Position numbers and translations under genes: made by a program | Shown here: piece after piece, positions 1 through 39,240 of the stretch | Position numbering within the stretch: the stretch's first letter is position 1 | How the letters are laid out: every line of letters begins with the position of its first letter | Origin: Candidatus Olsenella stercoravium | Lineage (GTDB): Bacteria; Actinomycetota; Coriobacteriia; Coriobacteriales; Atopobiaceae | Length of the DNA stretch: 39,240 nucleotides | Reading direction: 5' to 3' | Assembly: GCA_019116265.1 (NCBI GenBank) | Contig: DXBZ01000043.1 | Span: 1 to 39,240, forward strand | The notes under the pieces: model-generated | The model's database searches: none | The model's input: the letters and a program-made list of their open reading frames with translations, nothing else | What the model was told of the DNA's origin: nothing

Positions 1-137
1 AGTCCCGTTTCGGCACCATTGCCGTTGCGGGGGAACGGAGGCGGATCATGGGTGATATGGCTGATGTGGCTGATGTGGCTATACTTATTTGGACAGCCTG
101 ATGAGAGCCTGAGGGCCCTTCGAGGAAGGGAGGCCCC

Positions 138-425
138 ATGCGGGATCAGAAGCACCCCAGGCAGTTCACCGAGGAGTTCAGGAGGCAGATAGTCGCTCTG
201 GTGGACTCCGGCAAGCCCCGCGCCGAGGTGATGCGCGAGTACGACCTCGGCAAGTCGACGCTCGACCGCTGGATCCGCCGCGCGCACGCGTGCGGCTCCA
301 CCGCCGCCGCGGACAACCGGACGCCCGAGCAGAACCGCCTCATCGAGCTGGAGCGGGAGAACGCCCGCCTCAGGATGGAGGTCGATGTCCTAAAACAAGC
401 GGCGCTGATATTCGCACGAAAGTGA
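138..425 (+). CDS. IS3-family transposase OrfA (HTH)
   Basis: MRDQKHPRQFTEEFRRQIVALVDSGKPRAEVMREYDLGKSTLDRWI...; typical IS3 OrfA HTH followed by leucine-zipper-like ELERENARLRMEVDVLKQAALIFARK. Confidence 0.9.
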   Translation: MRDQKHPRQFTEEFRRQIVALVDSGKPRAEVMREYDLGKSTLDRWIRRAHACGSTAAADNRTPEQNRLIELERENARLRMEVDVLKQAALIFARK

Positions 426-1267
426 CGGTGATAGCGGCCAACGCCCGCCGCTACCCGGTATCAGCGCAGCGCAGGATCCTGGGCGTGCCCCGCTCCACGT
501 ACTACCGGATGCTCGCGCACCCGCCGCGCCCGAAGGCGCCTGACCCGATCGAGCCCGACGTGCTCGGCGCCTTCGAGGCGTCGCGCGGCGGGTGCGGTGC
601 CTGGAGGCTGAAGGTCGCCCTCGAGAGGGCCGGCATCACCGCCTCCAGGCGCAGGATATGCCGGATCATGAGGGAGAACGGCCTCTCGAGCGCGTACTCT
701 GGCCGCGCACCGAAAGGCGGCGACCGCCCCGTCCAGCCGCCTTCGGCGGAGAACGTCCTGGCAAGGTCCTTCGACGGCCACGCGCCACACACCCACGTCG
801 CGGCCGACCTCACCTACGTGCGCGCCGGCGGCTCGTGGTGCTACGTGTGCCTGCTCGTTGACCTCTACAACCGCGAGATAGTCGGCTGCTCGTGCGGGCG
901 GCGCAAGGACGCGCGGCTGGTCAAGGCCGCCTTCTCGAACGTGGCGTTCCCGCTCACCGCCATCGAGGTCTTCCACAGCGACAGGGGGTCGGAGTTCTGC
1001 AACGGGGAGGTCGACGCGCTGCCCTCGGCCTTCGGAATCGAGAGGTCGGTCTCGCGCCCCGGCAACCCCTACGACAACGCGGTCGTCGAGTCGACGAACA
1101 GGGTGCTCAAGCGCGAGCTGGTGCGCGGGCGGGCGTTCCCGTCGGAGGATCGGCTGAGGACGGAGCTCTTCGACTGGGTGAACTGGTGCAACAACTGCAG
1201 GCTGCACTTGACGCTCGGCTACATGACGCCGGCAGGGTTCAGGGAGGCGGGCCTGATCCTCTCGTAG
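422..1267 (+). CDS. IS3-family transposase OrfB (rve integrase core)
   Basis: Frame of ORF 290..1267. GTG at 422 overlaps the orfA TGA (GTGA), or expression by -1 frameshift. DDE residues: AADLTYV, FHSDRGSEF, DNAVVESTNRVLK. Confidence 0.88.
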   Translation: MTVIAANARRYPVSAQRRILGVPRSTYYRMLAHPPRPKAPDPIEPDVLGAFEASRGGCGAWRLKVALERAGITASRRRICRIMRENGLSSAYSGRAPKGGDRPVQPPSAENVLARSFDGHAPHTHVAADLTYVRAGGSWCYVCLLVDLYNREIVGCSCGRRKDARLVKAAFSNVAFPLTAIEVFHSDRGSEFCNGEVDALPSAFGIERSVSRPGNPYDNAVVESTNRVLKRELVRGRAFPSEDRLRTELFDWVNWCNNCRLHLTLGYMTPAGFREAGLILS

Positions 1268-1295
1268 CCCTGTCCAAAAAAGTGTTGCCATATCA

Positions 1296-1646
1296 CACGT
1301 CGTTGCCGTGGTCGGAGAGGAGTACGCGTGCCGCCTTCACGTTGCGCACGCCCGCGAGCTGCAGCTTGAAGTCGATGCGGTCGCTCTCGCCCTGGGCCTT
1401 GAGCTCCGCGATCTCGCCGCGCAGCTGCTCGGCCGTCTCGGCGTTCTTCGCCGCCTCGGCAACCTGGGCCTCGAGCGAGGCGATCTTCTCGTCGCGCTCG
1501 GCGATCTGCTTCTCGTAGTCGGGGGCGTTGCCGCCGGTCACTTCCTGCTGGCTCTGCTGCGTCTCCTGCTGCTCTTGGCCCTGCTGTTGCGACGCGTCCT
1601 GCGCACCCTGCGTGGCTTCCTGGCTACCATTAGTCTCACCGTCCAT
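1296..1646 (-). pseudogene. Phage minor structural/scaffold protein GP20-like, C-terminus lost at IS3 copy 1
   Basis: MDGETNGSQEATQGAQDASQQQGQEQQETQQSQQEVTGGNAPDYEKQIAERDEKIASLEAQVAEAAKNAETAEQLRGEIAELKAQGESDRIDFKLQLAGVRNVKAARVLLSD then runs into the IS end. Gln-rich N-terminus, coiled coil and 'KLQLAGVRNVKAARVLL' are typical of phage GP20 scaffolds. Confidence 0.65.
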
Positions 1647-1687
1647 GTTCCTGCCTGCCTTTCGTCTCGTAAGGCGGGCAGAGACGA

Positions 1688-1721
1688 ACAATGCCCGCAC
1701 CTTTACCGGTACGGGCATTGT
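1688..1721 (-). terminator. Hairpin downstream of the DUF262 operon (possible terminator)
   Basis: ACAATGCCCG (1688-1697) pairs perfectly with CGGGCATTGT (1712-1721), 14-nt loop; lies just past the minus-strand operon stop at 1750. T-tract weak. Confidence 0.5.
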
Positions 1722-1749
1722 CTTGGGGTGTCACAAGCTGGGGGTTTTG

Positions 1750-3840
1750 CTATTGCTCCTTGAGCTGTTTTCCGTCCTTTGTGCTCCAGGCCTCCTGGCC
1801 ATTGGTCGGTCTCCCGATGATGACGTCTGCTGCCCTCGTAGGCGACTCGAATTCATGGTCCTTCTGGAAGACGCCGTCCACAATCGTGCCATTGGCGATG
1901 AGCTCTTCACGGTCTTCCGCGCTCCAGGGATGATGGGCTTCAAGCGAAGGCACTATGTGACTTGAGATACGCGACCCGGCCTGTACCGTAAATCCGCCGC
2001 TGCTCAGATAGCCTGATGCGTCAGACTCGTTGCCCGTGCAGAAATACAGGACTGTTTCGCTATTGTCGGGTTCAACAACGACTGGCACATCGGGAATATC
2101 AACATGCCAGACTATCGTGGCGTATCCGAGAAGCAAATCAGCGCGTTCAGAGATCAAAACCTCATTCCACACGTCAGAAGCAAGAGGCTCTACCATTGAC
2201 GGCAACCCGCCAGCACAGAGCGTTAGGCCCTTGGTCCTCTTGGTACCTGCCTTCTTAGACTTCCAGGCGGAATCGCTGATGGAGCCATTGAGCTTTTGGG
2301 GAATCACGGCAAGGTTACCGAGGGTGAGCAGCGTCCTGTCGCGCTGCTCCTCAGCCTCTTTGTTTCCGAGGCGACCCCAATGGTTGCGCCACTTCTTGGG
2401 CATGAGGTGCTCAAGGCTGTAGGGCTTGAACCCGAGCATGGTGGTACTTGACCCCTCCGGCCACATTGCCGTCTCGAGCAGGTAGAGGATGCCTCTGGCC
2501 TGTAACGAGGTAAGGCGGTGCTCCTCGTGGAAACTTGCCTTCAAAGCATCGTCGTCGGGATAGGTGGTCGTGACATCTTCCTTCGCGGCCAGTTTACCGA
2601 CAAGCTTGTCGGGCGTGTCGATGTCCTCCCGGATGAGCCCGTTGAAGAACCTGTTGTAGTTCTTCGTCGTCTCGCGGCAGACGATGCGTCGCATGATGAA
2701 GGATTCGAGGATGCCGAGCATCTTGCTAAATGTCTCTTCGTCGTTTGGCATGCAGCTTCTCAGGTAGAGGATGTACGGGATGAGCGTCGAATTCTGCAAA
2801 CCGAAGATGACGACGTTGATCCTGTCGGTTCCGGGCTCCTTGCCCACGACGCTGTCACAGGCGTCGGGATTGAAGGTCGCCTTGAACCACGTGGCGAACG
2901 GCTTTATGGAATCGAGCACGTACTGCTTGCTCCGATAGTGCCTGATCTCGATGAAGTTGCGATACGACTGGAATAGCTTCTCTACCTTTTCGTATGCCTT
3001 CTTGTCGTCGGCGGTGACCTCTATCTCGCTGTCCTCGACGAGGATCTGGAGCAATGAGTCGAAGAAGATGTCGATAAGGGACCTCTTGAAGCGGCCGGTC
3101 GTTATCTCCTGGTCCCAGTAGGCACGCGTCTCTCCATCGGCCTCGAACACGGCCTCCCAGTTTGCCTTGTAGAGGTCGATATCCTCGCTGCTGAAGAAGT
3201 AGTTCTTGAGCAGTTCGGCGGTGGTGAGGCGCACGCCGAGGGAGTTGATGGTGTCGAAGACCTGCTGCTCGTCCTCGCCGTCGTCCACGGTGATCATGAC
3301 GAAGGCCATGAGCTCGGTCATCTCGCTCAGATCCATCAGCTCGGCGGCCTCCTCGTCGATGCTCTCCTTGAAGTAGTTGTATGCACCGATCACGCCGGTC
3401 TCACCTTCGATGTCCTCGAGCTCGGTGAGGGCAAGTATCCTCTCGAAAGCAGGCCTGTCTTTGTGGTTGTGCCGCATCGACGGAGCGACGAAGTCCTTCT
3501 TCTTGTTCTTGGTGATGAAGAAGTTCTCGAAGGTGTCGATGTCATCGTTGAGGATGGCGATGACACGCATCATCACGAGGAGCGTCGTGAGTCGTTGCTG
3601 ACCGTCAACCACTACGAACTTGCCTGCGAAGCCCTCCTCGTTGGCACCCTTGACCGTCGTGTCTTTGAGGATGACTGAGCCGAGGAAGTACTCCTCATCA
3701 CGCTCGCACATCCCCTTGAGGTCTTCGAGGATGCGCTCCCATTCGGTCTTTCCCCATACGTATGCGCGTTGATAGAAAGGAATCTCCAACAGCTTGTTTC
3801 GCGGGAAGATGTCGCCAATTTGCTTCTTGTATGCCTGCAT
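1750..3840 (-). CDS. GmrSD-like DUF262 / DUF1524 (HNH) protein with C-terminal DUF4357-like domain
   Basis: IPFYQRAYVWG, VVVDGQQRLTTLLVMM (DUF262 DGQQR), EHLMPKKWRNHW ... LGNLAVIPQKLNGSISDSAWKSKK (DUF1524/HNH), C-terminus ...FESPTRAADVIIGRPTNGQEAWSTKDGKQL (DUF4357-like). Confidence 0.9.
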   Translation of the reverse strand: MQAYKKQIGDIFPRNKLLEIPFYQRAYVWGKTEWERILEDLKGMCERDEEYFLGSVILKDTTVKGANEEGFAGKFVVVDGQQRLTTLLVMMRVIAILNDDIDTFENFFITKNKKKDFVAPSMRHNHKDRPAFERILALTELEDIEGETGVIGAYNYFKESIDEEAAELMDLSEMTELMAFVMITVDDGEDEQQVFDTINSLGVRLTTAELLKNYFFSSEDIDLYKANWEAVFEADGETRAYWDQEITTGRFKRSLIDIFFDSLLQILVEDSEIEVTADDKKAYEKVEKLFQSYRNFIEIRHYRSKQYVLDSIKPFATWFKATFNPDACDSVVGKEPGTDRINVVIFGLQNSTLIPYILYLRSCMPNDEETFSKMLGILESFIMRRIVCRETTKNYNRFFNGLIREDIDTPDKLVGKLAAKEDVTTTYPDDDALKASFHEEHRLTSLQARGILYLLETAMWPEGSSTTMLGFKPYSLEHLMPKKWRNHWGRLGNKEAEEQRDRTLLTLGNLAVIPQKLNGSISDSAWKSKKAGTKRTKGLTLCAGGLPSMVEPLASDVWNEVLISERADLLLGYATIVWHVDIPDVPVVVEPDNSETVLYFCTGNESDASGYLSSGGFTVQAGSRISSHIVPSLEAHHPWSAEDREELIANGTIVDGVFQKDHEFESPTRAADVIIGRPTNGQEAWSTKDGKQLKEQ

Positions 3841-3858
3841 GATGCAATCCTAACCTGT

Positions 3859-4188
3859 TTAGAATGACTCTTCACTTAGAGCGTCAACCGATTCAGCAGC
3901 CTGTTCTTCGTCCTCCACGAACCATGAGGCGTCTATCGAATCGCAAGCCTTCTTAAAGATCGCTTTGACGGTGTCGAAGACATGTTTAGCCTGACCTTGG
4001 AGGCTATCTGCAGGTTGTACAAGCTCGTACTCAGGCTTCTCTTTCAACCCCATAAAGAAGAGCTTGTAGAAATCGTTAGTGCTAAACGTCAAGGTGCCCT
4101 TGCCAATTTCGAAGGCGGTTTCCCCATCACCAACAAGCACGAAGCGGTAACTATCTTGTGTGTCTTCGAAACTAACTTGCCTTTTCAT
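3859..4188 (-). CDS. Hypothetical 109-aa protein in the putative defence operon
   Basis: MKRQVSFEDTQDSYRFVLVGDGETAFEIGKGTL...; starts inside the end of the PHP-ATPase gene (17-nt overlap) and ends 18 nt before the DUF262 start; no family recognised. Confidence 0.75.
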   Translation of the reverse strand: MKRQVSFEDTQDSYRFVLVGDGETAFEIGKGTLTFSTNDFYKLFFMGLKEKPEYELVQPADSLQGQAKHVFDTVKAIFKKACDSIDASWFVEDEEQAAESVDALSEESF

Positions 4189-6562
4189 ATCGCTTCATCC
4201 TCCTCTGGATGGTATCAAGTCCGCCCTCGATGTTCTCTGCGACAGTCTCTAGCATGCTGTACTCGTCGCACTCGTATTCGAGGGCGCCACTTCGGATGCA
4301 CAAAGCACCGTCTTTCTTGCCGATGAAGATCACGTTGTCTACGTCGAGGTTTACGATGAACTGGGGGTTGTGCGTTATGAGGATCACCTGGCGCGAGCTG
4401 GCGATGTCACGGAACTCCCTTAGCACCGTCTCTTTGATTGCCTTTTGAGATATCTGATCTTCAGGCTGGTCAACAATATAGATGCCATCGCCAACGCTAC
4501 TGTCTGCCATCAGTGCGAAATACATTTGGGCGTTGTAGCCCTGTGATAGTTCGTTGTAGACGTCGTCGCCCTCGCGAATAATCGACTTCGCAGGTTGCAG
4601 CTTCTCGTCCAGCGCGCTTTCGAATCTGGTTGTGAGCACCGAAAGAGGATCTTCCTCACCATCGGGATAGTTGTTGATTGCATCAATGACGCTCTCGTAA
4701 CTGGACGTGAGGGTATCGAGGCTCTTGTGCTTGCCGATAAGCCCATCGATGAGCGAGGAGAGAAGCTTCGGCGTGATTGCATCAACTCCGAGTTTGCAAA
4801 CGAATTGCAGGTCACCGACAGGATTTGGGTCCACTGTTACGGGCATTGTTTCGAAGTCAAACGAGAAATCCTGCAAGCGGCGCTCGTGCATCACAGCATC
4901 TGCAACCATGCCGCCAATGCGGTCAATGGAATGCTGGTATTCCGCTTGCGACTTATGCGCATCGGTTACGACTTGGTTCTGTGCGGTCTCGAGCTCTGTA
5001 ACAGCCTCTTCAACCTTGTTGGCGACCCTGCCATCAAGGTGAATTCTGCTAACTACTTTTTGGTGTCGCCCGGTGATGCGTACGAGAGCTGCCAGCGCTA
5101 CATCAAAGTCCTTCTTGTCATCATCGGTGAGAACTTCTTCGTGCAGCGTGGCTGCATTAGATAGCTGGATACGAGAGGCTGTGATGTCGTTGATTAGACC
5201 ACTGTGTGGGCTTGAGTCATCCAGCTTTATTCCCTTGTCGAAGGTAACGCTCTCCGGTGCTTCTAATGGACGCTCTGCAGGAATGACGTATTCATAGAGC
5301 GATGCGAGGGCTTCCTGATATTCGCATGATCTCCTTAATGCCTGCAGGTACATATTGAACTGCCCCATGGCATAAAGCTTGTATGGCGCTGGCTCTATGG
5401 GTGCAGGAAAATGCTTGTCGAGTTGCTTTCTTGCTTTGCCAACACTGAGTTTGGCAAAGGTTTCCCTGATGGATTCCTGGCCGTCGAAACAGAGAACGTG
5501 GCCGTCAGGTATTGTTGTCCGAAGCGAGAGCCCCATGGAGGCAAGATACTTTTCCTGGCCTCTTTTAGCCGTTGGCTTCACTCCATCGAAACGATTGAGC
5601 GCATTAAGCAGGGAAGATTTGCCTATCGAATTGTCCCCAATAATTGCATTGATACCAGGCGATAGTGGGATGGTGATGTTTTCGCCACCTAGTGTGAGCT
5701 CAATTCCACCTAGCGCCTTCGTTGAGCCGCTAAAGAAGCTGGGCACAGTCTTAATGCGAGAAATGTCAGTCACCGCCATCGCCAATCCTTTGAAGGTCGG
5801 CAGGCACTTGAGATACGTAGGGGCGTAGTTGCGGTCGGCTTGGTTTGGCTGAGTGTCGTAGTTCGGATAGACGCTCCATACATGGCAGTCAGAACCAGTG
5901 ATGAAGCGAAGCTGCTCTTGTTGATCGTGAGTATAGGCGTAACTTCTGTTGAAGAGCTCGTTCCTTCGGTTCTTGTACTCGTAAGCCTCGAAGTACTCTA
6001 CGAACAGGAACTTGTTGTACAGATCCTCTCCGACACTGTTGGCATCGTTTGTCCTCGTGCGCGCAGAGCCGGGCGAATTCTTTTGATGCGCGATGGCAAC
6101 TATGTCTAGCCCGATATCGCGAATGATGCCCCAATAGGTATCCTCGTTGAAAGCGTTGCCGTCGTCATAATTTGGCTTACCATCCTTAAAGGGTATCGCA
6201 GTGCTTATGCGCTTAACGGCCTCCTCATCTCTGTCATCGAAGATCGTAACGACGTGTATGGGTTTGCTGCCCTCGTTCGTCTTGAAGCTCACTGTGAACT
6301 CTACGCCCGGAAGCACTCTTTGTAGGAACCGAGCATTATCCACCTTGCTGCGCAAAGCACCGTAAATGCTGTAATCGAAGCAATCGTGGTCGGTTATAGC
6401 GACCATATTGACCTCGTACTCTTCAAGCTTCTCGAAGAGAACGCCAATGTTTTCGACCGTTCCATCCTTGACCTTGTGCCCATCCTTATGAGCGGAAGCG
6501 GCAGAGTGGATATGAAAGTCTATCTTGACCGGTCTTTGGACTATTTGACCAGTTGATGCCAT
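4172..6562 (-). CDS. PHP-domain phosphoesterase fused to AAA/SMC-like ATPase (TrlF-like)
   Basis: PHP motifs DFHIHSAAS, AITDHDCFD, PGVEFTVS, IAHQKN, GSDCH. ATPase: Walker A GDNSIGKSSLLNAL, Walker B IYIVDQPEDQIS, LITHNPQF. Confidence 0.88.
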   Translation of the reverse strand: MASTGQIVQRPVKIDFHIHSAASAHKDGHKVKDGTVENIGVLFEKLEEYEVNMVAITDHDCFDYSIYGALRSKVDNARFLQRVLPGVEFTVSFKTNEGSKPIHVVTIFDDRDEEAVKRISTAIPFKDGKPNYDDGNAFNEDTYWGIIRDIGLDIVAIAHQKNSPGSARTRTNDANSVGEDLYNKFLFVEYFEAYEYKNRRNELFNRSYAYTHDQQEQLRFITGSDCHVWSVYPNYDTQPNQADRNYAPTYLKCLPTFKGLAMAVTDISRIKTVPSFFSGSTKALGGIELTLGGENITIPLSPGINAIIGDNSIGKSSLLNALNRFDGVKPTAKRGQEKYLASMGLSLRTTIPDGHVLCFDGQESIRETFAKLSVGKARKQLDKHFPAPIEPAPYKLYAMGQFNMYLQALRRSCEYQEALASLYEYVIPAERPLEAPESVTFDKGIKLDDSSPHSGLINDITASRIQLSNAATLHEEVLTDDDKKDFDVALAALVRITGRHQKVVSRIHLDGRVANKVEEAVTELETAQNQVVTDAHKSQAEYQHSIDRIGGMVADAVMHERRLQDFSFDFETMPVTVDPNPVGDLQFVCKLGVDAITPKLLSSLIDGLIGKHKSLDTLTSSYESVIDAINNYPDGEEDPLSVLTTRFESALDEKLQPAKSIIREGDDVYNELSQGYNAQMYFALMADSSVGDGIYIVDQPEDQISQKAIKETVLREFRDIASSRQVILITHNPQFIVNLDVDNVIFIGKKDGALCIRSGALEYECDEYSMLETVAENIEGGLDTIQRRMKRYEKAS

Positions 6563-6576
6563 AATCGCCTACCAAA

Positions 6577-8025
6577 TTATCTCGTACTGCGTCCCAGGCG
6601 TCTTGCCTGTAGCGTCTGCCATATTCGCCAGCATCCTTCGCACACCTCTTCTTCAAACCCCATACGATCGATGAGCACGGCCCTGTCTACGTAGTCGAGA
6701 GCGGTCTCTATGTTCTTTCCTGAACGTATTACATCGTCCACTCTCTCTATCACATCAGATTTCAAGGTGTCATCAATGGCGAGCTGTGCGGGATCCAGCA
6801 CTCTGATGTTGCCGACCTCCTTGGGCAATATCTCAAGCACTCCACCTCCATAGCTCCTGCCACAAAGCTCGGTGAATGCAAATGCGATGCTGTTATAATA
6901 TGCGATGATTGCCAATTCTGGGTCGACGCCGCCTTCGAATTTCATTCTGTGCATCGTGTCCGTCGAAATAGCGTTGCATCGGTTGAGCACAAACTTCGGA
7001 TAGAGGTTGTTCCTTCTAAGGAAGAAGGCGTCGGGTATCCAAATAGAAGGGACGGCATACCAATTATCGCGAATAGAGCACTTGTAGCCCTTGCCCTCCC
7101 CGCGCTCTTCGCCCTCATCGATATAGGCCTGCTGCGCCTTTGTCATCTTTTCGTATTGGCCGTCTTCGAGTACGAGCAACCTGGCTCTTTTGCCTTGGCT
7201 TCGGTTTCGTTCCCAGTCGTCGTTTGTGAAGAATACGCCTGACGCATGAGAACTTCTGCCGATGAGAGGAAGTGTGAAATCGTCTAACTCATACGTCGCT
7301 GATGTCTCATCGGTCAAAGAGAAGAATGAATTGTTGCCAGTTGTCACACCGACGTTGATTAGGGCAATGTCAGAAAACGGCACAAGCCGGTCATCCTTGT
7401 AGAGATTATTAAGTACCCTCGCGTCGCATGCATTTATGAAGTATCTCGTCCATTTCTCATCGAAAGATACGAAAGGTTGAAATTCGATTTCATCGAAGGA
7501 ACACCCCACAAGGTCTTCCACACTATCTGTCTCAATAACGCGGATGGAGCTTTGGCCAGCCCCCTTCTTGCCGATGAAAACGACGATTTCCTGTTCGATA
7601 TCGCTAAACACGAGCTTCGAGAATGCAAGTAGGGTGATGTTACTGTAGTGGCGTGCCAGGAACCTCCGCAGGTCTTCTGCATAGACGACTTGAAGAATCT
7701 CGGCTGGGATTACGAATGAGAGCGTCCCTCCCTCAGCAAGAAGGTCGGTGCATGCAACCATGAAGCCAACCCATGCGTTCACAAGCTTATTCGCTCTCAT
7801 TCCCTGCCGGTTCAGTATGTCCGCGAGCAGCGTGCGTTGCTCGGGCTCAAGGTATTGATAGCGAATGTAGGGCGGATTGCCGACGATGAGGTCATAACTA
7901 CCAGGCTTTGCCTCCTCGTAGAACTCAAAGAAGTCACGATGGTGGTAGTTCACGGTTGCTTTGCCGCATTGAATTCTCTGAGCGTTAAGCAAGGCTTCTT
8001 CATCTATCTCGATCGCATCCACCAA
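6577..8025 (-). pseudogene. N6-adenine DNA methyltransferase (Eco57I/TaqI-like), 5'-truncated
   Basis: DLIVGNPPYIRYQYL (motif IV NPPY), FVIPAEIL, C-terminal ELCGRSYGGGVLEILPKEVGNIRVL. The reading starts at VDAIEIDEEAL, so SAM motif I is missing; IS3 remnant abuts at 8026. Confidence 0.8.
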
Positions 8026-8230
8026 TGAATCTACCCCGATTCCGTTTACACCCCTACGCCGCCTTCAGGCGGCGATCGTCCTCGGGCCGGTTGGCCCGCT
8101 CGAACTCCTCGGGGCTGAGGTATCCCAGCGCCGAGTGGGTCCTTGCCCTGTTGTAGAAGCACTCGATGTAGTCGAATATCTCCAATGCCGCCTGATCCCG
8201 CGTCTCGAACGTGCGGGCGTGCACGCACCC
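8026..8230 (-). mobile_element. Remnant (3' end) of another IS3-family element, cut by IS3 copy 2
   Basis: Minus-strand frame ...RTFETRDQAALEIFDYIECFYNRARTHSALGYLSPEEFERANRPEDDRRLKAA* (stop at 8054), the C-terminus of an IS3 OrfB. Probable terminal repeat TGAATCTACCCCGATTCCGTTTACACC begins at 8026. Confidence 0.75.
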
Positions 8231-8285
8231 TGGATTGGCTACACTAGGTTGGACAGTTTCACGAGGGCCTACGGAAGGAGGCTCG

Positions 8286-8573
8286 ATGGCCGATCCAAAG
8301 CACCCGAGGCATTTCACCGACGATTTCAAGAGGCAGGTTGCGTCGCTCTACAACGCAGGGAAGCCGCCAAGCGAAATCATGCGCGAGTACGATCTCGGGA
8401 GCACGACGCTGCGAAGGTGGATCGACTCCATCAACGCCACCGGCTCGCCGCGCGCCGCCGACGACAGGACCCCCGAGCAGAACAGGATCATCGAGCTGGA
8501 GCGCGAGAACAAGAGGCTCCGCATGGAGGTCGACGTCCTAAAACAAGCGGCGCTGATATTCGCACGAAAGTGA
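8286..8573 (+). CDS. IS3-family transposase OrfA (HTH), copy 2
   Basis: MADPKHPRHFTDDFKRQVASLYNAGKPPSEIMREYDLGSTTLRRWI...VDVLKQAALIFARK; homologous to the protein at 138-425. Confidence 0.88.
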   Translation: MADPKHPRHFTDDFKRQVASLYNAGKPPSEIMREYDLGSTTLRRWIDSINATGSPRAADDRTPEQNRIIELERENKRLRMEVDVLKQAALIFARK

Positions 8574-9427
8574 CGGTGATAGCGGCCAACGCCGACCGCT
8601 ACCCGGTATCGGCGCGGTGCGAGATCCTCGGCGTGCCGCGCTCGACCTGCTGCTACCTCCGCTCGCGCCCGGGGCCCCCGCCCGCGCCGGACCCCGTCGA
8701 GCCCGACGTTCTCGCCGTCCACGCGGAGAGCAAGGGCAGGTACGGCGCGAGGAAGGTCAGGGCGTCGCTCGAGCGGCGCGGCGTCGTCGCGATCCGCAGG
8801 CGGATATCCCGCATCATGAGGGAGAACGGCCTCTCGAGCGCGTACGGGAGGAAGCGCTTCAAGGCGCACCCGGGCAAGCAGAACGGGGCGGAGCTGCCGA
8901 ACGTGCTCGACCGGTCCTTCGACGGGTGCGCTCCGCGCACGCACGTCTGCAGCGACCTCGCCTACGTGCGCGCCGGCGGCTCCCGGCGCCACGTCTGCCT
9001 GCTCGTCGACCTCTACAACAGGGAGATCGTCGGCCACTCGGCGGGAAGCAGCAAGGGGGCGAAGCTCGTCAAGGCGGCCTTCGCGACCCTGGAGTTCCCG
9101 ATCTCGGACATCGAGGTCTTCCACACCGACCGTGGCAGCGAGTTCGACAACGCCGAGATCGACCTCATGCTTGAGACGTTCGGCGTCGAGCGGTCGCTCT
9201 CCGCCAAGGGCTGCCCCTACGACAACGCGGCCGACGGGTCGACGAACAAGATACTCAAGGCGGAGCTGGTCTACAGGGACAGCTTCTCCGACCTCCGCGA
9301 CCTGCAGGCCAAGCTGTCCGACTACGTGCACCGGTGCAACAACATCAGGATCCACTCGACGCTCGGCTACATGAGCCCCGTCGAGTTCAGGAAGGCGGGG
9401 CTGATCCTGTCGAAACCGTCCAAATAA
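8570..9427 (+). pseudogene. IS3-family transposase OrfB, copy 2, DDE changed to DDG (probably inactive)
   Basis: VCSDLAYV and FHTDRGSEF retained, but YDNAADGSTNKILKAE where copy 1 has YDNAVVESTNRVLKRE. Confidence 0.8.
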
Positions 9428-9728
9428 GTGTTGCCAATCCAGAGCCTGTCGTTGAAGTTCATGGTCGTTCCTTTCGGTCGGTTCTGCAGTCCACACCGCG
9501 TGGGTGCAAGACCATGGAACCGCGCGACGGGCTCTGGCGCCACCGACGACGGTTGGCAATTTGTCAACCAAGGGAGGCATCGATGGGTTTCCAACTGCCC
9601 CATTATCCCATGAGCGTGGCTGGGGTCGCTATTCACCCGGCGCAACCGCAACAGCTTTTGTCATGGTGGCATCTGTTATCAAATGGCTACAATACATAGC
9701 AAATATCAACATATTGTTGGAGGTAACT

Positions 9729-9974
9729 ATGAGTTCACAGCTTGCGACGCGCGTGGAAGACGCTGAGGCGGAGCGCTTCCGCGAGACGACACGGCTTCTG
9801 GGCACCACGCCGGCAGATGCGATGCGCATCTTTGTGTCCGCCTTCAATGCTCATCGCGGATTTCCGTTTGAGGTGCGCTTGCCCGAGCCCAAGGTCGAGG
9901 CCTTCGCAACCGAGCGGGAGGCGGCAGACTTTTCCGACAGGCTTGCCCTGAGGATGATGAGCGATGCGCGGTGA
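9729..9974 (+). CDS. RelB/DinJ-family antitoxin
   Basis: MSSQLATRVEDAEAERFRETTRLLGTTPADAMRIFVSAFNAHRGFPFEVRLPEPK..., preceded by GGAGG; characteristic RelB/DinJ N-terminus. Confidence 0.82.
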   Translation: MSSQLATRVEDAEAERFRETTRLLGTTPADAMRIFVSAFNAHRGFPFEVRLPEPKVEAFATEREAADFSDRLALRMMSDAR

Positions 9975-10089
9975 GATTTGGACGATGCGCGATGATCTTT
10001 ACGCAAGCAAGGCACGGCTGGTCGTCATCGTGCAGAGCGACAGCATGAGCGGGTTCGACTCCGTTGCATCTCATAAGCTGTCGTCGTGA
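9964..10089 (+). pseudogene. Truncated MazF/PemK-type toxin remnant (41 aa)
   Basis: Start overlaps the antitoxin stop: MRGEIWTMRDDLYASKARLVVIVQSDSMSGFDSVASHKLSS*. The N-terminus resembles MazF/PemK (RGEIW...ARPVVIVQ...FDSV) then stops. Confidence 0.65.
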
Positions 10090-10108
10090 CGTATAGAGAT
10101 GGTGTCCC

Positions 10109-10492
10109 ATGGATTTCCAGAGCATAGACGCCCGGCTGATCTCGCGCCCCAGTGCCACCAAGGCCTTCCACGAGAAGTGGGGTTGGATGGTCTACTGGGT
10201 GGGCGGTAGGCAGTTCGCTTGCGAGTTCACGGCCTCCGCTGACGCCAAGGCACCCTACGCGGGACGTCACCTGCTGTCGCTCAAGTGCGACCCCGACCGC
10301 ATCCTCGAGCTGCGCGCTGAGTACCCGGGCGCGGTGCTGCCCGGCTACTACTCCGACGGGCGCATGTGGATCTCCGTCGACCTGGATGCCGATCTGCCCG
10401 AGGGCCTCGTGCTCGACCCGTGCGACATGAGCTACGACCTCGTTTTCTCCAAGTTGCCCAAGCGCGTTCAGTGGGAGGTTTCTGACGTGTAG
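10109..10492 (+). CDS. MmcQ/YjbR family DNA-binding-type protein
   Basis: FHEKWGWMVYWVGGRQFACEFTASADAKAPYAGRHLLSLKCDPDRILELRAEYPGAVLPGYYSDGRMWISVDLDADLPEGLVLDPCDMSYDLVFSKLPKR. Confidence 0.75.
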   Translation: MDFQSIDARLISRPSATKAFHEKWGWMVYWVGGRQFACEFTASADAKAPYAGRHLLSLKCDPDRILELRAEYPGAVLPGYYSDGRMWISVDLDADLPEGLVLDPCDMSYDLVFSKLPKRVQWEVSDV

Positions 10493-10574
10493 CGGCACGG
10501 CCTGCGCTGGCGACGGGGCGGTTGCCTGCAATGGGCGAGAGGAGCCCGTGCGAGAGGCACCCCGATGAATTGGC

Positions 10575-10923
10575 TTTCGTTCGTAGGAACGGGGACACAC
10601 GTCACCTGATGCCGTTCCAGCTCAATGCAGAAATCCAAGGCCATTGCATCCAGTTTGCGTGTAATGGCATTTCTCACCATCGTATAGGGGACGTCTGATT
10701 TGCTGTTCAGCGCGCCAACTGGAAATCTGCATCCAAACGAGATCGCCGACTTGCACGCTGGAAACACATCGAGGGGATGATAGCCCTTCGACGCGTTGGC
10801 AAACCTATCCATATTCGCGATGCCGCACAAATCTGCGCCGAGCGCAGACAAGATTTCCTTTACCCGTTTGCTGTCTATCGTACTGTTGCTCCGTAACCGC
10901 CACCTTGTCTTTGCCTGTTCCAT
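10575..10923 (-). pseudogene. Truncated epoxyqueuosine reductase-like (4Fe-4S) protein, N-terminal part only
   Basis: VKEILSALGADLCGIANMDRFANASKGYHPLDVFPACKSAISFGCRFPVGALNSKSDVPYTMVRNAITRKLDAMALDFCIELER; the C-terminal ferredoxin part is absent. Left boundary approximate. Confidence 0.65.
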
Positions 10924-10979
10924 ATCATATAGCAGATGCTGCGGACGGGCTCGCTCTGAGCTTCTGTCATGATAGCGAA

Positions 10980-11065
10980 TGCCGATTTCGGCTTCTGCCA
11001 TAAATTGGTTGATACCGATTTCGGTTTCCGCCATAATAAGGTGAATGCCGATTTCGGTATCCGCC
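10980..11065 (+). repeat. Three tandem ~33-bp repeats, each carrying CCGATTTCGG
   Basis: CCGATTTCGG (inverted CCGA..TCGG) at 10982-10991, 11015-11024 and 11048-11057, exact 33-bp period, directly upstream of the DUF4143 ATPase. Confidence 0.8.
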
Positions 11066-11081
11066 AGAATCGAGGTCGAGG

Positions 11082-12455
11082 ATGTATCGCAACGCCATGA
11101 TAAAGCTCCTCGCTTGGAGCGACAGCCCCCATCGCAAGCCGCTCATTGTCAACGGTGCCCGTCAGGTGGGAAAGACATGGCTCGTCCTTACTTTTGGGGC
11201 GAATCGCTACGATTCCGTTGCCCACGTCGTGTTCTTGGAGAACGAGGATATGAAACGGGCTTTCGCGGGAAGCCTCGATGCGGATCGCTTGCTTACCATC
11301 ATCGGCGCGGCGACGGGAACCAATCCCCGTGACGGTAGAACGCTCGTGTTTCTCGACGAGATTCAGGAGTGCCCGCGTGCCATCACCGCTTTGAAGATGT
11401 TCTGCGAGCGGCGGCCAGACGTGCCTGTTGTCGCAGCGGGATCCCTCCTCGGCGTGGCTCTCAACCGGGAACGTGAGAAGGTTGGGGACGGCACGTCGTG
11501 GCCCGTCGGGAAGGTCGATTACCTTGATCTGCATCCGCTCTCGTTCGACGAGTTCGTGCGCGAAATCGGCAACTCTGCACTTGCAGACGCGGTTTCCCAG
11601 GGTGACGCCGATCTCATCAGCGTCTTCTCCGAGCGTCTGACTGATCTTTTGCGCATCTACTACTACGTGGGAGGAATGCCCGAGGCGGTGTGCCGCTACA
11701 GCGAGACCGGGGATTTTGCGGCGGCACGGGCGGTGCAGCAGACGCTGCTTGCGGATTACGAGCATGACTTCTCGAAGCACGTCGAGAGTGCTCTCGAGGT
11801 GGAACGCATCCGTCAGACCTGGCATTCGGTGCCCGTTCAGCTTGCGCGGGAGAGCGACCTTCGTCGGTTCAGCTATGCATCCGTCCGAGAAGGCGGACGC
11901 GGGCGGGACTATCGAGATGCTGTCGCATGGCTTGTCGATGCTGGCCTGGTTACTAAGATTCCGCGTGTGACCAAACCGGGGATCCCGCTCAAAGGGTATG
12001 CCGACGAGATGTACTTCAAGCTCTACCTGCTTGACATCGGACTTCTGGGCGCGGCGACGGGGCTCGAGCCTCGCGTGCTCGTGGAGGGGAACCGGCTCTT
12101 CACTGAGTACAAGGGCGTCTATGCCGAGCAGTTCGTGTGCCAGCAGCTCGTGGCGGGCGGTGCGGTGCCGTACTACTGGTCGGCGGACGGCAAGCAGAAG
12201 AAGGGCGAGGTCGACTTCCTGCTCGAGGTTGCGGGGTGCCCCGTCCCTGTTGAGGTCAAGGCAGACGAGAACATCGCCGGGGGAAGCCTCGCCGCATTCG
12301 TGCGGGACTATGGGCTCGGGCGTGCTGCGCGCTTCTCGCTGCGCGGGCTGAAGAAACAGGACTGGCTGGTAAACGTGCCGCTCTACGCCGCCAATGCCTT
12401 TCCGGACATTCTTGAGCGGCCGAATATAAGCCACAATATGCCACTACGGACATAA
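11082..12455 (+). CDS. AAA_14 / DUF4143 ATPase
   Basis: KPLIVNGARQVGKTWLVLTFG (Walker A), TLVFLDEIQECPRAITALK (Walker B), VVAAGSLLGVAL, C-terminal KKGEVDFLLEVAGCPVPVEVKA. Confidence 0.92.
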   Translation: MYRNAMIKLLAWSDSPHRKPLIVNGARQVGKTWLVLTFGANRYDSVAHVVFLENEDMKRAFAGSLDADRLLTIIGAATGTNPRDGRTLVFLDEIQECPRAITALKMFCERRPDVPVVAAGSLLGVALNREREKVGDGTSWPVGKVDYLDLHPLSFDEFVREIGNSALADAVSQGDADLISVFSERLTDLLRIYYYVGGMPEAVCRYSETGDFAAARAVQQTLLADYEHDFSKHVESALEVERIRQTWHSVPVQLARESDLRRFSYASVREGGRGRDYRDAVAWLVDAGLVTKIPRVTKPGIPLKGYADEMYFKLYLLDIGLLGAATGLEPRVLVEGNRLFTEYKGVYAEQFVCQQLVAGGAVPYYWSADGKQKKGEVDFLLEVAGCPVPVEVKADENIAGGSLAAFVRDYGLGRAARFSLRGLKKQDWLVNVPLYAANAFPDILERPNISHNMPLRT

Positions 12456-12627
12456 TGGGGGCGCAGTTTGGATATGTGCGATTGCTCCGCCGGCGTCCAG
12501 GGTTGCCGACGGTTCCGGACGAAGGAGTCCTAGGATTCTGCTGAGTGCGGAGATACGCCGGCGCCCTGAACCGCGCCGACCAACACAGTTTGAGTTGTTG
12601 GAAGCCTGCCTCATCGCGCATATCTGA

Positions 12628-13728
12628 ACTGCACCGCCATTCATCCTCGTCGTTTTTTGCCCGTGTGCGCTCGTGCTCGCCACACCCACGGCCATCATGG
12701 CGGCGATCGGCAACGCCACCAGGCACGGCTTTCTGGTGCGTGAGGGGGACGCGCTCGAGCGCCTGGCGCAGGTCAGGCGCGTGTGCTTTGACAAGACAGG
12801 CACGCTCACCACGGGGGAGCCGCAGGTGGTTGCCGTGTGTGCGGGCGAGAAGGACGTGAGCGAGGACGCGTTGCTCACGGTTGCCGGCGCGGCCGAGAAG
12901 CGATCCGAGCACCCCCTCGGGCGCGCCATCGTGGCCGCGGCCACGGAGCGCGCCGGAGCGGCGCCGAAGGACCCGACGTCCTTTGCCATGGTGCCCGGTC
13001 GCGGCGTGGTGGCAGAGGTGGGCGGGCGCACGGTGTACGCCGGCAGTGCCGCGCTGGTGGCGGAGCACGGTCTGGCTATACCGGACGCACTGGGGAGGCG
13101 CGCGGACGCTGCGCGCGCCGAGGGGGCAACGATCACCTATCTCGGCTGGGGCGACGCGGCAGCGGGGTTCATCGCGCTCGCCGACCGCGTGTGCGAGAAC
13201 GCCACCGCTACGCTTTCGGCAGTGCGGGAGACGGGCGTGGAGCCGGTGCTCCTCACGGGGGACCACGAGGCGGCGGCCGCCCACGTGGCTGCCGAACTCG
13301 GCATCATCACCTACAAGGCCGCCTGCCTGCCCGAGGACAAGCTCTCCTTCATCGATGACTCGGAGCGCGCGGGCAAGGGAGTTTGTATGGTCGGCGACGG
13401 CGTCAACGACGCGCCTGCGCTCAAGCGCGCGCTCGTGGGCATCGCCATGGGCGGCATCGGCAGCGATATCGCCGTCGACGCGGCGGACATCGCACTCGTG
13501 AACGATGACATCGCCGAGCTACCGCACCTCCTGCGCCTCGCGCGCCGCATGATGACGACCATCAAGATCAACCTCACGTTCTCGATGACGCTCAACTTCA
13601 TCGCGATCGCGCTCGCCATCTCGGGCGTCCTGAACCCTGTGGTGGGCGCCCTCGTGCACAACGCGGGCTCGGTGCTCGTTATCGTCAACTCCGCGCTTCT
13701 ACTGGGATGGAAGCCGCGCGTTCGGTAA
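12628..13728 (+). pseudogene. P1B-type heavy-metal ATPase, 5'-truncated (CPC motif retained)
   Basis: In-frame TGA at 12625, then TAPPFILVVFCPCALVLATPTAIMAAIGNATRHG...DKTGTLTTGEP...GDGVNDAPALKRA; all N-terminal TM/actuator segments missing. Confidence 0.82.
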
Positions 13729-13805
13729 GGCTGCTAGGGGCGGTATTCGGCCTAGCGGCGAGCTTGATGATTGACGCTTACGAGGCGTCGCTGTAGAAGC
13801 ATCCG

Positions 13806-14687
13806 TTACCACCGGGCGAGAAACGCGAGCGTCTGGGTGAAGGCGTCCTCGCGGCTTTGCCGGCATGCTTCGGGGTGGGCGCGCTCGACGCGGAAGAGCT
13901 TGAGCGAGGGTGTCTCCATGGGCACGAGGATGTGGCTCGCGTACTCGTAGGAGCGTCGCGTGATCTCGAAGGGATGGGCGTGCTTGGCGAGGCACTGCTC
14001 GACGATCCGACAGGCCTCGTCGCTCGGCCACATGGCGTCATGCGAGGGGCTGGCGAGAAGGACGGGCCCGTTGATGCGCTCCACGGCAATCCAGGCCTCC
14101 TTGGGCGCGCGCTCGACGATCCGCTCGTAGACGAAGCGCATGTCGAGCTGGCGCTCGGTGACGATACGGCGGATGATGCCGAGGTAGGGGAGCCTCCCGC
14201 CGCCCCGCGCGCAGGGCACGGGCTCGCCGCGCCAGGTCCAGCTCGAGCGGTCGCTCAGACCCTTGCCGGCAAGGCTTTTGTTGCCGGTGATGCCCGGCAT
14301 GGCGCAGGCGAGCGGGGAGATGGCGACGACGCAGGTGATCTGAGGCATGAGCGAGGCGGCGAGAAGCGCCAGCTCGCCGCCCTTGGAGATGCCGTAGATC
14401 CCCACGCGGTCAAAGCCACGCTGCCGGAGATAGGCGACGGCACGTTCGATTGGCTCGATCGGCACCTCGATGAGCTCATCGGGGAGTCCCGGCACGTTCC
14501 AGTAGCACAGGCCGAGCGCCGCGATGCCCTCCCGTGCGAAACGCGCACCGAGGTTGCGCGGGATGTTCTCGTTGCCCTCGCTACCGCCGAGCACGATGAG
14601 AGCCTTGCCGGAGTACGCTTCGACGTGCCGCTCCGGCAAGTGGAGGAATCCGAAGAAGACGTCTTGCTCGACGGTGAACCGTTCCAT
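13806..14687 (-). CDS. Acyl-CoA thioester hydrolase/BAAT C-terminal-like alpha/beta hydrolase
   Basis: ALIVLGGSEGNENIP..., GIYGISKGGELALLAAS (nucleophile elbow), INGPVLLASPSHDAMWPS. Confidence 0.8.
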   Translation of the reverse strand: MERFTVEQDVFFGFLHLPERHVEAYSGKALIVLGGSEGNENIPRNLGARFAREGIAALGLCYWNVPGLPDELIEVPIEPIERAVAYLRQRGFDRVGIYGISKGGELALLAASLMPQITCVVAISPLACAMPGITGNKSLAGKGLSDRSSWTWRGEPVPCARGGGRLPYLGIIRRIVTERQLDMRFVYERIVERAPKEAWIAVERINGPVLLASPSHDAMWPSDEACRIVEQCLAKHAHPFEITRRSYEYASHILVPMETPSLKLFRVERAHPEACRQSREDAFTQTLAFLARW

Positions 14688-14735
14688 GTCTCCACTTCCC
14701 AGCGACAGGCCCCACAGCGGACCGATTGATGCTTC

Positions 14736-16811
14736 CTAGAGACGTCGAGCGCTTTCTGCGGCCAGCGCGATGGTGGTGCCGTTGTGCAGGAGCGCCGAGG
14801 TCTGGGGTCGGATGATGCCGACGATTCCCGCAGCGAGAAGCGCCGAGTTGATGCCCATAACCGCGGTGAACGAGCGGTCGAGGCGCCCCATGAGGGAGCG
14901 GCTGAGCGCGTGCAGGCGCACGATGGCGTCGAGCCCGCCCGCGGCGAGCGTGACGTCGGCGACCTCCTGCGCGATGGCGGTGCCCGTGCCCATGGCGATG
15001 CCCACATCGGCGGCGGAGAGCGCCGGCGCGTCGTTAACGCCGTCACCCACCATGACGACGCGTTGCCCGCGAGCCACGAGCGCCTCCACGTAGGCATGCT
15101 TGTCCTCGGGGAGCAGGTCAGCCCGGTACTCGGTGATGCCCGCCTCGGCGGCGATGCGTGCGGCGGTGCGCTCGTTATCGCCGGTGAGCATGATGATGTG
15201 GTCGATGCCCTGCGAGCGAAGTGCCGCAATTGCCTCGGGCACTCCTGCCTTTAAGGGATCTTCGATGCCGAGCACGCCCACCAGCTTTCCGTCTTGGGCG
15301 AGGTAGAGCGGTGAGAGGCCTTCGAGGTCGCCGTTGATGCGCGCCTCTGCCTCGGGGGCGACTTCGACGTGCTCGTCCTCCATCACGAAGTGGCGACTAC
15401 CGATGACGATGCGCTTGCCATCGAGCGCCGATGCGATGCCGTGCGCCACGATATAGGCGACCTCGGCATGGCGTTCGCGATGCTCGAGGCCGCGCGCGGC
15501 GGCGGCCGCCACCACGGCGCGCGCCACGGGATGCGGGAAATGCTCCTCCAGGCAGGCCGAGGTGCGCAGCACCTCGTCCTCGGTCCAATCGGGCACGAGG
15601 GCGAGCACGCGCGCGACCCGGGGCGTCGCCTCGGTGAGCGTTCCCGTCTTATCGAACACGATGGTGTCGGCGGCGGCGATGGCCTCGAAATGCTTGGCAC
15701 CCTTGACGGCCATGCCCTCGTGCGCGCTCTGGCTCATGGCGGCGAGCACGCTGATGGACGACGTGAGCCTGAGGGCGCAGGAGTAGTCGACCATGAGGGC
15801 GGCCGATGTCTTGGCAAGGCTTTTCGTGGTCGCCGCCACAAGCCCTGCAAGCAGGAAGTTCCACGGCACGAAGCGGTCCGCGAGGTGCTCGCGGCGCGTC
15901 TGGATCTCGCTTTTGAGCTGCTCTGTTGCCTCGACGAGGCTCACGATGGAGCGGAGCTTGGTCGAGGCGGGCTCGGCGCCCACGCGGATGACGATCTCGC
16001 CCTCTTCTACCGCGGTGCCGGCAAAGACGTCGTCGCCGGCCATGCGCTCCACGGCGAGCGGCTCGCCGGTGAGCGCCGCCTGATTGACCATGGCCTCCCC
16101 GCGTACCACCACGCCGTCGACGCACACGGGCATACCGGTGCGCGCCACGACGAGGTCGCCCGTGCGGAGGCTCTGGGCGGGCACGGTGACCTCCTCGCCG
16201 TCCTCGAGGCGACGCGCGCTTTGGGGGATGGCCATGAGAGAGCTGATGAGCTCGTGCTCGGAGCGCGTGCGGGTGGCGTCCTCGAGAGCCTCGCCCAGAT
16301 CGAGCAAGAACATGGTGCTTGCCGCGGTCTTTGGGTCGCGCTTGGCAAACGAGAGGCCGATGGCCGAGGCGTCGAGCACCGGCACGTCGAGACGCCCGCG
16401 CCTGAGCGAGGCGAGGCCGGCGCGCAGGAACCCGAGGTAGTGAAGCCCGGCCCATACCGCGCGCAGCGCGGGAGGGAGGAGCCAGCGGCGGATCAGGTGG
16501 TTGCCCACGAGGCGGACGATGCTGCGCGCAACGGGCGCGCCCACGGGCACGAGCGCCGCAGGCGTCTGGACGCTCGTCTTTTCGAGCTGGGGGAGTGCGA
16601 GCGCATCCAGTCGATCAAACAGGGCCGTCCTTGCGGGAGCGTCGCGATACCAGACGGCAACCGAGCGGATGCGAGGATAGGCGCGCACGCGCTCGACGCC
16701 CGCCCAAGAGGAGAGCGTCGTCTCGAGAGCGACGACGTCGGATGCGACAAGACGCTCGATGAGCGTCAGGCGCACTCGCCCCGGCACCTCATGTTCGATG
16801 GCGTATCGCAC
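14736..16811 (-). CDS. Heavy-metal-translocating P-type ATPase (non-CPx, 'YSCAL' TM motif)
   Basis: NQAALTGEPLAVERM, VFDKTGTLTEATP, LTGDNERTA, MVGDGVNDAPALSAADVGIAMGTGTAIAQE; TM motif VDYSCALRLTSSISVLAAM. Confidence 0.9.
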   Translation of the reverse strand: MRYAIEHEVPGRVRLTLIERLVASDVVALETTLSSWAGVERVRAYPRIRSVAVWYRDAPARTALFDRLDALALPQLEKTSVQTPAALVPVGAPVARSIVRLVGNHLIRRWLLPPALRAVWAGLHYLGFLRAGLASLRRGRLDVPVLDASAIGLSFAKRDPKTAASTMFLLDLGEALEDATRTRSEHELISSLMAIPQSARRLEDGEEVTVPAQSLRTGDLVVARTGMPVCVDGVVVRGEAMVNQAALTGEPLAVERMAGDDVFAGTAVEEGEIVIRVGAEPASTKLRSIVSLVEATEQLKSEIQTRREHLADRFVPWNFLLAGLVAATTKSLAKTSAALMVDYSCALRLTSSISVLAAMSQSAHEGMAVKGAKHFEAIAAADTIVFDKTGTLTEATPRVARVLALVPDWTEDEVLRTSACLEEHFPHPVARAVVAAAAARGLEHRERHAEVAYIVAHGIASALDGKRIVIGSRHFVMEDEHVEVAPEAEARINGDLEGLSPLYLAQDGKLVGVLGIEDPLKAGVPEAIAALRSQGIDHIIMLTGDNERTAARIAAEAGITEYRADLLPEDKHAYVEALVARGQRVVMVGDGVNDAPALSAADVGIAMGTGTAIAQEVADVTLAAGGLDAIVRLHALSRSLMGRLDRSFTAVMGINSALLAAGIVGIIRPQTSALLHNGTTIALAAESARRL

Positions 16812-16819
16812 GGTCGCGC

Positions 16820-17137
16820 CTACGCCTCAGCAGGAGCGGGCTCGACGGGCTCGGCTGCGTCGGTTGCTTTGGACGTTTCCTGGTCCTCGTCATCCTCGGT
16901 GTCGTAGACGGTCTCGTTAAGGTACGTGGCCTCGGCGACGATGTCATCCATCTCGGCGCGGGTGCGCTCGATGGCATCCTCGCAGGCGCGCTTGGCGCGC
17001 AGGCCCGCCGCGACGGCCTCGACGTAGAGGCGCTTGGCCGCGTCGCTCGTGAGCACCTTGCCGCCGACCGACCCGATCAACACCCCCGCGCCCAAAAGCA
17101 GGCCGTGCGTTCCCTTGAGAAAACCTAGAGCACTCAT
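16820..17137 (-). CDS. DUF6110-like small membrane-associated protein
   Basis: MSALGFLKGTHGLLLGAGVLIGSVGGKVLTSDAAKRLYVEAVAAGLRAKRACEDAIERTRAEMDDIVAEA; immediately upstream of the P-type ATPase. Confidence 0.7.
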   Translation of the reverse strand: MSALGFLKGTHGLLLGAGVLIGSVGGKVLTSDAAKRLYVEAVAAGLRAKRACEDAIERTRAEMDDIVAEATYLNETVYDTEDDEDQETSKATDAAEPVEPAPAEA

Positions 17138-17261
17138 GTCGAACTCCCTCCGTCGCGCACAAAAGTACGCCTTGGTGAACAGTTTCAAGTCAACTGTAGC
17201 TCACATTTGAGGAATGGTCGGCGTGTTTTCCGCAAGGGGTCAAATGGGGACTGTCCCGTAT

Positions 17262-17287
17262 GCGCAAAAGGGACATCCCTTTTGCGC
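17262..17287. repeat. Perfect 12-bp inverted repeat (GCGCAAAAGGGA-CA-TCCCTTTTGCGC)
   Basis: Directly visible; 1 nt from the stop codon of the minus-strand CDS 17289-17936. Confidence 0.85.
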
Positions 17288-17288
17288 G

Positions 17289-17936
17289 TTACCCAGCGAG
17301 CTTGCAGACGAGCATCGCGGCGAACATGATCGTGAAGACGAGGTTGCTCCATCCGCCAAAGAGGATGCAGCGCGCCGGCTGCGGCACGCGCATCCACACA
17401 AGACCGAGAAAGCTCGTGACCAGCGGCGTGAGGACCACAAGCCAGGCGGGGAAGACGGTCTGTCCGAGCACGACGGCCGCGGCGAGCACAACAAAGCCCA
17501 GGTACATGGGCACGGTGGCAAACCGCATGACAAACATGATGCTGCCCGCGACCTCGTTATACAGTTCTTCTCGCCCTGCCTTGGCGATGACGGAGAGATA
17601 GACGTACTGGGCGTGATAGGCACCGCCGCAGATGAGGGCAAAGGCGAGCAGCGCCGCAGCCAGCCAGACGAGCCAGGAGAGGCCGCCGCGCGCCGTGAGC
17701 GCAAGCCCGGCAAAGCCGAGCACGTAGAAGAACGCGGAGACCGGTCCGAGCGCACCTCCAAGCCGCACGCGGCCGGCGGGCACGTCGCGCATGATGCGCA
17801 TATACGGCTTGAGCGTGCCGTCCATGTCGTAGGCGCCGGGCGTGAAGTAGAGCAGCATGTCCCCGGCAAACATGAGGATCGACCCCAGGAGCCCCAGGGC
17901 GAGAAGAACGAGCGTCGCTGGCATGGCGCCTCCCAT
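17289..17936 (-). CDS. Multi-spanning membrane protein (DUF6796-like)
   Basis: Several hydrophobic segments: LVLLALGLLGSILMFAGDMLLYFTPGAYDMDGTLKPYMRIMRDVPAGRVRLGGALGPVSAFFYVLGFAGLAL... Confidence 0.7.
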   Translation of the reverse strand: MGGAMPATLVLLALGLLGSILMFAGDMLLYFTPGAYDMDGTLKPYMRIMRDVPAGRVRLGGALGPVSAFFYVLGFAGLALTARGGLSWLVWLAAALLAFALICGGAYHAQYVYLSVIAKAGREELYNEVAGSIMFVMRFATVPMYLGFVVLAAAVVLGQTVFPAWLVVLTPLVTSFLGLVWMRVPQPARCILFGGWSNLVFTIMFAAMLVCKLAG

Positions 17937-17995
17937 CCATCGCGGGCGTCAGATGGCCCCGGAGCCTGCCCGGCCCCGGGGCCTCAGGGCAAGCC

Positions 17996-18082
17996 TTACG
18001 CCTCGACGAGGCTCCTTGCGGCCGCCTCGAGCTCGGCGACGGCATCGTCGTCGGGGGCCTCGTTGGCGATTACGGTGCAGAC
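17996..18082 (-). pseudogene. C-terminal fragment of a minus-strand CDS cut by the IS21 element
   Basis: Minus-strand frame ...TVIANEAPDDDAVAELEAAARSLVEA* (TAA 17998-17996) adjoining the IS21 left end. Confidence 0.4.
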
Positions 18083-18167
18083 TGTGTTTCGTCAAGTAGT
18101 TTTGAGCAGAATGTGCATCGACTTTTGAGCAGGCTGCGCACGGGACGTGCGCAGCCATTTTGAGCGG

Positions 18168-18911
18168 CTACCCCTCCTGCATGAGGGCGTGCCTCACGCG
18201 GTACGACTCGCCGCGGAACTGGACGAGCCTGCCGTGGTGCACCACGCGGTCGATCACGGCGGCGGCCATCTGGTCGTCCCCGAACACCCCTCCCCAGCGC
18301 GAGAACTCGAGGTTCGTGGTGATGACCACGCTCTGCCTCTCGTAGGCGTCGGCGAACACCTGGAAGACGAGGCGGGCCCCGTCGGCGTCGAGCGGAAGGA
18401 ACCCGAGCTCGTCGATCACGAGCAGCCGCGCCCGCGCGATCTGGGACATCTCGCGGTCGAGCCTGCCCTCCTCGCGGGCGCGGCGCAGGCGCATCACGAG
18501 CGAGGACGCCGTGAAGAACCTGGCCTCGAGCCGGCTGTCGCACGCGAGCTGGCACAGCGCGCTCGCCATGTGCGTCTTGCCCGTGCCCACGTCGCCCATC
18601 AGCACCAGGTCCTCGCGGCGGTCGAGGAAGGAGAGCGACAGCAGGTCCTCGCGGCCGAGCCCCTCGGGCCACGACACCGCCGACCAGTCGTAGCCGTCGA
18701 AGGTCTTCGGCGCCGGCAGGCCGCAGCGCCTGAGCAGCGCCGCGCGCTTGGAGGCGTCCCTGCTCGCCGCCTCGGCCTCGAGATACGAAGCCAGGTACTC
18801 CACCTGCTTCGGGCTGCCGGCGCCCGCCCACTCCCTGAGCACGGAGGTCGTGAGCGAGCACCTCCTGCCCGCCTCCACGACCCTCCGGGAGAGCTCCGCG
18901 CTAGCCGGCAT
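18168..18911 (-). CDS. istB: IS21-family helper ATPase IstB
   Basis: VLMGDVGTGKTHMASALCQLA (Walker A), LLVIDELGFLPLDADGARLVFQVFADAYERQSVVITTNLEFSRWGGVFGDD. Confidence 0.95.
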   Translation of the reverse strand: MPASAELSRRVVEAGRRCSLTTSVLREWAGAGSPKQVEYLASYLEAEAASRDASKRAALLRRCGLPAPKTFDGYDWSAVSWPEGLGREDLLSLSFLDRREDLVLMGDVGTGKTHMASALCQLACDSRLEARFFTASSLVMRLRRAREEGRLDREMSQIARARLLVIDELGFLPLDADGARLVFQVFADAYERQSVVITTNLEFSRWGGVFGDDQMAAAVIDRVVHHGRLVQFRGESYRVRHALMQEG

Positions 18912-20424
18912 GCGACTCGCCCCCTCGCAGGAAGGCGTCGTAGACGCCGAGGTCGGCGCCCCCGGATGCCTCCGGGCCGCCCGCCGCGATCCTCCTGGCA
19001 AGCACGTCGACGGTCGCGTCGTCGGGGACACGGCCGCCCTCCACGACGCGCAGCGCCGCGCCGCAGGCGGCCTCGAAGCCCGACGCCTCCGCCGCGCGGG
19101 ATATGGAGCGCAGCGTCTGCCTCCGCTGGGGGGCGTCCATGCGGTCGATGCCCTCGACGAGGGCGGCGGGCATGTCGCGCCTGATCACGGACTCCCCGAA
19201 CGCGCGCGGCCGCGCCACCAGCGCCGGCACGAGCGAGAGGGGGTTGCGCACCGCCGGGCCGTCGCCGAACGCGCGCGGCAGCAGGGCGACCCTCCTGCCG
19301 CGGTCGGCGAGGACCTCGACCGTGTCGGCGCGGACCCCGACCAGGAGCTCCCGGGAGTGCCAGGCCGGCCCGGCGCAGTACTCGCGCCCGTCGACCGCGA
19401 CGTAGCCGCGCTTGTCCGCCCGGCAGCGCACCCACCTGACGGCGTCGAAGGGCGCCGAGGGGAGCGCGAGCATCGCGGCGAGGTCCTCGGCGAGCGCCTC
19501 GGGCGTGGGGCGGCCGTCGCGCGCCCGCGACGCGGCGTTCAGGCGGTCGCACCCCTCCCTGAGCAGCGCGTTCAGCTCGGCGAGCGAGCCGACGCGGGGC
19601 ACCGGCACGAGGAGGTTGCGCCTGATGAAGCCCACGGCGTTCTCCACGGAGCCCTTCTCGTTGCCCGAGTACGGGTTGCAGTAGCGGCTGCCCATGCGGT
19701 AGTGGGCGCGGAACAGGGAGAACAGGTGCGACTCGGTGACCTCCCCGCGCACGCGGCGGCCGGCCTCGGTGGCGTTGTCGAGCACGAGCTCGCGCGGCGC
19801 CCGACCGATCCAGCCGAAGATGTCCGCCAGACCCGCGCACATGCACTCCGCGCGCTGCGACATGCCGGCCACGGCGTAGCGCGCGTTGGAGTGGGGCAGC
19901 GTGAGCGCCAGGAGCTTCAGGTGGGCCCGCTCGCCGGCAAGGGCCGCCTCGAAGCTGCCGTAGTCGGCCTGCGCGGTGCCCGGGGCCCACTCGAGCTCGA
20001 GGTACCCGCCCCCGGCGCCCGCGCCGCGGGCGAGCCTCCACTCGCGCACGTGGCGCTGGACGGTCGAGTAGGAGCCCTCGTAGCCCCTCTCCTCGACGAG
20101 CCTGTCGTAGAGCCGCTTGGCGGTGTGGCGCTGCTTGCGCGGGGCGCCGAGGTCCGCCTCGAGCACCGCGTCGACCCACGCCACGTGCTCCTCGAGCGCG
20201 GGGCGGGGGCGCTCCTCCGGGAGCGGCGGCGCCGGCGAAAGGTCCTCCATGTCGGCGTACCTCGCCACGGTGTTGCGGCTGAGGTGCAGCTCGCGCGCGA
20301 TCTCCGCCCTCGGCACGCCCCTCGCGTCCATCGAGCGTATATCATTCCTCACATCCAGGGGCACGGTCATCTCCTCCATCCTTCCCGGGCGGTCCTCGCC
20401 AAAGTTCGCGCCCGGGAAAACCAT
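18901..20424 (-). CDS. istA: IS21-family transposase IstA
   Basis: HTH (RGVPRAEIARELHLSRNTVARYA), rve domain (AQADYGSFEA, VLDNATEA, NPYSGNEKGSVENAVGFIRRNLLVP). Confidence 0.95.
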   Translation of the reverse strand: MVFPGANFGEDRPGRMEEMTVPLDVRNDIRSMDARGVPRAEIARELHLSRNTVARYADMEDLSPAPPLPEERPRPALEEHVAWVDAVLEADLGAPRKQRHTAKRLYDRLVEERGYEGSYSTVQRHVREWRLARGAGAGGGYLELEWAPGTAQADYGSFEAALAGERAHLKLLALTLPHSNARYAVAGMSQRAECMCAGLADIFGWIGRAPRELVLDNATEAGRRVRGEVTESHLFSLFRAHYRMGSRYCNPYSGNEKGSVENAVGFIRRNLLVPVPRVGSLAELNALLREGCDRLNAASRARDGRPTPEALAEDLAAMLALPSAPFDAVRWVRCRADKRGYVAVDGREYCAGPAWHSRELLVGVRADTVEVLADRGRRVALLPRAFGDGPAVRNPLSLVPALVARPRAFGESVIRRDMPAALVEGIDRMDAPQRRQTLRSISRAAEASGFEAACGAALRVVEGGRVPDDATVDVLARRIAAGGPEASGGADLGVYDAFLRGGESHAG

Positions 20425-20541
20425 ACGGCGGGGGCCGCGCCCCTGGCCCCGGGGACACGGCCCTCATGCTCAAAGTGCTCAATTCCTGACGCACGCGGCG
20501 CTCAGATCCCGGTGCTCATTCGGACCATTTCCTATTGCACA

Positions 20542-20742
20542 TCAACACTCGAGGAGGGCTTCGGCGCGAGGCCCGAGGCCGACGATGGCGGGGCTCGGGT
20601 CGTCGTGGACCCCGCCGCGCCCGGCGCCCAGAAGCTCGACGCGGTGGTCAGGGCATGGGCAGCGATGCGCGCGAGGCTGGACTCCGGGGAGATCTCCGAG
20701 GATGAGTACCTCGACTGGAAGCGCGGGTTCGGCGGAAGGTAG
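20542..20742 (+). pseudogene. C-terminal fragment of a plus-strand CDS adjoining IS21
   Basis: Frame ...TLEEGFGARPEADDGGARVVVDPAAPGAQKLDAVVRAWAAMRARLDSGEISEDEYLDWKRGFGGR* with no start outside the IS. Confidence 0.4.
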
Positions 20743-20906
20743 ATTTTGGCGGTTAAGGGGGCATTTCTTGCTAAACCGCAATAATACGGCCCCTTAACGG
20801 GAGTGTTTGCATTATTCGGGAGCACTGATGGCTTCGAGGCGCTGCGGGATTTTTTTTCTGCGCCCAGTCGACTTGAAAGAGGGCGTCAGGGTGTGGAGCA
20901 CACAGT

Positions 20907-22238
20907 TTGCATGCTTCCTGGTTTGCCGAGTTTTGCATCCATATACAGCGCGGCTTTCCTCCTAAACGCAATGGCTCGGGGCGTTCTTGCGTAGTGTGCC
21001 CGGCATTCGCTATCCGAAAACGACCAGTTCGTTTTGCTTCGGATAGTACAGGATATATATTCGACATTAAGGATGTGCTGACCAACTGGGATCTAATTGA
21101 GGATGGTGCAAAGATGGAGTTATCTTGGCTGTTGAATGATTTCATCTGTAATGACCTATATGCTCCGTTTGTTGTCAAACTGGACAATGACTACTATTCC
21201 TGCCTTATGGAGAAATACAACATTGTGTTCAATCAGGCGGAAAAGGCCGGTGCGGATGATGGCAGCCTGGCAATAATAAAGAAATATCGAAATAAAATCC
21301 TCGAAGCCCTGCGTAGTTACTACAAGGCCGATATTGCAAAAAGCAACACAATCATCAGGAATTTGGTTTCAGAAGTTCGTTCCGATTCTTTTGCGGTTGC
21401 AAAGCTAGGTGAGAGTTGGGCCTTTCCGGGGAACAGGAGCCAGGAGATACAATTCTTTCGGTCGAGAAAAGGGAGTCCTTCCAGTGCCTACGCGGCAAAA
21501 GAGATGTTGCATTTGCCGAAGAGCCTGAGATCTAAGACCAGAAGCTACAGGTTTAGTATCCCCGGCAGTCCGGCCTATTATCTTGCAAATTCTTCGTATG
21601 GATGCTGGATAGAGACGGAATTTCCGCCGGAAATCGATTTCAACGTCTCACCGGTAGTTTTAGACGGCACGCAGAAAATACTCAACTTGGCAATCAATGT
21701 GAGAGATTTCGGCGGCTTGGACGGTTTTGATGAGGGGCGCGTTCATTGCTGGCTTAAACTATTCATGCTCATGATAGCGACCTCGTACAGAATTGACGAA
21801 GCTGGCAGAACGTTCAAGTCTGAGTACATCGTCTCCCAGGCAATAATGATGGCGTGTAAGAAGCTTGGTCTTGACGGGGTCGCCTATTATTCCCGGCGCG
21901 TGGAAGACGACGTATTCGCACGCTGCGCCGTCAACCTCGCTCTATTTGTTAATTATGATCAGCACAAGGAGTACTCCCCACTCATTAAACATATGAAAAT
22001 AGATGATTCCTTCAACTATGCCCTGTACAAACAGCTCTCTCCGTCGCTGAGATGTAGAGACTATGAACTGAGGTCTGTCGACCATGCGTATATAACGAAT
22101 ATTGGCAGCTATGACAGACAGCATCCCTATAGAGAAACAGAGTTCTTCGAGTTCGACAGATACCTGTTCGCAACTTGGCAAGGAAAGACGAACGGGAGGG
22201 GAAAAGACGATCTTCCTTGGGATGTGTCCGTTGATTAG
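20907..22238 (+). CDS. RES-domain protein (putative NAD-targeting toxin) with N-terminal extension; start uncertain
   Basis: RSYRFSIPGSPAYYLANSSYGCWIETEF (RES core), EYIVSQAIMMACKKLGLDGVAYYSRRVED..CAVNLALFVNY (RES C-terminal motif); clearly lower GC than flanks. First ATG at 20907; may start later (e.g. ATG ~21115). Confidence 0.7.
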   Translation: MHASWFAEFCIHIQRGFPPKRNGSGRSCVVCPAFAIRKRPVRFASDSTGYIFDIKDVLTNWDLIEDGAKMELSWLLNDFICNDLYAPFVVKLDNDYYSCLMEKYNIVFNQAEKAGADDGSLAIIKKYRNKILEALRSYYKADIAKSNTIIRNLVSEVRSDSFAVAKLGESWAFPGNRSQEIQFFRSRKGSPSSAYAAKEMLHLPKSLRSKTRSYRFSIPGSPAYYLANSSYGCWIETEFPPEIDFNVSPVVLDGTQKILNLAINVRDFGGLDGFDEGRVHCWLKLFMLMIATSYRIDEAGRTFKSEYIVSQAIMMACKKLGLDGVAYYSRRVEDDVFARCAVNLALFVNYDQHKEYSPLIKHMKIDDSFNYALYKQLSPSLRCRDYELRSVDHAYITNIGSYDRQHPYRETEFFEFDRYLFATWQGKTNGRGKDDLPWDVSVD

Positions 22239-22871
22239 TGTTCGGAAGCCGTAGTGATTGTCGTAAGAATTCAATTGGACATGAAATGAAGATGATGACG
22301 AATGGTGATAAAAGTGGTTCTCGGTATTGACTGCTAGCGTTGGGAGCCTCTCGCCAGTAATTAGCGTTGAGTTCATTTTGAGTTCAATTTGGGTATCCGA
22401 AAACCGCCTGATTCCAGTAAATGGGAAGACGGCGGTGCACCACATAGACGAGAGGCCATGGAAATGCACGATTTGATTACTGAGTGGGAGTAATTATTCA
22501 GGAAGCTATGGGGTTTAAACCGCCAATATTGACAAAAATGCCCCGATAAACGCGATATTTGCTATGCCGGTCCAAGTCGAGAGGCTGGGACTGGCATACG
22601 TTTGTTTGGACGGTAGGACTAGCTCGAGCGGGTTTGCCCCCTCTGTCACTATGGCGTCGCGGTGCGTCCGCCGGAATTTGCCGGTGCGGCAAGTCGTGCC
22701 TCATACATGGCAATCATGGGGCTCGATGCTGGGACGCCGCGGGGCGAGGCGCTTCCTCGGGCGCTCCTTCGGCCCCGTTCCTGCGGCAGAAGGCCGAGCT
22801 GGGCACATGTTAGAATTTCTCTGCATGATCACCGCTGGCAAGTGTCAACGCCTCAAGTTTGGAGGGCGCGC

Positions 22872-23351
22872 ATGGACCACGATTTCTACGAGTGGGCGTC
22901 CGAGGCCCCGATGCGCACGCCCGACGGCTTTTCGGAGGCTGCGACTGCGGCGGGGGTTGCCGCCTCGGTTGCGGAGCGAAACGAGATGCTGGCCTATGCG
23001 CTTCAGACCTTCGGCCGTGGCCACGCCCAGCTGCTCGGACGCATTCTCTCTGGTTATGAAAAGGCGAAGAGACTGCAGATTCGCGGGATGATTGCCTACG
23101 CGGTGGTTGCCGTGCTGGCCCTAGTTGTTGTCCTGTCGCTCCCGTTTCCCATGGATGCGGAGCTTAGGGTCATTGTTTGGCTCTCGTTTGCCGGGCTGCT
23201 CTTCATTCCGTTCATTCCCCTGTGGATTCTGCTTTGCAACCATCTTCTCGCACCTGACTGGAATGCCTATGCGACGTGGTATCGCCGTCGTGATCGCAAG
23301 GGGCTTGGCTTCGAGGATCTCTATCGCGCCATGGGCGTGCCGCGCCCGTAG
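22872..23351 (+). CDS. Hypothetical membrane protein (two TM segments)
   Basis: ATG with GGAGG upstream; MDHDFYEWASEAPMRTPDGFSEAATAAGVAASVAERNEMLAYALQTFGRGHAQ...; hydrophobic MIAYAVVAVLALVVVLSL and VIVWLSFAGLLFIPFIPLWILLC. Confidence 0.65.
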   Translation: MDHDFYEWASEAPMRTPDGFSEAATAAGVAASVAERNEMLAYALQTFGRGHAQLLGRILSGYEKAKRLQIRGMIAYAVVAVLALVVVLSLPFPMDAELRVIVWLSFAGLLFIPFIPLWILLCNHLLAPDWNAYATWYRRRDRKGLGFEDLYRAMGVPRP

Positions 23352-23481
23352 GGGCGGGACCAGCGAGGGGCACACTTGCGTCCACGCGCCGCGCGGACGA
23401 GGTCGCGTGGGGCCCGTTTCCCGCTTGCCAAGCGGGAGCAAAGTGGAGTTCCGCCTGTATTTCTCCAAAGAGGGCTAAAAA

Positions 23482-23521
23482 ACGGCCTTGTTTTCGCCAA
23501 TTGACGCGAAAACAAGGCCGT
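23482..23521 (-). terminator. Rho-independent terminator for ohyA
   Basis: Perfect 16-bp stem ACGGCCTTGTTTTCGC / GCGAAAACAAGGCCGT, 8-nt loop, followed on the minus strand by TTTTTT. Confidence 0.9.
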
Positions 23522-23529
23522 GTCCAGGA

Positions 23530-23560
23530 GCGTGCAAAAGTGCCTGTCCCTTTTGCACGC
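23530..23560. repeat. Hairpin GCGTGCAAAA...TTTTGCACGC abutting the ohyA stop
   Basis: 10-bp perfect arms 23530-23539 / 23551-23560; resembles the 17262-17287 element. Confidence 0.75.
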
Positions 23561-25455
23561 TAGATTGCCTCGAACTCCCTCAGGACCTTCTCGATGTCAG
23601 TCCCCCTGACCTTCTTGAGCGCCTCCTTGAGCGCAAACCGCTCGACCAGGCCAAGCTTCATGTCGGTGACCGGCTTGCCGTCGCGCAGCTTCACGCTCGC
23701 CATGAGCAGGTCGCGCACGTCAAAGACGCTGCCCCACACCTCGGGCACGCCGCGGTCGACGTCGCAGAGCGTGTAGACGGCCTCCATGCCGGTGCGCATG
23801 GAGTACTCGGTCGTGAAGATGGTGTCGCGCGGCGTCTCGGCAAACTGGCCGATGAAGGCAAAGTTGACCGCGCCGTCGGGCACCACGTCGGGGCGGTCTC
23901 CCGCTGCCCGCGGCATGAAGAACGCCGTGATGTAGGGCATCATGACCGGCACCGTGTTGGCGTGTCGCGCGGCGAGCTCGGCGATGCGGTCCTCGGGAAC
24001 GCCCATGTGGTAGAGCCACTCCTGGCAGATCTCCTCGCCGGTGCAGTCGCGCATGGGCTTTCTCACGTAGTTGCCGGGCTCGTCGGGGAAGAGGCCGTAC
24101 ACCCAGACGCACAGCTCGTTCTTGGGTTGGCCGCGGAACTGCTGCTGGCGGTTGAGCGTCCAGCTCATAAGCCAGTTGGAGTCGGTGCAGGTCACGATGC
24201 CGCCGGTGACCACGTGGCCGCTGAAGGGGTCGCGCTTGCAGATCGCCTGGATGTAGGGTGGAATCTCGCCGTCGAGGGTCGTCACCGTGGCGCTCATCCA
24301 CTTGGTCTTCTCGGGGTCGCCGCAGAAGGTGTCGGGATGGCCGAAGCTGGGGTCCTGTGCCGCGATGCGGCGCCACATGTCCCAGCCGCCGCCGGGGGAG
24401 AGCTCGGGCCTCCACGCCGCGGGTCTGTCTTGCGCCCCCATGGTTGAGTTCTCGACGCAGCCGCCGTTGGTGATGAAGACGAGGTCGTCCTCGGTGAGGT
24501 CAATGACCGTGGTCGCGCCGGCCTCGGCTCCATCGACTGCCGCCGTTCGGCTCAGCACGATGCTCGTCGCCACCTTCCTCGCGGGCGAGCTGTAGGGGTT
24601 GCGCGGAAAGGCCGCCTGCTGGATGCGCTGTATGGTGTCCTGGCCGGTGCCGGTGCGCGGACGCACTGGGCCCGCGCCGCCTCCGATGGAGAACCTTATG
24701 TCCTCGACCTTCGTGTTGAAGTGGAACTGCACGCCCGCGGCCTTGAGGTATTCGACGAGAGGCAAGATCATCGACTCGTACTGGTTGTACCTGGTGAAGC
24801 GCAGGGCAGAGAAGTCCGGCAGTCCGGCGATGTGGTGGATGTAGCGCTTGATGTAGAGCTTCATCTCGAGCGCGGAGTGCCAGTTCTCGAATGCGAACAT
24901 GGTGCGCCAGTACATCCAGAAGCTGGAGGAGAGCACCTCGTCGTCAAAGAAGTCGGTGATGGGACGGTCGTAGAGTTTCTCGTCCGGCGTGAAGAAGAGC
25001 TCCATGATCTCCATGGCCGCCTTGTCCGAGAGGCCGAACTTCCCGGCGCATCCCGCGTCACGCCCGCGATCTTTCGTCGCGCGGCAGAGCGAGTAGTTGG
25101 GGTCCTCCTTGTTGAGCCAGTAGTACTCGTCAAGTACGGAGACTCCGGGCGTCTCGATGGAGGGGATGGAGCGGAACAGGTCCCACATCACCTCGAAGTG
25201 GTTGTCCATCTCGCGACCGCCGCGCATGACGTAGCCAAGGCCGGGGATGTCGAGGCCGTCGCACGCGCCTCCCGCCACGTCGTCCTTCTCGAAGATGTGG
25301 ATGTTCTTGCCCGGCATCTGGGCGTCGCGGACGAGATAGCACGCGGCGGAGAGCGCCGCCAGGCCCGTGCCCACGATGTAGGCGCTCTTATGCTCGATGC
25401 CCGCGGGCTTCTTGGGACGAGCGAATGCCTCGTAGTTGCCGCTTGAATAGTACAT
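23560..25455 (-). CDS. ohyA: Oleate hydratase
   Basis: MYYSSGNYEAFARPKKPAGIEHKSAYIVGTGLAALSAACYLVRDAQMPGKNIHIFEKDDVAGGACDGLDIPGLGYVMRGGREMDNHFEVMWDLFRSIPSIE. Confidence 0.96.
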   Translation of the reverse strand: MYYSSGNYEAFARPKKPAGIEHKSAYIVGTGLAALSAACYLVRDAQMPGKNIHIFEKDDVAGGACDGLDIPGLGYVMRGGREMDNHFEVMWDLFRSIPSIETPGVSVLDEYYWLNKEDPNYSLCRATKDRGRDAGCAGKFGLSDKAAMEIMELFFTPDEKLYDRPITDFFDDEVLSSSFWMYWRTMFAFENWHSALEMKLYIKRYIHHIAGLPDFSALRFTRYNQYESMILPLVEYLKAAGVQFHFNTKVEDIRFSIGGGAGPVRPRTGTGQDTIQRIQQAAFPRNPYSSPARKVATSIVLSRTAAVDGAEAGATTVIDLTEDDLVFITNGGCVENSTMGAQDRPAAWRPELSPGGGWDMWRRIAAQDPSFGHPDTFCGDPEKTKWMSATVTTLDGEIPPYIQAICKRDPFSGHVVTGGIVTCTDSNWLMSWTLNRQQQFRGQPKNELCVWVYGLFPDEPGNYVRKPMRDCTGEEICQEWLYHMGVPEDRIAELAARHANTVPVMMPYITAFFMPRAAGDRPDVVPDGAVNFAFIGQFAETPRDTIFTTEYSMRTGMEAVYTLCDVDRGVPEVWGSVFDVRDLLMASVKLRDGKPVTDMKLGLVERFALKEALKKVRGTDIEKVLREFEAI

Positions 25456-25504
25456 GGTCGCACCTTTCTTACGTGCGCACCGGGCGTGTCCGATGCGTCT
25501 GGTT

Positions 25505-25590
25505 CCATGGTGGGTCCGCGACGGGCGGCGCACCATGGGCAGAACGGTGCCTCTGTACGGTTTCTTATCAATGCGGCCGGATTGTACAGA
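25505..25590. promoter_or_regulatory. Candidate operator region between tetR and ohyA: two inverted repeats
   Basis: CCATGGTG (25505-25512)/CACCATGG (25531-25538) and TCTGTAC (25552-25558)/GTACAGA (25584-25590). Confidence 0.45.
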
Positions 25591-25624
25591 CGGGCGAGAA
25601 GAACGGGCGAGGCCCGCGCCCCCA

Positions 25625-26239
25625 CTATGACGCGGCGGGTCCCTCTGGCACGCTGCCCTCGCTCCCGGCGACGTAGCCGCCGGGGATCTCGAGTCGGTCG
25701 AGCGCGGTCTCGATGGCGCCGTCTGCGACGGTGGCCACCCGCTGTACCAGCTGCTGCGGGTCGTCGCGCATGTCTCGGGCGATCCAGTCCAGGACCGTTC
25801 CGATGAGGGCGTGCGCGAAGAAGCGCGCGATGAAGTTCCTGTCCTGTTCGCGCACGCACCTACGCGCCGCGTGCTCGTCAACCACGTCCTTCACCAGGTC
25901 GCTCACTACGGGAACGAGAAACCGCTCCACCTGCTCGCGACTCATGTCATGGTAGATGCTCGTGATGAAGGGCTTGTTCTCGCGCAGGGAGAGAAACGTG
26001 TCGAGGAGGCCGGTCTGCCAGGTGTCGGCGGTCTTGTTGCCGGCGATGGCCCGCGCGGCGTCCTCCTCGCACGACCACTCGACCAGGTCGTAGATGTCCT
26101 GGAAGTGATAGTAGAACGTCATGCGACTGATCCCGCAGTCGTCGGTGATGTCCGCGATGGTGATCTTGCCCAGGGGCTTTTCGAGCAGGAGGCGCTTGAG
26201 CGAATCCTCGAGTGCGCGCTTGGTGAGCTGGCTTGGCAT
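25625..26239 (-). CDS. TetR/AcrR-family regulator
   Basis: LTKRALEDSLKRLLLEKPLGKITIADITDDCGISRMTFYYHFQDIYDLVEW. Confidence 0.92.
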   Translation of the reverse strand: MPSQLTKRALEDSLKRLLLEKPLGKITIADITDDCGISRMTFYYHFQDIYDLVEWSCEEDAARAIAGNKTADTWQTGLLDTFLSLRENKPFITSIYHDMSREQVERFLVPVVSDLVKDVVDEHAARRCVREQDRNFIARFFAHALIGTVLDWIARDMRDDPQQLVQRVATVADGAIETALDRLEIPGGYVAGSEGSVPEGPAAS

Positions 26240-26401
26240 GGGCCCTCCCAGTGGTCGTTTCTCTCCGTATACCCTTGCGTGCCGGAGGGGTTTGCGGACA
26301 ACGGCGACGGGCGCGAGAACAGGCGCGGCGACGGCGGATGTGCGTCACCCACGGCCGCGAGCTCATGGGCTTGCGCGGCAAGGCCTGGGGCCTTACCGGG
26401 C

Positions 26402-27178
26402 CTATGCCGAGACGAACTTACGGCGCAGCTCTTCGCGCGCGTCGTCGTCGACGCCGAGCGCGTCGGCGAGATACGCGTCGAGCGAGCCGTACGCCTCGTT
26501 GACCGCGTCGAGCGCCGCGTGGAGGTAGCGCGCGTCCACGCCGCCGACGTCGAACATGTTCTGCGCCGCGCCCTTTGCCTCGATCAGCTCGTTCGTGGCG
26601 AGATAGTCCTTCTCGACAAGGTCCCAGGGGACGCCAAGCGCCGTCTCCACCAGCACAGAGGCCATCCCGCAGCGGTCCTTGCCGGCGGAGCAGTGCCAGA
26701 GCGCGGCGCCCTCCTCGAGGGAGAGAAGCTCACGGAAGAGGCTGCGGTAGGCGGCGATTCCGTCCTCGCCGAGCACGAAGCGCGGGTAGAGGCCGGCGAA
26801 CAGGTCGGTGATGTCCAGCTCGCCGCTCTTGAGCTTCTCGCCCAGCGTCCTTATCGCCTCCTGCGCGTCTCCGCCGCTCGGCGCCCGGAACACGGGCAGG
26901 CGGACGAGGCGCGCCTCCGGAAGGAGCCCCATGGGATCGGGCCAGTGCGCCGCCTCCTCGTCGGTGCGGAGGTCTATGACCAGACGCACGTCGTAGGCGT
27001 TCCGCAGCGTCGCCAGGTCCTCGGCGGTCGCCGGGGCGAGCATCCCAGAGCGCAGGAGGAGCCGGGGCCTGACGTGTCCGCTGCCTGCGGGAAGCCCTCC
27101 CAGGTCGCGGGTGTTGTGCAGACCCTCGAGGGCAATCTTTCCGTGGTTGGTGAGGTTTGGCTCGATCGTGTCCGTCAT
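26402..27178 (-). CDS. Tyrosine-protein phosphatase (DSP/PTP type)
   Basis: NTRDLGGLPAG, ALWHCSAGKDRCGMASVLVETALG (HCX5R). Confidence 0.93.
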   Translation of the reverse strand: MTDTIEPNLTNHGKIALEGLHNTRDLGGLPAGSGHVRPRLLLRSGMLAPATAEDLATLRNAYDVRLVIDLRTDEEAAHWPDPMGLLPEARLVRLPVFRAPSGGDAQEAIRTLGEKLKSGELDITDLFAGLYPRFVLGEDGIAAYRSLFRELLSLEEGAALWHCSAGKDRCGMASVLVETALGVPWDLVEKDYLATNELIEAKGAAQNMFDVGGVDARYLHAALDAVNEAYGSLDAYLADALGVDDDAREELRRKFVSA

Positions 27179-27298
27179 GCGGCGCTCCCTGTCGGCGGCG
27201 TGCGTTGCCAAGGCTACTTATCCCCAAAAGTCACGTCTCCCACGCGGTTCGGCTATGCTAGGTGGCTCTTGCACGCAACCGTTTGGAGCCACAGACAC

Positions 27299-29455
27299 AT
27301 GGACCTTATCGCCACGCTCGCAAGTGAGCTCAACCTCAGGCCAGAAGCCGTCGAAGCCGCAGTCAAGCTCATCGACGAGGGGAACACCATCCCCTTCATC
27401 GCGCGCTACCGCAAGGAGGCCACGGGCGGCATGGACGACGTCGCCCTGCGCGCCCTCGACGAGCGCCTCGCCTACCTGCGCAACCTCGAGAAGCGCAAGG
27501 AGGACGTCCTTGTCCTCATCAACGCGCAGGGCAAGCTCACGCCCGAGCTCGAGGCGGAGATCCGCGCGGCCACGCAGCTCCAGCGCGTGGAGGACCTCTA
27601 CAAGCCCTACCGCAAGAAGCGCATGACGCGGGCGCAGAAGGCGCGCGAGGCCGGTCTGGAGCCGCTGGCAAACATGATCTTTATGCAGGTGGCCGCCAAG
27701 GGGTCCGCGCTCGACGAGGCGGCGCGCTTTGTGACGCCGGAGGCCGCCGAGGCCGGCTTTGACACGCCGGAGAAGGCGCTTGCCGGTGCGGCGGACATTG
27801 TGGCGGAGGTCGTGGCGGAGGACGCCGAGAACGTCGCCGACCTGCGCGCGTTCACCGAGGCCACGGCGGACGTCGTCTCCGCGGCAGTGAACGCAGACGA
27901 GAAGACCCCCTACGAGCCGTATTACGACTACGCCGAGCCTGCGGCCAAGATCCCCAACCACCGCGTGCTGGCCATCGATCGCGGCGAGCGCGAGGAGAAG
28001 CTCCGCGTGCGCGTGCGCGTGGACGAGGCGGCCGCGATCGCCCGCCTCGGCGCGCGCTGGCCGCGCCGGCAGGGCGTCTTTGCCCCGGTCTTTGAGGCGG
28101 CCGTCGCGGACGGCTACAGGCGCCTGATGGCGCCCTCGCTCGAGCGCGAGGTCCGCGCCAAGCTCACCGTGCGCGCCCAGACGGACGCCATCAAGGTCTT
28201 TGCCAAGAACCTCGAGAGCCTGCTCTCGGCCCGCCCGGTGCGCGGTGCCCGCATCATCTCGCTCGACCCGGGCTACCGCACCGGCTGCAAGGTGGCGGTG
28301 CTGGACGAGACGGGCAAGCTGCTCGACCACGGCGTAGTCTATCCCACCAAGCCGCGCCACGATGTCGCGGGCACCAAGCGCGAGCTCAGGCGCCTGGCCG
28401 AGAAGTACGCGATCAACACCATCGTCATCGGCAACGGTACGGCCAGCCGCGAGACCGAGGAGGTCGTCTCCGAGTTCATCGCCGAGTCCGCGCCGGAGCT
28501 GCGCTACACGATCGTCAACGAGGCGGGTGCCTCGGTCTACTCGGCCTCCGAGCTCGCGAGCCAGGAGTACCCGGACCTCGACGTCACCACGCGCGGCGCC
28601 ATGAGCCTGGGGCGGCGCCTGCAGGACCCGCTCGCCGAGCTCGTGAAGATTCCGCCCCAGTCCATCGGCGTGGGCCAGTACCAGCACGACCTCGACCAGG
28701 CTGAGCTTGCGCGCACGCTGGGCTACGTGGTGGAGGACGTGGTCAACCGCGTGGGCGTGGACGTGAACACCGCCAGCGCAAGCCTTCTGGGCTACGTCTC
28801 CGGCATCACGGCCGCCGTGGCCAGAAACATCGTGGCCTACCGAGAGGAGCACGGCGCCTTCACCGACCGCCGCGAGCTCAAGAAGGTCCCCCAGCTCGGT
28901 CCCAAGGCGTTCCAGAATGCGGCGGGCTTCCTGCGCATCACCGGCGGCAAGAATCCGCTCGACGCCACCGCCGTGCACCCGGAGAGCTATGACGTGGCGA
29001 CGGCGCTGCTCGAGCGCGCGGGTGTGGGCGCGGATGAGCTCACGCGCGGCGGCGTGCCCGACATCGAGAGCCGCGTGGGCAGCGTGGGCGCGCTCGCGAC
29101 CGAGCTGGGCTGCGGCGCGCTCACGCTGATCGACATCGTGGCCGAGCTCAAGAAGCCGGGACGCGACCCGCGTGACGACGCCCCGGAGCCCGTCTTCAGC
29201 TGCGCCGCGCTCTCGATTGACGATCTCCAGCCCGGCATGGAGCTCACGGGTACCGTGCGCAACGTCGTGGACTTTGGCGCCTTCGTGGACGTGGGCGTCC
29301 ACCAGGACGGCCTCGTGCACATCTCCAAGCTGGCCCGGCGCTTTGTCAAGCATCCGAGCGACGTCGTGGCGGTGGGGGATACGGTGAAGGTCTGGGTCGA
29401 GCGCGTGGACCGCGACCGCGGCAAGATCTCGCTTACCATGGTGCAGGGCAAGTAG
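27299..29455 (+). CDS. tex: Tex-family transcription accessory protein (S1 domain)
   Basis: GNTIPFIARYRKEATGGMDD, SLDPGYRTGCKVAVLDETG, VGVDVNTASASLLGYVSGI, C-terminal S1 LTGTVRNVVDFGAFVDVGVHQDGLVHISKLA. Confidence 0.96.
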   Translation: MDLIATLASELNLRPEAVEAAVKLIDEGNTIPFIARYRKEATGGMDDVALRALDERLAYLRNLEKRKEDVLVLINAQGKLTPELEAEIRAATQLQRVEDLYKPYRKKRMTRAQKAREAGLEPLANMIFMQVAAKGSALDEAARFVTPEAAEAGFDTPEKALAGAADIVAEVVAEDAENVADLRAFTEATADVVSAAVNADEKTPYEPYYDYAEPAAKIPNHRVLAIDRGEREEKLRVRVRVDEAAAIARLGARWPRRQGVFAPVFEAAVADGYRRLMAPSLEREVRAKLTVRAQTDAIKVFAKNLESLLSARPVRGARIISLDPGYRTGCKVAVLDETGKLLDHGVVYPTKPRHDVAGTKRELRRLAEKYAINTIVIGNGTASRETEEVVSEFIAESAPELRYTIVNEAGASVYSASELASQEYPDLDVTTRGAMSLGRRLQDPLAELVKIPPQSIGVGQYQHDLDQAELARTLGYVVEDVVNRVGVDVNTASASLLGYVSGITAAVARNIVAYREEHGAFTDRRELKKVPQLGPKAFQNAAGFLRITGGKNPLDATAVHPESYDVATALLERAGVGADELTRGGVPDIESRVGSVGALATELGCGALTLIDIVAELKKPGRDPRDDAPEPVFSCAALSIDDLQPGMELTGTVRNVVDFGAFVDVGVHQDGLVHISKLARRFVKHPSDVVAVGDTVKVWVERVDRDRGKISLTMVQGK

Positions 29456-29476
29456 GCGGCGGCGCGAGGAGATAAG

Positions 29477-29974
29477 ATGAGGCCTATGAGGCGCGCAAAT
29501 CGCCAGATCACCGATCCCGCAGAGGTCCGTGCGCTCATCGAGCGGTGCCATACCGTGAGGGTCGGTGCGGTTGACGAGGACGGGGTGTTTGTCGTCCCCC
29601 TGAACTTTGGGTATGAGTGGGTTGGCGGGCGTCTCGTTCTCTATCTGCACTCCGCCAGCGAGGGGCGCAAGGCTGAGGCCTTCTCGCGTGGGCCGAGGGT
29701 CGCGATCGAGATGGACGTCGAGCTGGGCGTGATCACGGGGGGCTACGCGTGCGCCTACTCGTTTTCCTATCAGAGCATCATGGGATCCGGGCTCATATCG
29801 CCCGTGGCCAACGTGGATGAGAAGAGGCGCGCGCTTGAACTGATCATGCGCCACATGGCACCCGATGCCCCGCGCGATTCCTCTGGCAAGTTTTCGTTCT
29901 CGGATGAGGCAGTGGAGCGCGTTGCGATCTTCCGGATTGATGTCAACGAGCTCGCGGCAAAGCAGCGGCTTTAA
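29477..29974 (+). CDS. Pyridoxamine 5'-phosphate oxidase-like (NimA-type) flavoprotein
   Basis: MRRANRQITDPAEVRALIERCHTVRVGAVDEDGVFVVPLNFGYEW...GRKAEAFSRGPRVAIEMD...YSFSYQSIMGSG. Confidence 0.88.
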   Translation: MRPMRRANRQITDPAEVRALIERCHTVRVGAVDEDGVFVVPLNFGYEWVGGRLVLYLHSASEGRKAEAFSRGPRVAIEMDVELGVITGGYACAYSFSYQSIMGSGLISPVANVDEKRRALELIMRHMAPDAPRDSSGKFSFSDEAVERVAIFRIDVNELAAKQRL

Positions 29975-29987
29975 TGGGGCGGGCGCG

Positions 29988-30683
29988 ATGTTCTTCTCGA
30001 TAGACGACGAGGTGTTTGGGAGGCTGCCGGTGCTCTGCGTGGGCGTGGTGCTCGCGGAGGGCGTCGACGGCACGGGGGAGCACCCTGCGGTGGACGCGCT
30101 GCTCGACAAGGCGGTCCGCGACGCCGAGCGCCGCCTCGAGGGCGCCCACGCCAGCGAGGACCCGCGCGTCCAGCCCTACCGCGAGGCATTCCACGAGCTG
30201 GGCATGAGCCCCAGCCGCTATCCCTCCTCGAACATCGCCCTGCTCAGGCGCATCGCCAAGGGCAAGGGTCTCTGGCGCGTGAACCCGGTCGTGGACCTGG
30301 GCAACGCCATCTCCATCAAGTACGGCCTGCCGCTCGGCGCCCATGCGCTGGGTGAGGAGGACGTGCTCGAGCTGCGCTTCTCTCGTCCGGGCGACGTCTT
30401 TGTGGCGCTGGGAGAGGCGGAACCGGACGCCACGCTCGCGCCCGGGGAGCTCGTCTACGCGGTGGGCAGCCTCGTGCACACGCGCCGCTGGACCTGGCGC
30501 CAGAGCGAGAACGGCAAGGTGGAGCCCTCGACGACGCGCATCGCGTTTCCGATTGACGGCTTCACGGGCGTCAACGAGACCGAGGTCAGGGCTGCGTGTG
30601 AGGAGCTCGCGGCGATGCTGCGGGATGAGTTTGGCGCGCGGGCCGAGGTTCTTCTCGCCAGTGCGGGCGCGCCGAGGGCGTAG
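29988..30683 (+). CDS. B3/B4 (PheT-type tRNA-editing) domain protein
   Basis: PYREAFHELGMSPSRYPSSNIALLRRIAKGKGLWRVNPVVDLGNAISIKYGLPLGAHAL. Confidence 0.88.
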   Translation: MFFSIDDEVFGRLPVLCVGVVLAEGVDGTGEHPAVDALLDKAVRDAERRLEGAHASEDPRVQPYREAFHELGMSPSRYPSSNIALLRRIAKGKGLWRVNPVVDLGNAISIKYGLPLGAHALGEEDVLELRFSRPGDVFVALGEAEPDATLAPGELVYAVGSLVHTRRWTWRQSENGKVEPSTTRIAFPIDGFTGVNETEVRAACEELAAMLRDEFGARAEVLLASAGAPRA

Positions 30684-30686
30684 GGG

Positions 30687-31403
30687 CTACTCCGCCTCGC
30701 CGGTTGCGGGCTCCGCGATGAAGTGCAGCGACAGCAGGAAGAGCGCGCTTATCGCCAGGCAGGCATACTGGCCCACGGCGTCGATGAGGAACTTGCAGAT
30801 CACGGCGCCCACGCAAAACGATATGACGAGCGCGGCGTAGCGGTGCGAGCGGTGCAGCTCGTGGGCGTCCTTCTTGAAGAGGCCGTCGTAGAGGGTCTCT
30901 CCGAAGGAGCGCAGGTTGCCGGTGCAGAAGACGCTCGCGTAGGCGGACTTGGTGCCAAACTGGCGGAAGTTCTCGTACGAGACGGCGGCGCAGAACGAGA
31001 TGGCGCTGTTCACGATCAGGTGCGGGGTCCACGAGGGCAGCAGGGCGATCGCCGCAAACGCTGCGGCCTCAAAGATGGCGACCCAGCGCTGCATGCCATA
31101 GGTCCTGCCGTCGTGCACCTGGAACAGGACGTGGCGGGAGAGCATGACGCCGAGGACAAACGCGCAAATGGAGACCAGGTAGCGGGCAACGCCGAGCCAT
31201 GCGCCCTCGGCGAGGTTCATGCAGAGCAGCACGATGTTGCCCGTCTGGCCCGTGGCAAAGACGTGACCGTGCAGCAGGTAGGAGTACGCGTCCATGAAGC
31301 CGCCGGCGCAGATGACGGTAAGGCCCAGGCGTACGGGCACCTTGGCCCGCCTCGATGTAGCTGTCTCCACTGGGCAACCTCCCATTTGCCGCGTGTACCG
31401 CAC
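30687..31403 (-). CDS. YoaK/DUF1275 family membrane protein
   Basis: LTVICAGGFMDAYSYLLHGHVFATGQTGNIVLLCMNLAEG. Confidence 0.92.
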   Translation of the reverse strand: MRYTRQMGGCPVETATSRRAKVPVRLGLTVICAGGFMDAYSYLLHGHVFATGQTGNIVLLCMNLAEGAWLGVARYLVSICAFVLGVMLSRHVLFQVHDGRTYGMQRWVAIFEAAAFAAIALLPSWTPHLIVNSAISFCAAVSYENFRQFGTKSAYASVFCTGNLRSFGETLYDGLFKKDAHELHRSHRYAALVISFCVGAVICKFLIDAVGQYACLAISALFLLSLHFIAEPATGEAE

Positions 31404-31445
31404 GACATCCTAGGCCAAGCGAGCTCGTGGGAGGTGGCGAGCCTG

Positions 31446-31674
31446 TGCATTTTTGCCGCTCGTGATGGAAAATCGCGAATCGAAATGCAAAAACGCGGCT
31501 CGTGATGGAGGTTTTGGACCCATTTGACGACGCGCAATCCCGACGCGAGAGAGAATGCCCAGTTGGGAAAATCAAATTTCAAATAAGTTCGCGTCGAGGC
31601 GCCGAAATCTACTATCACGAGCCGCGTTTTTGCATTCGGAATTGCCGTTTTCTATCACGAGCGACGTTTTTGCA
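31446..31674. repeat. Symmetric array of four 23-bp elements (two direct + two inverted)
   Basis: TGCATTTTTGCCGCTCGTGATGG 31446-31468; TGCAAAAACGCGGCTCGTGATGG 31486-31508; reverse complement at 31612-31634 and 31652-31674; 40-bp spacing within each pair. Confidence 0.85.
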
Positions 31675-31743
31675 GGTCTTTAGCGGGTGGCCGGCGCGTC
31701 GCCGCCGTGACCTGGAGGGGCGATATACTTCACGTGACCGTAC

Positions 31744-32433
31744 ATGCCGGGCGAGCGACGTTGGGACTCTGCGGTGGACCTGCCGGACGGATTTGAGCTG
31801 CGAGATGATGGCCAGGGGCTTGCGCTTGCGGGTGATGGCATGGTGCTGCGCGCCGACTTTACGCGGCTCCTGCCGCGCTTGCGACCAGACCGTCTGGGCC
31901 GCGAGCTGCTCGTTCGCGCAGCGCGCGTCCGCGGCGCGGAGGCTCCGACGGCGGTTGATGCCACGGCGGGGCTGGGGGAGGATTCGCTACTTCTGGCGGC
32001 GGCGGGCTTCACGGTCACGATGTTCGAGAAAGACCCGGTGATTGCGGCGCTCCTACGTGGCGCGCTCGAGCACGCGGCAAACGATTCGCAGCTCGCGGGG
32101 GTCGTCGCGCGGATGACGCTCGTCGAGGGCGACTCCGTGACTGGCCTGCACAGTCTAGACTTTACTCCTGACGTGGTGTTTCTCGATCCCATGTTCCCCG
32201 AGCGCACCAAGAGCGCAGCGGTGAAGAAGAAGTTTCAGCTGCTGCATCACCTGGAGCGACCGTGCAACAACGAGGATGAGCTGCTGGACGCCGCGCTTGC
32301 CGCGCGCCCGCGCAAGGTCGTGATCAAGCGACCGCCCAAGGGTCCGTGGCTCGCCGGCGCCAAGCCGAGTCACGCGCTCGCGGGAAAGGCCGTTCGCTAC
32401 GACGTCATCGTTCCGTCGCCTGCACCACGCTAG
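31744..32433 (+). CDS. rsmJ: 16S rRNA (guanine1516-N2)-methyltransferase RsmJ-like
   Basis: VDATAGLGEDSLLLAAAGFTVTMFEKDPVIAALL...DVVFLDPMFPERTKSAAVKKKFQLLHHLE. Confidence 0.88.
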   Translation: MPGERRWDSAVDLPDGFELRDDGQGLALAGDGMVLRADFTRLLPRLRPDRLGRELLVRAARVRGAEAPTAVDATAGLGEDSLLLAAAGFTVTMFEKDPVIAALLRGALEHAANDSQLAGVVARMTLVEGDSVTGLHSLDFTPDVVFLDPMFPERTKSAAVKKKFQLLHHLERPCNNEDELLDAALAARPRKVVIKRPPKGPWLAGAKPSHALAGKAVRYDVIVPSPAPR

Positions 32434-32469
32434 AATTGGGGCAACGATTCCCCGTTCAAAGGAGCAGGC

Positions 32470-33456
32470 ATGGACCTCCCGAACAAGCGCCCGGACGACA
32501 TGGCGCGCATCACCACCCCCGAGCTTGCGCAGGCCTTCATCGACGAGCAGGTCGAGGCCGTCCGCGTGCAGGTCGGCGACAAGAAGGTCCTGCTTGCCCT
32601 CTCCGGTGGCGTGGATTCCTCCGTGGTGGCGGCGCTGCTGATCAAGGCTATCGGCAAGCAGCTCATCTGCGTGCACGTGAACCATGGCCTCATGCGCAAG
32701 GGCGAGTCCGAGCAGGTCGTCGACGTCTTCCAGAACCAGATGGACGCCAACCTCGTCTACGTTGACGCCACGGACCGCTTCCTCGACCTGCTGGCCGGCG
32801 TGGCCGAGCCCGAGCGCAAGCGCAAGATCATCGGCGCCGAGTTCATCCGCGTCTTTGAGGAGGAGGCCCGCAAGGTCGCCGACGACGTGGACTTCCTCGC
32901 GCAGGGCACCATCTATCCCGACATCGTGGAGTCCGACGGCGTGAAGGCCCACCACAACGTGGGCGGCCTGCCTGATGACCTGCAGTTTGAGCTCGTGGAG
33001 CCCGTGCGCCTGCTCTTCAAGGACGAGGTCCGCGTGGTGGGCCGCGCGCTCGGGCTGCCCGAGGGCATGGTCGAGCGCCAGCCGTTCCCGGGCCCGGGCC
33101 TGGGCGTGCGCTGCCTCGGCGCCATCACGCGCGACCGCCTGGAGGCGCTGCGCGAGGCGGACGCCATCCTGCGCGAGGAGTTCGCGGAGGCGGGGCTTGC
33201 TGGCAAGGTTTGGCAGTACTTCGTCGTGGTGCCCGACATGCGCGCCACCGGCGTGCGCGACGGCAAGCGCGCCTATGACTGGCCGGCCATCATCCGCGCC
33301 GTCAACACCGTCGACGCCATGACCGCCACGGTGCCCGAGCTCGACTGGGCCCTGCTCAAGAAGATCACCGACCGCATCCTCGCCGAGGTTCCGGGCATCT
33401 GCCGCGTGACGTACGATCTGACTCCCAAGCCCGTCGGCACGATAGAATGGGAATAA
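32470..33456 (+). CDS. guaA: GMP synthase ATP-pyrophosphatase subunit (no GATase domain)
   Basis: VLLALSGGVDSSVVAALLIKAIGKQLICVHVNHGLMRKGE...QGTIYPDIVES...HHNVGGLP...QPFPGPGLGVRCLG...PKPVGTIEWE; starts directly at the PPase domain. Confidence 0.93.
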   Translation: MDLPNKRPDDMARITTPELAQAFIDEQVEAVRVQVGDKKVLLALSGGVDSSVVAALLIKAIGKQLICVHVNHGLMRKGESEQVVDVFQNQMDANLVYVDATDRFLDLLAGVAEPERKRKIIGAEFIRVFEEEARKVADDVDFLAQGTIYPDIVESDGVKAHHNVGGLPDDLQFELVEPVRLLFKDEVRVVGRALGLPEGMVERQPFPGPGLGVRCLGAITRDRLEALREADAILREEFAEAGLAGKVWQYFVVVPDMRATGVRDGKRAYDWPAIIRAVNTVDAMTATVPELDWALLKKITDRILAEVPGICRVTYDLTPKPVGTIEWE

Positions 33457-33476
33457 GAATTTAAATTAAAATCTCT

Positions 33477-33515
33477 GGGCGTCCCGTCGTTTCCGAGCGG
33501 CGGGGCGCCCTCTTG
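33477..33515 (+). terminator. Terminator-like hairpin after guaA
   Basis: GGGCGTCCCGTCG tttccgag CGGCGGGGCGCCC followed by TCTTGT. Confidence 0.65.
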
Positions 33516-33539
33516 TCTGGCGAGAAGAACGGAGGCTTG

Positions 33540-34166
33540 ATGGACCTCACGGAAGTGCGGCGGCGCATGGCCGACGGCCGGCTCTACGTCTGCAACAGCC
33601 CGGAGCTCTTTGCGGAGCAGGAGCGCCGGCGCGACGTGCTGGGTGCCTACAACGCGTTGCCGTTCAGTAGCTCTGAGGAGCGCGACGTCCTTCTCGCCCG
33701 GCTCGTCGCCGAGGCGGGCGACGGCTGCATGATCGAGCCGCCGCTTCACGCCAACTGGGGCGGCGCCAACCTGCACCTGGGCAACAACGTCTACGCCAAC
33801 ATGGGCCTCACGCTGGTGGACGACGCCGACATCTTCATCGAGGATGACGTCATGATCGGACCCAACGTGACCATCTGCGCGGGCACGCACCCCGTCTCGC
33901 CGCGGCTTCGCGCAAAGGGGCTCCAGTACAACAAGCCCGTTCGCATCTGCGCCGGCGCCTGGCTCGGCGCGTGCTGCGTGGTCCTGCCGGGCGTGACGGT
34001 CGGCGCGGGGTCGGTGGTGGGCGCGGGCAGCGTGGTCACGCGCGACGTCCCCGTCGGGGTGGTCGCGGCCGGCAACCCGTGCCGCGTGCTGCGAGAGATT
34101 GGCGAGAAGGACGAGCGCGTGTACGACCACGACAAGCCCGTCGACGAGACTTGGCTCCACGCATAG
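33540..34166 (+). CDS. Maltose/galactoside O-acetyltransferase (hexapeptide family)
   Basis: MDLTEVRRRMADGRLYVCNSPELFAEQERRRDVLGAYNALPFSS...NVTICAGTHPVSPRLRAKGLQYNKPVRICAGAWLGACCVVLPGVTVGAGSVVGAGSVVTRDVP. Confidence 0.93.
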   Translation: MDLTEVRRRMADGRLYVCNSPELFAEQERRRDVLGAYNALPFSSSEERDVLLARLVAEAGDGCMIEPPLHANWGGANLHLGNNVYANMGLTLVDDADIFIEDDVMIGPNVTICAGTHPVSPRLRAKGLQYNKPVRICAGAWLGACCVVLPGVTVGAGSVVGAGSVVTRDVPVGVVAAGNPCRVLREIGEKDERVYDHDKPVDETWLHA

Positions 34167-34200
34167 CGCGGGCGCGGTGCGCGCCCGTGCCGCCCTTTCC

Positions 34201-34274
34201 TCGCCGAGACGGAGCGACTACGGAAAAGGGCCGGGTTTTCGGGGCTGTTTTCCGCAGACGCTCCGCCTCGGCGA
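34201..34274. repeat. 74-nt two-tier imperfect palindrome (candidate structured element)
   Basis: TCGCCGAGACGGAGCG / CGCTCCGCCTCGGCGA (15/16) outside, CGGAAAA / TTTTCCG inside, symmetric 4-nt internal loop acta/caga, 20-nt apical loop. Confidence 0.8.
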
Positions 34275-34339
34275 ATTGGTGCCGGCTGCCGTTTTGTCGG
34301 CGCGAGGACAACGGACGTGTTGTACAATCGTCTCAGACT

Positions 34340-34353
34340 GGAAACGTTTCCAA
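34340..34353. promoter_or_regulatory. LacI/CcpA-family-type operator palindrome upstream of GH13
   Basis: Perfect palindrome TGGAAACGTTTCCA, 31 bp upstream of the GH13 ATG; TACAAT -10-like box just upstream. Confidence 0.7.
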
Positions 34354-34383
34354 CAACGGGAACGAGAGCAGAAAGGGGAGCCC

Positions 34384-35946
34384 ATGAGCACCTGGCTCGA
34401 CGACGCGGTCTTCTACGAGATCTACCCCCAGAGCTTCAACGACACCAACGCAGACGGCATCGGCGACCTGCCCGGCGTCATCGAGAAGCTCGACTACGTG
34501 CTCGAGCTCGGCTGCAATGCCGTCTGGCTCAACCCCTGCTTCGTCTCGCCGTTCGGCGACGCGGGCTACGATGTGGCGGACTACTGCCGCGTCGCCCCGC
34601 GCTACGGCACCAACGACGACCTCGCGCGCCTCTTCGACGAAGCCCACGCGCGCGGCATGCACGTCCTTCTCGACCTCGTGCCGGGGCACACCTCGATAGA
34701 GCACCCGTGGTTCAAGGAGTCCGCCAGGGCCGAGAAGAACGAGTACACCGGCCGCTACGTTTGGACCGACGACGTCTGGACGCCGGTGGGGGACGTGCCC
34801 GGCGTGAACGGCGTGCTGCGCGGCGTCGCCCAGCGCAACGGCGCCGTTGCCGTGAACTTCTTCGCCTTCCAGCCGGCGCTCAACTACGGCTTCTACCGCG
34901 TGACGGAGCCCTGGCAGAGCGCCATGGACTCCCCGGAGGCCCTCGCCACGCGGCAGGCGATGAAGGACGTCATGGCGTTCTGGCTCGAGCGCGGGTGCGA
35001 CGGCTTCCGCGTGGACATGGCCGGCTCGCTCGTGAAGGACGACCCCGAGCAGGAGGGCACGATCGCCCTCTGGCAGGACATGCGCGCCTTCCTGGACGAG
35101 CGCTATCCCGAGGCCGTGCTCATTTCCGAGTGGGGCGAGCCGGACAAGACCATCCGCGCGGGCTTCCACATGGACTTTCTGCTCCAGTTTGGCACCTCGC
35201 ACTACCTGGACCTCTTCCGCTGCGAGCATCCGTGGTTCAGCCGCGAGGGCGCGGGCGACGCGAGCGAGTTCGTTGCCACCTACCGTCGCAACATGGAGCT
35301 CACGGACGGACGCGGCCTCATGTGCATCCCCTCCGGCAACCACGACATGGACCGCCTGCGCAAGTACCTGGACCCGGAGGAGATGAAGCTGGCGTTTGCC
35401 TTCATCATGTCCATGCCGGGATGCCCCTTCGTCTATGCGGGCGACGAGATCGGGATGCGCCACCTGGACGTGACCTCCGTCGAGGGCGGCTACCAGCGCA
35501 CGGGCGCGCGCTCGCCGATGCAGTGGGACGCGGCCGAGAAGAACCTCGGCTTCTCCGACGCTCCGACGGAGCGGCTCTACATCCCGCAGGACAGCGGCAA
35601 CGACGTGCCCACGGTCGCAGCGGAGATGTCCGACGAGGCGTCGCTCTGGCGTGAGGTGCAGCGGCTCATTGCGCTGCGTCGCGCCACGCCGGCCCTCGGC
35701 GTGAACGCCGCGGTGGAGTTTGTCTACTGCGAGAAGGGCGCCTATCCGCTCGTCTACCTGCGCACGGAGCGCGGGGAGGGTGGCCAGCGCGTGCTGGTGG
35801 CCCTCAACCCGTCGGCGCGCGCGGTCGAGGTGCCGTGCGAGGGCGAGCCGGCGCGCACGCTCTACGCCCTCGGCGACGCGGCAAAGCTCGTCGACGGCAC
35901 CCTATCCGTCCCCGCCTGCTCGGCAACCTTCCTCGAGCTGGCGTAG
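34384..35946 (+). CDS. GH13 alpha-amylase family glycosidase
   Basis: MSTWLDDAVFYEIYPQSFNDTNADGIGDLPGVIEKLDYVLELGCNAVWLNPCFVSPFGDAGYDVADY...GFRVDMAGSL...GNHDMDRL. Confidence 0.95.
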   Translation: MSTWLDDAVFYEIYPQSFNDTNADGIGDLPGVIEKLDYVLELGCNAVWLNPCFVSPFGDAGYDVADYCRVAPRYGTNDDLARLFDEAHARGMHVLLDLVPGHTSIEHPWFKESARAEKNEYTGRYVWTDDVWTPVGDVPGVNGVLRGVAQRNGAVAVNFFAFQPALNYGFYRVTEPWQSAMDSPEALATRQAMKDVMAFWLERGCDGFRVDMAGSLVKDDPEQEGTIALWQDMRAFLDERYPEAVLISEWGEPDKTIRAGFHMDFLLQFGTSHYLDLFRCEHPWFSREGAGDASEFVATYRRNMELTDGRGLMCIPSGNHDMDRLRKYLDPEEMKLAFAFIMSMPGCPFVYAGDEIGMRHLDVTSVEGGYQRTGARSPMQWDAAEKNLGFSDAPTERLYIPQDSGNDVPTVAAEMSDEASLWREVQRLIALRRATPALGVNAAVEFVYCEKGAYPLVYLRTERGEGGQRVLVALNPSARAVEVPCEGEPARTLYALGDAAKLVDGTLSVPACSATFLELA

Positions 35947-36033
35947 GGGCGCCCGACGCCAGCCATGCCGCGCGGCGCCGCCGTTGGCGGGGGGGTTCCG
36001 TACGTGCTGGGCCGTGCAGCTCCTCTCGGCGAT

Positions 36034-36097
36034 TATTCGCCTGAGCGAATAGAACTCCCTCCGGCCCTCGTGTCATAGTTATTCGTGAAAGCGAACA
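36034..36097. promoter_or_regulatory. Pair of operator-like palindromes upstream of the LuxR-type regulator
   Basis: TATTCGC-CTGA-GCGAATA (36034-36051, perfect arms) and TATTCGT-GAAA-GCGAACA (36080-36097), 46 bp apart. Confidence 0.6.
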
Positions 36098-36100
36098 CAT

Positions 36101-37339
36101 ATGACGACGTCGCCTGGGGCGACCGGGAGGACTGCAGTGGAGTACATGACCGTGCGGGAGGCGGCGCGACGCTGGAACGTGACGGAGCGCCTGGTGCAGC
36201 GGCTGTGCGCCGACGGCCGCGTTGACGGCGCGGTCAAGTTTGGCCGCTCATGGGGCATTCCCACGGTCGCGCGCAAGCCCGAGGACCCGCGCCGCGCGGT
36301 CGCGCCCTCCGTCGGCACGGGTCGCCCGCGTCGCCTGCCCGGCGACCACGCCAACCTCATGCCGCTCATGAACACCCCCTTCGAGCCGGGTCATGCCCGC
36401 GAGTTCGTCGAGTCGCTCGACGCCGGTCCCCGCGCGGACATCGCCCGCGCGGAGCTCGCCTACTTCTCCGGCAGGGCGGACGAGGCCGCCGGGCTCGTCG
36501 AGGAGCACCTCGAGAGCGAGGACTTCGAGATTCGTCTCTCTGCCTGCCTCATCTGCGCGTACGCCAACCTTCCACTGGGCCGCATCGACCTCTCCCGTCG
36601 CGCGCTCGACGCGGCGAGAAGTGCGCTCGCGCGGGCGTCGGCGGAGAACCCGCAGCTCCGAGCCGCCGAAGGCTTCATCTCGCAGGCTGCGAGCGTGCTG
36701 CTGCACCTTCCGGTTCCCACGGACGCGCCGGGCGCCCAGGAGGTGATGCCGCTCCTGCCGATGGGTCTGCGCGCCTTCGCGTTCTACGTCCAGGCCCACG
36801 CCTTCTATCTCGCCGGCGACTACGCGCACAGCCTCGGGATCGCGGAGACGCTGCTCACGGGCATGGAGGAGGTCTACCCCATACCGTTTATCTACCTGCA
36901 TCTCGTTGCCGTGATGGACCTCATGAGCCTGAGGAGGACCGAGGAGGCGCGCGAGCACCTGCTGGCCGCATGGGAGCTGGCGCGCCCGGACGACCTGATC
37001 GAGGGGTTCGGCGAGCACCACGGGCTTCTCGGCGGCATGCTCGAGGCGGTGATCAAGCCCGCGTGGCCCGAGGACTTCAAGCGCATCATCGCCATCACGT
37101 ACCGCTTCTCCGCGGGGTGGAGGAGCGTGCACAACCCTGCGACCGGCGACGACGTGGCGGACAACCTCACCACCACGGAGTTCGCCGCGTCGATGCTCGC
37201 TGCGCGGGGCTGGACCAACGCGGAGATAGCCGAGCACATGGGCGTGTCCCCCAACACGGTGAAGAGCTACATCTCGTCCTCGCTGCAGAAGCTCGGTATC
37301 ACGCGCCGCCAGGACCTCGGGCGTTTCATGCTGGCGTAG
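36101..37339 (+). CDS. Regulator with N-terminal excisionase/MerR-like HTH and C-terminal LuxR HTH
   Basis: EYMTVREAARRWNVTERLVQRLCADGRVDGAVKFGRSWGIP (HTH_17-like); C-terminus TTTEFAASMLAARGWTNAEIAEHMGVSPNTVKSYISSSLQKLGITRRQDL (LuxR HTH). Confidence 0.88.
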   Translation: MTTSPGATGRTAVEYMTVREAARRWNVTERLVQRLCADGRVDGAVKFGRSWGIPTVARKPEDPRRAVAPSVGTGRPRRLPGDHANLMPLMNTPFEPGHAREFVESLDAGPRADIARAELAYFSGRADEAAGLVEEHLESEDFEIRLSACLICAYANLPLGRIDLSRRALDAARSALARASAENPQLRAAEGFISQAASVLLHLPVPTDAPGAQEVMPLLPMGLRAFAFYVQAHAFYLAGDYAHSLGIAETLLTGMEEVYPIPFIYLHLVAVMDLMSLRRTEEAREHLLAAWELARPDDLIEGFGEHHGLLGGMLEAVIKPAWPEDFKRIIAITYRFSAGWRSVHNPATGDDVADNLTTTEFAASMLAARGWTNAEIAEHMGVSPNTVKSYISSSLQKLGITRRQDLGRFMLA

Positions 37340-37360
37340 GTCGGCCCCAGACCTGTCTGG

Positions 37361-37392
37361 CATCACCCGTTTTCCCATCTGAACGGGTGATG
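37361..37392 (+). terminator. Hairpin after the LuxR-type gene
   Basis: CATCACCCGTT / AACGGGTGATG perfect 11-bp stem, 10-nt loop; no T-tract, C10 tract follows closely. Confidence 0.55.
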
Positions 37393-37398
37393 CGCCCG

Positions 37399-37408
37399 CC
37401 CCCCCCCC
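37399..37408 (+). repeat. Homopolymer C10 tract upstream of the surface-protein gene
   Basis: ...TGCGCCCG CCCCCCCCCC TCGCTGAG...; about 70 bp upstream of ATG 37478. Confidence 0.9.
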
Positions 37409-37477
37409 TCGCTGAGAATTGGACCGTCATACCTCTCTTCCGTCCAATGCGACGGATTGCCGAGAAGGACGGTGGCC

Positions 37478-39240
37478 ATGGGGAAGAAACTTGCGACGAT
37501 AGTGGCGTGCGCGTTCGCTGCGGTGCTGTTTGCGGTGCCGGCGCCTGCGTGGGCGGTTGAGCACAAGGGCATCAACGTCAACGGTGTCGATATCGTCGCG
37601 GACGACGACCATATCGTCGAGTGCGGGAACGGTACGGCGGAGTATGATCCCACGACCGGCGTGCTCACGTTGACGAATGCCAAGATAACAAAGGGTACCG
37701 GCTACATAACCACACAGTGCGGTATCGAGAGCGGCAGGGACATGAGCCTGAACATCGTCCTGGTGGGCGAGAACACTACGACCTTGCCCATAAGCGCGAC
37801 GAGCGGTGATTCGGCTGATCCGGTGATCGATGGTACATGCGGTGACATCACGATTTCTGGTCCGGGAAGCCTTGAAGTCACGAGCTCTCAGGTCGCACCG
37901 AACGCCATCAACGCTTATAACAGCCTGACAATTAAGGACGGAGCGCGCGTTACCGTTCACTCCGAGAGCAGCTGTGCCATCAACGCGCAGAACGGGAGCG
38001 TAAACATCATCAGCGGCGCTCATGTGGAGGCGACGTCGGCTGGTGACTATAGCTATGCCGTCGGTGCTCTGCAGCCGAGTGGCGATACCAAGGATAACGA
38101 CATTGTCGTCTCCGGGGAAGGGACGTATCTTAAGGCGTCTAGCGCCAAAGCGGCGGTCAACGTGGGCCTTCCAACGCTTTATGCGGGGAACGATCTCGTT
38201 TTAGAGGACGGTGCAGTAATCGAGGTCGACGGAACCGCTGTTGCCAACAAAGATGTGACGATTCAGAGCGGTGCTAATCTCTCGGCATCAAACGAGGGCG
38301 GCTCCTATGCCCTGTACGCTGTGGGCGCGTTGACGATTGATGGTGCGTCCGTGTCCGCGAGCAGCGTTAGAGGATACGGCATCGTCGCGCGCGAGAACCT
38401 GTCTGTTCACGACGCCATCATCGATGCGCGGTCCACGGATTCCAACGGGCTGGGGGTCACTTTCGGCGGAGCGACCATTGACGGCGGGACGATTACCTTA
38501 TCCTCGGAAAACAATGCCGCTCTGTCGACGGCGGGTAACGCTTCGATTGTCAGTGGTGTCGTAACGCTCAAGGGAGGTTCATCGGGGGCTCTTGCGGTTG
38601 CGGGCCTCAACTTTGGCAGCAAGAACTGGTATCAGTGGGCAACATCGGCGGCCGGTGAGGTGACCAAGAGCGAGTCCGACGCTTACGATTCTGCTGACCG
38701 AACCGACACCTACCTGCGCATCGAGCCCGTTGGCACTACGTACGATCTGGCCGTCTCAGGCGGCGAGGGCAGCGGTTCGTACGTTGCTGGCACGCAGGTC
38801 ACCATCTCTGCGGACGCGCTCAATGCAAGTGGGCACTTCAGCGGATGGACGGCGAGTGACCCGACGGGTGCCGGCGTGCTTGCCAATTCCTCAGCTGCCG
38901 AGACTACCTTCACGATGCCTGCCGGTGCCGTCGAGCTCACTGCGAACTACGAGCCCCATGCCGTTCTGGAGCACGTTGCCGCCGTTGACCCCTCCTGCAC
39001 GAGCGAGGGCACGGCCGAGCACTGGAAGTGCACGGAGTGCGGCGCGCTCTTCTCGGATGATGGGGGTGCGACGCTCGTTAGTTCCGATGACCTGTCGGTT
39101 CCGGCCCTCGGTCACGACTATGTTGACGGCGTCTGCACGGTGTGCGGCGAGAAGGACCCGGACTACGTGGCGCCCGAAGATCCCGAGAAGAGCGATACGA
39201 CCATCCCCGCGACGGGTGACGCGAGCGTGCTCTTCTCGCT
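37478..39240 (+). CDS. Secreted, probably sortase-anchored surface protein (3' end beyond window)
   Basis: Stop-free frame from ATG 37478 to the window end, translated by hand: signal peptide MGKKLATIVACAFAAVLFAVPAPAWA, repetitive beta-rich body, InlB-type repeat (YDLAVSGGEGSGSYVAGTQVTISADALNASGHFSGWTA...TFTMPAGAVELTANYE), CxxC segments, then TTIPATGDASVLFS (LPxTG-like). Missing from the ORF track because it has no stop in the window. Confidence 0.9.
   Translation, partial: MGKKLATIVACAFAAVLFAVPAPAWAVEHKGINVNGVDIVADDDHIVECGNGTAEYDPTTGVLTLTNAKITKGTGYITTQCGIESGRDMSLNIVLVGENTTTLPISATSGDSADPVIDGTCGDITISGPGSLEVTSSQVAPNAINAYNSLTIKDGARVTVHSESSCAINAQNGSVNIISGAHVEATSAGDYSYAVGALQPSGDTKDNDIVVSGEGTYLKASSAKAAVNVGLPTLYAGNDLVLEDGAVIEVDGTAVANKDVTIQSGANLSASNEGGSYALYAVGALTIDGASVSASSVRGYGIVARENLSVHDAIIDARSTDSNGLGVTFGGATIDGGTITLSSENNAALSTAGNASIVSGVVTLKGGSSGALAVAGLNFGSKNWYQWATSAAGEVTKSESDAYDSADRTDTYLRIEPVGTTYDLAVSGGEGSGSYVAGTQVTISADALNASGHFSGWTASDPTGAGVLANSSAAETTFTMPAGAVELTANYEPHAVLEHVAAVDPSCTSEGTAEHWKCTECGALFSDDGGATLVSSDDLSVPALGHDYVDGVCTVCGEKDPDYVAPEDPEKSDTTIPATGDASVLFS

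What the first reader, a model, noticed from the sequence alone, without database searches (positions are those of the whole stretch)
1750..8025. Candidate undescribed defence operon: N6A MTase - PHP/AAA ATPase - 109-aa protein - GmrSD-like DUF262/DUF4357
Four minus-strand genes are packed with 14-nt, -17-nt and 18-nt junctions in a visibly lower-GC block, next to a phage scaffold remnant and bracketed by IS3 copies. Each recognised component belongs to families used in nucleic-acid conflict: Eco57I/TaqI-type methyltransferase, PHP nuclease/phosphatase fused to an SMC-like ATPase, and DUF262-DUF1524 (GmrSD type IV restriction). I do not recognise this exact set as a named system. PHP motifs, Walker motifs, DGQQR and the HNH-like EHLMPKKW all appear intact.
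Basis: partly seen in the sequence, partly recalled or inferred. Interest (0 to 1): 0.88.

Follow-up and report, generated by a model that had tools for sequence, protein, structure and literature searches.

The report
Two-gene add-on cassette for restriction systems
Inside the reported four-gene block sits a two-gene cassette, a nuclease-like enzyme fused to a DNA-repair-type ATPase plus a roughly 100-residue partner protein; in gut bacteria it recurs as a tightly coupled unit just behind many unrelated DNA-restriction systems, and it looks like a portable back-up antiviral effector whose partner is, in some lineages, wired to DNA-damage signals.

Summary
The four ORFs and their junctions are real, but they are not one conserved four-gene operon. 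The Eco57I-type methyltransferase is a 5'-truncated relic (about 62 residues lost, including SAM motif I), cut off beside IS3 sequences. The DUF262/DUF4357 gene is not found behind this pair in any other locus examined. The conserved unit is the PHP-ATPase plus the 109-aa protein. An overlapping small ORF follows the PHP-ATPase in 48 of 49 homologous loci (usually -17 or -23 nt), against 6.6% of control ORFs. The partners form one family that no database names. The pair moves as a cassette: homology blocks coincide with exactly the two genes while the flanks change, and in one locus both genes were replaced together. It often lies directly behind type I, II/IIG and III restriction-modification, BREX (BrxL), Mrr or RloB genes. 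In one clade the partner is fused to a LexA-like S24 autoprotease; in another it ends in an SSB-type DEDIPF tip. Best reading: a restriction-linked back-up effector (RNase AM-like PHP domain on a RecN/AriA-like ABC ATPase) held by a cognate regulator tied to the ssDNA/DNA-damage state. This is a new variant of the PHP-ATPase (Ppl/TrlF) kind. No function has been tested.

The parts
4172..6562 (-). PHP-ABC/SMC ATPase, 796 aa: putative effector of the cassette
   Evidence: TrlF/Ppl-like but below the NCBIfam cut-offs; AF2 pLDDT 89; folds like RNase AM/BAD_1165 plus RecN/SMC/AriA heads
5771..6529 (-). PHP domain (about residues 12-264); H17, H19, D58, H59, E88, H103, H159, E195, D225 and H227 conserved
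   Evidence: 44-45 of 45 homologues
5615..5638 (-). Walker A GDNSIGKS (residues 309-316)
4457..4480 (-). Walker B/D-loop region YIVDQPED (residues 695-702)
3859..4188 (-). 109-aa small partner, acidic (net -11): cognate regulator of the PHP-ATPase
   Evidence: Homologues overlap the PHP stop in 48 of 49 loci; one family; purifying selection; AF2 pLDDT 77, no PDB fold match
4172..4188 (-). 17-nt overlap of PHP 3' end (RYEKAS-stop) and partner start (MKRQV), the commonest overlap in the family
6577..8025 (-). M.Eco57I-like N6A methyltransferase, 5'-truncated relic (no SAM motif I); NPPY kept
1750..3840 (-). GmrSD-type DUF262/GmrSD_C protein with C-terminal DUF4357; separate neighbour
8054..8329 (-). 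Relic of an IS3-family transposase C-terminus next to the broken end of the MTase
   Evidence: sequence reading, inferred
8285..9427 (+). IS3-family element (two transposase frames)
138..1267 (+). Second IS3-family element downstream of the block

Best explanation
The functional unit is a two-gene cassette, PHP-ATPase followed by a ~100-aa partner, translationally coupled by a short overlap. SHOWN: the pair is conserved as a unit, moves as a unit between different flanks, keeps all PHP and ABC-ATPase catalytic residues, is under purifying selection, and often lies directly behind restriction-modification or BREX operons. INFERRED: it is a portable back-up (probably abortive) antiphage effector. 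The RecN/AriA-like ABC head with its coiled coil senses a nucleic-acid state or failure of the neighbouring restriction system; ATP binding and hydrolysis then release the RNase AM-like PHP phosphoesterase to degrade RNA or nucleotides. The partner is the cognate regulator, most likely an inhibitor, that reports the ssDNA/DNA-damage state. In one clade it carries a LexA-like S24 autoprotease, so RecA filaments could destroy it. In another it carries an SSB-type C-terminal tip, so it could bind SSB-interacting proteins. In the window the PHP and 109-aa genes look intact, while the MTase that probably belonged to the associated restriction system is broken.
For: Overlapping partner ORF in 48/49 PHP loci against 23/346 control ORFs; partner families homologous (hhalign 93.8%, E 1.7e-7, 84 columns). 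Cassette exchange: around the cassette L051 and L052 align only over 9992-12620, which is PHP start -3 to partner stop, at 91% nt identity, with a IIG-like+Eco57I MTase pair upstream in one and hsdM-hsdS-hsdR in the other; L066 and L100 share flanks at 91% and 84% but both cassette genes are replaced (PHP 30% identity, partner not alignable). Upstream genes: HsdR, Eco57I MTase, IIG-like, BrxL, Mrr, GmrSD+EcoRI MTase, D12 MTase+AlwI, type III Res, RloB. S24 fusion in six partners, one clade, CAGDG site, Ser and Lys conserved. SSB-type tip in 5 of 58 partners against 2 of ~4,240 other ORFs; the host SSB itself ends DEDIPF. Catalytic residues; fold matches RNase AM, RecN, PARIS AriA. dN far below dS for both genes.
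Against: No functional data. The window's 109-aa protein has neither the S24 domain nor the SSB-type tip, so its regulatory role is carried over from relatives. About half of the loci have no recognisable restriction gene directly upstream. Defence islands bring unrelated defence genes together by chance, and some defence genes also lie downstream. Inhibitor versus activator is undecided. The partner fold is only modestly confident (pLDDT 77).
Confidence: 0.5

Rival explanations
1. One reading: one four-gene defence operon (MTase, PHP-ATPase, 109 aa, DUF262/DUF4357) acting together.
For: Tight co-directional packing and shared low GC; MTase-PHP-small recurs in L050 and L051.
Against: No other locus has the four genes; the closest relatives have only the pair; the MTase is truncated; the DUF262 relatives in the order are found independently.
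Confidence: 0.07
2. Toxin-antitoxin/addiction pair: the PHP-ATPase is a toxin, the partner a labile antitoxin, maintained for its own persistence or to stabilise mobile elements, with the restriction linkage incidental.
For: Two overlapping genes, small acidic fast-evolving partner, co-replacement as a pair, S24 fusion as a trigger for antitoxin loss.
Against: Recurrent tight placement behind many modification-based systems; large ATPase of a type known in defence. It overlaps with the best explanation, because abortive defence uses the same logic.
Confidence: 0.2
3. The partner is not an inhibitor but a co-effector or recruiting subunit that brings the PHP-ATPase to ssDNA, forks or restriction-generated ends (SSB-tip mimic).
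For: SSB-type tip in one clade like the host SSB end; conserved stoichiometric coupling.
Against: The tip is absent in most lineages including the window; S24 fusion fits destruction of the partner better.
Confidence: 0.18
4. Housekeeping DNA-repair or nucleotide-salvage pair that merely sits in defence islands.
For: PHP fold closest to RNase AM/phosphoesterases, head like RecN.
Against: Patchy distribution (4 of 398 genomes in a phylum sample with a distant query; under 20 of 301 in the order have full-length relatives), swapping between loci, diverse restriction flanks.
Confidence: 0.05

Closest known systems
Ppl (PHP-ATPase single-gene antiphage protein; NCBIfam NF042955)
   Same: N-terminal PHP domain fused to an SMC/Rad50-like ABC ATPase; defence context
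   Different: Ppl is filed as a single protein; the window protein scores 44.8 bits against a 1000-bit cut-off and comes with a small partner gene
TrlF-family AAA-like ATPase (NF045780) and Spaf_1101 family (NF045781)
   Same: Same PHP plus ABC architecture; a Klebsiella plasmid TrlF lies next to a type II restriction system
   Different: 145 of 350 bits and 70 of 475 bits; three TrlF-type plasmid loci examined have no overlapping small partner
PARIS (AriA ATPase + AriB)
   Same: Works-like: ABC ATPase sensor plus nuclease, a back-up to restriction triggered by anti-restriction proteins (as described in PMC12839542); AriA is among the fold matches
   Different: Effector is PHP, fused to the ATPase, not a separate TOPRIM protein; partner unrelated
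PrrC/RloC anticodon nucleases linked to type I restriction (own knowledge)
   Same: Works-like: ATPase-nuclease guarding a restriction system
   Different: No HEPN/anticodon-nuclease domain; linkage extends to type II, type III and BREX; comes with a partner gene
BREX auxiliary effectors catalogued in PMC12839542
   Same: Back-up effectors next to BREX core genes; cassette found behind BrxL (L057, L060, L111)
   Different: That survey's main text does not mention PHP proteins

Membership tests
Ppl (NF042955) | Whole-protein score over the curated cut-off (1000 bits) | tested here: not met
   44.8 bits, C-terminal stretch only
Ppl (NF042955) | PHP domain fused to ABC ATPase | tested here: met
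TrlF (NF045780) | Whole-protein score over the curated cut-off (350 bits) | tested here: not met
   145 bits; relatives 141-195 bits
TrlF (NF045780) | Gene without overlapping small partner | tested here: not met
   Window has the partner; three TrlF-type plasmid loci lack one
PARIS | Separate TOPRIM-type AriB gene beside AriA | tested here: not met
   No AriB match; AriA only a weak ATPase match, 31.6 bits
GmrSD type IV restriction (DUF262 gene) | GmrSD_N and GmrSD_C domains over Pfam cut-offs | tested here: met
   118.8 and 50.5 bits against 33.2 and 23
GmrSD type IV restriction (DUF262 gene) | Cleavage of modified DNA | not testable with these tools
   -
Type II MTase (M.Eco57I-like) | Complete SAM-binding motif I and catalytic NPPY | tested here: not met
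   NPPY present; motif I region missing by truncation
PHP-ATPase/small-partner cassette (described here) | PHP-ABC ATPase followed by an overlapping partner of the A2/A6 family | tested here: met

The most novel reading that the evidence does not exclude
An undescribed two-gene defence module that plugs in behind nearly any restriction or BREX system and whose interchangeable partner reads the cell's ssDNA state, by RecA-triggered S24 self-cleavage in one lineage and by mimicking the SSB C-terminal tip in another, to release a PHP nuclease when primary defence fails.
Probability: 0.3. Interest if true: 0.85.

Novelty: new variant of a known kind. Interest (0 to 1): 0.62.

Why it matters
PHP-ATPases (Ppl, TrlF) are known defence-type proteins whose trigger I could not find described. 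This family adds a cognate partner whose fusions (S24 autoprotease, SSB-type tip) point to a specific signal, RecA filaments or ssDNA, and so make the trigger directly testable. The repeated plug-in behind unrelated restriction types would extend the PrrC/PARIS idea of a guard for restriction systems to a further, portable effector.

Tried and rejected
Four-gene synteny: rejected. Naming through Pfam, NCBIfam or PADLOC: no family for the partner, below cut-off for the ATPase. PDB by sequence: nothing. Partner fold search: no match at E<=0.001. First genome-contig scan with the single protein found nothing; the alignment query worked. Phage and plasmid collections: only partial, distant matches. 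Extending the SSB-tip sample by a phylum search gave no new members. Idea that the SSB-type tip is general: rejected, it is confined to one clade. Idea that S24 fusion arose repeatedly: rejected, one clade. Literature: no held paper found that describes it; the 2020 ABC-ATPase classification (PMC7544218) is not held and could already list PHP-ABC genes.

Full report
WHAT IS IN THE WINDOW. The four minus-strand ORFs exist at the stated coordinates with junctions of +14, -17 and +18 nt, in a block of about 50-58% GC within a contig of 65-70% GC. The window is contig C26 of a genome in 169 contigs; its nearest named relatives (Adlercreutzia, Paraeggerthella) place it in the Coriobacteriia. Pfam gives GmrSD_N, GmrSD_C and DUF4357 for the 696-aa protein, M_Eco57I_C and Eco57I for the 482-aa protein, only ATPase fragments for the 796-aa protein and nothing for the 109-aa protein. 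NCBIfam puts the 796-aa protein nearest TrlF, Spaf_1101 and Ppl, but far below their cut-offs. PADLOC gives Orf5/HEC-06-type matches for the DUF262 protein, a type II MTase match, and only weak matches for the PHP-ATPase.

THE METHYLTRANSFERASE IS A RELIC. Aligned with 541-aa homologues in L050 and L051, the window MTase starts at about their residue 63 and lacks the segment with EPSCGDGVF (SAM motif I). Its open frame continues only 13 codons upstream into sequence that reads as IS. NPPYIRYQ is kept. So the first gene of the 'operon' is broken beside IS3 sequences.

THE CONSERVED UNIT IS A PAIR. In 301 genomes of the order, the closest full-length PHP-ATPase homologues (71, 68 and 48% identity) each have a 109-aa homologue overlapping by exactly 17 nt, and none has the DUF262 or MTase gene within the roughly 7-9 kb examined on either side. 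A wider search gave 63 loci, mostly in Bacillota, Mycoplasmatota and Coriobacteriia, and one in a viral contig. Of 49 full-length cases, 48 have an overlapping ATG ORF of 60-300 aa at -8 to -50 nt (20 at -17, 14 at -23), against 23 of 346 other ORFs of at least 250 aa in the same loci (6.6%). In the exception, L111, the PHP frame stops early, but the partner is present in the usual place. Even distant relatives (25-35% identity; L041-L047) have the partner at exactly -17. Partners of the two main groups are homologous (93.8%, E 1.7e-7). Both genes are under purifying selection: L051/L052 dN/dS is about 0.06 for PHP and 0.09 for the partner, and the partner evolves faster. Three NCBI TrlF-type loci on plasmids have no such partner.

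IT MOVES AS A CASSETTE. L051 (Lachnospiraceae) and L052 (Lachnospira) share 91% nt identity over exactly the two genes (3 nt before the PHP start to the partner stop); a separate, weaker match lies further downstream. Upstream, L051 has a 999-aa protein of the IIG-like type plus an Eco57I MTase; L052 has hsdM, hsdS and hsdR. L050/L052, L057/L064 and L063/L066 show similar boundaries. L066 and L100 share RloA/RloB-type flanks upstream (91%) and the downstream flank (84%), but both cassette genes were replaced together (PHP 30% identical, partners not alignable).

WHAT IT SITS BEHIND. Of 32 loci with a same-strand gene of at least 100 aa within 300 nt upstream, 12 have restriction, modification or BREX genes: type I HsdR (L052, L053, L062), Eco57I MTase or IIG-like (L050, L051, L055), BrxL (L057, L060, L111), Mrr (L061), GmrSD-HNH with an EcoRI-type MTase (L088), and a D12 MTase with AlwI (L097). 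Four more have RloB-like genes (L066, L069, L075, L100; L075 is below the Pfam cut-off). Type III Res genes precede the cassette in L041, L042 and L043, and a ResIII helicase in L047. Some of these loci are related (L050/L051; L066/L069/L100), so the independent number is smaller. The first downstream gene is also sometimes a defence gene (AbiD, a type II REase), as expected in defence islands. Several loci have no restriction gene nearby, and the first gene beside L048 is a UPF0236 gene.

THE PARTNER. The window protein is 109 aa with net charge -11. AlphaFold2 gives a beta-beta-beta-alpha-beta-alpha fold (pLDDT 77, with a low-confidence acidic tail) without a PDB match at E<=0.001. Two lineages decorate it. 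In six loci forming one supported clade it is fused to a Peptidase_S24 domain with CAGDG, SMEPT/SMAPK and CKR(Y/F) motifs, the expected cleavage site, Ser and Lys of LexA-type autoproteases. In the other main group, five of 58 partners end in a [DE]x[IL]PF-type acidic tip, a form found in only two of about 4,240 other ORFs, those two being one gene seen twice; the window genome's own SSB ends YDEDIPF. Both decorations point to RecA/ssDNA biology. The window protein has neither; it ends ...LSEESF.

THE EFFECTOR. Ten PHP ligand or active-site positions, Walker A, Q-loop, signature glycine, DQPED and the H-switch are conserved in nearly all of 45 sequences. The AF2 model (pLDDT 89, pTM 0.73) matches RNase AM and BAD_1165 phosphoesterases for the PHP part, and RecN, SMC and PARIS AriA heads for the ATPase part. 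Hence the inference that it acts as an ATP-gated RNase or nucleotide phosphoesterase.

MECHANISM. Best supported: a restriction-linked back-up effector held by a cognate, DNA-damage-responsive regulator. Shown: pairing, coupling, co-transfer, linkage, intact catalytic sites, S24 and SSB-type decorations in relatives. Inferred: defence function, substrate, inhibitory role of the partner, trigger. Role of MTase and DUF262: neighbours; the MTase family is also found directly upstream in L050/L051, so the window probably once had a restriction system there.

KNOWN OR NEW. PHP-ATPases are a known defence-type kind (Ppl, TrlF). The partner family, the cassette behaviour and the two decorations were not found in the libraries or in the held literature: the 2026 BREX survey, PMC12839542, has no mention of PHP in its main text, and the other searches are negative. 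The 2020 ABC-ATPase classification could not be read, so priority is not certain.

Noticed in passing
L042, L043, L045, L047, L097 (partner genes): Partners of one clade of PHP-ATPases end in an SSB-type acidic tip (EEDIPF, DEDIPF, DDAIPF, DDEIPF, DDLPF); L041 ends GDIPF.
   Followed up: partly
L053, L054, L056, L058, L068, L070 (partner genes): Partner fused to a LexA-like Peptidase_S24 domain with a conserved CAGDG site, single origin.
   Followed up: yes
L087:6748-7566 (same gene as L039:6237-7055): A 272-aa protein ending YDDDIPF about 2.4 kb from a PHP cassette in Olsenella; identity not determined.
   Followed up: no
L136:641-6384 (Klebsiella michiganensis plasmid): A TrlF-family PHP-ATPase without small partner lies beside a cytosine methyltransferase and a type II restriction endonuclease, so restriction linkage may extend to TrlF proper.
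   Followed up: no
L081:9571-9942 and L081:12751-13296: An XRE-type HTH gene ends just upstream of the Paraeggerthella PHP-ATPase start, and a similar-looking, degraded stretch follows the partner gene: possible duplication or integration scar.
   Followed up: no
window 1750-3840 and loci L113-L123: Relatives of the window DUF262 protein (47% identical, about 577 aa, without DUF4357) occur with near-identical scores in many genomes of the order, suggesting a recently spread mobile gene.
   Followed up: no
window 11082-12455: AAA_14/DUF4143 ATPase matching PADLOC candidate PDC-S01 strongly (513 bits) a few kb from the block.
   Followed up: no
L093:445-1371, L102:9077-9925: Fic-domain genes directly upstream of the cassette.
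   Followed up: no
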